In this document: one piece after another, positions 1 to 64,000 of the stretch | Position numbering within the stretch: position 1 is the stretch's first letter | How the letters are laid out: each line of letters opens with the position of its first letter | Source of the DNA: Daphnia carinata | Taxonomy: Eukaryota > Arthropoda > Branchiopoda > Diplostraca > Daphniidae | Length of the DNA stretch: 64,000 bases | Assembly: GCF_022539665.2 (NCBI RefSeq) | Contig: NC_081333.1 | Location: 4,772,971 to 4,836,970, forward strand | Reading direction: 5' to 3' | Notes under the pieces: generated by a model | Seen by the model: the letters and a program-made list of their open reading frames with translations, nothing else | The model's database searches: none | What the model was told of the DNA's origin: nothing | Made by a program: the position numbers and the translations under genes

Positions 1-1082
1 ATCCTTCGCATTGCAGATTCATCGTTGGATATTCGTCCATTTGTCTTCTTCGTTTTTAAAATCTAAAGAAACTAATTTTGCTTTTTGTGGGGCGTATCTG
101 GAAATTGCAACCCCCTCATTTTTATTACTTTTAAACGGGAAACATCCGTTTCAGAGTGAGAACTTTATTTTACTTTTCATTTCTCTTACATGCCCAACTG
201 TATAAGTCAGCAATATTCAAATATAAGGTCTTACATTAGAAACCTTGTTTACGTTTTTAATAGTTTTTTTCAGGTCTCTGAATACGGAAAGCTATAGAAA
301 ACGTACGACTGGTTCTTAAAGAACGTGGACTAGACCCACTGCCTGTTCATTATTATATGATGTAAACCTCATGTAATAGGTATATTATTTTTTAAATACA
401 AAATTATGGAATTCTGCAGCTTGCGCACATAAATCAAGCAATGCAAATGCTAAAGCTAAAGATTTTAGAAACCCAAATTATAGCAATAGCCATGCTTGTC
501 TGTCTGGGGTTGTTTGTGCAGTAGCGAAGGTCAGACTGGTATGTGTACAAAGCAATGAGAAACACTCGGCGTCATCCCACACACATTAAAGCTCAGACAA
601 ATACACCTGGGTAAACGCTCTACGTTCTTGACTGCATGCCTTTGCATGAAAAGTATAAGAACTTCAAGTGATGATGTTTCTTTTCTATTTTAAAAATATT
701 TTGCCATGGAAGGTTATTCAATGAGATTGGGTTACCATAGCATAGAGGTACATGTACTTTCCACATCCTTCCAGAATCTGTGCGATGACCAATGGAGTCA
801 CGTAGTTTTGATTACAAAGCGTTTTCCTTTATTTTCATGCCATCTCATTGTCCAAAGCCAGTTGAGTTTGAGCCTCAATATAGTGTTTTCAAATCAGGCT
901 CTTTTCAGTTGCTCATGAGAACGCCTCAGTTGTGAATCAAGGAAACGTAGGAACACGACTGTTTTCAGACAGATCTCTTTATTGAATTAAACCAAACAAT
1001 TCAATTCTCATCTACGAGCAGACAGAGCCGCGTAGTTAGAGGAGTTGTGACACCAGTTAAATTGTTCCAAGTGAATAAAACA
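1..1082. other. Upstream intergenic stretch, no gene seen
   Basis: Only short open frames without splice-linked partners or recognisable protein motifs occur here. It precedes the FkbM/Star-like gene and probably contains its promoter and 5' UTR, but I could not point to a clear TATA box. Confidence 0.5.
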
Positions 1083-2529
1083 ATGCGTGTGAATTCCACC
1101 CTTATAGTACGTCTCTTAGCAATGCCTACGTTGTTATTGCCCTTTTTCTACATCATCGGTATCATGAAAGTTGAATTCAACTTCGCCGTAGATCGAACGG
1201 TAGCAGGGAAGCATCGATCCAGCTCACAAAATCTTACCCATCCTATACCAGAAACACATCAGCAAAATGAGACCAGCAGCACGGAATCACTGCCAGTTGA
1301 ATACAATTTGATGGAAGAGACCTATGGCAGAAAATGGGACAAGGATCAAGATGCTGTGTATGTATCGCCTATTGATTGTACAATGGGTATGTGCCTATAA
1401 AAGTACACATGCTCTGATGTCTGTTCATAGTTCTCTGTAAATAAAGTAGTCTCGATTTCAGATTACGTCAATGCGCACAAGTTGCAACAGGACCATCCTT
1501 GCGTTATTCAACTGATTCGACGTGACTACCTCCACCCGCCCGCATCGAAAAGCCTCGCCTATCAAATGGATCATCCTGATTCGGTCGATCCTTCCGATGG
1601 ACAATCTAAAGTCATTTTAAAAATTCTACAGAACAAAGTAACAAACCAAAGCGATTAAGAATTTCAGAAATTCTTGTTGTAGAAATTATCAATGTACACA
1701 TGAATTGAGGAGAAATTAAGTGTGGGTTATGATTATTCTTGGTTTTTGAAGCGCCGTGGATTTTTCATAGAAGCCGGTGGCTATGACGGAGAATTTCTTT
1801 CCAATACTTTATTCATGGAACGATCGCTTCAGTGGAGTGGTTTGCTGATTGAAGCTGACAAGACAGCCTATAGCAAACTGTTAAAACGCAACCGTAAAGC
1901 TTTTTCTTCGCCTGTGTGCCTCAGCACGAAGCCTTACGCGATGGAAGTTAAGTCTCCATTAAATAAAGTAATTTTGAATCTAACGAATTGCATTGCATTT
2001 TTCAATGCTGAAAATATAGGTTATTTACAATGGCTCCATTTCTTCTGGAAGTTTCATTATTGACCAAAAAGAGAATGACGGGCTTGCTCCAAATGATGGT
2101 GGATCAGCAGCCACCAACAGCGATAGCGAGGGCATTTACACAGCTCAGTGTTTTCCGCTATATTCCCTACTTCTCGCCGTTGGCAGAACCCATGTAGACT
2201 ATTTTAGTCTAGATGTTGAGGGTTCAGAATACAAAATTTTAAAAACCATCCCATGGCACAAGGTTTACATGCAAGTACGTTTACAGCCTTCTATATTTTG
2301 TTACGTTATAGCCATGAAACATCTGACCCCTTTGTGTTATTTCTTATTATTGTAGACGTTGACAGTGGAATGGAATCATGCCCCCGAGGGCGAAGCTGCG
2401 GTTACTCGATTGATGGAAGATAGTAATTTCATCAGATTTGGAAGCTTCTCAATGCCGTATTCACGTGAGGTAGTTTACGTCCAAGATTTTCTGTATGGAT
2501 ACAGGATATTCGGAGATCCAGTTGCATAG
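1083..2529 (+). CDS. FkbM/Star-like methyltransferase-fold membrane protein, 5 exons
   Basis: Exons 1083-1386, 1462-1637, 1713-1967, 2020-2274 and 2356-2529 join in phase to a 387-residue protein. ATG 1083 was chosen because the open frame before it has no other ATG. A hydrophobic segment near residues 8-26 (starting RLLAMPTLLLPFFYIIGI) suggests a signal anchor of a type II membrane protein. The core matches the Methyltransf_21/FkbM fold: FFIEAGGYDGE near residues 177-187, then SNTLFMER, a WSGLLIEAD strand, and YFSLDVEGSEY with DVEG at about 310-313. This set is typical of arthropod proteins related to Drosophila Star, which acts in EGF ligand trafficking in the secretory pathway; methyl transfer has not to my knowledge been shown for Star. 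Membership of the family is seen in sequence; a Star-like role is inference. Weak point: the exon 2 to 3 acceptor at 1711-1712 was chosen by phase among several AGs. Confidence 0.85.
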
Positions 2530-2563
2530 ATAACGTTGCGTAACAATCCTAACTTGTACCTTT

Positions 2564-2596
2564 AATAAAAAGGCTATCAATTTTGAAAATGGAATA
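2564..2596 (+). terminator. Polyadenylation signals of the FkbM/Star-like gene
   Basis: AATAAA at 2564-2569 follows the stop codon by about 35 bases, and a second AATAAA lies some 25 bases further on. Placement fits 3' end formation of the upstream gene. Confidence 0.55.
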
Positions 2597-2599
2597 AAA

Positions 2600-5400
2600 A
2601 TAATACACAATAGCTAACAAACTATGTATCAGTAAATTGGTTTCACATTAAACTTCCTTGTTTCGTAGCTCGAAATAAGGGGAACTCAGAAGTTCGTAGA
2701 GTTGCGACTTCGCTGTTGTATGCAGCGAGTAGAATTGACTTGTATTAATGACCAGTATTTGCAAGTGTGTATCAGCGTGTGGTGTCTGTAATTACGATTA
2801 AGGTTAAGGAAAGCTAGGCATGCAACATATACAACAAATACCTGAGATAGCACGAGAGACAGTGTTTGCCACTCAAACTATGGGATCACACTACACAAGT
2901 TTCCTGCAATTTAGTTCACGGCGGTCTAGAATGCACCCACATGCAGAATGGGACAATTAGATAAGGCGAAAAGAGACAGAAAATAGAATTTACCTGAAGG
3001 AACAGATTCACTAACGATAAACACGGTGATTACTTCAATGACAAATGGTACAGCAGACGAAAAGTTGCAAGAGGAAGGGAAATATAGGAAAACAGAAAGG
3101 CGCCAAAACTATACGATTAATAAACACGCGTTGCCAGATATTATAGGCTGCAGCGCTACATTTGCGCCGTAACATTCCTTATACGTAAAAATCTACGCAG
3201 ATTGGGTCCTGAACTTTCCCTCAATACGACTGTGAGCCAATGGCTCTATAACATTTCGAGCAAAAGAAGCTCAGTATTTTCCCATTCATAAAGAAAATTT
3301 GGTAACAAAAAGGCAGAGAATTCGTGGCTGTTGTGCGGGTGCGTTTTTTGAGCGGGTGGGCAAGACTCCACCTAGCTAAGTTTCGCCCCAAGCAACCTTG
3401 ATTGGTCCAAGTCATGAGAAAGTACCACTCTTTAATGGTTTAGAGGCCAGGCATGGGCTCTTGTACCAGCAGGAATATTTACGAATGGGCCAACCCACTC
3501 GTTTGCGTAAGACAAGCCAACGTATGAAGCCAAGTTCTATTTACCCATTTACAACATGAAAAACAAAAACAGTGGTTGGTGCCAGATTGCTTTTATTGGA
3601 CGACAAAGCTATAGGCAGCTCACCATATGGCTACCACGCCGTTGTCTGACGTTCAGTACACTAATGCTGTCATGGTGTTTAATGTTCCAAAAGTATGTTG
3701 ATCGACAGATGTGGTCTACGATGAGCGACGTACTTAGAAACAAGGCGGGGAATCCTGGGTGAATAAAATCTCTGCAGTTACTGTACCACAGTTTGTCTCC
3801 ACGTCTAAGTTCTGTTATGGCGCAAGCTCGTAAGTATTCCCCAACAAGGGAATTGACGGAGTCTCATAAAACAACTCTTGTGTCTCTGTTAATTTCATGA
3901 AATCCTGTATAGTGTGTAGACTGAAAGAAGGACCAAGTTGAAATGTGTTACGGGAAATAGCAGTCGGATTCGACTTTTGGCTCCACGGTGGCCACAGGGA
4001 CGTTTCGATATGAACTCCTTTCGGCTTCGCTGTAGTGACGGATTCGCTATGTGGGTGTTTGGTCGTTGATGCTCAAATACCGACATCGGTTAGCCGTTAG
4101 TTGTGCGTACAAATTCGGTCTAGGTATTTCATAAAGAGGAAAATCGGGTGAATTGAAACGCTGGGCAATTAGAATTTTTTTCTCTCGACGTATGAGAGGA
4201 AATACCTTTGAAGCGGAGATCGTCCGTTTTTGTTCCGGCATATATATATCACTCTATATGTGTACATTGCAAAAAAATGCGGTAGTTATTCCCAACGTTT
4301 TGGTTGCCTTACCTATCCTTTTCTGACATCTTCCTGTAGCTCCTAGTTATAGTAGTATAGTTCAAGGAAACATGACAATTTTCCTATGCTTCGTTTGCTA
4401 TACCTGACCTGTGACGCATTTTACTGCAACCACCTTAGGGTTAGCAGATGATGCTTGGCTACTGGCATTCTTTTCAAATGCACGCAGCCATCGTCAATTA
4501 TTATTATTATTTTATTTTTTTTTGTATCAACTCGTGTCATTCTTCGTGTCTTTTGTCACCAACTCCAAGTCTGAAATAACTCATGGTCAATATTTTGTTT
4601 TTATATCCTACGTGATGCACGCTGCTATCGCTTCTTATCCAACTAATCTTTAGTGCGATACTCTATGCAATCGGGAGTGGTGGTGATAGTGAAGGTTTAA
4701 AAGCGCTGGGTAATCTTTCCAGTCTGTACCGTCTAGTAGTTGTCAAGTCGATCATCCAAGTGATTTTTCGGGAAAAAAGTGTGAAACTGGAGAGAACATT
4801 AATAAAAGGGTAAAGGAGAAAAACGTTGGCGCTTGTGAGTCAGCTACGTTTGCGATTTCAAGTGTATAATTCGTGCTCACAAGTATGGGCCACTGATTAA
4901 AAAGGTTAAGACTTTAATTTTTTTTTCTATAGTTTTAGTTCTGTTTTGCCTTACATTATGCAGTGAGAAATGAGGTGACCTATAAAGTAGTAGATTTTTA
5001 GACCAAAACGAAGACTGTTTTCTCAAAAATAACATTTTTTTATTGAAAATCTTAATACTTGGATGTCTACGTTACTCCATTCTTTCAGCCAAAACAAAAA
5101 AATTACGTTTGCATTTTTCGTTTTTCGTTTAAAATTTTAAAATGTTTCGCGGTTAATGATCAATTGAAAAGTGGAGTGCTGCAGGCATAGATAAGTTTCA
5201 TTTACTTGCCCTTATTTATTTATGCTTGTTCAAATAAAACAAGGTGAGTGGCTTATTGAATTAAATTATGGGCGATCATTATTAGGATATAATAATAGCT
5301 GTTCCATCTAAATCGATTATAACAAATTTTCGTGTATTTATAGTTATAATTTTGTTTTAGACAAAACACTGTTGACTAATACGTACATCACCAATTCACA
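2600..5400. other. Intergenic stretch, nothing recognised
   Basis: AT-rich in its second half. Open frames are short and show no family motif on either strand. The last few hundred bases must hold the promoter of the SecA-like gene; no clear TATA box was found. Confidence 0.45.
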
Positions 5401-8400
5401 ATGGATCGTGGGGAACGGAGTAATGGCCCATTAGATGCGTTGACCTCGTTATCATGCCATCACTATGAAACACCGGAAGATGTCTTTCAAGACATCTTAA
5501 GCTGGATTCAGGATGCAAATACCGACCCGAAACTAGCTGAAAATGCCGTCAGTCACATCAGTGAAAAGGTCGGGCGCATACTCAAACCGTTAGAAACGTC
5601 TTGTGTTGAATCGCAATACGTCAAGGCCCTCTTGACAACGTGGGTAAAGAACAGTTTAAACATGGCGTTTAGCTACTTGGAGGACGAAACTACTGATATT
5701 AGTAAAGAAATGTCTACTATTTTGGATGAACTGGATTCCGTCAATTCTATCAAAGATATTGAAACCAAATTAATCACAGAAAAGTCAAAGCTTTGGACCT
5801 GGTGTGTAAAGGGTAAAGGCTGTTGGTATTTCCAATTGATTCTCGTACAAGAAGAATTGCTCAAAAACACGCCCTGTTTCGTCACCCTTTTAAACCGCTA
5901 TTTTAACAAGTTGAAGAGCTTTATTATCAATAAAATCTTCGCGCGGTGCAGAGATGACGTCATCAATGGCGGATTAAATGGTTCAGAAGTTCAAAAATTC
6001 TTTTCGGCTCTAACTGATTTTTTGACAAACGTCAATGAAGACCCAGATTCACATGACGTTCTTAAAGATTATATGCTTGGAAGCATTCCAACGACAAGTG
6101 ACCATGAAACAGATAGGCAAGAATGGATCAACGAGTTAGTTGAGAAAATTTCAAAAATCTTCCTGCCAAAAACGAGCGATAATGAGAAGGAAGTAATCCC
6201 TGAATGGACGCAGCGATTCAAATTAGCCACGTTGCTAGTAACACCTCAAACCTTTCCGAAACTAAAATTGCTGATCAGGGAAATATGTAAGTATTTTTTA
6301 TTGCCTAAAACCACAATCGAAGTGAGAAAACAGTATGGAAGGGAAATTATTCTTATAAACGGCGTCGCCGTTTTTGTTAGTAAAATGTTGGAGATAATGA
6401 AGGAAATGAAAGCTAACCACAAAAAAGTGAAAGAAATACAAATCGTTGGACAGTCGTCCATTCACATCGATTGTGACTTGCAAAATGAAATCTGGCACGG
6501 ATTCAACGTGGGCATCGTTACCGACAAACTTATTGTTTGCGCAGCTCAGAAAGACAAAAATAGAATGTGGGACGTTTCAGGAAGACATGCTAGTACCGTC
6601 GGATCACGAGGTACTTGTCTAAGTAGACATAAAAATGTCCTGTGTTACGAATTTGATGTATTTTTTTACTTATCAGATGATCAAGAAGCAGGCGAAAGTG
6701 GTGGTAATGTTCGTATTAAATGTAATGAAATAATTGGCGCTGAGCGATGGACGATCGAGTGCAATGGAGGGGACGGAGGTTCTGCTCGAAAATGGTCCGT
6801 GGAAGAATTTAAAAAAGTCTTCAGTCCCATATTACCACTGGTGGAGGAGGCGAAAAATAAAAAAGCAGACAAACAAATTTCCGATCAACCGGCAATAAAA
6901 GATCTCTATGAAAAACTGGAGGATACTCTGCTTGATGATTTCGAATTTGTCGGTGTACGAATTGGCCAGGTGCAAGACGAACGTCAGGCAAGATCCGGCA
7001 GATTAGGCGACGGCAGCGAAATCACGTTTTCATTGTATGAAAGTAAAAAAACAAAAAATCTACACACTGTCATTCTCTGTAAAGGTATCCAATAGGAAAC
7101 ATAGTTTAGAACCAAATATGTATTCTGTTATATCTCTGATCACGCGCTGTCATTTTGAATATTTAGGCGCCGGCGTCGGAAAAGGTGGCTATGGCGGAGA
7201 TGTAATCTTGGAATTGTCGAACAAAGAGCGTGGCCTTCCTCTCGCTGGGATGGAAATGTATCAAGCAATGGACATAGGGGGAGTTGTCTACAAGGCATCG
7301 GGTTCCGACGGTAGAACGGGACAAGCGAGCGGTGATGCTGGTTTCATTTACAACGGAGACCAGAACCAATCAGGAAATTTCATTGGTTTTGAAAATTACC
7401 AAACGCTAGAAATTCGATACTACTCGAAGAAAGATGAATTAAAAAAAGATAAAGTTATATCGTATGCCAGAGCTTATGGTTGCTCAGAAAATCAACGCTA
7501 TGCAACAATCGTTTCAACATTCGGGCAGCAAAAAGGAAGTTCTGTTTCACCGAGGGAAGCCACAAAGAAAAACGCCGTCATTCGACAGAGCCTCGTCCAT
7601 CATTTTACAAAGATTAATGTGCGGAAGCAAATGAACGAATCTCTCTGCAAGACGTTTTTGTTTGATCCGTTGGAAGAAAATCAGTCTCTAAACATCGACC
7701 AACTGATGGAAGAAATTCAAAGTAATGAGGCACATTTCGATGATCTAGTTTACTTACAATTTAATCAAGAGAAGGTACGATGTACCAAACCAGTACCTGT
7801 CGTGAAAAGCAGTGCGACCTGCGCTCCGAGCGTATCCCCAAAAATAGCCAGCAATGTCCGAACACTTAGCGAAGATAATAAAGAAAATCGAAGAATGCTA
7901 GAAAGATTCCTGAAGGACAACTTGGAAAATTTCAAGCCGGACACCTGGAAACAGCTGTCAGAGCAACTTAAATTGGAATCAAAGAAAAAAATCGAAAAGC
8001 TGGACGAACGACTGGTATATATCTTCAGCTACCTTAACCATGAACGGAATTCACGGCAGAAAGAGAACATCGGGAAGAAATGGAATAAGAAAATCAATAT
8101 TAACGAAACAGAAGATGGTTTGAAATCGTTAGCCGTATTTTTGTACGACTTTGAGTGCGCCGTACAGCAACTTCGTAAACCCACAGACGACAACTTCCGA
8201 CTCCGTGACAACCAGATCTTGGCAGTGCTGATGTTGCTCCCTAAACCAAAAATGTCGTTTGATGTGACTAAGCAACCATTTTATCGAAGTTTAGCTCAAG
8301 TATCAACTGGCGAGGGCAAATCGCTGATTGTGGCTGCCGTGGCCATTGTTCATGTTCGTCATGGATTCAGCTCTAAAAAGCCAATCGACGTGATTACTAG

Positions 8401-11400
8401 TAACGACTTATTAGCACTTCGTGATTCCAACCTTTTGGTCGCAGAAGGAGGACTGAAAGATCTCTACGAATATTTCGATGTGTCGGTGGCAAACAACTCC
8501 AGCCAATCAGAAGACATTCGCAAAGCAAGTTATTCTGCGGAAGTAGTTTACGGACAATTGGCCAACTTCCAGCGTGATTACTTATTGGATAAATTTTACG
8601 ATCGTAACATTCGTAGTGATCGTGAATTCACGTATGCCATTATTGACGAAGTGGATTGCATGTTGCTTGATCGTGGCAACAACACTCTCTATTTATCCCA
8701 TGACATTCCAGGCATGGAAACGCTGGAGTCTTTGTATGTTTTCATTTGGGAAAAGATATGCAACTCCACTATTGATAGGAACAATTCAAAAGAACAAGTT
8801 AAAAAATCAATTAAATGTGATGTGTTATTCGACTTGTATGGCGTGACAACTAAAGACGATCTGAAGTCAGTTCATGCGCCATTAGACGATTCGGAAAAAG
8901 ATGTACTGTGGAACCACCTGATTGAGAAAGAAGTGATTGACTCACAGGGACGCCTACTAATTGAAAATGCCAACAAAATGACTAGAGAGGTCATCTATAC
9001 CCCCATGCAACTCCAACGAAAAAATCTGGATGAGAAATTGATTTTCTATTTCAGCAGAGTGGCTAATCGCCAGCGTCGAATTCGAATACCTGTCCATCTG
9101 CTCGACTTTGTTGACCGGCACTTAAGCACTTGGTTAGAAAGTGCTTTTCAGGCCCTGGATCTACGACCCGACGAGGACTACGTCATTGATCAAGATCGAA
9201 CACACACTAACCCCGATCTCAATCCGCAAGTGATTATTATCGATCCCGACACTGGAACGGATCAAACTTCTTCTCAATGGGACGGAGCCTTGCACCAGTT
9301 CATTCAGCTGAAAGAAGGATGTAAATTGACGCTACAGAGTCTCAAAGCGATTTTCATCTCGAATGCTATGTACATCTTGAAATACTTCGGACTAGTAGGT
9401 GTGTCGGGTACGCTGGGATCCGAAGAAGAAATGTTTTTTCTACAAGATACAATTAAGAGTGAGTTGTTCCCCATTCCTAGGGCTTTCGTTAACCGTTTTA
9501 AAAAGGAAGATGCCCAAGTCCTGACGACTAAAGAAGAATGGCTAAATGCCATTAGCCTTGAAACCAAAACTATTATTGAAAAAGGACGTTCAATCATCAT
9601 CTTTTGCAAGTCCATCAAAGATGTTAATCTCATTCATCAACGACTAACGCATTCCATTCTTGAGCTGAATGGAAACAGTTGTCTCCATCGCTACACGCGC
9701 GATTACGTGAAATTTGCATTTCAAAGAACGGAACTGGACATTGGGCATGTTATTGTCGCTACCAACTTGGCTGGACGAGGCACAGACATAAAAATCAGCA
9801 AACAGCTGAGCGTTAATGGAGGATTGCATGTATGTCTTAGTTATTTCCCCGAGAATGAACGGATTGAGGAACAAGCGATGGGTCGTGCAGCTCGGAATGG
9901 AGCACCTGGAAGCGGAATCCTCATTATATGCAAGTCAATTTCGTGCAACGGGATGGCGCGTGACGGAAAGGACATTCGTAACTTGACAGAAATAATGAAA
10001 AATGAGCGCGACATTCGTGAGAAAGAACGGATCGCTCGGTTGGAAGAAGATTTCAAATTAATGGGTGATCAGGCAAAATTATTTGATCAGTTTTCTAAGT
10101 ACTATACTGATCTAAAAAAAAAGCGGAAAAAATACGGTGATCAGTTGGTGAGTGCCATCTGTGGAAGTGTGTTAGATCAATGGGCTTTATGGCTCAACGA
10201 AATGAATAGTTGCCCATTAGACGTGAAAATTCATTCATATTTAACAAAATTTCTTCTAAAATTCAAAGCTCTTGATCAAGATAATTTTGATATCAGTCAA
10301 ATCGGGTGGATGACACCAGCTCGTTCAGTTGTTGTTGCCAAACATTTAGCTACGAGCAACAAGAAGCCGAATCTCTCGGCGGCAACCGAACTATTGGAAC
10401 AACTCATTCAATCAAAAGATAACCAATTTTATCCCGCCGCTTACTACTACCGCGCATTCCTTTTGCTGAAGGACAGCTATGAAGTAAACAAAAATGAATT
10501 TATAAAAACATTACGTACATGCGAAAATGTGTTGAGTGAGCACATCAACATGCAAATATCGTTTTTTTCTATTGTCCAAACGACGATCAGGAAAACTGAT
10601 CAGCTTCTTTCCTTTCGTGTTATCTATGGCTATACACAACAAAAAGAAAACATGGTTAATCTGTTTCAATATTTTGTTGGTTCAGTTCGTTCATTGCTGG
10701 GCACTGATTGTTCCATTGAAGACTTTGAAGCAGCAGGACACCTTCCAAAAAAAATTGAAGAATTTTTTGAAAAACATCTGAAGAACTTTGAAAAATGGAT
10801 TCAACGCGAAGTTCATGGAAACTTCAAAGTTTTTCAAAAAAAAGACAAAAACAACAAAGAATCAAAGAATTTTACAATTCCACCTGAAAAGGTAGAGGAA
10901 TATTTCAAGTTATTGCTGGAGGGTGAATCCAAATGTATTGGTAACCAGCTGAATGACGCCAACACAATACCGAGCTGGAATTCTCCCATCGGAAAAAACG
11001 CAAAATCAAATCGAGAATGGTCCATTGAAAGAGTAGCAAAAGCCTATGGTGTCTCTGCATTTACCTTAGAAAAGTCACTGAATCAAGCGATAACAAAAGA
11101 ACTTAACAAAGAGGATATTGAAAAAGAAATAGAAAACGAAACAAAAAAGAAATTTGAAGAAGACAATTTAATTCCTTGTACGAGGGACTCGTTCTGGGCG
11201 AGATTAGTTGAATTCGGAGCATTGTTTAACAATCAAAATTTCGTAGCCATGGATGAGTGCAACGTCGACAAGTATAATTTAAAACGGGAGGAGGCCAAAA
11301 CATTTCCCTTTGACGACAAAGATTACGTGCTATACAACCCCATTAATGACAATAGCAAGAACGGACAAGAAAAAAAAATTATTTTCTCACAAAAGTATGT

Positions 11401-12544
11401 CGAAGAAACTCTTTATGGTAACCGCATGAAAAGCTTTCGTCGAGATCAGTTTCAGGTCAACAAAATTGCCAAAGTTGATGTCGAAAAACTCAAATCAGTC
11501 GATCTCAAATTATTTGGCCAATTGACCTACGACGATCTACGTGAGGCCAATATCAGCCCGACTGAACGTCAAGGAATTATAGACGAGTTGAAAAAGCAAG
11601 ACATCATTGACGACGATGGTAATCTTTCACCCAATTACAATGGGCAAAAATTCGAATATTCAAACTGTCCTGCTTACGAAGACAGTGTCGTGCGTTTACT
11701 GGGGAGCAAATTACGTGCAGAAATAGTTAGACGACACTGGTTGAATTGCAAAGACAATTCAAATCGTCTCGAAGCAATCAATTTGCTACCTTTGACACCT
11801 TATCGAGATATACTGGATGATTTAATTGCTGCCTACGTCGTCAGTTACGGTGTCCGGGTGAAAGGAATGGATGAACGTATTCTCGAAACAAAAGTGAATG
11901 AAATCACCAAAAAAGACCATGAGCGCGAGTGTATTTTGGATTTTTTGAGAAGCCGGCAAGCAATTTACGAAGCCAGTTGGATGGCAAATCAAAAGGCAGC
12001 GCTTGACTTTATCGACAGTGACATCCGCAACGTAAAGGGCAACACCTTCGAAAGCGAATTGTGCCTTCTTCATTTGATAGGATTCGATCACGTCATATAT
12101 ATGAAGGATCGCCACATGTCTACAAAACAGGTGGTCTTGTCATCCCTTATTACACCATTCATTATCATCGGTGGAGTTGCCTCGATTAGTGCTGGGGCTG
12201 TTTTAACCATCTTCAGCAAACTATTGCCATTCCGTTTCGGGAAAGATTTGCTTTTCATGGGTGGTCTTTCGGACATAATCTACATATTTACGGCGGCTTT
12301 ATCAAATGACAGAATCAGCTTTTCTGGTTATGCACGCCAAAAAATTAGGAGCTCAATAGGTAAATCGAATATTGCAGACCAAGTCAAGACTCTTTGGACG
12401 TTATCAAAACCTGGAAAACTTGGTGGCAATAACTTTAGACCTGCGGTCCTAATCCATATGGACACTTTTCACGGTCGACGAGGAAAAAATCGTGAAGCGG
12501 ATAGACAAAAAATATTCAACGCTTTACTTCAGCTAAAAAAATAG
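5401..12544 (+). CDS. Giant SecA-type DEAD motor protein (2353 residues, 2 exons)
   Basis: Exons 5401-7084 and 7167-12544 join across an 82-bp GT..AG intron (donor aaag/gtatcc, acceptor atttag/gcgccgg) with matching phase. Residues 1-400 are mainly helical and unrecognised. Residues about 400-660 hold glycine-rich repeats (ECNGGDGGSA, AGVGKGGYGGDV) like those in other eukaryotic SecA-like proteins as I remember them. The motor follows: Walker A TGEGKS at 942-947, DEVD at 1055-1058, GVSGTLG, ATNLAGRGTD at 1426-1435, and QAMGRAARNGAPGSG from 1464, with both motif VI arginines kept. These are the SecA helicase motifs in order and with near-canonical residues. The C-terminal 850 residues are helical with a TPR-like stretch and two hydrophobic segments near 2217-2244 and 2250-2272. 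Bacterial SecA is about 800-900 residues and has no such flanks. It is probably an intact ATPase; substrate, partner and location are unknown. Animal flanking genes and the intron argue against bacterial contamination. Confidence 0.9.
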
Positions 12545-14081
12545 CGGAAAATCCAAGTAAGAAAGATGGAAATTCGGTTCATTAGGCAAACTGATAAAAT
12601 TAGCTGTCGTTTGGACGGTGAAATACTACTTAATTAAATTCTTATTTATAGACGGCGACGTCGTATGTGAAACTTAGATCTCGCCATCGGATTAAAGCAA
12701 AGTACGCAATATGGAAAATTAAGGTCAACCGAAGAGTTGATGGAATTCGGAATGCTAATTATAGTCAAAATCGGTACAATAATGAACTATAGAATTATAT
12801 CCCGAGCAAGAAATGTGGCTGCCTTATGACGTTATTGGACGCTGCAAGATATTGGCAATCAAATAAGTTGAGTGATGTCGACATCTTGCATGAAACATTT
12901 GTGCATTGATATATCAACAATATGTCAAAGTGGGATTTTTTTGTCGTTATTTGTTTTTTACTTTGGTTTTCGGTTTTTCAAGAGGGAAAACATTCATACG
13001 GTTTTTTGGTTTTCTTTTTTACCCTACTCAATTTTTTAGGGAACAGATTACGAAAATGATTGTTGTAGTAAATTTGGGTAAAAGTTCGTATTCGGACAGC
13101 ATTTTGGCTAACAGACTTCCTTATGGGAAATGTGTGTATAGCCGATTTGCTAATTCCGGACAGTCATAGTTTTAAAAACTAATGGATTCATTCGATTCAG
13201 CTTTTAATTCTGAATCGAATTGCTGAAGACAACAAAGTGGATGCAATGAGAAAAAAAACTGAGAAATTGATTATTAATAACCATAACGAGGATCTGTCAA
13301 AACGAAATATCCGTTCCAATCCAACTGACACACGACCAAGCCTTTTCCAAAACAAAAAAATGCATTTAATTGACATAATGATACATTAATCTCAATACGT
13401 AGCCTTGGTGCATAAGTTTACTGGTAACAAATGAAAAAGTAAAAAGTGGTGGATATTACGAGAAAATCACGTTAAAATTACCGTAAATATGCCTTAAAGT
13501 CCGAAATCTATCGTATATAGTAAAAATTCATCATAAATCAAGGTAATTCTCTCCCCATTTTATTCGAAGTTTTATACGAAACTTGATTGTTCTTCAAAAA
13601 CATTTTATCCTACTTTCCTTATATTAAGAAAGTGAGCTGCGTAAAGTCGCAAGACATCATCGCATACCTCCTAAAGCAAACGAAGAGAGAAGCAAAACAT
13701 TTGCAATTTATTTCTTCAATTAACAACTGCAATTCACAACGTTCTGTGATTCACGTGTGCTTCACAAACGGAACGGTTAATTTTACAATCATGCAGAAAA
13801 ACGACATTACCTATTCAGCAGCCAAAGGAATAAACGAGAGACTAACATTCAAAAGAAGCGATATCCTCATAAAACATTCGACACCTTAAAAAAACCTACT
13901 AATATTTCATCCTAAAACATTAAACAGTTCCAAAATGCCTCAACATGCTTTGTGAGCAGATTAATTTAGACGGGAAACAGTCATGAAAAACTTAGACTGA
14001 ATACGAAAAAAAAAAAAAAAAACAACACAAGCAAACAAACAAACAAAACTACAATACAAGCAATAAAAAAATTTAACCCCA
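12545..14081. other. AT-rich intergenic stretch, nothing recognised
   Basis: Between the converging SecA-like gene and the minus-strand gene. It contains a poly-A run around 14008-14025 and short frames without motifs. It should hold both 3' UTRs. Confidence 0.45.
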
Positions 14082-16263
14082 TTAAATGATATTTGGAAAT
14101 AGTGGATATTCAGCGTTGTTGAACATGGGTCGTGGTTCTTTGGTGGTGCCAGTTACTTGCAGACATATCAATCCTACTACTTCACTTCGTCGGCTCCGTC
14201 TTCTAGTGCACAGGGCTAGTAAGTATAATTTTGTAACACTTACATTTAAAGTTCAAGTTTCAATTTTTTTTACTACCTTTCTGAGCTTCGACCAGTTCTT
14301 TCTTCAACTCTCACCTTTCATTTCAACCACATAATAAAGCATCTTTTTTTTGTGCACCTACAATTCGGATGAAAATAGGTAAGATTGTAGATGGGTTTCT
14401 GACACATGATAACCGATTTCAGATGAACCTCGAAATTTGGATTAACTCTTTTTCGCTGACTGCAACTTATTAGATCGACGGCATAGGAATTATTATCTAA
14501 CGACGTTCATTAGGCGCGGCGAATTGTAAACTCTCACAGATAGCAGGATATCTTTCAGTAGAACAAATGTCACAATCTATGACTGATATTTTAAGTAATA
14601 TGGTAAAGTTAGTCAGTCTCTTAAAGATAAGGATATCTTTTTATATACTTTCAGCTGTGTCCGGCCAAACGGAAGAATCGAGGACGGATGAACAATCCTG
14701 TTTCTCCGCTTCGGTATATTCTATTGGACAATTTGGAGTTACCTTCTCGTCGGTGCGGATTTGGCATTGCTGAGTGCAAAATTTCTCAAGGTCCTCAGAA
14801 GTGAAAAATGATGAAATTGTTACACCGTCAATTTCATCTATCTGACGAAGGGTTTCACATTTAATAGTTGAAAAGTCCCCAATGATTCTTTCACTAAGCA
14901 ATGACCCTGGGAAACGAAAATGTAAGTTATTCTACATTGTGAGCTAAAATATGCAAGTAGGCCTACTCATGGGTATGGTCTTTATAATGGGCGCCACACC
15001 AATGCATAGAAAATTGCTGGCCGGAGTACAATGCCGATAATGCCCAGGGTTTCGGAGAGAAGACTTCCTTGAATGAATTTTCGCTCTAGCCGAAGAACGA
15101 ATTTCGGACTTCTTCGATACGACCATGGAATTACAACTTAAAAAAGGCCCCGCTATTTCTCGTTCGGATGCAAAAGGTAACAATTCAGCAAATGTAGCAC
15201 ATTTTTTAGCAGGAATAATGCCCGACACTAATGGGTTATAGAAGAAAAATTCCGTTAATTTAGTTAATCTATCACTATGAAGAAAAAGTTTCAGACGAAT
15301 TTTCACAAACCCGGGGTTTTGACTGCGTGCTGCAACACAGGTGTAGTCGGGAAGAATGAAGGAGTGTGAATTTCGGTTTCAGTACCTTCTACGGAAAGTT
15401 TTGAGGTGATTTTCATGTTTCCGTTCATTTGGAATTGTTGCGCACAAAAGTCGTCCAGGTCCTCGATAGTAAAAAATGACGAAATTGTAAAACCATCAAT
15501 TTCATCTACCTGACGTCTGGTTTTACATTCCGTGTTGAGTATGTCATTGCGGTATTTTTCGCTGCAACTTAATGATACTGAAAAATAATAGAAACATTAA
15601 TGGTGAAAATGACGAGGAAAAAAAAATTGCAGATACTTTTGGATTTTGTCTTCCTAGTACGTCGTCGACTTAGAAAAGGAGTGTCGCTAACCAAAGTGCA
15701 ATACCGAAGGGCACGAGCTTTCCGCCAAGGGAGCTTACGCAATTTCGTTTTGATTCCGGTCGAACAACGCGAATTATGAGATAGGTCCATAGAACAAACA
15801 CTATGAACAGATGTTTGTTCTTCCCATCCTTCATTTTCTTTTGGGCCAGTAATCTCGGGAGCAGAAAGACTTAAATCTTTTGGCACAAGATAATTTTGTT
15901 TAGAAAGATAAGAAGCAAATGCCTCCTTGTCCTCTTCATGGAAACGAAGCAAAGGTGGAGGCGACGAATCATCAGATTCGTCTTCAGAAAAACTAACACA
16001 CTCATATGACCATATCTGTGTGCTTGCATTAAGTTTTAACTTGCGCCTGCGGCTTGTAAGGTTCTGTGGACTTCCTAAGTTTGAGAAAAACTGTTCTTGA
16101 ATGAACACATGACGGATCAAATTAGACCACTGTGCTACATACCACATTCACCATGATCTAAAAAAAGTTTCGGCATGTCAGGATCAACATCAAACATGGA
16201 CAAGGAAGTACAGGATGATGAGCAAGTAGAAGTAATATTCTCTTTTTTTCCGTTATTTTCCAT
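14082..16263 (-). CDS. Unrecognised gene with duplicated exon pair, 6 exons
   Basis: Exons (transcription order) 16263-16143, 16074-15637, 15577-15311, 15227-15000, 14906-14649 and 14215-14082 join to 481 residues; every intron is phase 1 and the joined length is a whole number of codons, which supports the model. I do not recognise the protein. Exons 3 and 5 encode related segments: both contain a version of EIDGxTISSFFTxEDL followed by FCxQQ, with cysteines before it. Exons 2 and 4 also resemble each other (RYCTLVSDTPFL and RHCTPASNFLCI, preceded by basic stretches). So an exon pair was duplicated. The protein is serine-rich with basic clusters such as RRRTRKTKSK and TRRRSRRS, which suggests a nuclear protein. 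It has no signal peptide or membrane helix; the hydrophobic run after exon 2 in the genomic frame is intron. The start could lie further upstream. The donor of exon 4 (ATTG/gtgtgg) is weak. Confidence 0.7.
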
Positions 16264-17313
16264 TTTGTCTTTGATCTTTGATTTAGAATTTTCTAGCTTG
16301 TTTCCAAGAAAAATTCCAACCTCAACCTCAAACACAAACAATAATAAAATGTTAAAGCAAGCTAAACATATTCAGGAGGGGGATGGTAACCCACCTTTTT
16401 AAAATGGAAGTATGGCCCAAGGTACTGGGTAGGAATGGAATTTTTTCTTAAATACCAGACATTGTTCCGTAGTTTTAGGCACTCACTGCCAAAATGTATA
16501 GAGCAAACAAACAGAAGGCATGGTCGAACAGAAGATGGAATGCTGCAATAGAAAGTATAATAAGTTGTAACATACTTATTTTATATTCTGGTTTAGAAAT
16601 TGAACAACCGAAAGAGGTATGGTCCAAGATGTGAAGATATGCCAAGCTGAAGTTGAAACCCACAGATGAAACACTGACAAGCCATGCTTACCTAATTATC
16701 ATAACACTTCACTTCATAAAACAATAATACCTGCCTTGAAACGACATCAACACGAGAAGGTAAGCATTAGAACGATGAGCATGGAAATGGACTAAAACAT
16801 AGAATCACGCAAGTTGTCAGACTCAGATGTGAAGAGTATCTAGTAACTGCCACAAAGCTTAGCACTCTTCTTCAGGCATGCACTCTTTCGAATAACATGA
16901 TCTCCGCGAATCACCTTAGACCATTCGGGTTGTCCAAGGCTCAACAAACTTTTTTGGCTTACTGATTGGCTCTTTTCTTTTCCCATCCCCACCCTCACCC
17001 TTCCATTTCTTTCTCCTTCCCGCTCTAACATTTTTCTGGTGTGCATCTGTAGAGTTGCCGCCTTCATTTGTTTCTTTTTGTGTTATTTACGTTTATTATT
17101 TTTTTGTTTGTTCTTTATTTATGCGATGCAACGGTCTTTACCGTAATCCTTTTTTCATTTTTTAAAATATTACATAACTACGCAACGGTATGCTTCCTTT
17201 AAAATTAGCGTAAATGATGAAATGGTACAAACGGACATTCGGCTAGCCTAACCAGTTATAAAACCCGATTACATGGATTTGTACCCTGTTTGCCCACTTT
17301 TTTGAAATACATT
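16264..17313. other. Intergenic stretch, nothing recognised
   Basis: Probably contains the promoter of the minus-strand gene ending upstream. Short minus-strand frames at 16475-16663 and 16840-17067 have no splice-linked partners that I could support. Confidence 0.4.
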
Positions 17314-17321
17314 GTATTTTA

Positions 17322-17760
17322 CAGACTTGCCGCGCCGATCAATTTTCCGATCGCGATCTCCGATCCGATCTTTTGAGTTTGATCGGATCGGGCGATCCGA
17401 TCAAACTGCGAAAGATCGGATCGGCGATCAAATTTTGCCGATCATTTTTAGCGATCATTTTTGTGCAGCATCTAACGGTAAAAATTTACACTGTTTCGCG
17501 AAAATAGCATTGGCTGTCACAGCGACAGTCACTGGCGGCCATTGAGGGTGAACACTAAACAGTTTCCTTCAATTGGCATTCGCATAAATAGCAGTGAAAT
17601 AGAACCCTGCGGCTGAAAATCTACAGCTAGATGGCGAAAAGTTTGATCGCTAAAAACGATCGGATCGCGATCAATTTTTTGGGATCGCCGATCCGATCTC
17701 CGATCTTTTTCAAAAGATCGGATCGGCGATCAATTTTTGATCGCGATCGCGGCAAGTCTG
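17322..17760. mobile_element. hAT-like MITE, copy 1
   Basis: A 439-bp element with ends CAGACTTGCCGCG and CGCGGCAAGTCTG, a perfect 13-bp terminal inverted repeat. It is flanked by a perfect 8-bp duplication GTATTTTA at 17314-17321 and 17761-17768, the target site length made by hAT transposases. Inside each end lie arrays of the near-palindromic word GATCGGATCGGCGATC and variants, so each half can fold on itself. It has no coding capacity for a transposase, so movement must have depended on another element. A related copy lies at 20156-20588. Confidence 0.88.
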
Positions 17761-17768
17761 GTATTTTA

Positions 17769-20147
17769 TTTATATTTCTTACTTTCCCACTTATCCCGTT
17801 TGGGCCGAGTAGTTTCATTTACACTGGGTATCTTGAAGAGAATCGAAACCGCTTCAAAAATCAGGCTGGTCGCGAGGCAATATGTACTACTTAGTACATA
17901 ATCGCGCCTACAGTTTTCTATATGGAGAAAGTGTGTGTTGTCGCCACTAGGGCTTTGATTTGGTTGCTTTAGTGGTTAAACCGCTAAAGTTAAACCAGTT
18001 AAACAATAATGCGTGTAGCGCATGTCTTTTAAATTTTTTTGAAGCGAATAATATGAATTCGGTTGATGTAAATTTTTCCAATGAGGTAATATGTATAACA
18101 TAAATACTACTATATGTTACAATTATATATAGATATTTATATATATTACTATTATATACATACAATACTGTAATATATTGTCATGCTCAGATTTTTACAC
18201 TAGCCTTTTGCTTGTCGGTGAACGTTTACTAAAAGTGCGGATGATTGCTCTGCTGACTCCCACACAAAAGTCAGTCAGTAGCAATAAGTCTCCACTGTTG
18301 GTGATCAACCCGGTTACACACTAACAACAAACCGTGTCCACAACCGACTACACTTAAGGTAGGAACTACACTCCTAGAAGGAAAGTACACTAAAGTACGC
18401 ACAAACTACGTTACACAATATTCCCAAAGGTAATACAGAAGCAAGGTGAAGACAAAAGGAAGGGCAAGCTAGATAGCTTGCCCTTCCTTTTGTCTTCACC
18501 TTAGTATTATAACCTAGGTTATAAAACTAACAAATAGTCATTTAAGGTTAGCCATTTACACTAGTGTTAAAAGCGATGTTACAATATATTATATATATAT
18601 TGTACTTATATAATGAATATGTACAATTGGTGTGATAATTGAAATAAAAGAATATAAGAGAAACAATTTTTTTATTATTTGTCAGCTAAATTAATTACCA
18701 TAATTAGTTGATTAATTATAGTAAATAGCCCTTGGTAAGGGCTATCTATTTCTGGGTAAATGTTATCAACATTTTCAAAGGGAAAAAATCTCAAAGGCAA
18801 AATGTGTTTTTGTTGTTTTTCGATCTAAGGTTCTAATGGACGCAACAGATAAAAACAAAAAAATTGATGTTACGCTTAAACTTTTTCCTTTTCTGAAAAT
18901 TTAACATAAATTTCATAGAATTAGATAGCTCTTGATAAGAGCTCTCGATTGATGCAAAATTTGTCAATTTTGACTGTTTATTTTCCTCATAAATAATTAT
19001 TAAAGGATTTCATGATTTTAGAAAGGGGGGGGTGTGTGAAAAAGACGAAATTTTGCATTGATCGTTTGATGCTTAAGCTTCGTCAAAACAGGAAATCATT
19101 ATAATATTTATGTTGCTTGTGATTCCAGGAACAAGTTGCTATAAACAATTACTTTAAGGTGCTATATTTAACCCCAAAAATTACGTTTGAAAAAGTGGCT
19201 TTTGATAAACCATTATGGCGGCCATTTTTTTAGCGCGCCAAGTTCAAATTTTAAAAAGCGTAAATAAGTGTAAAAAATTTTAATTATAAGTACATATTTA
19301 CATTTTGTATGTGTCTAGAGAATTTCAATATCCGTCTTAGATAGAAAATCTTAAAAAGTAACTAAGATAAGCTAAACAAATTTATTTCATGGGTTCTCAT
19401 TTAATTTACAATTTTAGGTTTTTTTTTCCACATTTCCGCGTGGAAAACTACGTTTTATCGCGAGTTCCGCATGGAAAAACTCCAAGCAGACAATATTCCA
19501 AAAAAACATTGACTAACGCCCTGCGCGTTTATCATTTAGCCCATAAGAAGTGCATCTGCAACTATGTACTGCTTAGTACATATGTAGTGAGACCATCTTG
19601 TCAAAAATACCGACACGTGTAATAACCGATCGACCATTTTTAGGTAGGTAAGTAGGTCGGTGCGATACAACGTGTCTCGGGTAATCCCCTTACCAAGTAG
19701 TACACGAAAATTAAATTGATTTTAATGGTGAAACTATTAGCCTAAAACAAATAATTTTTACAGATTGGATACCTCTTCATGAGGACTGTCCATTCCTGTA
19801 AAATTATCGTTTGAAAAGTACCCACTCGAGTAGTAAACCGATTGGCTACTTTTTGCGTAGGTCGGGCTGGTTTGCAGGTTTTTTTTTAGGAATTCGCTGT
19901 CCCTGTTATACGTGAAATTAAATTTATTACAATTGGTAAAATTATAAGTTCAAAATTGCATTCGTACGCTACATGACTTGAGCGTTCGTTAAAAAGCGCT
20001 GATGAACTCGTATGAACATTGTTAAACGAGCATTTATGATCGCCACCTGATGGTTACTGGCACAACTAACAACAGATTATTATAATTCTTTTCTCTTTTT
20101 TTTAGAATTTCATTTTTGATGTAAGCCATATTTTTTGTGGACTCATT
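17769..20147. other. Gene-poor AT-rich stretch between two MITEs
   Basis: No coding region recognised. It holds AT microsatellite-like tracts around 18110-18180 and 18580-18600 and the palindrome listed separately at 18443-18502. Confidence 0.5.
18443..18502. repeat. Perfect palindrome: 29-bp arms, 2-nt loop
   Basis: Left arm 18443-18471 and right arm 18474-18502 are exact reverse complements, separated only by GA at 18472-18473. The arm begins AAGGTGAAGAC and ends GGCAAGCTA. Such a hairpin with nearly no loop would be unstable over time, so it is either young, selected, or an artefact of sequencing or assembly. Confidence 0.95.
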
Positions 20148-20155
20148 CCTTGCGG

Positions 20156-20588
20156 CAGTCTTGCCGCGATCGCGATCATCGATCATCGATTACGATTAAA
20201 AAACGATCGCCGATCAAATCTTTACATTTTGATTTTGATTTGATCAGCGATAAAAAAACTTGTTGATCGACAGCGATCATTTTTGCGATTGAATTCAGCG
20301 CCACCAGACGTAAAAACTTAGAATTCATATAAATTTTTGCTAAACAGTTTCGCTGAGGAAGCTGTTTATCCTTCTTTCGCAGCAGACGCCTTTTTTGTCG
20401 CCATTGACTTGAAATGGTGACAGTTTAGTTTAAATTTTCACCACTAGATTTCGCCCCAAAAAGATCGGATCGCACAAATTTTGATCACCGATCAAATCAT
20501 TTTAAAAAGATCGAATCGCCGATCAAAATCAATCAGTGATGATCGGATCGGCGATCAAAATCAAAAATCAATCGCAACGGCAAGTCTG
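20156..20588. mobile_element. hAT-like MITE, copy 2
   Basis: A 433-bp relative of the element at 17322-17760. Ends are CAGTCTTGCCGCG (one base different from copy 1) and CGGCAAGTCTG. A perfect 8-bp duplication CCTTGCGG flanks it at 20148-20155 and 20589-20596. The GATC-rich self-complementary subterminal words are present but more decayed. No coding capacity. Confidence 0.88.
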
Positions 20589-21040
20589 CCTTGCGGCAAA
20601 AAAGGTTTTTTGGCTGCGCGCCCACGGCTCTAAATAATCAATGCACAATCAACGTGATCGCTGATTGGCACAATCATAAGTGTCGTGCTTGTTGTTGAAC
20701 TGTTTCAAAATAAACTCCCAAATTGCTGCAGACGTCATGGGTAAGAATCAGTTTTAAAATTTTGTTTCCGAATCTTCATCAATGCCAGCGCAAGGTTCTA
20801 GTGTAATGGGCTACAATAATTTAAAACACCCACATGACCCTGGCTAAGAAATTAAACTACATAAGGCTTGCAATAGTCCTATAGCTGACCTTCTTTATTA
20901 TATTTGATGTAAACAACATTCAGCAAAGTAGGTATGAATGGGGTCAAAACCGCACCGCTGCCTGCCACGTATACCTTAGGTTACAAAAGTAAATTGTTTA
21001 ATAATCATCTCATAACTTTTGCTCACACCAGAATTTCAAG

Positions 21041-21276
21041 ATGCGTTCGCAGACAGCATGTGGGTAAGTCTTCGAATGCCTTTTTTGCCTCGAAATGTTT
21101 GAATTGTACTTTTAAAAGTTGTTTCTGAACGATAGAAATTGAGCCTACAGTGTAATTATGTTCCAATCAGATATTTAATCTTGGTCGTTCTCGCGTGTGT
21201 GCTACCGAACATCTTGGCCGCTCCATCGAGTGCTGCAGTCGACCTTGAAAAAAATCAACTTGCTATGAAGAACTGA
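21041..21276 (+). CDS. Possible tiny secreted peptide, 2 exons
   Basis: Exons 21041-21063 and 21171-21276 join in phase through good splice sites (donor gtaagt, acceptor ccaatcag) to about 42 residues. The product reads as a signal peptide (hydrophobic YLILVVLACVLPNILAA, then a likely cleavage after AA) followed by a short polar tail that stops at TGA 21274-21276. Just past the stop, another frame stays open (starting ELKETIRLKLAKTF), so a frameshift may have shortened a longer secreted peptide. I recognise no family. It could also be a chance frame or a dead gene. Confidence 0.35.
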
Positions 21277-22157
21277 AAGAAACGATTCGACTGAAATTGG
21301 CAAAGACGTTTTTACCACAGCGAAGTTCATTGCAGTGCGTCGAAATTCTTACTATTGGTCTTGCAAAATTTTCTTTCAATTAATTTGTTTGAATTTAATT
21401 AATGGTTGAAAGATCTTTATTACGTGATAGTGGTACTAGCTATAATGCAATTGTTGCTAATACGTTTTCAAATTTTAACAGCCATAGGGCTGCTCATTCG
21501 TAAAGGCAGCAGCAGGAATGTGTAATTTAATATGCAACGCAAAAATCGACTATAAAGGTAAAAATTACGCAATGCTGGTTGGCAACATTAATTTTCCTTT
21601 TTGTAATTTTTCATTTTAAAAGCAATACTGGAAAGATCTGAAAATGAAGACCTGGATCAAATTGACATGAATCAAGTCCGCGATGTAGTTAGGGCAGAAC
21701 AAACAAACATTTAAAAAAAATATTTTTGTCCAAAACTGTAATTGCAGGAAAAAAATATGACGTAACATCAGAAAAACGGATGTCCGGTAATAAAAGCCGT
21801 CTCGTTTGCCTGAAGTCTAGACTCTATTAACAACTGATTGGGATATCAGGACGGGTACTCGACGGATCCATGGTTGGTTGTGCCCTGATTTAGAGACAAC
21901 AAAAAAAGAATTGACGTATCAATATCGCCCTATGTATTACGAGTTCTCAAAAATGGTGGATTTCGTTGACAAAAGGTAATTAATGGCTGAAAAGAGTGAC
22001 GAAAAGGTCGGAACAGTTTGAATAACGATTAATTGTAATCACAGTGGCCAACCGCAAAGAACCAATCACAAGGTCAACTATTTCGTTATTTTGGAATTCG
22101 TTCAGAATCAGACTAGACTATGGCGTTAGTTTTAGTCTTGCTAGCCCTTGAAATAAG
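21277..22157. other. Intergenic stretch, nothing recognised
   Basis: No coding frame with a motif and no repeat that I could identify. It ends where the truncated cuticle pseudogene begins. Confidence 0.4.
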
Positions 22158-22396
22158 GCACTCAGGTTGTCACACAGGGCTGATAGCTACGGCTACACGG
22201 TCGATGTCAAGTACGAAGGCGAAGCCAAATATCCCAAATTCGTCACGTCCAAATACAACACGTACTCTGCTCCAGCCTACAAGGCACCCTCTGCCTCGTC
22301 TATTCTGCCGAAGCCTACAGAGCTCCCGAATACAGAGCTCCGGCCACCGCTGCTCCGGTGTACAAAACTCCAGCGTACACCGCTCCAGGCTACTAA
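22158..22396 (+). pseudogene. Truncated RR cuticle protein pseudogene
   Basis: Begins abruptly inside the chitin-binding domain (the part reading RADSYGYTVDVKYEGEAKYP) with no signal-peptide exon upstream. The frame shifts near 22290: the tail SAEAYRAPEYRAP continues in another frame and ends in PGY plus stop. It is the leftmost remnant of the plus-strand gene type at 24703, 28144 and 31463, and is followed by a tRNA copy in the same order as those genes. Confidence 0.85.
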
Positions 22397-22642
22397 CCAT
22401 CCACCTGCAAAACACCCACTGCTCCCTCCAAATACTAGATGGTAAAATATTGTCGAAGATTATACATGACGCCCGAATGAGGTCTGATACCGCAACAGAA
22501 AACTAGTTTACTTCTTTCCGCTGGTTGTGCTGAAAGTAAGGACCACTTTTTTTTCAATGTATCTTTAAACAACTTCCTTGAAAACTTACATAATTGATGA
22601 ATATTAAGGGCAATTGATGTGGTTGAAAAAATCACAACAATG

Positions 22643-22761
22643 TCTCCAGTGGCGTAATTGTTTAGCGCATGGTACTTATAGGACAGTAACTAATTGTGCG
22701 CAATGAACATGCAATCATTGTAAGTAATGCCGAGGTCGCGAGTTCGAACCTCGCCTGGAGA
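22643..22761 (+). tRNA. tRNA-Ile(UAU) with 46-nt intron
   Basis: Acceptor arms TCTCCAG (22643-22649) and CTGGAGA (22755-22761) pair fully; the T arm GCGAG-TTCGAAC-CTCGC is perfect; the D arm GCGT/GCGC and anticodon arm TGGTA/TGCCG pair with G-U. The loop reads CTTATA, giving anticodon UAU at positions 34-36. An intron of 46 nt (22681-22726) sits after position 37, where eukaryotic tRNA-Ile(UAU) introns lie. The mature length is 73 nt. Odd: no run of four or more T follows closely, so termination by RNA polymerase III may be poor and the gene may be inactive. Decayed copies follow the other plus-strand cuticle genes. Confidence 0.85.
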
Positions 22762-23044
22762 ATAAAAGTACTTTATCAATGTTGTTATTATAGCAGAATA
22801 ATAGATGATACCTGTGCATTGTTTCTACAATGGTTTGATGACATAGTAGGCGAGTAGCATAGGAAAGATCGTATAATAGGTCGTAAACATTAATCCTAAA
22901 AGCTCTAAACGAACCATACGACAATAGTTTGGTTTTCAAAATTTGAATACCTCATAGTATAGCGTTGGAATCTTTAAAGTCACGATATGCTAATCGTTGT
23001 TGTAATGGATTTTAGCGCAATATCATTGATTCGTACGTTAATTG

Positions 23045-23118
23045 TGTCTTTGTGGCCTAAATGATAAGACACCGGGCTCCTAAATTGGTGTTAACAGATT
23101 CGATTCTTTCAATAGGTA
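23045..23118 (+). pseudogene. tRNA-Arg(CCU)-like relic
   Basis: GTGGCCTAAATGATAAG and GGGCTCCTAAA resemble the D arm and anticodon region of arthropod tRNA-Arg(CCU), and a TTCGATTC T loop follows. The anticodon and acceptor stems do not pair well, so it is a relic. A more decayed copy occupies the same place in the next duplication unit near 26090. Confidence 0.5.
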
Positions 23119-23331
23119 AGGTGACTAATCATCAATATAGGTAGTTTTTTATGATTTCATCAACGTTGAATATGATTACCTGAACACCATACATCAGGTG
23201 AATTGGAAATAAATAAGTATATAATAAATATTATAAATAAGGACATAGTAGTTTTGCTTTAGTATAGTTTAATAAATGATAATTTTTTAATTTGACATCT
23301 TTTTGACGTAAAAATTCAGAATTCCGTGGAC

Positions 23332-23988
23332 TTAGTAGTCGCGGGCAACGTTAGCGGAAGTCCTGTAGACTGGGCTGGTTGCGGGACCGATGGAGGCCAT
23401 ATTGTAACGAGCAGGAGTGATGACAACAGGGGAATTGTAAGCAGTGGAAACTGGCGCGGAGTAAACTGGTGCGGAATAGGCACGTGGCGAGTAGGAGGTA
23501 GCAGGGTATTGGGCTTCACCTTCGTACTTGACATCAGCCGTGTATCCGTAGCTATCAGCTTTGTAGGTAACGATTTGAACGCGGCCATCGGGCAGGAGGA
23601 CGCGGTAAGTGCCAGTGGTTACTTTGCTGTCGCTGTTCTCTGAGTGGGAGTAGTCGCTGTCATAACCATCGTTGACAGCCTAGTTGAAAGCGTATGGCCG
23701 GGCAGCCTATACGGAATGGGCAATCATTCATTTAGAAAAGCGTTGAATAGATAAAACAAAAGCCAATTGGACTTACGTATTCCCTGGTCTCGTAAGTTGA
23801 AGCCGGGTAAGATAGGCTATTGTAAGGGGATGAAGTCGAATAGGTTTGGCCTGGGTAAGCGGAATTGGCTGCGGCGACAGCGATCAGGGCGGCGAGTACG
23901 ACAAACTTGAAAATTGAAAGAGAGATTTTGTTAGAACGATAAACAATAATTTTGAACTGTTTAAATGCACAACAAATTTTACCTGCAT
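23332..23988 (-). pseudogene. RR cuticle protein gene with one in-frame stop
   Basis: Exons 23988-23983 (codes MQ only), 23905-23777 and 23706-23332 follow the minus-gene type of the array: signal peptide FVVLAALIAVAAA, a SAYPG tail, then the chitin-binding RR domain (YRVLLPDGRVQIVTYKADS, GYTADVKYEGEA) and a C-terminal NVARDY. The codon at 23682-23680 is TAG where the sister genes have the tryptophan of AFNWAVNDG, so the product would stop before the RR domain. All else is intact, so the change is recent, or a base error, or an allele. The sister genes at 26793 and 29925 lack it. Promoter and splice sites look intact. Confidence 0.8.
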
Positions 23989-24025
23989 GTTGAGGAGCTG
24001 GAAGAATGATTGAGACAGTTAGGCA

Positions 24026-24062
24026 ACTGATGCTCTTTCTGCCATTCTCTCTCCCTTAAATA
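24026..24062 (-). promoter_or_regulatory. Core promoter of the minus cuticle gene at 23332
   Basis: On the minus strand TATTTAAG (24062-24055) lies about 32 bases before a TCAGT initiator (24030-24026). The same pair recurs before the minus genes at 26793 and 29925. Confidence 0.65.
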
Positions 24063-24628
24063 CTGCAGAGCGATGTCTTTATTGTACTTCATGTGAGTTG
24101 CTTTTTTCTGTGTTTAGATGAGAAAAATGTTTGTTTATGCCAAAAAAATGGAGAAAGGAAAATTGTTTCTTACACCACTTTTGGGCAACGCTCTCGATTA
24201 GGATCTTTCCATGGCCATCGAATAACTCCAAAAAAACGGGACTTTCCCAATTGTGTTCTACACAGTAGTCTTTCTATAACATCAAACTCCCAAATTTCAA
24301 ATTGACTCACTCGTTGAACAAATGTCGATTCAACCAGTGGAGGTAATAACAACTTGGTTGAGTGATACCTTTCAACATGTTTGATGCTAAAATCGAGGCT
24401 AAATGAATAGTTTGACAAACGATGCACAACCCATAAAAACAACAAAACTAAGAATTTATTGCGCATGGCCATAAACCATGCTCGTAATTAACCGTTGTTA
24501 CTCAAGTTCACCTGCACTAACGTACTTAACTCCGAACAACCGTTGAATCCGGTTACTTTCGTTTCGTGCTAAGCATACTTACAGATGTGCCATATCCCAC
24601 AGTTTCTCTCCTTACGTTCAACGTTCGG

Positions 24629-24666
24629 TATAAATATCGCAATCGAATCGACTCAAACCATCAGTC
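24629..24666 (+). promoter_or_regulatory. Core promoter of the plus cuticle gene at 24703
   Basis: TATAAATA at 24629-24636 lies 32 bases before a TCAGTC arthropod-type initiator at 24661. The same arrangement precedes the plus genes at 28144 and 31463. Confidence 0.7.
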
Positions 24667-24702
24667 TCTAAACTATTTCAAGCAAATCACGCCTCCTGCA
24701 AA

Positions 24703-25388
24703 ATGAAGGTAAGCGACATTTTGAGTTTTCAAAAGCTTCCTTTATAGAAGAAAGAACAATATTCAATTCATTTTATCACCAGTTCTTCATCCTCGCCGCT
24801 GTTGTCGCTATTGCCTCCGCTGATTCCTACAGGACCGCGGAATACGCACCAAAGTACGTGGCTCCTAAATATGAAGCTCCCAAGTTCGTGGCTGCTGCAT
24901 TCGGCGGAGTCAACTATGAGGTAAGTTATCATTTGAAAATGTTTTAATGGTGTGTATTTAATTCGGATTCAAATGAATTGTTTAGGCTTAACCGTGCGAG
25001 TTTGGGTACTCCGTGAAAGATGCTTAATACTACGCTGATTTTGATCACTCCGAGAGAAGCGATAGTAAAGTCACGACTGGCTCTTCCCACGTTCAACTTC
25101 CAGATGGTCGCACTCAGATCGTCACATACAGAGCTGATAGCTACGGCTACACGGCTGATGTCAAGTACGAAGGAGAAGCCAAATATCCCGAATGCGTGCA
25201 TACAACACGTACGCTCCAGCCTACAGGGCTATCGCACAAATTTACCCATCCTCCAATACAAATCTCCTGCTACCCGTGCTCCCGTTTACTCCACACAAGT
25301 ATATAAGGCTACCGCCGTCGTCTACCCTTCACCAGCCTACAAAGCTCCCGAATACAGAGCTCCAGCTGCCGCTGCCTCGGTCTACTAA
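24703..25388 (+). pseudogene. RR cuticle protein pseudogene (two stops, frameshift)
   Basis: Exons 24703-24708, 24783-24920 and 24986-25388 match the plus-gene type (signal peptide FFILAAVVAIASA, then SYRTAEYAPKY repeats, then the RR domain and AP/Y-rich tail). Exon 3 has TAA at 24989-24991 and at 25025-25027 where the sister genes have CAA and GAA, and a short deletion with frameshift near 25196, after the RR domain. The TATA box, initiator and splice sites remain. So the protein is lost although transcription could persist. Confidence 0.9.
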
Positions 25389-25646
25389 CCTCCCATTTAC
25401 ACCACCATCGCTGCTCCCAGAATATCAGAACCTAAAGCATTGTCGAAGATAATTTAATACATAACGCCCGCATGACGTTTGATCACGCAATGCAAAATTA
25501 ATTTACTTCTATTCATTGGTTATGCAGAAATTATGGACCATATTAGCCTATATTTTCAATGTTCCTTTTAACTATATTGTTATAGATATTCAAATAATAA
25601 CATGAGTATTAAGGGAAGTGGATTAGATATGGAAAGTTCAAATCTT

Positions 25647-25768
25647 GTCCTCGGTGTCGCAGTTGTTTAGAGCATATGATTTGCAAAATAGTAATTAGTT
25701 TTGTGGACCTAATATGCAATTATTAAAAATAACGCATATGTCGTGAGTTCATTAACCCCCATCTGGAG
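25647..25768 (+). pseudogene. Decayed tRNA-Ile(UAU) copy
   Basis: Retains GTTTAGAGCAT of the D arm, GTCGTGAGTTC of the T arm and a CTGGAGA-like 3' end, in the same place relative to the cuticle gene as the intact copy at 22643. The stems no longer pair and the UAU loop is lost. Confidence 0.6.
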
Positions 25769-26087
25769 AAATTAAGCCTTTTACCTATGCCTTTATTACA
25801 AGATGAAAGATTCTATTGCATCGTTTATATTAGTGTGGTAATATAGTAGGCGAGCTGCATACGAAAGCATGCGAATCTTGTTATGGGTGATATCGTGTAT
25901 CCTCAATGCCCTTAAGGAGCCACACCGCAACAGTTTGGTTATTAATGTTTGAATACTTTATAGTAATTAGGTATACCCAAAATTGTGAAACAGTATTCAA
26001 TGCGTCGAAGTTCTTCAAAGCTGCGATATACCAAGCAATATTATGATTGATTTGAATGATATTAATTGACAGGCTTGTATAACATGA

Positions 26088-26160
26088 GCCATTGTGGGTA
26101 ACGGATAATATACCGACCTTTTAATACGGGCTATGCTAGTACGTATCCTGTGATTGGTAA
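26088..26160 (+). pseudogene. Second, more decayed tRNA-Arg-like relic
   Basis: CATTGTGGGTAACGGATAAT resembles the D-arm part of the relic at 23045 and lies at the same position in the duplicated unit. No tRNA structure is left. Confidence 0.35.
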
Positions 26161-26792
26161 AAATACTAAACATTGTAACAGACGGATATTAAAATTTCAT
26201 CAAAAATAATTGTTGATTAGTTGAATACCTTCTCTTCAACAATGGCTGTATGGTATCCATAATAGAATATTATACTGTTAAGTTGGCATTCGGTTTAATA
26301 GTCCCGTTTCGGTTTCAGTCGGATATTTTCTCAATTCTTCGGGGAAATCCAACGGTGTTGAGGCTATTCATTCAATTATGATTATGTCGTACTAAAATAC
26401 GCAATACACTCAGGATCTCGAACACCAATTTATTTACTCCGAAAGCATATGCGAAAAAGAGGTTTAGACATTTTGCATTCTCATAAGATGGAATGGGAAG
26501 CCTTCGTGTTGAATTTGAGTACTAAGCGTTTAATTTCGATAGTTTCCACAAACACATTCAATTGATGTTTCACAAGAACCTTTTAACTTTATGCTATCAA
26601 AAAATTACTTTACGTTTCAATTGAAAATTCATTCTCAAAAATTATTTTCTTTTCTATATGATTTATTACTCGTCTTTCTTTGGAGTTAGACAATAAATAA
26701 GGGCATTGTAGTTTTGCTTTAGAATAGTTTATTAAATGATAGATTTTTAGTTGGACATTTTTTTAATGTAAACGTTTCCAAATTTTGTTGGC

Positions 26793-27373
26793 TTAGTAGT
26801 CGCGGGCAACTGGTGCGGAGTAAGCCGGTGCGGCGTAAGCCGGTGCGGAGTAAGCCGGTGCGGAGTAGGCCGGTGCGGAGTAGGTGGCAGCAGGGTACTT
26901 GGCTTCGCCTTCGTACTTGACATCAGCCCTGTATCCGTAGCTATCGGTGTTGTAGGTAACGATTTGAACACGACCATCGGGCAGGAGGACGCGGTAAGTG
27001 CCGGTGGTTACCTGACCATTGCTGCTCTGAGCGTGGGAGTAGTCACTGCCATAACCATCATTGACGGCCCAGTTGAAAGCGTATGGCTGGGCGGCCTATA
27101 AAAGGGGCAAACTTTCATTTAGAAACTGTTTTGAATGGATAAAAGAAAAGACAATTCGGCTTACGTATTCCTTGACCTCGTAAGTTGAAGGTGAATAAGA
27201 TGGCCTATTGTAAGATGAAGTTGGATAACTTGAGCCAGGATAGGCAGAATTGGCTGCGGCGACAGCAATCAGGGCGGTGAGTACGACGAACTTGAAAATT
27301 GAAAGAGCGATTTTGTTAGAACGATAAACAATCATTTTGAAGTGTTTAAATGCACTACAAATTTTACCTGCAT
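26793..27373 (-). CDS. RR chitin-binding cuticle protein, 3 exons
   Basis: Exons 27373-27368 (MQ), 27290-27165 and 27095-26793 give 144 residues. Exon 2 completes a signal peptide (FVVLTALIAVAAA) and starts the mature SAYPG region; exon 3 holds the chitin_bind_4 / Rebers-Riddiford core (YRVLLPDGRVQIVTY, SYGYRADVKYEGEA) and a tail of SAPAY repeats ending in VARDY. Secreted into the exoskeleton, where RR proteins bind chitin. The usual A-D pair before SYGY is changed to T-D here (YNTDS). It stands head-to-head with the plus gene at 28144, about 0.77 kb away. A two-codon first exon is common in arthropod cuticle genes. Confidence 0.92.
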
Positions 27374-27410
27374 GTTGAGAAGCTGATAGTACGTTTGAGA
27401 CAGTTGGGTA

Positions 27411-27447
27411 ACTGATGCTCTTTCTGCCATTCGCTCTCACTTAAATA
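27411..27447 (-). promoter_or_regulatory. Core promoter of the minus cuticle gene at 26793
   Basis: TATTTAAG (27447-27440, minus strand) followed about 32 bases on by a TCAGT initiator (27415-27411), identical in layout to the other minus genes of the array. Confidence 0.65.
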
Positions 27448-28069
27448 CCGTAGAACGATTTCTTTGTTGCACTTCATTTCTGTTTACCTTTGCCTTGCTC
27501 AAATGAGGAAAATGTTTGATTACGCTAAAAAATGGAGAAAGGAAAAGTGTTTCGCACCTTTCCATTATAAAAACGAACTATACTACAGATGAACTACATC
27601 ATTATTCGGTAATGACCTCGATCAGGATTTCATCATGGTCAACGGGTAAGTCCATCGAAAAACGGGATTTTCCCTGTTGTGTCTATACCGGACACTTTCG
27701 AGAATATCCTACCTCTCAGTTCTGTGACCCACTCTATGAATAGGTGTCAGTCCAACGAAAGGGGGTACTATTAACTTGATTGTATATCGACTTTCAAAAA
27801 AATTATCCAATGAAATCAGCATTGAGCTCTAAATAATTTATTTGACAAAGCAGCGCCCCAACTGAGAGAAACGACACAACAATGAATTTATGGCACAGGG
27901 CCACAAACTTTGCTCGTAAGTTACCGGTTATCCTCCAACTCTGTGATGCCTAACGTACTTGTTCCAGAATAACTCCTATCCAGTTAGACGATCACTTTCC
28001 ATCAAACTGTGTTTGGAAATGTTCCACATCCCACAATTGCCCTGCATTATCCTCACTATCAAAATTCGG

Positions 28070-28107
28070 TATAAAAGTCGGGATCGAATTGACTTAAACC
28101 ATCAGTC
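28070..28107 (+). promoter_or_regulatory. Core promoter of the plus cuticle gene at 28144
   Basis: TATAAAAG at 28070-28077 with a TCAGTC initiator at 28102, matching the other plus genes. Confidence 0.7.
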
Positions 28108-28143
28108 ATCAAACTGTTTCAAGCAACACACTTCTCCTGCAAC

Positions 28144-28784
28144 ATGAAGGTAAACGACACTTTTACTTTCAATTGCCATCTGCTGCCATTATACTGGAAA
28201 GTATATTCAATTTACTATACCTACAGTTCTTCATTCTCGCCGCTGTTTTCGCCATTGCCGCCGCTGATTCCTACAGGACTGCAGAATACGCACCGAAGTA
28301 CGTGGCTCCTAGATATGAATCCCCTAAATACGAGGCCGCTTCATACCGCGAAGTTTACTATGAGGTAAGTTAAGATTAGAACACGTTTCTTTTTATGTGA
28401 CGTATTTAATTCGGATTCAAATGAATTGTTTAGGCTCAACCTTACGATTTTGGGTACTCCGTGAAAGATGCTGAATACTACACTGATTTCGATCACTCCG
28501 AGAGAAGCGACGGTAAAGTCACGACTGGCTCTTACCGCGTTCAACTTCCAGATGGTCGCACTCAGATCGTCACGTACAGAGCTGATAGCTACGGCTACAC
28601 GGCTGATGTCAAGTATGAGGGCGAAGCGAAATATCCCGAATACGTTCAGTCCAAATACAACACGTACTCTGCCCCAGCCTACAAGGCACCGGCTGCTCCC
28701 GTTTACTCTGCGCCAGCATACAGAGCTCCGGAATACAGAGCTCCGGCCTACAAGGCCCAAGCGTACACCGCTCCAGCCTACTAA
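28144..28784 (+). CDS. RR chitin-binding cuticle protein, 3 exons
   Basis: Exons 28144-28149 (MK), 28227-28364 and 28434-28784 give 164 residues. Signal peptide FFILAAVFAIAAA; mature N-terminus with APKYVAPRY repeats; chitin-binding RR core with YRVQLPDGRTQIVTYRADS and GYTADVKYEGEA; tail of SAPAYKAP / RAPEYRAP units. This is the only ordinary intact plus-gene in the array: the copy at 24703 is dead and the one at 31463 is expanded. Followed by a decayed tRNA-Ile copy at 29026. Confidence 0.93.
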
Positions 28785-29025
28785 CCTTTCACTTGCACTA
28801 CCCCCACTGCCCCGCCAAACATTAGATGCTAAAATATTGCTGAATATTATTTAATAAATGACTCCCGCAAGAGGTCTGATTACGCAACACAAAACTAGTT
28901 TACTTCATTTCACTGGTTGCTTCAAAGTAAGCGCCATATCTTTGTTTTCAATGTATTGTTCAACTATTTAACTAATTGCATGAATGTCAAGCGTACTTCA
29001 TGCGATTGGAAAAGCATTGGAGTTT

Positions 29026-29146
29026 TCGCTAGTGGCACGCTTGGTAAGCGCATGGTACTTATACTAACAGTAATCATATGTGCGTTCGAAACATGCAATT
29101 AATGTTAGTAACGCTGAGGTCGCAAGTTCGACCCGCGCTATCGGAA
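29026..29146 (+). pseudogene. Decayed tRNA-Ile(UAU) copy
   Basis: Keeps GCGCATGGTACTTATA (including the UAU anticodon loop), an intron-like insert and GAGGTCGCAAGTTCGA of the T arm. The acceptor arm (CGCTAG against CTATCG) and the T stem are damaged, so it is probably inactive. Confidence 0.7.
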
Positions 29147-29924
29147 ATTGAAGTTTTGCCCATATCTTCTGAACTGATTCATTAATTTTGCTTTTCTAAT
29201 GGTTCAACGAGGAAGTATGTGAGTAGCATAGGAAAGCGGAGTATCTTATTTTCGGTAATATCATTAATCCTCAACGCCCTAGACAAGCGATGCCACAACA
29301 GTTTGTTTCTTGAGGTTTGAATACTTCAAAGTAATTGGAATTACTCAATAATGCCGATGCTAATGTTTTAGACATACGACGTATATAAAGATCTCAAGTT
29401 AGACGTGTGGCAGTTAGAAACCCATCAAGTTCGACAGTTGTTCAGACGAACATTCATCTGATGGCTCGTTCTATGTTATCTTTAGGATTTGTTCCGCTTT
29501 TCGTGGAGATCAGAAAGTGGTGGGACTCCTCCACGAATCATGATGAAATCATTCTACACATATAGAATAAAATAAGGAGCTCAAAGACCTATTTGTTGTA
29601 CTTCGCAAGCAAAGCAAGCAAAGGTTTAAACATCCTGTAGTCTCAAATGACGAAACGGGAAATGCTTGTGTTGAATTTAGGTAAAAAACGTCCCATGTCG
29701 TTCAAAACATACGGAATTCCTACTAATTAGGAAGCTAATTTACATTCACTTTGTAACCGAAACGTTCATTTTCAAACTTTTCCCGTTTTTATGACTGATG
29801 ACTTGTGCTTTTTTGCAGCTATACAATCAATAAGGACATTGTCCTTTTGTTTTAATATAGTTTATTAATAGGCCAATTTTTAATATCACATTTCTTGATC
29901 GTAAATATTTCAGAATTTAGTGGC

Positions 29925-30600
29925 TTAGTAGTCGCGGGCAACGTTAGCGGAAGTCCTGTAGATTGGGCCGGTTGCGGGAGCGGTGACAACACTAGCAGTG
30001 TAAACTGGTGTGGAGTAAGCCGGTGCGGAATAGGCCGGTGCGGAGTAAGCCGGTGTGGAGTAAGCCGGTGCGGAGTAAGCCGGTGCGGAGTAGGCCGATG
30101 CGGAGTAGGTGGCAGCAGGGTACTTGGCTTCGCCTTCGTACTTGACATCAGCCCTATATCCGTAGCTATCAGCTTTGTAGGTAACGATTTGAACACGACC
30201 GTCGGGCAGGAGGACTCGGTAAGTGCCAGTGGTTACCTGACCATCGCTGCTCTGAGCGTGGGAGTAGTCGCTGCCATAACCATCGTTGACGGCCCAGTTG
30301 AAAGCGTATGGCTGGGCGGCCTATACATGGAAAGGGCAATCGTTCCTTTAGAAACGGATGGGAACTGATGGAGACAAAAGCTATTCAGACTCACGTATTC
30401 CCTGGTCTCGTAAGTTGAAGCCGTGTAGGAAGGTCTATTGTAAGAGGAAGTTGGATAAGTTGAGCCAGGATAGGCGGAATTGGCTGCAGCGACAGCGATC
30501 AAGGCGACGAGTACGACGAGCTTGAAAATTGAAAATATAGTTTATTAGAATTCAACAATAATTTCAAACCACAGTATTGCACAGTCAATTTCACCTGCAT
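29925..30600 (-). CDS. RR chitin-binding cuticle protein, 3 exons
   Basis: Exons 30600-30595 (MQ), 30520-30395 and 30320-29925 give 175 residues. Signal peptide LVVLVALIAVAAA, SAYPGSTYPTSSY region, intact AFNWAVNDG, RR core (YRVLLPDGRVQIVTYKADS, GYRADVKYEGEA), then seven or so SAPAY-like units and a GPIYRTSANVARDY end shared with the gene at 23332. Head-to-head with the plus gene at 31463. Confidence 0.92.
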
Positions 30601-30636
30601 GTTGAGAGTAGATAAAATAATAGAAGCAGTTGAGTA

Positions 30637-30673
30637 ACTGATGCTCTTTCTGCTATTCGCTCGTCCTTAAATA
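30637..30673 (-). promoter_or_regulatory. Core promoter of the minus cuticle gene at 29925
   Basis: TATTTAAG on the minus strand (30673-30666) and a TCAGT initiator (30641-30637), same spacing as in the other two minus genes. Confidence 0.65.
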
Positions 30674-31388
30674 CTTTGGAGAGATGTCTTTGTTGCATTC
30701 ACCTGTGTTGCCTTTTGCTGTGTTCCAATGAGGAAAACATTTGATCATGCCAGAAAAAATGGAGAAAGGAAAAGTGTTTTGTTACTTTCTATTAAAAACG
30801 GACTCTACTACAGGATCCAACACCATTTTTTTTGGCAACGTTCTTGATAAAGATTTCTCCAAGGTCACTGAAGAAGTCCTTTAAAACGGGGCTTTCCCAA
30901 TTGTGTTCTACATATCCGTAGCAGACTTTCCAGAAAATCTAAGCTCCATATAGCAATTTGGCGCATTCGCTGAACACATGCCTCTTCAACAAAGGGTAGT
31001 AGCAACTTGATTGGGAACGACTCCCAACAAGATCATATTGTGAATTAAGGTTATACAATAAATAGCACACCAGATGACGATTCGATAACAGGTGGATGTT
31101 ACGAGGTCTTACCGTGTTCCGAAGTCTTGCCGAAATCGTTGAAATAGGTTAGCCAATTGAAAATCGAATTTGATTTTCAAATATCAGAGAAACGACATAA
31201 CAATGAGTTTATGGCACAGGGTCACAACCGTAACTTGTAAGTAACTCGTTTTGGCTCAAGTTCAGAACCAACTAACGTAGACTACTGGTTCCAGAATCTC
31301 CCCTAACCTGAGTACTGTCATTTTACATTCAGCTGACCTTGCAAATGTGCCACATCCTACAATTGGCCTCCTTACTTTTTACGTTCAA

Positions 31389-31426
31389 TATAAATATCGC
31401 GATCGAATCAATTAAAACCATCAGTC
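31389..31426 (+). promoter_or_regulatory. Core promoter of the plus cuticle gene at 31463
   Basis: TATAAATA at 31389-31396 and TCAGTC initiator at 31421, 32 bases apart. Confidence 0.7.
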
Positions 31427-31462
31427 TTCAAACTGTTCCGAGCAATTCACCTCTTCTTCAAA

Positions 31463-32715
31463 ATGAAGGTGAGAAGCAATTTGATTTTTCAATTGTTACC
31501 TGCTGCCATATACTAGAAGCACATATACATTTAATTTTTTGTATCACCAGTTCTTTATCCTCGCCGTTGTCTTTGCTATTGTCGCCGCTGATTCCTACAG
31601 CACCGCAAAATACGCACCAAAGCACGTGGCTCCTAGATATGAAGCTCCTAAATACGTTGCCGCTTCATACGGCGAAGTCAACTATAAGGTAAGCTACGAT
31701 TAGAATATGTTTTTTTATCTGGCGCATTTAAATTGGATTCAAATGAATTGTTTAGACGGAACCTTACGAGTTTGGGTACTCCGTGAAAGACGCTGAATCC
31801 TACGCCGATTTCGATCACTCTGAGAAAAGCGATGGCAAAGTCACGACTGGCACTTACCGCGTTCAACTGCCCGACGGTCGTGTTCAAATCGTTGCCTACA
31901 AAGCCGATAGTTATGGCTACTCGGCTGATGTTAAGTTCGTAGGCGAAGCCCAGTATCCCGAATACGTGCAATCCAAATACAACACGTACTCTTCACCAGC
32001 CTACAAGGCACCGGCTGCTCCCGTTTACTCTGCCCCAGCCTACAAGGCACCCGCTGCTCCCGGTTACTCTGCCCCAGCTTACAAGGCACCCGCTGCTCCC
32101 GTTTACTCTGCCCCAGCCTACAAGGCACCCGCTGCTCCCGTTTACTCTGCCCCAGCCTATAAGGCACCCACTGCCCCCGTTTACTCTGCCCCAGCCTACA
32201 AGGCACCAGCTGCTCCCGTTTACTCTGCCCCAGCCTACAAGGCACCCACCGCTCCCGCTTACTCTGCCCCAGCCTACAAGGCGCCCGCTGCTCCCGTTTA
32301 CTCTGCCCCAGCCTACAAGGCACCCGCTGCTCCCGTATACTCTGCACCGGCATATAAAGCTCCCGCACCCGTTTACCCAGCTCCTCAGTACAAAGCTCCC
32401 GAACCCGTTTACCCAGCTCCCCAGTATAAATCTCCCGCACCCATTTACCGAGCTCCTCAATACAAAGCCTCTACTACTCCTGCTCCCGTTTACTCGACCT
32501 CAGTCTACAAGACTCCGGCCCCTGCCTATCATGCACCATCCTATGAAGCTCCGGAATACAAAGCAACCACCACCACTGCTGCTCCAACCACCAAAGTTCC
32601 GGAATACAAAGCAACCACCACCACTGCTACTCCAGTCTACGAAGCTCCGACCACCGCTGTTTCGGCCTACGATGTCCCAGAATACATCGCTCCTACGTAC
32701 ACTGTCCCAGTCTAG
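31463..32715 (+). CDS. RR cuticle protein with expanded AP/Y repeat tail
   Basis: Exons 31463-31468 (MK), 31551-31688 and 31756-32715 give 367 residues, more than twice its sister at 28144. Signal peptide FFILAVVFAIVAA, then APKHVAPRYEAPKY, then the RR core (YRVQLPDGRVQIVAYKADS, GYSADVKFVGEA). The tail holds nine 13-residue SAPAYKAPAAPVY units, then shorter PVYPAPQYKAP units and threonine-rich KATTTTA segments. A repetitive A/P/Y tail is typical of structural cuticle proteins; the tyrosines are possible cross-link sites (inference). The long antisense frames over the repeat are by-products of its composition. Confidence 0.93.
31990..32340 (+). repeat. 39-bp coding minisatellite, nine units
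   Basis: Nine back-to-back 39-bp units, each coding SAPAYKAPAAPVY with few changes (APG, APT variants). The length is an exact multiple of codons, so unit gain or loss keeps frame. The sister gene at 28144 has only about one such unit. Confidence 0.95.
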
Positions 32716-32945
32716 TAACCTTCCACTTACATTACCCCCACTGCCCCTCCCCCCGTCCCGAAATGTTAGATGCTAAAATATTTTTGACGATTATTTAATA
32801 CATGATGCCCGCATTAAGTTTGATTCCGCAACGAAAAATTTATTAATTTCTATTCATTGGTTTTAAGTAAGGATTACATTTTCTTTCCCAATTTTTCCCA
32901 TTTATTAGAAACAAAAGTTTACGTGAATAAAATCACGTATACGTT

Positions 32946-33073
32946 TCTGGTTGCACAGTTAATTATTATGATTCTACACATTTTACTTATAAGACAATAA
33001 CTTCATGTGTTGGTGAAACATGTTGAATGAAAGTAATGCCGAGATGGCGAGCTCGAACTTTCCCCTGGAGAAT
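32946..33073 (+). pseudogene. Decayed tRNA-Ile(UAU) copy
   Basis: TTTTACTTATAAGACA keeps the anticodon loop region and AATGCCGAGATGGCGAGCTCGAAC with CCCCTGGAGA keeps the 3' half; the 5' half is unrecognisable. Confidence 0.55.
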
Positions 33074-33462
33074 GTTTCCCCCTGAAAAACATTTTATCTA
33101 GTTTAAACACATTGAGATCTGCATTTGGCGAAATAAAGCTCACCGACTGCCTCCTTTGCAAAGAATGCTGTGACAACAAAGGTGCCTTTTACTTTTCCTT
33201 AATTGTTTTGGTATGCAATTATCTTCACATGTCTGTCTGTTGCACAATTTCAGCCCTTCATCTGAGTCAACCCGCACCGAGGCATGTTAGACCAATAACT
33301 TACCTACAACAGAGCTTACATTAAGTTTTGTGTGCATAGAGTAAAACACTCTAGAGGTTTCTCAGTTTAAATGCCACCGTGCGGTTTTTTTTTCTTGAAA
33401 TGTGAAACTTTATTTATCGGTGTGTATGTACATTTTAAACGTGTTTTTTTACACTGATTCGT

Positions 33463-33991
33463 TTAGAGAACACCAGCAGCTCTCAAGTCAGCGAGCATCT
33501 TGACGACGTGTTCAGGCATTGGTGGAGGTGTAGGCAAGTGGTCTCCTGTTGCCTGAAACCCATTCTCATCGGCGACCCAGTTGACGGTAATTACAAGGCC
33601 ATCGGGGGAAGTGTAGGAGTAGGATCCTTTCGAAACGGTGCCAATATCCTCAGGTTTAGGACCCACCTGTTTCTGACTTCCACTCTCCGAAACTTTGGTT
33701 CCATCAGCGCTTTCAAAACTATTTTAACGTATAAGATTTAATAAAATTTAATAGTTAAACGGTGTAGTGGAAAAGTGAAACGAAAATCTACTCACGCAAA
33801 AGAATAACTGCCATCGGCGTTCATTTCGCTGTTAGATGACACGATTTCGATGGGCTTCTTATCTCCTTGGGGTGCGGCGAGGGCCACGGCCAACAAAGCG
33901 ATAGCGATGATCTAGTCAAACATTATTTGAATAATTAGTCGAACGATTAAATTGATTGAAATAAGAAAAATATGATACTCACGAATTTCAT
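33463..33991 (-). CDS. RR-1 type endocuticle protein, 3 exons
   Basis: Exons 33991-33983 (MKF), 33911-33796 and 33718-33463 give 126 residues. Signal peptide IIAIALLAVALA, then APQGDKKPIEIV, and an RR-1 domain (SYSFAFESADGTKVSE, then GSYSYTSPDG, VNWVADENGFQATGDHLP) ending in TPPPMPEHV. This is the classical soft-cuticle RR-1 form and differs from the AP/Y-rich array genes. TATAAAA on the minus strand at 34087-34081 lies about 90 bases before the ATG. An AATAAA signal on the minus strand follows near 33410. Confidence 0.95.
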
Positions 33992-34080
33992 TTTTTGGGG
34001 TGAAACGGGTGAATTTCTTTATTAATCTTCTGTAAACAAACGAAGGAAAGTGTTTGATGTTGGTACCGACATTGGCGTCT

Positions 34081-34087
34081 TTTTATA
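34081..34087 (-). promoter_or_regulatory. TATA box of the RR-1 cuticle gene
   Basis: Minus-strand TATAAAA about 90 bases upstream of the start codon at 33991. Confidence 0.6.
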
Positions 34088-34099
34088 TTCGGCGGTTGC

Positions 34100-35375
34100 G
34101 TGAAAGTGATGGGAAGACCTTCCGTCACAGTGGCTCAAGAGAGCGTTCGTCTTTAGCTCCGGGCGTCGTAATATGCAAAAAGCATAATGCACAAAAGTGA
34201 AAGTGAAAAAAATAAAACAGAACGAAACAAAACAAAAACAAAACAGAAACAAAAGAAAAAACAAAACAAAACTGGAAGACATAACATAATTCCTGTATTT
34301 ATTGCATGAGTTGCATCGACGACAATGCAAATTTGTTAAATAAGACAAGGAAAACGCATTTGCATCTGATTTTGATGGAATTTTAAATAACTCTAAATGA
34401 ATCTATTATTGATTTTATCTACATAAATTAATATTCTCTGTTTCGTATGTTAAAATTCCATAAAAGCGAATTTGCAAAGTGAATGCTGTAACGCAGTTAG
34501 CGACCCTTCTTTCTTTAAAATGATTAGGCAACCATTTATTTTCACCGATTTAAGCTTCTTTTCACTTTCCGATATTTGCAAAATTGGCAAATTCGGCTAA
34601 CTGGTTTCACCTTGGGTTCTTTTTTATTGCTACCTGCCTTTTATTAACCATTCCCTCGTACAACTGTAACCTATATAAGGCGTTACCCAAGCCACTTATT
34701 CATTCTCGAAAACCATACCGTGCTGGCAAGAACCAACTCTGTTAAGCTCTCGAAATACACGTAAGTTTGTGTAGTAGTGCTGTCGGTTATGGATGTTTGC
34801 ATTTAATATCACGATACCGATATAGCACAAAATGTACCGATGTTATTTAAAAAATATATTTCTCTTCAGCTTCGACTTCCAAGGAGGGGATAAGTAATTC
34901 ATAGTTCTTTTTTCGCCTTTTCATTCTATCGACGGCAAGATCACGAGTCCCTGCTTCAATGAATCTATCTTCTTGACATGCTTTGTGGTAATTTTTTATT
35001 AAGTAACAATATTCGTTGTTTAAATAAAGTGTAAGACATGAGACATGTTTTGATGTTAATTTAATATTTTCTTAGTTTTAAAATAGTACTAGGTTAACAA
35101 ATTAGTTTCTTTTACTTTCGTTCGTTGCGTGAATAAAATAATTCAATGAAAGGTCAACCTTCTTGACCGAAATTCTTTTAAACGAAACATAATAAACGGG
35201 GAAAATACAGAAAAATTTAAGTAAAGACAAGGCACAATTAATTTTTTTTTCCGTTTCCAAAATGGAATTCATTCAAATTCGAAAGTCACTTAAGAGGCCT
35301 CACCAATACGTGTTACAATTTTTTTTCCGTCTTTCGATGAGGACCCATAGATTTTCTTTATATCCTGACTGTTGC
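34100..35375. other. Intergenic stretch with an orphan promoter-like site
   Basis: TATATAAG at 34672-34679 is followed by a possible initiator and a good donor site (acac/gtaagt at 34761) and an acceptor-like CTTCAG near 34870, as in the first intron of a small secreted-protein gene. No start codon with a following frame was found, so this may be a dead gene or a non-coding transcript. The rest holds nothing recognised. Confidence 0.35.
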
Positions 35376-35379
35376 GTAT

Positions 35380-35831
35380 TGTAATGAGGCTTCAAGTTTC
35401 AAATGTATGCCGCTAGCTGAGAAGGATTGTAATGAGAAATGTAGTAAGAAATATAATGAAAAATGTCATGACACAAAGTCTCATCTGCTGCTAGCTGACA
35501 AGGCTAACTGACAAGCGTCAGAACTCCATTCCCGAGACCCTCAAACAGACATGACAGTTGCAATTGGCATGTTTTGCCGAAGGCGACTCAGCATCACGCC
35601 ATCGTCACGTGATACACCTAGTGAAAGTCACCTTCCACGTCCACAAAGAGATTCGTAGGACCTATAAAAGACTAGAATAGCAAGAACCTCGGTAGGGAGT
35701 TTACACCAAGACATACATGCAGTTGTTGTACCATCAGATTACGTGTACTCATCGTGCGTGTTTGGAATACAAACAGAATTTATTCCACCATGTGTATTTA
35801 ATTACTTTAACGACTCTCTGTGACCATTACA
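35380..35831 (+). repeat. 5' LTR
   Basis: 452 bp, begins TGTAATGAGG and ends CCATTACA. Followed at once by TTTGGTGAACGTG, the likely primer binding site, which I did not assign to a tRNA. A TATAAAAG at about 35661 may be its promoter. Confidence 0.85.
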
Positions 35832-37055
35832 TTTGGTGAACGTGTCTAGCTTTGAACTTCGTTCGAATTTTCCAGGCCGGAACCCTGCAAGCAGCAAAAC
35901 AAGCACCACTTAGCTAGAAATCACAGACGATCGTCTGACGCCTAAAACTTCCCGCGATAAGAGTAAGTCAGTTTATACAAAACGTCAGCTCCATTAAATG
36001 AATCTCCGATACCGAAAGAACGTCCAACTAGACAAAATCTAGGGGACACCAAACATACGGCACAAAAAGTTTACCCTACTTTAGAGATCGAACAAAGGAC
36101 GGAACTCTCAGATGAAGTTTGAATAGTTCCTGTTAAACGAACTAGAAGTGCTGGATAAAGTGATGAGGAAAATCAATTAAACAAGTATTAGTCAAACGAA
36201 AATCTACCCAGTAAAAAGACAAACAAATTGGCAGAGGAAAGAAACTTCCTTAAAACTGCAGCAATAGGAATCCAAGAGTCGATAAAATAATGCAAAATAG
36301 AATTAGAATCTGCAAAAGATAAGAACGACAAAATAGCTAAAATCACGTTTCAACGAAAAGGACTTAGAATACAAACTAACTCCAGAAAAACTAATAGCGG
36401 CCGAAACGAAAATTCAAGAACTTGAAAATCAAGGACTTGCCTTGATTCAAACAACCAGCATTCACCAGCAGGCAATCGAATTCCAAGCACAAAACTTAAC
36501 CCACCAATTAAAACAGACTCAGAGAAAGAGAAATACAAATTTCCATTCTAACAAAAAAGACACAAGACGTACAGTTACTAGAAACCACTATTTAAAAACT
36601 AGGAACCGAACATTCATCAGTAAAAACTAAATTAGTGAAAGAAAAAGCCAAACGCCGAAACGAATTAGAAAGCTAAAACTAAGAGAAGGACAGCTCCTCG
36701 AGGAAGGAACCAGTCCATTAAAGAAATTTAGCGTTACCCAAACAGAATTTGACAAATTGCATTAAGTCACAAAGCTCTCGAAACTAAAAACATTGAGCAA
36801 GAAAAATAAACCCACACGCTACAAACGGGACACAAAAAGATAATTCTCAATTTAACAGAAAAGAACCAACATATTTCAAACTTATTGCAAACCATAGAAG
36901 TAAAGCAGACAGAGCTAGAATTATTTAAAAAGGAACAAATATAACAGAAACAATTCGAAAATCCAACTAGAAAATAATCAACTTAAACAGGAATTAAACT
37001 TCACCCATCAAACTCGCAAAACCTTCAACAGAATCAGAACCGCCAAGCGCACGTA

Positions 37056-38597
37056 ATGTCTTCGTTGCAATCAACAAACCAGTTTTTGGAGGACAAGTTG
37101 AGAGCACTCCAACTGAGCCTTACGATCGCCGCATGCCTTAACAAGCTCGAATTGTCAGATCACAGCCTTGCGCTGAATAATCGAAAAAATGTGCCATTAG
37201 AAAACGAGTTATCAGAACTAACACAGGTCTTACAGCAAGAACGACAGTCTACTGACAAAGCAGCTAATCTAGATTTAGAAAAGGGAAATGTAAAACGAAA
37301 TCTGGAAGCATTTATTCGTGAAAACCACGAATTAAGGGAACAAGGAACGAATATAGAAGACGATAACGATACCATAGGTAGGACTCAAACCCCACCCACT
37401 GAAACGACAGCGAATGATGACATTCGAGCCCTGGCAACATTAATTAGTCGAGGAGATGAAACCCAGAATATACCCATATACAGTGGGAATGTAAATGACC
37501 AACTGATAGGAGTACGGTTGCGCGTCGCGGAAGCAATAGCTACAATCCATGAATGGCCTCAAGAGTTCATCAAGATGATCCTGGCAACTCGCCTAAAATG
37601 AACGGCACTTCAATGGCATAAAGAGAGACTAACAGAAATTCCAAGAGAAACGTATAACGACTGGAGGAACGCGTTGAAAGAAGATTGTAAGCACTCAGCA
37701 GATAGAGCCCAACAAAAAAGAAAATTTTATTCCCTTAAACAATCTCCAAATCAACCAGTTAGACATTTTATAGACAAAATTACGAAGGCCTATAACATGA
37801 TTTACATGGAGAGCGGCGAGGAAGCGCAAGCTCCGAATAACGAACTAACAGCGCTTGAAAACGACACTTTAATAAAAGTGTTACTAGATGGATTACTTCC
37901 ACCTATTAAAACAATACTTTTGTATTGTAAGTATCCTAGCACACCAAATTGGCAAAACATCGCAAAAGCAGCCCTAGAAGCGGAAGACATCGCTTACAAC
38001 ACGCAAGCATTAGAACCCAAACCCGTGTTTAGACTTGAAAAACAGAAACCAGTAAGCGATATGGAAGCGGAATTAGTAAAACTACAACGAGAAGTGGAAG
38101 ATTTAAAAAACAACCTGATGAAAATAAATCTATCAGGTACAAACCCAAAATTGGAACAAGAACCGTTGCTAAGCATTGTTGACACGTACCAACAAGGTAG
38201 GAACCCATCTAGACAAAATATCGTTCAATGGGAAGATAGATACCCATCTAGAGATAGCTCATACGGTAGAAACTGCCATGATCGATCGTACAAAGAAGAT
38301 CGCGATAGATACCATAATAGGAACCGTTCCGAGTCCCGCGACAGGTCCGCTAGTCGTGGAAGATTTCAGAATAGCACCTACAAACAAAGGGAAAGAAGCG
38401 ATTCCAGGACAAGGTCGTACAGTGGAAGACGAAGGCCTAAGAGCCCGCACCTTCCCTTTGATCCGCCTAAAAAACGAAATTCGTTTAAGAATAATAAGGC
38501 GGATCCCATAACTTGCCACAGATGCCTTAATAGAGGGCACATCGCGAAAAATTGTCGGATAAAAAATCCGAAACGATTCCTAACAAAAACGGAATAG
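37056..38597 (+). pseudogene. Retrotransposon gag remnant
   Basis: One frame runs through this region with a single internal TGA at 37599-37601. The first part is coiled-coil-like, the middle resembles a retrotransposon capsid (KFYSLKQSPNQPVRHFI, then LLDGLLPPIK), and the end is arginine/serine-rich with one CCHC zinc knuckle (CHRCLNRGHIAKNC, about 38514-38555). Upstream, 35832-37055 looks like a further decayed coiled-coil part of the same gene. Right after 38597 a degenerate aspartic protease site is visible near 38675, with its catalytic motif altered. Confidence 0.8.
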
Positions 38598-39394
38598 GGA
38601 AGACAAAGCAAACATGTAAACTAATTTGAATACCCGTAGAATTTAGCAACCAGAAATCCCAAGCCTTAGTAGAGGCTGGAGCAGCAGCCAGTATAATATC
38701 GTCAGAAAACTTTGCTCTGTAACCCCCTTAGGCAATTTTAGTTGAGTTAGAACCCAGATACAGACAATCATTTATATTGGCGTCAGGGACTGTCATGTAA
38801 TCTTTAGGATACTTTACATTAAGTATTAAATTAGCTCTGAACTTTGTCTTACAACATGATTTCTTCGTAGTACCAGAAGCCTAGGAAGGATGTATTTTAG
38901 GACTTTGTCAAGAAATGCAAAACAAAAATTGATGTAGCTAATAAAATACCAATAATAGTACCGAACAGAGTAGAAACCGTAATTAGTCTTAGAAAAGTAT
39001 TAACCCCTATTTATAGCGTTAAAGAAAACTAAACTATTACATTCGAATTACCCCACTGTAGGAAAAGATGGTTGGTCCCTACACCCATTCCAAGATTGCT
39101 TTTGGAATGGGCAATATTTCAATTTTAACGATAAAACGTATTCCTGGATAAATGACTAATCGAAAATCCAAGAACCACTTATCCATGTTTTAAAACTAAA
39201 TTTGATTAAAGCCTTCGAGGAATTACTTCTGAAATCGTACGATTATCGACCCCAACATCAAACAATGTATGAGACAAATAACGTCGACCAGTTAAACGTT
39301 CTTAATGAACTAACCAGTCGCATTCAACAACCCAATAGTAATTCACTTTCTGGATTAGTGTGAAACAAAAAAGCCCAAAATAACTTATGGGACA

Positions 39395-39535
39395 TTACAA
39401 CCTTCATGTCCATATTTAAATATGGTACACTAGCAGTAGGCATGCTAACACTCACCATAATTCTTAGCTATGTTTGTGTTGTATGTATTACATTTACTAC
39501 TATAATTAACTCTTGTAAAAAAGAAAAAAAAACCA
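39395..39535 (+). pseudogene. Env-like transmembrane tail remnant
   Basis: A frame here has a hydrophobic stretch (TLAVGMLTLTIILSYVCVVC) followed by a basic tail (KKEKK), preceded by a W-x-I segment, as at the C-terminus of errantivirus envelope proteins. The rest of env is absent or unreadable. The assignment rests on position and composition. Confidence 0.5.
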
Positions 39536-40502
39536 GGATATTGAACAAGAAATTCTGATGATCCTGCAAAGGACTTGTGCTAATGTTCGTAATGATACGC
39601 GCATCATTCCAGATAGAGGACTTTACTAGAATGATGGGTATTTGATTGTACCCCAAAAATGGGAAAAAAAATTCTCTTTCTTTCTGTTACATTATCTTAC
39701 CTTCACACAAAGTGTCAGATACATTTTACCTTGAACCTAGAATGCCTTGAGCCAATTTAAAATAGAACCATGTAATCAAACAAGTATCAATAACTAACCT
39801 ACCTACCCTTTCCCTTCTACTCAAAAACAAAAAAAGGAAAAAACGGTTCACAATCAACTTTGAAAATAAAATTGTATTCCGACGAAAGCGGATGGCAAAA
39901 TACCGCACATAGAAAAAAGGGAAAAGAAAACATCAAACAGCGGAACAAAAAGAAAAAAAATTGAAGAAGAAATCAACCGCCCAAGGCACCTTGCGTAGGA
40001 GAAGTCTCGCCCGTAAGAAGGTAGTTAAGGATATGGGCAACGTTTCGCAGCGCCATGCGATCTTCGAATCCCTCCTGACGATGCTCCTGCATCAACCGTG
40101 AGGAATTAGGGGTAGGATGGTAAATGTCCTAACCCGATTCCAACCAACAGAGGTCCCGGATGAAGCGAATTGAGAACACATCGCGGTAACGAGCACAAAA
40201 TCAAAATTGAACATCTTCCGAAGCAATTTCGCCAAGCGCCAAGAGAAAATTGAATTCGATCAACTCTGCAAGTGAACCGAATATATATTTTTCAAAAACC
40301 CCAACCTACCTGTCATACTAACCAATTTTATACGTTCAGAAATATTAGTGAAATAAGGCCAAGCTCTTCGGTTAAAAGAAAAAGGGCATACAAAAAAATT
40401 AAAACATTAAATATTCTATCTATCCCAATGTAACCTCATCTTTCATGAAAATATCCCTCCATCTAACAACCTATGTGGCAATTTCCTTAAAAGAGGGAGG
40501 AA

Positions 40503-40995
40503 CGTAATGAGGCTAATTCATGTGAGGTTTCAAATGAATGCCGCTAGCTGACAAGAAATGTAATGAGATATGTAGTAAGAAATATAATGAAAAATGTAAT
40601 GAGACTATTCGCTAAGGTTCATACTAATGCTGCTAGCTGATAAGGCTAAACGACAAACGTCAGAACTCAATTCCCGAGACCCTTAAACAGATATGACAGT
40701 TGCAATTCGAATGTCTAGCCAAAGGCACCTCAGCATCACGCCACCGTCACGTTATACAACTAGTGAAAGTCACATTCCACGTCATCTTCCACGTTACCTT
40801 CCACGTCCACAAGGAGATTCGCAGTACCTGTAAAAGAGGAGAATCGCAAGAGCCTCGTCAGGGAGTTTACACCAAGACTTACGTGCAGTTGTTGTACCAT
40901 CATATTACGTGTAGTCATCATGTGTTTGAAATACAAGCTGAGTTTATTCAACCATGTGTATTGAATTATTTTAACCACTCTCTGTGACCATTACA
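40503..40995 (+). repeat. 3' LTR
   Basis: 493 bp. Its first base is C where the 5' LTR has T. It is longer than the 5' LTR partly because TTCCACGT is repeated near 40776-40806. Confidence 0.85.
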
Positions 40996-41449
40996 GTATA
41001 AGCACAAATGGTTTGTTCGAGATCCAACCAGATCCTTCAAAATCGCCAAAAATTCTTCGAATTTTCTGGCCACGGATGAGCCGTAATCTTTTCTTTTCCG
41101 CTGATCCACTCCTGCAGTGCGTCCGTGTTGTCTGATGATTCTCCGTCCGTGAAGGTGAACTGTGAAGTTTGTGTTAAAAATTAAAACGCGTTGACTTTTC
41201 CACTTCACGTTATTCTGAGTACACATACAATTGAGGTTAAACGTTGTTTAAAGGGTTAGAAGCAATAAGGCCAAAAGGCAAGTCAGCTAACTACTAGGCA
41301 CATATATTGCTATGCTGCCAAAAACTAAATGAAGCAAATTTTCGGTTGGTAAAATAGAATAACAACGGCATCGTTTCTCTTAATTTTTAACATTTTGAAC
41401 TCAGTAAGTAGTTAAGGATCAAATTCGTCGTTGAACACTTCGATGATTT

Positions 41450-42700
41450 CACTGGAAAATTCTCTACGTGACAGATGGATCCTACTCCGGCAGTCGTTGA
41501 GAACCTAGCCCACATGCAGAGAATGCTTGGTTTTTTAAAATTATATCTGGAATTGTCAAGAAACACGTGTCCGGCATGATGGATCCTAAAGGAAAACAGA
41601 AATTGTTAAGAGAGTTTTTACGTTTCAGTGAAAAATCAAACCCCAAAATTAAAAGACTAACCTGAATGTAAGCGGTGTTGGTAAAAATAATGTTATTCCA
41701 TTGATATCCAGAACGTTGGGCTGCAGGATCACTTGGCTTCGTAGATATTACGTTTGGAAATAAGTTGCCATGAGCACTAGCTGAGGAAGGGGGACGTATG
41801 TCGCCTGGTCAAGAGCATCTATAGACCTAAAAAGGCGTCCAGGGTCTGGAACTTAAAACTTTACGAATTCCTCCTGCTGTTTGGACTCACCAGAAGCACT
41901 GCGGATTCATGCACGTACTACAATCAGTAACGCCATCGGGAAGAGGACGAAGAATTCACTGTTTTCATCCCGTACGTAGACAGCGGAATCATTCTGAGCA
42001 ACTTAAATGCAGTCCTCACTAACATGCTCGAGTTTCTGGGTAAAGGATTCGAAATTCGGCTGTTTCCCCCAGACAGGTTCATCGACATCAATAGTGACCG
42101 AGTTCAGCTCACAATCCATCTATCACAGCCGGACTAAATCAGGAAAAATCCCAAAGAACGAAGAGAAACTTGCAATGGCAAACACACCATTAATAGTTCT
42201 ACCAGACTGGGCAACCATCTATGCCATCTAACCCCACTGGACTTCCCTTCTGGACTCCTTAAAACACATCCTGGCGTACCTGCCTGTCCAAGACTGTCAA
42301 CTTTGATATCCGACGGTGGCAGTGGCCGATTGATCGACTACTGCCACCTCGCCTGTGATCTGGAAACTCGACGATCAAAATCTGGCGCAGTTTTCACTTT
42401 ATTCCATGGTCCAGTATCTTAGTCATTGTCGCCGTCAATCATGTGTGGCTCTTTCAACAACGGAAGCTGAATTAATCGCGATTGCCGGAGCAACCAAGGA
42501 GCGATCACACTCATCAAAAATCCTGTTTTTCACCAACGCACCAAAGCAGCATGGAAGTGCGGTTCTCTTTCGTTGACGATCAGGAAAGTAGGAAGAATGA
42601 CGTCGTCTATATCACTGAGTCACAACTTGCGGACATCTTTATCGAAACCTTTGATGCTCAAAGATTAACTGGAACAACTTCAAGGAAAAACTGAAACAAG
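41450..42700 (+). mobile_element. Ty1/copia pol relic
   Basis: Fragments in several frames: a reverse transcriptase end with LTNMLEFLGKGFEIRLFP at about 42017-42070, and the copia RNase H signature CVALSTTEAELIAIAGATKE at about 42441-42500, then FFTNAPKQ and SQLADIF. Frames are broken by stops and shifts and no LTR was found around it. It begins soon after the gypsy-like element ends. Confidence 0.75.
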
Positions 42701-44008
42701 AAGCCTCAGTGAGAACGAGGAGAATGTATTGTCGTTACAACATACGAAGAAAATCCATCGAAGTTTTGGGATTTAGTAATTTTTCTGTGGGTTTTTGTTT
42801 ACGCAAAATGTGATTAAAGTTTTTTTTTATAGACATGTCCCAAAAGATTACATGGCAAGTAAGTAAAAATTCAAATTAAAAAACAAAGATGGAAAGAAAA
42901 GGACAGAAATCGGTAGTGTCTTGCCTTCACCCTTGGTTGGATACATGTCAAGGTGTTGGAGACATTGTCCTGCGTAAAGGCAACTGACCGAAATCTTTAG
43001 CAAAAAGGGCAATAATGGGAGATAGGAAGGCATAAACAATAATCAATTCAACTAATGGCCAGACAAATGGCCTGCGAACAGCGAATGGTGCATATAATTT
43101 AGAAGTGTCCGATGTACCCTCACCCTTCACTCAACGCCAACTCTTGTATGTTTCCACGAAACATTCACTGAGCGTGTGAATCATCTATCACTTATCATAT
43201 GCTATCCGGCACCACATTGTATGTCCCAATTTCGTTCAAATTAACCCTCCCCGCGTACGATTGGGTTGTCCTCGACATTATATACATTGAAACACATATA
43301 CCACATGGCTTATAATAATTTCTTTTTCTTTTTTGTTTTCGCTAAGGTAAAGATAAAGAGATATACAAATTGTGCAAGAGTCCCCACTTCAATGAAAATA
43401 AAGCATGTGATTTCTAGATCAAATCGTTACTGTCCGTTGTTTATGAGGGCAATTGTCTGTGCGAAAGGTTTCTGGAAATAAAACTTAGAAATCCCCAACC
43501 AATTACTTTGCCTTCTCCTTATTCAATTTTTCTGATTTTAACCAAGCGAAGTCTACGCGAATGGTCAACAGATGGGTTCAAAAGGGATGGAGTTGATTAG
43601 TTATTCCTCAATACTCACATGCGTGACACAGTGAGGGGGCATCGCAAATCTAAAACGGAACTAGCACACTCGCGCTTGAGGAGAGAGCTCTTGGCACCGT
43701 CCACCAGCAAAAACATAATATTACCATAAAGAATACTAAAATGAAGAGGAAAGATGAAATCAAATAATACAAGACATAATCAAAGGTTGAAAATGTTGTT
43801 GGCAAAACATAGCTTTGCGGGTTCAAGAAGTATAAAGGAATGTTTTCGTTTTGTTTGTTGTTGTTTTGTTTTTGTTTTTTTGTTATTTGTTTGTGTGTGT
43901 GTGTGTGTTAAAGGCAGAAAAAAAAACATAAACACGTCAAACAAATCATTAAAAAAAAACCCTGCAGGGTTGGCTGGGGAGAACTAAAGAAAAGAAATAT
44001 CACCCTGT
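42701..44008. other. Intergenic stretch, probable numb 3' UTR at its right end
   Basis: No coding region recognised. A (TG)n microsatellite lies at 43892-43908. numb ends at 44009 on the minus strand, so its 3' UTR should lie here. Confidence 0.5.
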
Positions 44009-46507
44009 CTACATACGAACTTCGAATGTTTTAACGACGGAATTCTGCAAAAAGGGGTTCGTGTTGCTGGGACTACGCGTGGCTAAAGCGGCCCATTCGG
44101 CATCGAACGGATCCGACATTGAAGCGCTTGTTCGATTAGCGACGGTAGGGGAATGATTTGCAGGTGAACTGGCCGGCGAAGTAGAGGAGGAATGAAGCGC
44201 TGTGTGGAAAGGACTGCGCGGTGGTATTGCGGGCAGCTGCGGTGGAGCGGCGGCCGCTGGTTGACTAACCGAGTTAATGGAAGGGGTTTCAGGTGGCGAT
44301 CCCAATGACTGGGATCGCGAATGTGCTACCAAGGCAGGCGGACGGCGAGGCGGTAGTGAGCTCGGTCCCTGAGATGTCACGCTCGCCGTTAAGCTGCCCA
44401 GCCATTGTTCGCCTCGTGACATTGAATTGTTCACTGGCACGTCCTTGTTGTTCACTTGAAATCCATTAGTTGGTGGGATCACCTAAGTAAAATGCATGTG
44501 TTAATAATTCCAATTTCATCTTTAGACGAGAAATATTACGTTGGCTTTGTTGTCCGCGAGAAACGGATCGTCCGTAGAGGATAAAAGAGACAGTCCTTGA
44601 GACAACTGCTGGCACATAGCGCTGACTGCGTTGGAACGTTCCACCATGGGCGAAGTTTCCGGAATAGGTGTCACTGTAACAATCAATCCAAAATTCTATG
44701 GCATAAGTTCTCAAATTAAGGAGTCATTTAAGCAAAAAGTCTTCCGACAATCTGCTGTCCCTCTATACATGCAACAGGCCGGGAATGGAAAGCAACAACA
44801 TAAAAAGGAACGCAAAACGGTGATTCACTCACTAGATGAGTCTTGGCTAGGAGATGGCTGCATACGGTGACGACTAACTCGGGGGGGAGGTTGAGGACTT
44901 TCTATATGGACAGGGCAATGGTATTAAAGCATGCATTAAACAAATAATAGAAGAGAAAAAAACCAACAGACAATGTCACAAACAAGGACAAAAATGCGAG
45001 CAGACACTGGGACAGGATGCAGACGAGGAATGCAAAAGCTACAGAGAGAGAGACAGAATTGGGCAAAAATAAAATAAGAAAATCTTACCAGGCGTGACGA
45101 TCAGGTTGGACTTGTAGCTCGGTGCTTCATTGCTCAATGAATTTTGTTGACGCTCGACGGTCGAAGGCAAATCTCCGATTCGAAGTGACATCTGTCGTTT
45201 GAAAGGTGAACTTTGATTCAACTGCGAAAGCCCACGAAATGAACCTTGCCGCTCTAGCAGGTGTGGGGCGGCATGAGGGCGTTCGATGGCAAACGGGTTG
45301 ACAACCGCTTTTGCCGGCGCTGGAGGATCTAAATTGGCAAAAATTTCTCATATACCAAATCCCATTTTATGTGCACACTAAGGTTATCAAATGTTACCAG
45401 CTGGTCTGTATTCTTGTGGGTCTTGAATACGCTCTGTTAAGGGCGCAGCTCTAAAACTGCCCGAGCGAGTGAACGTAGAGTTAGACGTGTCAAAATTCAT
45501 GGTGACACTGCATTCCTTGTCACGCTTTTGTTTCCTTTCCAGGCAGACGGCAAAAGCGCATCCTACTGCATGACTTAATCGCTCTCCCTAAACAAGGTCA
45601 GAAACAGGATTATTAGTTTACGAGAAAAAAAAAGATAAAAAGAGAAAGAACGCGAAAAACAAAAAAAAACAAAAAACAAAAAAACAGGAAAACAAAACAG
45701 GAAGCCATGAATTCATTATCGTTAACAACGGCCACTTCCAGTATTGAAGCAATCAAGCTTGTCTAGTAGATTGACAGCAATTCATATCACAGTCCTCACC
45801 GAGTCCTTGCTGGCCAAGAAACCGTGGCACATCCAACGACGCGTGGTTCCATCACGGCAGATATATGAAAAGCCTTTCTCGTGATTACGATCCGGAGCAC
45901 AAAACGACACTTTCTCAATCGTCTGGTCGACAATCAAGCCCTGCCATCAAGCGCAAAGGGGAGGAAACTTGGTTTTTAGCTAATAATACCGAAAGCAATA
46001 TGTATTTTGTTTCATACTTTGGTGTCTTCTTCGACGACTCGTAATCCATCGCCGGAAATGTGTAGCACTCCTTTGACCGGTCGGCGCCTAGAATTCTGTA
46101 GGAAAACAAAAAAACGAATGCACTTATTCACTTTGGGATTTGACTTGCGATGTACGGATGGACCTTACCCTTAGAACTTTAAGTGCCTCCTCGCACACAG
46201 GCATGCCACGTGACTCGTAAACTTCCACGCATCCCAGATACTGTAAATGTTCAGCCAAGATTCATACATTAAGAAAATAGCAGACCAGTGAATTAATACA
46301 ACGCCTCCTTTCACGAACATTTGCAACATACAAGTAAGCCGAATCTAACCTTAAAACTTGGTTGGTAGTTACCTTGACGTAAAAGTTGCAGGTTCCAGCT
46401 CGAACGGCGGCCTCGTCCGACTGCCATTGGTGCGGTTTAGAACTCTCGGGTACGTGGTCTTTGCGGCGGCGGAAACTCTCGCGGAAGCTTCTCCGCAATC
46501 GCTCCAT
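44009..46507 (-). CDS. numb: Numb: PTB-domain endocytic adaptor and Notch inhibitor
   Basis: Nine coding exons: 46507-46373, 46240-46169, 46095-46018, 45940-45800, 45587-45398, 45328-45089, 44901-44833, 44673-44540 and 44482-44009, joining in phase to 510 residues from the [16 protein letters not shown] start. The PTB domain (about residues 25-175) contains [39 protein letters not shown] and [11 protein letters not shown], almost as in insect Numb. The C-terminus keeps DPF at about 344-346 and 477-479 (alpha-adaptin binding) and NPF at 495-497 (EH-domain binding), ending FEVRM. Known role of the family: it is inherited asymmetrically at cell division and lowers Notch signalling through endocytosis. 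The first coding exon stays open upstream to an acceptor at 46550, so a longer isoform with a 5' exon further upstream is likely, as in Drosophila. Confidence 0.96.
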
Positions 46508-46549
46508 CCTCTTGTGGCGTCCGCTCTCTTTGGTCTCGCTTTTCTCAGC

Positions 46550-49500
46550 CTGTTGCAAACAATATACAAGTATTAGGTGCCGACCTTTTGTGTTTAATAT
46601 GCGTCGGATACGAGTCACTTTGATCAGTTCAACCCGGACCTAAGGGGGTGAAAAAAACCTCATTTCAGCCAAATACGCCGTTTCACGAGAAAATTAACGT
46701 TGCAATATAACGGTATTTTTTTTTTATACATCGGCTCAACCCACCGGCTCCTGATGCTTTCGCAATAGCCACAGCATGAATCATATTTTGCTTACGGTAC
46801 CTCTTCAGAATAATAGTTAAAAAATAAAAATAACGAGAAAGAACGGAACACCACCACAAGTATGGGAATTTATCGTTTCTGAAGAAAGAGAAAGAAAATC
46901 TATTGCGCCGTCATGACAACAAAAGAATAAACGCCAGCTTGAAAACCGAGAAGGGGAATTTGTATCCTAATCCAATGTGCACGTGAAATTCGGGAAGGAC
47001 CACAGAGGAGGAGTTGTGCTGCTCGAGGAGAGGGGCGTGACGTCGCTTCACACGTCAGCAAACGCCAGAGGGCAACAGGTCATCGCTTCGCCCCAGGTAA
47101 GACGCAACGTGTTACACGCGTCAGACCCAACCTAGCCCGCATTCCAACAAATATTTTTTGTTCTTTTCTCTTGTGCTTCTCTACGTTTGCCATCGCTTTA
47201 TTTTTAGACGTTTCTCTTGGTTTGAGCCGAACGACTTGTCATGACCGATAATTAACAAAATTTAGAAAGCCCGATAACCTTGTCGATTTCGTTGGCTGCT
47301 GGAGCGATAGGATGTGTTACGGCCGACTCAAGCGGATCGTGCGGGAGAGCAGAATGGGCGTTGCCCATTTTGTTTTTGTTTTTTTATAATTTTTTTAGCA
47401 CTGGGGGAAAAATGTTTTTTTTTTCGTGACCACCCTATTTCTTAAGGTGACGAAATGTGCATCAACATCCGAGTGATACAAGTTCTTGAATCGTCACACG
47501 GTTGTTTTCCATCACGCCGGCACCGGCGATTCCCATAATAAAATCGACACAGGATCGGTTGCCATTCCGATACGTAAACGAAAAGTGCTAAATGTTTCCG
47601 TCTGTATCTTGTTGTCTTCTGTTTGCACCATCAGTTTCTTACGTGTGCGCACTGAAACAGATTAGATCCACTGCAGTGTGTCGAAACTAGTTCACTATGA
47701 AAGCTTAGGCAAGCACTCTTACGACACCGAAAAAATGATGACGAAGAACGTGGCAACAAATAAAATCCGAATGATGGTAGCTACGCAACACGTCCGAAAG
47801 AAATCGATGAGAACGACCGTTTGCTGCGTGCTGCTGGAGGAACAAGCTATAACAACAACCGAACCGCCAGGCGGATCATCAAAATGGCGCCCGTGACGTG
47901 AGAAACCCAGGCAAACGACTGCCAAAGACAGGAATGTAGTCCCGACCAGGTATAGACGCATGCGACCGTGGTTGGCTCCCTCCGTGTTGCCATAGTACAT
48001 GTAACATGAGGCTTTGGCCTTCATGCTTGTTCAGCTCGAGGCCATCTTTGAACTCCCTCCTTTTTCTCTGTCTGTTCTTTCTTTTCCTTCTTTCTTCCAC
48101 TTTTTCTGGCTCTTCTTCCATCAGCAAAAAAAAAACGTGGTACTAGAATTTCCACTCTTTCAAACCTAGAGGGTTAACTATTCGGGAAGAAGAAAAGAAC
48201 ATAGTAGAAATACAGATAGGGTCGGTGTCTATGTTGACGAATTACATACTGCTTGGGTGGACATAAATGAACTACAAGGTAAAAGTTGACTGTACCTGAA
48301 GCAAGCACTATGTCATCAAAGGAAGTATAAATCAGCTGCTAACGTCACGTAACTTCCACCACTTTTTCTCCTACTCTAGGAGAAAGCTATCTAAATGGTA
48401 TCACCGAGTGCAGAAGATAATTCATTGTTTACCTTTGACGTAGACTTTGGACAAGCGTCGCATAAATAAATGAGCTACTTCGTCTGCACAGCGATGTTTC
48501 GATAAAACGTGGGCAGACAGCTATAGGACAAGAGTTGGGTAACAATCTGGTAATAAGTATTCAGGTACATTCACAAAGTGGACTAAAGCTACAAAGACAA
48601 CTCGGTGGTTTTGGTTGGCCTAGTGGTTGCAATGACGCTGGATCACCAACGCTCTGTTAAGAAAACGGCTGACTCTTTCACTCACCGCCAGAAACGAAGA
48701 ATATATAGAAATCGACGAGAGGAGAAAACTGTAAACGGCTTCTCGCAAAGAATGTCAACATGTACGCAATACTGGCGTGAGAGACTAGGAGGCCTCCACT
48801 GATATAGCTCCGATTCGAATACAAGTCCCTTATCGATCCGACTCATACACAGGCACTAGACCCTCTCTGTCTCTCTCACACACACTTACACACACCAACT
48901 GCTGCCGATAATGAAACTGATTTCTCTTTTTTTGTGCTTGTTGCTCGCTTTACCAACGTTCGAGGCTTCACCGAAACAAGAAACGGGGGGGGGGGATTAA
49001 ACGGCCATACACATCGTTTTTCACCGTTAAGTTTTTGTAAAAATACATAAGCGAGATCCCTGAAAAGATAAACTGCAAAAATGACAAGAAACTCTGAAGT
49101 GTACGTTCAAGTAAAGAGTGCCAAAATGCCGTCGGTTTCAACTGATGATGTCGACACAGCCCTGGCTTGTTGAAGGAGAAACTGAACACAACCGACCACG
49201 AAACGGTTGTCGAACAATACAAGACAATCGGCTAAAGCAGACTTACCCGGTTTCGGATGAAATTGGAAGATCTCAAAACAATATGAATCACAAACGACGA
49301 ACACCACTCCCACAGATTTTGCAGTAACCGTAGCACAAACTTTTGCTCCGCATGTATTGTAGAAATATGTTAAGAAACCGTTCTGACTGCTGCTTCCCCC
49401 CCGGCTCGCCTAGCTCGCCACACAAAAAAAATCGTTCGGTTTCACCTTGTGGCCATCTGGTGTTCATAATGCGCACACAGTAAAGTAACCTAGTTGTGCC

Positions 49501-49748
49501 ATCTAGGTAATTTTTACTAATATCTCGTGTAGTTTATACCACCATTTGGTAGTGGCTTTGAGGCTTGTTGTAGCTGCCATACATCAATTTGTTTTCTTCG
49601 AAGTTTTTTTCCAACCTCGTTTCAGAAAATCATTGCAGAAATTCTACCCGTAAAATTGAGCTCTCTTATTTGATTTTAACCAGAAAAATCAATATTTCGA
49701 TTGCCACGTTTCTCTATTGAATCACAAGTTATTTTGTGTGAATTCAAC
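46550..49748. other. Upstream region of numb and Sf3b2, no gene supported
   Basis: Probably contains 5' non-coding exons and promoters of numb (-) and Sf3b2 (+). Several frames of 60-100 codons exist (for example minus 47719-48024) but have no motif or splice partners that I could defend. Poly-T and CA-rich tracts occur near 47380 and 48890. Confidence 0.45.
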
Positions 49749-52316
49749 ATGGATCATCACATGCCACCCGGCTACGGCCAGGAAAATTACATGTATGGAG
49801 ATCCTTCTATGTCCTACCAAGGTAATCCAGTCGGTATGTATGGGTCGGGGGCAAGGCCTATGTCACCACCTCCTGGAGATGAAGATATTTCTGCCCACGA
49901 ACATTTACCAACAGCACTTGAAGAAGTTCTTGCGTACAAGGAATTGCGAGTGAGAGAAACAGGACACTCTGGAGAAGTTGATAACATTAGTAAGTTCGTA
50001 GTAATTATGTGGTTTTATTATAGTTAATAAACATCATTTATTCTATTTTTAGTCACTGAAGTACCTGCTGAAACTGTTGTAGAGGTTGATCAAAATCTAG
50101 ATGAAAAGAAAGATGACTTGGGTGGTGAAGAAAATGTTGAGGAAAAAACCAAAACTCAGAGAAATCAAAAAAAGAAGAAGAAGAAGAAGCGCACCAAGAG
50201 ACATCAACAGAAAGAAGAAGAAGAAAATGAACAGAATGACGATGCCGACGAATATCCGCAAGTCGACATTGAGTACGTCCAGGAAGAGATCGTGTACGAC
50301 GACAAAAATCCATTCTATCGGCAATTTGCTAAGATATTTGACGCTTTCAAAATTATTGATGAAAAGACTGCAAAGAAAGCTGAAGAAGAAGAAGCCAAGA
50401 AAAGAGAACTACAGCGGAATTTGGAACTTAAGAAAGTCCCCAAGTTTGCTGAAGAAGAAGACTTGGAGGAGAAGAAGGAAAACGCTGACGACGACAAACC
50501 AAAAGTTTCGAAAAGAAAACTCAAACAACTTACTCGGCTTAGTGTGGCCGATTTGAAACAGTGTGTTGCAAGACCCGACGTAGTAGAAATGCACGACGTC
50601 ACCGCTAGAGATCCTAAGCTGCTTGTCCTTTTAAAAGCCACAAGGAACTCTGTTCCAGTTCCCAGACATTGGTGTGCAAAACGCAAATATTTACAGGTTT
50701 GTTTTGCAAAAACGAAAGTTGTTTATCTTTTTGAATGGATTGTCAAACTGTTTAACTTTTATAAACGTAGGGTAAACGTGGTATAGAGAAGCCCCCGTTC
50801 AATTTACCCGATTTTATCAAGAAAACTGGCATCATGGAAATGCGAGCGGCCTTACAGGAAAAGGAAGAGTCAAAAACGCTTAAAGCCAAAATGCGAGAGC
50901 GAGTTCGTCCAAAGATGGGGCGTGTTGATATTGACTATCAAAAACTGCACGACGCTTTCTTCAAATGGCAAACCAAACCTAAAATGACGATTATGGGCGA
51001 TTTGTACTATGAAGGGAAGGAGTTTGAGACCCGAATGAAGGACAAAAAACCAGGAGAGTTGTCTGATGACCTGAGAACCGCTCTTGGCATGCCTGTTGGT
51101 CCGAGTTCAAATAAGTAAAAATCTATATAAAATCATTCGTCGGTTCCCTGATGAAAGGTTCATTCTCTATTTTTTTTTTCCCCACAGAATTCCTCCTCCT
51201 TGGTTGATCGCAATGCAGCGATATGGGCCACCTCCATCTTACCCGAATTTGAAGATTCCGGGACTGAACGCCCCTATTCCTGATGGCTCTTCCTTTGGTT
51301 ATCATGCTGGAGGCTGGGGAAAACCTCCAGTGGACGAATTTGGGCGACCACTTTACGGTGACGTTTTTGGATTGACTGGAAATGCAGGAGACGTAAGTAG
51401 TACTCAGCTGCCAATCAGAAACACTTTTTGCTTGACAGTCATATTTCGTTTGGAGTTCAACTAATTTTTTTGTTTTTATTGACCGATCTTCTCTTGCCAG
51501 ACGATCCTACTCGACGAAGAAGTCGACCACACGCTATGGGGTGAACTGGAATCGGAAGAAGAGGAAGAGGAAGTCGAAGAAAGCGAGGAAGAAGAAGGCG
51601 AAGAACAGGAAGGTGCCATTGATCAGTCGGGCTTAGTTACTCCTGCAGAAGGACTTGCAACTCCTTCTGGATTCTCATCTGTTCCTGCCGGTCTTGAGAC
51701 ACCAGACATGATTGAGCTAAGAAAGAAGAAGATTGAAGCAGAAATGGAAAGGTACGTACTTTAGGGTAGTTATTCGCCGCCTATGTTTATAGTATACATT
51801 ACCTTTCTTTTCATACCAATCGATTAGTAACGAAACGCCTCAGTTATATACCGTACTACCAGAAAAGCGGACAGATAGAATCGGTCAAGCGATGATGGGA
51901 TCCACCCACGTGTATGATATTGCGGCTGCCACCAATACGCAAAAGAGTAAGACCCGTTCTTGTCATGTTGGTGTTTCCAGTTTCATTTCCTTTTTCGTTG
52001 AACATGTATGGCCGCTATAGGTAGTGGCGGAGTGGAACTTAGTTTGGATCCGTCAGAACTGGAAGGCTTGGACTCTGAATCTATGGCCGCACGCTATGAG
52101 CAAACACTGCGCGAGCAACAAGGAAACTTGGCTAAAGAAGATTTCAGCGACATGGTTGCTGAACATGCTGCAAAACAGAAGGTAATTGGTCGTCGTAGCT
52201 TTTAATGGTAACTTCGACATTTATTGTTTTATCCGTTACAACAGAGCAAAAGGAAGAGACAGCAACAGCAAACCGACACAAAACAAGCCAAAAAGTACAA
52301 GGAGTTCAAATTTTAA
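49749..52316 (+). CDS. Sf3b2: Splicing factor 3B subunit 2 (SAP145)
   Basis: Eight exons: 49749-49989, 50053-50696, 50771-51114, 51188-51392, 51501-51751, 51828-51946, 52021-52181 and 52245-52316, joining in phase to 678 residues. ATG 49749 is the first in frame with the conserved body. Order: glycine/proline-rich N-terminus, lysine-rich and acidic stretch, the DUF382 core (about 230-340: KLKQLTRLSVADLKQCVARP, GIEKPPFNLPDFI), the PSP domain (about 400-455: IPPPWLIAMQRYGPPPSYP), an acidic block, and a basic C-terminal tail. Part of the SF3b complex of U2 snRNP, which binds the branch-site region in pre-mRNA splicing. It is shorter than the vertebrate protein (near 900 residues), mainly because the N-terminal SAP-domain region is not visible. 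Confidence 0.96.
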
Positions 52317-54582
52317 TATCGAAAAACAAATTCCTCTGGGATCATAAAATATCTCGTAATACACGATTTGCAAAAAAAAGGTATAGACCAGCCAGTCGTT
52401 TTGATCACTTCGAAATTCTTTTGGTGATATGCAGATCTCGGATCAATTTGTGAGTGGAAAGGGTCTATCATAACTCTTGGTAAATGCAGATACTACGGTT
52501 TTAATTCACCTCTTAGATTGTTTCTTTGTTTCCAATTTGTTTATTAATCTGGATAAGTGGTTTTGAAGACTATTGTAATGGAAAAAACGCTATTTGGCTC
52601 AAAATAGAGTTATTGATGATTAATAACGTATTTAGTCCTTACTTTTCAGTGCGTCCTCATCGTATTAAACGCATTGTTTTGCTACTGGCGTCGTATTTTG
52701 TAAATTTTTCCTTTTTGATAAAAATGATTCTCTGGTACCCCTTGTGCAAAAGAATTTCTAATGACGAGGGTATTTCTATAGCCTACCTGTGCAAACATCA
52801 GAAGAAGTTTATTCAAAACTGCATTGTGTTCGCGTTCAGCACAACTTCAAATATAAAAATAGGGAATATCGTCAGGAAATCTAGAACAGTTGAATTTTGA
52901 TAGTTGTTTTTATATGTTGTACAAGTTGTAGACGAAAATAAAAGATCTAACGTTGATGATATTTTGACATTTATGTCGAAGCTGCAAAGAACGTCCTTGT
53001 GCCAATCCCCAAAATCGAAAATGGCAATATTTTTTGTAGATTGCACGTTGTCGGGCTTGGCTGTTTATATTCCACTACATCGTAGAAGCAAAGCCTTGGT
53101 AACATGTTAGGGAATTCTTCCGTCTAAAAGAATAAACCTACCAAGGTCGGGATGAAGTTTCTTTCAGCAGCTTGTCGGGTTGTTTGGTAAAAAGACGAAC
53201 AATATGTGCAGTATTGCACTGCTGACACTACTGCTGCTCTACAATAAGTGCTGTGTCATTACCGCGATGAACGAGACGCTGTGTTGTAAAATACGGAGGG
53301 ATAGGAGAACACCTGGTGTAAAGAGCGTGCGACATCACAGCCGTAGAAGCCTTTACGCTAGGTGAACTTCGCACTACGTAAAATAAAGGTAATACAAAAA
53401 TGTAATAAAGGGAGAATTTCCTACGCTCACGTCCCCCTTTGATGGGACAACAGAAATATAGGAAAGGATAACACAAATAGCTTTTCCTATCCTAACATTT
53501 AAATAACTAGATTTACTTCTCGCTGCAACACATCCACGTCACTCTAATGGCATGCAAAGCATGATTAGTTTTATGATTTATTAGTCACAAACTTTCCGCT
53601 ATTAGTTTATGTTCTACACCTCGTAGGTGTAATCGTTATTGTGATCCAAATACGCATAGTTTTATATTGTCACGGGGTTTTGAGCACACAAGCATGGAGT
53701 TGGCAGATCTGGTGCACGTTTCAACCAAACGTGAACCCAAAATGCGTTGCTTTTTTGTAAACACAAGACGATCAATTCACTCAGCCTTGATTCATTGGCT
53801 AAAACACGACCAAAGAGTGGATTTCATTGATTCACTAACAATAATATAAGTTACCAGAAGATAGATCAATATAAGATACAGCACGGGAAAACATGCAACA
53901 CTTGCCAACTCTTAAACCAGACAATATGAAGAAAATGACATTATGAAGAGTCTAATGCGGTTTGCTTTAAGAAAGAGCAACAATTCTTCCATCGTAACCA
54001 GCAAATATTTCTCGTAAAATATGAAGCACAGAAAAACGCGATGGTCACGCTATAAGAATGCTACCAACAGCTTAATAATGTTATCTCAATAAGCCTTACT
54101 ATACCATCTTTTAGTATAACCAGATTAGTTACAGACGACCTACGTACTTCAAGCTTAAAGTATCGGACATTGGCAATATCGGTATTTGAACGCTGTTGAA
54201 ACCAATTATCAATCATAAAATTTTTTGCCAATTAGAACTAGTTTGCCGAATTTTAATTTAGTGCATATAAGAGCTTAAAATTGGCACGCACCGCAGACTT
54301 ATGAATTTGTCCAAAAAACCCAATGATCTGCTCAAAATTTTGTATTTTTACCAATGGTAATGCCATCGTGATGTAGAAATGCCATAAAAAATTCCACTAT
54401 ACTTTATTTCGTCGTCCTATTTGATATCTTTTAGTAGCTGGAATTGTTGAATAGATTGAATTGTATCGGACAGTAATGCTTGTCTTTCCTCAGAAAACTC
54501 CAGCGACAGTACAAAAGGTTACCAATCTCTCAGCTAAAAGTTATTTTCCGTCGATTGGTTCGGAAATGGGTCACCTAGTTAT
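52317..54582. other. Intergenic stretch, nothing recognised
   Basis: Open frames such as 52526-52900 (+) are AT-rich with no motif. 3' UTRs of Sf3b2 and the bHLH gene should lie at the two ends. Confidence 0.45.
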
Positions 54583-56517
54583 TTAATTTGGCTGAATCCA
54601 GTTTAAGGGCGAAGCCTCGTCGTATGTGCAAGAAAACGGATGCGCCCCTACGTTCGAAGAGTTGAACGGATGATCGATGTCTTCGACATCAACGCCCGCC
54701 GATCCTACAGCAGCCAAACCCATGCTCTTTTGTTGACTATGTCTTAGCAGCATAGATGAAAAGCCGTAGCTGTTGGTTGCAGTAGTTCGATGGTCGCTCG
54801 ATGTTGAGGCTTCACCAGAAGAAGTGGACAGCAATCCCACGGAACGCCAGGACGGCAACGGATCCAGAGAAAAATTTGTCGCTTCAAAATCCACTGTACT
54901 ACCAGGAGGAGAAGCCAACAAAAACTGCAAATGACGTATGTACTTTATTGCCAACCTGGAGGAGTCAAGAAATTAAGCATCATAGCTTAGTTGATTTGAA
55001 CCTTCGTACAATAAAAAGCATTACCTGAGCGATTCGATTTTCGATAATTTTTTCCCTGGGGGCTTAATGTATGGCAACTTCTCGCGTAAAGAATCAAATG
55101 CTCGGTTCATGTCTCTCATTCGAGTTCGTTCTCGATCGCATGCGGATTTTTTATAATCTAACATCGAATATTTGAGACATTACTGAGTTTCGGATCAACA
55201 GTTCTACTTTAAGACAGATCAGCAAACCTTTTTCATACTGGGCTCTGCTCGGGTTAGAACCTCTCAAACAACGGTAGGGGTTTGGGTATCGTTCTAGGCT
55301 GACAGCGTGCTGGAGCATGTCCTCCTTTTCAATGTCGGCCGCCATAAAAATGCCACCTTCTTGCAATTGCTCTAAACGATGTCCGCTGTACCCAGATCTG
55401 CCACTACGATCCATAATAAAACTTCCACCTGCTGAAGAGCTTTCTGGAACCCAGATCCGCCGATTGTTGGTGTCAAGGTGATACAACGCGTTGGATCCCG
55501 CAGGAACCGGCAATGATTTGAATGGATCTTCCATCATCATGAATGATGGATGTGGATACTCCAAATGGCTGTTTTTTGTTGACATCACAGTATAATGGCA
55601 AGGCGAGCCAAGCTGCTGATGCGAAGATTGAAGAGCCAAATGCGCTTGAGCTTCCTCGTAGCTGTTCTGCATCCAACAAGACGGATTGAAGTTGAACATG
55701 CTTGGAATTGGCATTAAACCATTGGTCGCTTCGATAGACGCGTCCGGAGATTCGTCAATATCTTGGACGACGCTAGGCAAATGACAAGATGCCAATGTTA
55801 TGTAGCCGGAAGGCGACTGACTATCGTGTGGGTTATCAACATATGAATTTTCTAATTCATCCCTGTCTACGGAAGTTTCCGTCTTGAGGAGTTCATTTTC
55901 TTCATCAATTTCTAGATAGTTAGTGGAAGGTTCCAGCAAAAGATCTTTTCTAAGTTCCAAATTTCTTGGCAATTCCACTTCATCGTCTTGCTCATGCCTG
56001 AAATTGGATTCTGACACGATGACGCTGCGTTCCTTATTTTCCGCAGAGGGAGTTGTTTGGCCAGAAAGAGATGGGCTAGTTGACAGACCATTTTCAATGT
56101 CCCCCAAAACAGCGGATGCCATCGTCAAATCTTCAGCCTTAAAATATATACATATATATACTGTATATACATATATTGCTATTTAAAAAACACATGTCGC
56201 TTTACGTTTTAATTACGTACCGTATCCGTATCGAAAACTGGTACCTCCAATAAGTTACCGTCCTCATGAACATGACTATTGCAGTGTTCAGACTCTTGTC
56301 CAGCAGGGATTTGAATAACGCTTCCAGCCGATGCTGGCATCCAGTGAATAACCTCAACGGCTCTCTCGCAGTCGGCAATATGTGAAGTTGCAATGGCATC
56401 TTTGACTTCGTTGTCATCAGATAATGACTGGGAATCTTTTGCCTCTGCAGTTTTTTTTTCTTTCTTTTTGTTTTGCATTTTCCGGGTTGACGAACGAGTC
56501 TTCTGGTAACGTGCCAT
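54583..56517 (-). CDS. bHLH transcription factor, 4 exons
   Basis: Exons 56517-56221, 56137-55228, 55157-55025 and 54955-54583 join in phase to 570 residues. The basic helix-loop-helix domain is at about residues 405-460, split by the last intron: [20 protein letters not shown], loop with [12 protein letters not shown], then [13 protein letters not shown]. The start ATG at 56517 precedes a basic KKKEKK region. The long N-terminal part is acidic and serine-rich without a known domain; the C-terminus is serine-rich. A bHLH protein dimerises through the helices and binds E-boxes. The domain resembles the Drosophila sage / Mesp type in the [12 protein letters not shown] and loop words, but I could not settle the orthology. 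Confidence 0.88.
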
Positions 56518-57577
56518 AGTTAATCCAAGATCGTTCTATTGTTTCGGCTCTGTACACCGTTATGACGAGAGCTGCTGCATCCGTTTGTCATCAAATAATT
56601 TAGCGATTTAAATTTTAATATTAAACTGTAACAGCAGCGGAGAATCTGAAATATATCCGTATCTGCACCTAAGTGTCCCCTCCATCCGCTCAGGCGTTTC
56701 CTGTGCGACTGCTTTAGTATGGATCTCGACAACGACTATTCAAATGGTACTTCGTGTCTCATTCTGCGCGTTTATCTCAACAGGGGACAGCGATAGGGCC
56801 ATAGTCTAGGAATATTTATAAAATACTTTTTTCTCAATTTATAAGTTACGAACGTTTCGAAACTTATATACCACAGTTTACGGATTTTAATGTCAAATAG
56901 ATGTTTACTGTAAATTTTACTAGCGTTCCAAGTTGTATCACGTACCAGTTATTTTCGCTAATGGGCTTTAAAGGGTAATTTTTTAAGAGAAGATGTACGC
57001 GACCGAGGTCTACATTCCTATGGTGTTTAGAACCTGCAGAACGAAGCACGGTGTACGAAAGCGATTTTTAACGGAGGACTCAGAACAAATATTTTCACGT
57101 AAAAATTCTTTTTAAAATTGGACTTTCCAACATTTATGACGTTGTTGAATGCATCGATCAGCTGGTACGACAGGTTCGTGCAAGTGCTACACGTGGTGCA
57201 CACAACTAACACCTGTGCAAAGGGGCGAGGTTGGGCTGGCACAAAATGAAGCACGCGTCATCATCGCCACTTTTGAAACGCAGGTGGTGCACAGGTGGTT
57301 TATGGTTGATACGTTCAACAAATAATTTCTCTCCTATACACAACGAATTTGGAACAATTTGTTTACTGAAAGGACCATGGTTCATATTACACTTTCCTGT
57401 TTTTTCTGTATTTTACAAGGAAAGAAAAATAATTAAAAATGAAGATCAGATACCCGATGGATTTTTAAAATATTGTAAATTTTACAAAGGCTGCGCCTTC
57501 TTTCCTCATTACGATCTTCGTGTAATTAAGAAAAAAAAATGGTTTTAAACACGAGCATTTCTCGACATCTACTTGTA
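56518..57577. other. Intergenic stretch, nothing recognised
   Basis: Upstream of the bHLH gene and downstream of Cgrrf1, both minus strand. A short TATA-like AT run at 56140-56180 is inside the bHLH intron, not here. No coding frame supported. Confidence 0.45.
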
Positions 57578-58762
57578 TCAGATTACGAAGAATGAAATGA
57601 CACGACTGCGACAAACGGGGCAATTTTCGACGCGCTTGAAGCAATTCGCACAGAGGCAAGCATGTCTGCAAGGCAGTAAAACATGGGTAGTCGGCAAATT
57701 CCAACAGATAATGCAGTTGACATTGCCTTCCTTGAGAAATCTCCGCCTTGAACCATCTTCATCTGTACTACTATTATTCTCCTGTGAATACAAAGGCTAA
57801 CAAAAATGTAAAAAAGAAAATGTCAATCAAGATAACATTTCATCTACCAAATGAGAGATTCAACCAAAGACTTTATTACCTTGAGATTTAATACCCGACC
57901 ACCTTTGAATTTCAGGTATTGACACAAAGTCGTTGGCGGAACGTTGCAATAACGGTCTGGGATATGGAGTATGGTGATTATGGCTGCTGGTTCCTCATCT
58001 CCGATACATTCAACATCGGTTCTGATGTGAAAAGTGACAAACGCGTACGTCAATCTGGGCAATTGACTAATCGAACTCTGTATTAAGAAAGGCTTGGATA
58101 AATGAATATCCTCTTTGGCATATCTGAAACAAGATAAATCATGCTGTAGCCATGTTGGCTGATGTCCTTATCACATAAATTAACTGCCAACACCATAGTA
58201 CTTACATCTGTATATTAGGTAAAATTTTCTCTTCAGTTGTGAATATTCCACTAAAGTTTTGCCATGGCTCATTAATCAAGAGTCTTACTTTGTCTGCTGA
58301 CATTTCTTTGCAAACAACAAAAAGGCATGGGAAGGAGCTAGTGGAGTACAAAGTTAGATTATGGCTATCTAAAAAAGAAAATCTTCAAAGTAAAGAAAAA
58401 TCTTATGCAGTTGCTAAACTATATACCTAATCCAATGGTGTCAAATTTTCCTATTTCCAATGAAAAAGGTAAATCAACTTTAGCTAAGAACTGTTCCTGG
58501 GCTGGTTGTTTTACCTCTACAACTGATGTCACAGCAAGTTCAAACTCGTGGAGTCTAAGAATGACACAATGATAGACAAACTGTACAATATTAGTTTTTG
58601 TCTGCTTCTGTATAACATATGCTTGTCAAATTAGAAATATTACCTGAACTGCCGGATAAAAAGGATCATGGCTGCACAACATATCAGAACAGTGAAGATT
58701 GATCCAAAGTTTGAAACAATTGCCAGATAAGTTAGTTGGCATGCAATGTGTAGCATTTGCAT
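57578..58762 (-). CDS. Cgrrf1: Cell growth regulator with RING finger 1 (CGRRF1)
   Basis: Five exons: 58762-58644, 58554-58427, 58368-58206, 58123-57880 and 57796-57578, joining in phase to 290 residues. One membrane segment near residues 8-36 (LAIVSNFGSIFTVLICCAAM) at the N-terminus, then a soluble region with ITILHIPDR matching the family word VIHIPDR, and a C-terminal RING: C246, C249, C261, H263, C267, C270, C277, C280 in CIICWNLP / LLPCRHACLC / CPVC. The vertebrate protein is about 330 residues with the same plan, an ER-membrane E3 ubiquitin ligase. A second ATG lies two codons after the chosen start. Confidence 0.93.
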
Positions 58763-59249
58763 TTTTCACGTTAACATTTGGCAGTTCTAGAAATGCATTT
58801 CGATGTTAGGCCTGCATAAAAAATAAAAAAACGAACACGAAAAAATGTTCTTTCCAAACCATAGCCTACTACAATAACAGCCAGTCACCGCGCAGGCGCA
58901 ATCCCTCCTACGCTTAAAACTAATGTTGGGCTCGTAATACCCCAAACCGAACTCCACCTTCCACTGTTTGGTAACTAATACTGAATTGAAATGAGTGGAA
59001 AGAAGCAGTGGAAAGTGGAATTTTGCTACAGATACCTGTACTACGACGGCATTAGGCCTCCTCTCCCCCAGAGGAGAGATTGCCAATATCGAGGATATTG
59101 GAATGGGTGGGAAGAAGCTGTGGAAAGTTCTCTGTGGAAGAACAGCTGAAGCATTCTTTTCTTGTCAAAATATATGCAACCTTTCGGTTTTTGTTTCATT
59201 GCATTTTTTTTGCTTATTGCCATGTTTTTCGGGTTCGTCTTAATAAGTT

Positions 59250-59697
59250 TAGTTTCGTTAGGCTTGCCGTTTCGCTTAAATTTTTAAGCGGGTGCGCCGC
59301 ACCACTCAAAGACAATTGAGCGTGATTGGTGAACCGCTCAATTGGTAGTTAAGAGGTGCGGCGCTCAAAATTTGCCGTATCGCACATTTTGCTTTCTGCC
59401 GTCTGCTGTCTGCTATATATACGACGGTTGCCTAGGGAGCAAACTTACTTGTGCATGACTTGTAGTTTTGAAAGGGTCGACTGCAATAATTTAGGAAATA
59501 TTTATGGTACCGACCGTTAGGTGGCGTTATTTCCGTGGTAATGACACTTTTTGAGCGGGTTCTCATCGCACATTTTTTTTTTTAGCGTAGCGCCAATCAC
59601 GCTCAAATGCCGTTAAGCGGTTCGGCCGCTTAAACATTTAAGCGGAGCGTAAATTCGCTCAAATTTTGTGCGCGCTCACGGCAAGCCAATGAAACTC
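59250..59697. mobile_element. Fold-back TIR element (MITE-like)
   Basis: AGTTTCGTTAGGCTTGCCG at the left is matched by the reverse complement of CGGCAAGCCAATGAAACT at the right with one substitution and one gap. The interior carries GCTTAAG/CGCTTAA and GAGCG words in both orientations, so each end folds on itself. The core CTTGCCG is shared with the hAT-like MITEs at 17322 and 20156. No clear target duplication was found, so the superfamily is uncertain. Confidence 0.6.
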
Positions 59698-59699
59698 AA

Positions 59700-61690
59700 G
59701 CAAGAGTTTCATTATGTAAAAGGAGAAAAATAAACTTTGTTTTACTGTTGCTTTTGCATTTAATTGATTTAATTTATGAATTATGTGTAAAATGAAAAGA
59801 TTAAGCTTGTTAAAGATAGACATAGGAAATCATATGTAGTTATTCAATATAAACATGTACACCGAAGGAGTGTTTAAAAAAAAAAGAAAGGAGAAATTTT
59901 TCTAAACGAGCTTGTAGAAATTTCATTGGGGCACTGGAAAAATGCCTGCGAGAAGGGATTGTGTTTTCGTAATTTTAAGAGCAATAATGGAATTGCAAAA
60001 ATATTAGTTCAAACAACATAGCGTTCACGATATTACAACGAGCACAACTAATAACAATACTGCTTTTGACTAAAATTTCAAATTTCACCGAATGCTTCAT
60101 TCAAAGTTTCATCATTTCCCTTTCCCTACTCCAATCATCATTGAAAAAATGTGTTCAAGGTAAAATAGTTTAAGTTGTACAAAATTAATCCGTGTTGACC
60201 AACACTAAATAACCCATGTCATAAGTTCTAGTTTATTTGTTTTCATATCGATATCATTGACACTACATGCATGCTATCTGAATCCCAAAAGGTAATGCAG
60301 TGATCTCTCTCGGTATCTGATATTTTGAACATTTTCCTTTAATCGGACCACGAAAATTTCGAGCCAGTTGTTATGTTCCCAATTGTAGATCTGGATACCC
60401 TGGCTATCCAAGGTTTTTTTTGGTAAACTTTCTACGATTGGTGCACATATAGCTTTTACTGAAATTATTTGGAATGAAGTGATCAGACATCTGTAGACAC
60501 GTGTTTCGTGTATAGCTGAATGACAGTGAAATTCTCAGAGAAATAGAGAAGTGTAATACAGTTTTGTTTCACTGGGAAATTTTCCCAGGACTGTAGTGAG
60601 GTAATAATTTAAAAAATCCTATACTATAATCTAAATTGTCATAATAATGTCATTGACTTTCCGAGATTCTTCGGTATTGTCCTATCATGTGAACGTGGAC
60701 AGGATACCCCATCAGCAACCTCTTTCCTACTAATTTGCCTCATAGCGTAGATGTATGTTCCGGTCCACGACGCCCATCGTATTCAAGAAAGTTGACGACG
60801 AAGAAAGGATGCACACTTTAACGAGTTATACAGACTGCATGTTGAAAAACTTTCTCAAAGACTTTCTATTGAGGAGTATAATATGTTATGGTTCTTCAAC
60901 TGAAAACCAGAAAAACGATTCAGCAGAAGAGGAACTGAATCTTGACGAAACGAACTCCAGTAAGCAGAGTCATAGAAACCTCGTTACTGCACAATGGGCT
61001 GTAAGTTCCATAAGAACGTACTGGGACTTGTGGTCAAATTCTGGCCGTTAAAAACCGCCCCTAGTGGTTTAGTTGGAGTACTAGTTGATACTAACCAATG
61101 AGCTATGTCCTGTCAAAATTTCGACATTCAATCAAAGAAGACCCACAAAACGAAGGAAGATTGAAATGGAAAAGCTGTTCATCACGTAGCTATTCTTTGT
61201 TTATTTAATTCAACTGAGTTTTAAGGCAAGTACATTACGAACAATTTTTAAACCCACAAAATATACCAATATTATACATGATTTGAGTTTTCCATGGGTT
61301 TTAACTTGGGCAGAGGCAGCTAGCAACATAGCATTTTTAAGGCGTTTAGACTCAAAATGGTATCGTAGACAAAAAAAACTCTCTTTTTAGATAAGGAAGA
61401 AGGAAATCACGATGAACATCGCAGAAAACAGGAATAAAGTTCGCTTTGGCAATTTTGCAAATGCATTTTTGTAAGTAATCTTCCACATACAGCTGCCCAA
61501 GGGGTTGAAATGCGTTTCTAAAATGTTTTGAATACCACGAAAAGTTTGGCACAGTGATAAAAAAAAATTAGGAACAAAACATTTCTTTACTTTTATCTGT
61601 TAGCTAGATCCTTTCGATGTGGGCTAGAATTGCTAACATATTGTTAAGAATGCTTTTCTTCTCAGACCAATTTGTTATTGTAATAGCCTA
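59700..61690. other. AT-rich intergenic stretch with one weak ORF
   Basis: A plus frame at 60755-61051 (98 codons, acidic, reading STENQKNDSAEEELNLDETN in its middle) could be an exon, but I found no motif or splice partner. Nothing else is recognised. Confidence 0.4.
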
Positions 61691-61694
61691 CTCT

Positions 61695-63243
61695 CCCTAG
61701 TAGCACATCGGCACCGTTTTGGCACCGTTTTGGTGCCGGGTTTAGGTATGTCAGGTACCGTTTTGGTGCCCAGTTCCCATCCAATTCATTACGAATTCGC
61801 ACACGATGTCCGCCCCAAAACACCGGAAAACCAGGACCTGTTTAACACCCGATATACGGCATCGAAACGGTGCCGTTATTGTAACCAAAATGACATGGGG
61901 TTTTCATGCCGGTATACGGTTACGGATCGGGAACCCAATTTTGGTTTACATTGGTGAAGTAAGAATAAATATTGGTAACAGAAACTGATTTCTTTATTTT
62001 TCTTATAATTTGACATAAACATGAGATTTCCTTGAACATAAACTACACAGAACGGAATGGAAACAGACATTTCTTGACTAAAGAAAATAAAGGCAAAAAA
62101 AGTTTTTTTCTTTTGAGTTTCCTTCGGGTGCCAACTTTTGCCAAAGCATCCCTGGCCTGTGTGTATGTTCTTGGAATATAGCAGCGAATAGCAATAAATG
62201 AAGTAAAATTTAACGTGTTAAAATATTGTACATACTTACCATAGGAATTTATGACTGTTGTATCAAGGGTGATCCACCCTGTAGAAGGTGTGCTACCTCT
62301 GATTATTAATGTGTCCACATTGTTATTGTTTTCAAGCCAACGGTTGGTATTGGTACTCTTGTTGTACCACGATGAGAGCCCTATGGCCAGCCACTGCAGC
62401 GACTTGTTTTCAACAATCACATATTTGTGAGATTTGGTGTTGATAGCCTGCAATTCATTGCAGGCTTCTTTGTAGCTACCTATAATAAAGTTATTAATGA
62501 AGGTTAGTTTAAAATTATAATTTACTTTATCACAGGATTTCACAAGACATCCTGGGACACTCTCCCAATCATCTGATGGAACACTGTTTTCTTTCACAAA
62601 TGACGACACATCGACGCACTCGGGTGGCCACAAGACGTTTTCACCATCGAACCAAGAATGAAGAACGATGGCATTAACTTTTAAATTTTCCTATCGCACT
62701 ACTAAGTACTTAGAAGGTCCTTCCATTTTTGAATCCTAATGTTTACGTTCAATCTACGAGTATAGAACACTTCTAGAGAAACGTTGCCGTACGTTAAGTA
62801 TCTGCACTCTACATATTAAGACTTATATGTTTAAATATATATTACATCGAACATTCCCTCCACCACGTTAATTTTATTGATGCAAAAACATCTAATTTAT
62901 TTTTAAACCTTCAAATATGGCATAATACCCAAGTTTTTCTTAATTACAGGAAGTGAGATAATAATATAGTAAAACAAGTGGCAACGTTCATTTCATCTCT
63001 GAAGAAGACGCCATTTTTAATGAGCACAACATTTAAATGATGCCGCTTTGATGCCGATTTCGTGCCTAAAACGTGTGTCGGCTCTCTCCGTCATCTGCGG
63101 AAGGTTTCGAGTGACGAAATGGTACCCTTTGCATACCCGGCTTGAGGATGCCTTAGGTATCCTGCAAACGGATACCATTTTGGTGCCTGAAATAGGTGTG
63201 GGCACCTTTCGGGAACCGAAACGGCACCGTGTGCTAATAGGGG
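61695..63243. mobile_element. 1.55-kb DNA transposon-like element with TIRs
   Basis: Left end CCCTAGTAGCACATCGGCAC and right end GTGCCGTTTCGG... read inward as the reverse complement (GCCGTGTGCTAATAGGGG region); about 28 bp match with several changes. Both subterminal regions are crowded with GGTGCC / GGCACC and ATGCCG words in both orientations. It carries the ORF listed at 62043-62690 and no recognisable transposase. CTCT flanks both ends but no convincing 8-bp duplication was found. Confidence 0.6.
62043..62690 (-). CDS. Unrecognised ORF within TIR element, two related segments
   Basis: One minus-strand frame is open from about 62690 to 62043. It has two similar segments: first HSWFDGENVLWPPECVD, then a W, then GSYKEACNEL; second SSWYNKSTNTNRWLEN, then W and, after an insert, TYTQARDALAKV. 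The shared plan is S-W, W, W and Y-x-x-A-x-x-x-L. It ends in a basic KLKRKK. I recall a similar plan in arthropod transposon-linked proteins but cannot name a family. One or two introns may be hidden (a good donor GGTAAG sits at about 62241), so boundaries are uncertain. It may be a passenger or a first ORF of the transposon. Confidence 0.4.
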   Translation of the reverse strand, partial: ENLKVNAIVLHSWFDGENVLWPPECVDVSSFVKENSVPSDDWESVPGCLVKSCDKVNYNFKLTFINNFIIGSYKEACNELQAINTKSHKYVIVENKSLQWLAIGLSSWYNKSTNTNRWLENNNNVDTLIIRGSTPSTGWITLDTTVINSYGKYVQYFNTLNFTSFIAIRCYIPRTYTQARDALAKVGTRRKLKRKKLFLPLFSLVKKCLFPFRSV

Positions 63244-63373
63244 CTCTTTGCAAAAGCGTCCATTCAGGACGTCATAGGTATCATCCAACAGTTTCGTTAA
63301 CCTTTTGGTTGTATTTGAATCTGAAACAAAGGTTCGAAATTAACGAAACACATTGCTATAATTATTCCTATTA

Positions 63374-63990
63374 CCATAGCTGAAAGTATCGGTTACCGGC
63401 AAACAGTGCTTTAGTTTTCTTCTCCACGGGGAACTCGACAGTCAGACCGCGATTCAAATATAATCCAAGTGCGTTGGTGTTTGAAAACAATTGTGCTGCC
63501 AATAGAAGATTCATTTTTTGAAAATTATTCGGATGTAGCATGTCATTAGTAAGCCGACAACACGCTATAAGTTTTTTCCTCTTTGGAAACCGAGCAAATC
63601 TTCATAGGATTTACAGCCACTTCAGAAACTTGAAACTGCTAATAAATAAAACGTCATTTATATGCTTGGCAGTTATGAGCAAATATATATAATACGTTTG
63701 TATATATAATTACCTGCAGAATTCTATGCTTCTCCGTATGGTAGCCTGTGCGTTCAAGAAGGTGTGGGACATCGGTTAACCAGTGAATTCAGATTTTATC
63801 ATACATTGGATGAGTTTTGGCATTATCACCGTCTTTGTCACCACAAATACCAAAATTACCCATAGCTGATTTGTTGGTAAAAACAACATCATAAACAGTA
63901 GCTATGGCAATTGCACCGGTTCGGTCATAAAGACAAGAATTCTTTTCATTATGAGCTCAATCAGAACCATTCCTGGAGCAGCGCCCTTGG
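63374..63990 (-). pseudogene. P-element-like transposase relic
   Basis: Two blocks on the minus strand resemble conserved parts of P/THAP9-type transposases: HWLTDVPHLLERTG (about 63790-63740), like the family word DVPHLLK, and RLTNDMLHPNNFQKMNLLLA followed by AQLFSN (63556-63480), like the LT-x-x-H / KM-x-V-x-LAAQ-x-x-S region. Stops and frameshifts separate them, and it runs into the window end. Whether it belongs with the adjacent TIR element is not clear. Confidence 0.5.
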
Positions 63991-64000
63991 TGCCGAAACA

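Follow-up and report, generated by a model that had tools for sequence, protein, structure and literature searches.

A SecA-type motor in a long host-encoded protein of Daphnia carinata, with relatives among giant proteins of intracellular bacteria

Long proteins carrying a SecA domain were described in 2013 from Daphnia, ants (Harpegnathos), mosquitoes, Wolbachia and basal eukaryotes, and the available passages of that report set the eukaryotic members in a clade apart from bacterial SecA, argue for transfer from animals to Wolbachia, and find wBol1_1092 of Wolbachia to be under purifying selection (PMC3639933, on wBol1_1091 and wBol1_1092). In the accessible part of a paper on phage WO, SecA is one of the domains that are closer to invertebrates than to bacteria (PMC5062602); it belongs there to the eukaryotic association module of a Wolbachia phage, whereas the gene considered here is encoded by an animal. 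In sexual versus parthenogenetic females of Daphnia similoides, the top 30 up-regulated genes include a SecA DEAD-like transcript, possibly of an orthologue of our gene, according to the passages available from that study (PMC5037449). Among the papers listed by our literature search, which covered titles and abstract openings in a collection with few subscription journals, none reports that the function of such a protein from an animal was tested.

We analyzed a window of 64,000 nucleotides from Daphnia carinata, which in a 108-Mb assembly lies on contig C3 between 4.77 and 4.84 Mb. One gene in it, on the forward strand at 5401-12544, encodes a protein of the kind described in 2013: long, with a SecA motor, and with relatives in the eukaryotic clade apart from bacterial SecA. 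A first-pass annotation of this DNA had remarked that SecA_DEAD proteins are annotated in other invertebrates but knew of no function for them; long SecA-domain proteins of Daphnia and insects had by then been described. The passages of that report available to us mention neither the module in the clamp arm nor the hydrophobic segment, and they do not cover the larger set of symbiont relatives that we found (PMC3639933).

The gene corresponds to LOC130693116, annotated by NCBI as "uncharacterized" on a 13.27-Mb contig, and the two are 100% identical over the motor. Open reading frames at 5380-7095 and 7007-12544 are joined, by removal of an 82-bp GT..AG intron at 7085-7166, into an open frame of 2353 codons, and both this frame and the motifs lie at the positions first given for them. 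Residue numbers below refer to this 2353-residue reading unless model residues are stated. Outside the motor, the NCBI protein differs from it by 21 missing residues and one adjoining change. Because residues 408-428 are absent from the NCBI model and from all 11 other aligned Daphnia proteins (one of which, P0009, has a longer gap there), we propose a second, probable intron of 66 bp at 6611-6676, a GT..AG segment that is in frame and free of stops. Its splice pair (GAG/GTACTTG ... TTTTTTTACTTATCAG/ATG, with slashes at the exon boundaries) includes a good pyrimidine tract, and its removal yields SRDDQEAGES, near the SRGDDQEAGES of D. sinensis, in a protein of 2331 amino acids. This is one of 19 open GT-AG pairs available for a second intron, and the NCBI model (P0001) fits 6623-6685 instead, which gives 2332 amino acids. 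Judged from splice pairs and protein alignment, the gene most likely has two introns, 6611-6676 and 7085-7166, separating exon 1 (5401-6610, beginning with the ATG at 5401), exon 2 (6677-7084) and exon 3 (7167-12544; 1791 complete codons plus stop). The one small intron of the first-pass annotation thus stands, and the other was probably overlooked; its 2353-codon frame is open, and the protein is probably about 2331 residues long.

The intron at 7085-7166 lies at residue 562, and a break at the same residue was found in seven of the eight paralogous regions that we fetched, with GT..AG pairs available in all seven; the eighth region (L073) has no break there. Two of the seven are near-copies on contig C28, and three are just 46-47% identical to the window protein in their main match. 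In the passages available from the 2013 report, most annotated introns in eukaryotic secA genes appear to be spurious (PMC3639933); in contrast, the window gene has one intron position that is common to paralogues.

The motor core occupies approximately 8138-9931 and comprises NBD1, a clamp region and NBD2, as delimited by Pfam, a PDB sequence search, an AF2 model with fold search, and profile alignment with canonical SecA. As was claimed from the letters alone, the motifs with their catalytic residues are present in SecA order: Walker A (TGEGKS, 8306-8323), the DEAD-type motif (DEVD, 8645-8656), ATNLAGRGTD (9758-9787) and GRAAR (9881-9895), which we take to be the arginine-finger motif. Among 31 animal rows, G.GK[S/T] is kept in 30, DE in 31, GRGTD in 30 and G[RQ]..R in 31, with some family members differing inside single motifs when stricter patterns are used. 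Pfam reports SecA_DEAD (E 2.8e-27) and P-loop_SecA (5.2e-11), both over the Pfam cut-offs, and a search of PDB sequences returns SecA chains with a top E-value of 7.7e-28; at the level of sequence, the SecA match is far above chance. The predicted motor structure has the overall SecA fold, and canonical SecA of B. subtilis (6itc, 1tf5) has in common with the window protein Walker A, DEVD, GRGTD, GR..R and the LHQ...K signature in addition to this fold. The structure prediction and homology search that had been proposed as checks both indicate that the motor is SecA-type.

The label "bacterial-type", also applied at first, is apt as to ancestry, but the motor departs from housekeeping SecA in the clamp arm and probably also in the helical C-domain. 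The whole protein is about 2.6 times as long as a complete housekeeping SecA (896-910 amino acids), and it scores 142.4 bits against a cut-off of 800 with TIGR00963, the equivalog model for the housekeeping SecA preprotein translocase. The clamp domain (SecA_PP_bind) reaches 15.3 bits, under the Pfam cut-off of 23.5; traces of it at E-values up to 0.1, mostly of its second half, occur in 17 of 18 members, and the fold alignment of the motor model extends across the clamp region. Downstream, at 9932-11014, AF2 predicts a long scaffold-type helix and then more helices, which are TPR-like in some members (weak TPR matches in 2 of 18, plus locus L017). Canonical SecA also has a helical wing domain and a two-helix finger that pushes clients; in the part where these would lie, the profile alignment of the helical C-domain with canonical SecA is weak past about model residue 640, and the scaffold-type helix is present in the model. 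A C-terminal zinc-binding tail is typical of housekeeping SecA, although not universal, and a simple cysteine pattern for it was absent from all 18 proteins checked, the window protein included. PADLOC models of anti-phage defence, applied to both exon translations at E-values up to 0.01, matched no family.

Two features of the protein appear to be new here. The first is a module of about 70 residues that lies in the arm leading to the clamp (residues 1114-1194, 8822-9064) and is repeated near the C-terminus (residues 2006-2077, 11498-11713); hhalign finds the two copies homologous (probability 97.3, E 2.4e-11). A 48-residue profile of the arm copy matches all 121 proteins of our search set, part of which were also sources of the profile, as is true of the N-terminal and C-terminal profiles described below, which were likewise counted on the protein set from which they were built. 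Searched against the ORFs of 40 bacterial and IMG/VR loci and against five housekeeping SecA proteins, the same profile gave a single marginal match, outside the motor, so that, unlike the window protein, the giant bacterial proteins have no clear arm module. No PDB relative of the module was found at a convincing E-value.

The second feature is a hydrophobic segment (residues 2212-2246, 12116-12220) that is common to most animal-clade members reaching it and to five bacterial loci. It lies within a conserved C-terminal domain (residues 1848-2307, 11024-12403), whose AF2 model (pLDDT 65.1) has no fold match in the PDB. The profile of this domain finds a match at some point in 112 of the 121 proteins, in part because of the repeated module, and 78 matches cover the hydrophobic part. 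Hydropathy rises there to 2.22 over 19 residues, the highest value in the window protein; among the 78 animal-clade proteins with a spanning match, it is at least 1.6 in 71 and is the maximum of the protein in 66. The segment is a putative membrane helix or hairpin; a single hydrophobic helix is by itself no proof of insertion, and the segment falls in a low-confidence stretch of the model (model residues 314-416, pLDDT under 50). ORFs in 5 of the 40 bacterial and IMG/VR loci have the segment, and the profile finds nothing in the other 35. Each of the five segments has a QI core, which is lost in Daphnia, and is the hydropathy maximum of its ORF; L016, L017 and L026 have it C-terminal to the motor within a single ORF, and in L030 and L044 it lies in a separate ORF from the motor match.

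The N-terminal parts vary among members. A domain at residues 298-463 (6292-6789), which spans the 66-bp intron, was detected with a profile seeded on residues 290-470 that matches 48 of the 121 proteins, including those of rotifers, nematodes, mosquitoes, a flea and an ant. A profile of residues 20-290 has 31 matches, all in Daphnia, and a glycine-rich profile (residues 540-690) has 43, in Daphnia, in proteins without a species name and in two flies (P0087, P0090). Among the giant bacterial proteins, the N-terminal profiles match only a fragment in L047.

The gene is host-encoded, intron-bearing and under purifying selection. SecA_DEAD is found at 17 places in the D. carinata genome, that is, in the window gene and at 16 other places, of which two on C28 are near-copies of genes on C2 and several are clustered on C9. 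Against the two nearest paralogues, dN/dS (Nei-Gojobori) is 0.21-0.24, which bears out the selection suspected at first from the length of the open frame and is not near 1; exon 3 gives 0.235 over 1778 codons with one of them and 0.219 over 1777 codons with the other. Within the motor, both pairs give 0.19; of the five parts compared, none is lower in one pair, and only the C-terminal domain (0.18) is lower in the other. The two C2 paralogues give 0.37 against each other, with 0.27 in the motor. These values are paralogue comparisons of one or two pairs per region, with no significance test applied. Homologues in related crustaceans, which had been suggested as a further check, exist in D. sinensis (90% over the motor), D. 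magna, D. pulex, D. pulicaria and D. galeata, and the matches listed (the best 120 of 318) further include flies, mosquitoes, ant, bee, butterfly, flea, mayfly, spider, bdelloid rotifers and nematodes. Many of the proteins in this list bear the database names "uncharacterized" or "protein translocase subunit SecA".

A scan of bacteria and archaea, with one genome per species, identified 37 loci. The titles of 22 name Rickettsiales, Legionellales, Parachlamydiales or Amoebophilaceae, with Arcanobacter presumably belonging to Rickettsiales; the remaining 15 come from isolates or MAGs whose lifestyle is unclear, and 6 of these are Alphaproteobacteria. In these groups and others (L016-L046), the motor resides in a long ORF of up to about 5,200 amino acids, as it resides in a long protein in Daphnia, and a separate housekeeping SecA is present in all six genomes with SecA-like giants that were checked. 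On a plasmid of Megaera polyxenophila (CP113870.1), two SecA-like genes lie side by side, one of them 15.7 kb long.

For the motor tree that had also been proposed, we assembled 98 rows: 56 of the 121 proteins, hand-picked for spread, the window gene, 36 of the 40 bacterial or IMG/VR loci (four were too short), and five housekeeping SecA proteins. A 96-row tree, from which two short rows were dropped, raised a long-branch warning; an 86-row tree was made without twelve rows (two short, seven long-branched, one identical and two incomplete). Both were built in "quick" mode with SH-aLRT as the only support, on a sample of animal, bacterial, metagenome and IMG/VR sequences, and many rows labelled "meta" are metagenome proteins that may be animal. 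In the 86-row tree, with which the 96-row tree agrees, 55 animal-clade rows group together (SH-aLRT 99), their sister is a pair of bacterial rows, L017 (Legionellales) and L034 (SH-aLRT 98), and 23 further bacterial or IMG/VR rows branch outside (SH-aLRT 85). The animal motor clade, apart from housekeeping SecA, thus nests among giant SecA-like proteins of bacteria, many from intracellular groups, an arrangement that appears to be new here. Three Rickettsiales MAG proteins (P0061, P0063 and P0093, on contigs of 3.6-9.8 kb) fall within the arthropod part and could be animal-to-bacterium returns or mis-binned host DNA, and their placement fits either mis-binning or the direction argued in the available passages of the 2013 report (PMC3639933). 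The simplest history is transfer from a bacterium to an animal, spread among animals and then some returns. From their size, the lifestyle of their carriers and a passage on Amoebophilus effectors in one accessible excerpt (PMC3482391), we infer that the bacterial giants are symbiont effector-type proteins.

We consider the best explanation to be a membrane-tethered, ATP-driven polypeptide motor domesticated from such an effector-type protein, and assign it a probability of about 0.45. Of the SecY family, only Sec61-alpha was found in the genome, so no bacterial channel was found for a SecA-type motor, unlike the setting of canonical SecA; the clamp arm is altered and a hydrophobic segment is present in cis, which suggests a tethered motor that has no need of SecY. 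The protein would work in a SecA-like manner in cis, with ATP hydrolysis between two RecA-like domains driving a polypeptide through or against the clamp. The arm module may help to select the client, and the hydrophobic C-terminal segment would stand in for a SecY partner by holding the motor at a membrane, which would make the protein a one-polypeptide unfoldase or translocase. The animal family probably descends from an effector-like protein that an animal acquired from an intracellular bacterium, and some copies in arthropod Rickettsiales and Wolbachia look like returns from animals. The weakest step is the role of the expanded Daphnia family: copy number and effector-like ancestry suggest that it may be used against intracellular microbes or to keep them under control, and it may otherwise serve reproduction. 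A fuller proposal, in which a domesticated symbiont-derived translocase combines the SecA motor, its own membrane-inserting segment and a client-choosing clamp module to act, free of SecY, on proteins of intracellular microbes or at host membranes, is speculative and on present evidence doubtful.

The foremost alternative to a polypeptide motor is an ATP-driven switch or scaffold in a large sensor or effector, in which nucleotide opens and closes the protein and exposes its N- or C-terminal domains while no polypeptide is moved. Such a role would suit a motor with a central place in proteins that are very long and variable, numerous and diverse copies, and the other C-terminal domains of some members (protein kinase in D. 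pulex P0047; Endonuclease_NS_2 in P0114 and P0095). However, hydrolysis motifs kept in 30-31 of 31 animal rows and clamp traces in 17 of 18 members are more than a bare switch needs, and few parts of the protein are as constrained as the motor; we regard a switch as a serious but unlikely alternative. It is improbable that the DEAD-type core belongs to a nucleic-acid helicase working on RNA or DNA. The Pfam DEAD model for DEAD-box RNA helicases gives 18.3 bits against a cut-off of 26, and SecA structures are better fold matches to the motor model than any helicase.

A true SecA that partners host Sec61, or a mitochondrial translocon, in post-translational protein import would account for the SecA-like motor in a genome with Sec61-alpha, and an export role was guessed from the SecA name in the accessible part of a silkworm paper (PMC4328555). 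The many diverse copies, the great differences among members outside the motor and the absence of the zinc pattern make such a partnership very improbable. To our knowledge, moreover, most animals have no SecA-type gene. The 17 SecA_DEAD places in one genome, the near-copies on C2 and C28, and the occurrence of some bacterial relatives on plasmids might instead point to a selfish or mobile family maintained by its own spread rather than by host function, but inverted repeats and long direct repeats are absent within 3000-15500, the clustering of several copies on C9 is as expected from local duplication, and Pfam finds no transposition domain in the window protein, so that this reading too is very improbable.

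Finally, recent contamination, an assembly join or a decaying symbiont insertion, for which one might cite the symbiont groups that supply most bacterial homologues and the common occurrence of symbiont DNA insertions in animals, has a negligible probability, because the evidence speaks strongly against it: the gene is on a 13-Mb contig and the window is inside a multi-megabase one, 16 further SecA_DEAD places and a paralogue-shared intron position exist, the D. sinensis relative is 90% identical over the motor, dN/dS is about 0.2, and two neighbouring ORFs have Pfam domains over cut-off (an insect cuticle domain and DUF382, among six other window ORFs scanned, of which one more has a gag-like match under cut-off and three have nothing).

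An active motor would mean that animals possess a functioning relative of the motor behind bacterial secretion, one that is kin to the kind of protein possibly turned by intracellular bacteria on their hosts and that has multiplied in Daphnia, a model animal open to knock-down and gene removal. If a SecY-free SecA with its own membrane segment does exist here, it would show how a translocation motor can separate from its channel, and it would provide a function for a large set of proteins now entered in databases as "uncharacterized" or "protein translocase subunit SecA".

The protein encoded by the SecA-type gene of the window carries a diverged internal repeat of about 70 amino acids, with one copy in the clamp arm, the stretch leading to the preprotein-binding domain (window positions 8822-9064), and the other near the C terminus (11498-11713).

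Elsewhere in the D. carinata assembly, two SecA loci on contig C28 (L074 and L075) are near-copies of two paralogues on contig C2 (L068 and L069), with identities of 98.9% and 99.7%. The contig bearing these near-copies is 136 kb in length, and their reading frames are broken. The paired loci represent either a haplotig or a recent segmental duplication. In a D. pulex homologue (P0047), the SecA protein ends in a protein kinase domain (E = 1.4e-30), which may reflect either a genuine fusion or a join made in the gene model.

SecA-like matches were also found in sequences assigned to bacteria. A 15.7-kb SecA-like gene (L076; CP113870.1, 41399-57076) lies on a plasmid of Megaera polyxenophila that derives from a Euplotes culture, and is adjoined by a second such gene. 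A fragment on a contig of an Alphaproteobacteria metagenome-assembled genome (L047) matches the animal N-terminal domain, as well as the motor at 45%, and may be mis-binned animal DNA.

Two other features were observed in the window. An ORF at 37602-38597 resembles retrotransposon gag (E = 5.4e-4, below the Pfam cut-off) and bears a CCHC-like motif. At 22643-22762, an Rfam tRNA match scores 46.2 bits across 120 bases and may contain an intron; ARAGORN, with the settings of the present run, made no tRNA call there.

With regard to expression, a published table comparing sexual and parthenogenetic females of Daphnia similoides lists a SecA DEAD-like transcript as upregulated in sexual females (PMC5037449, Table 1).
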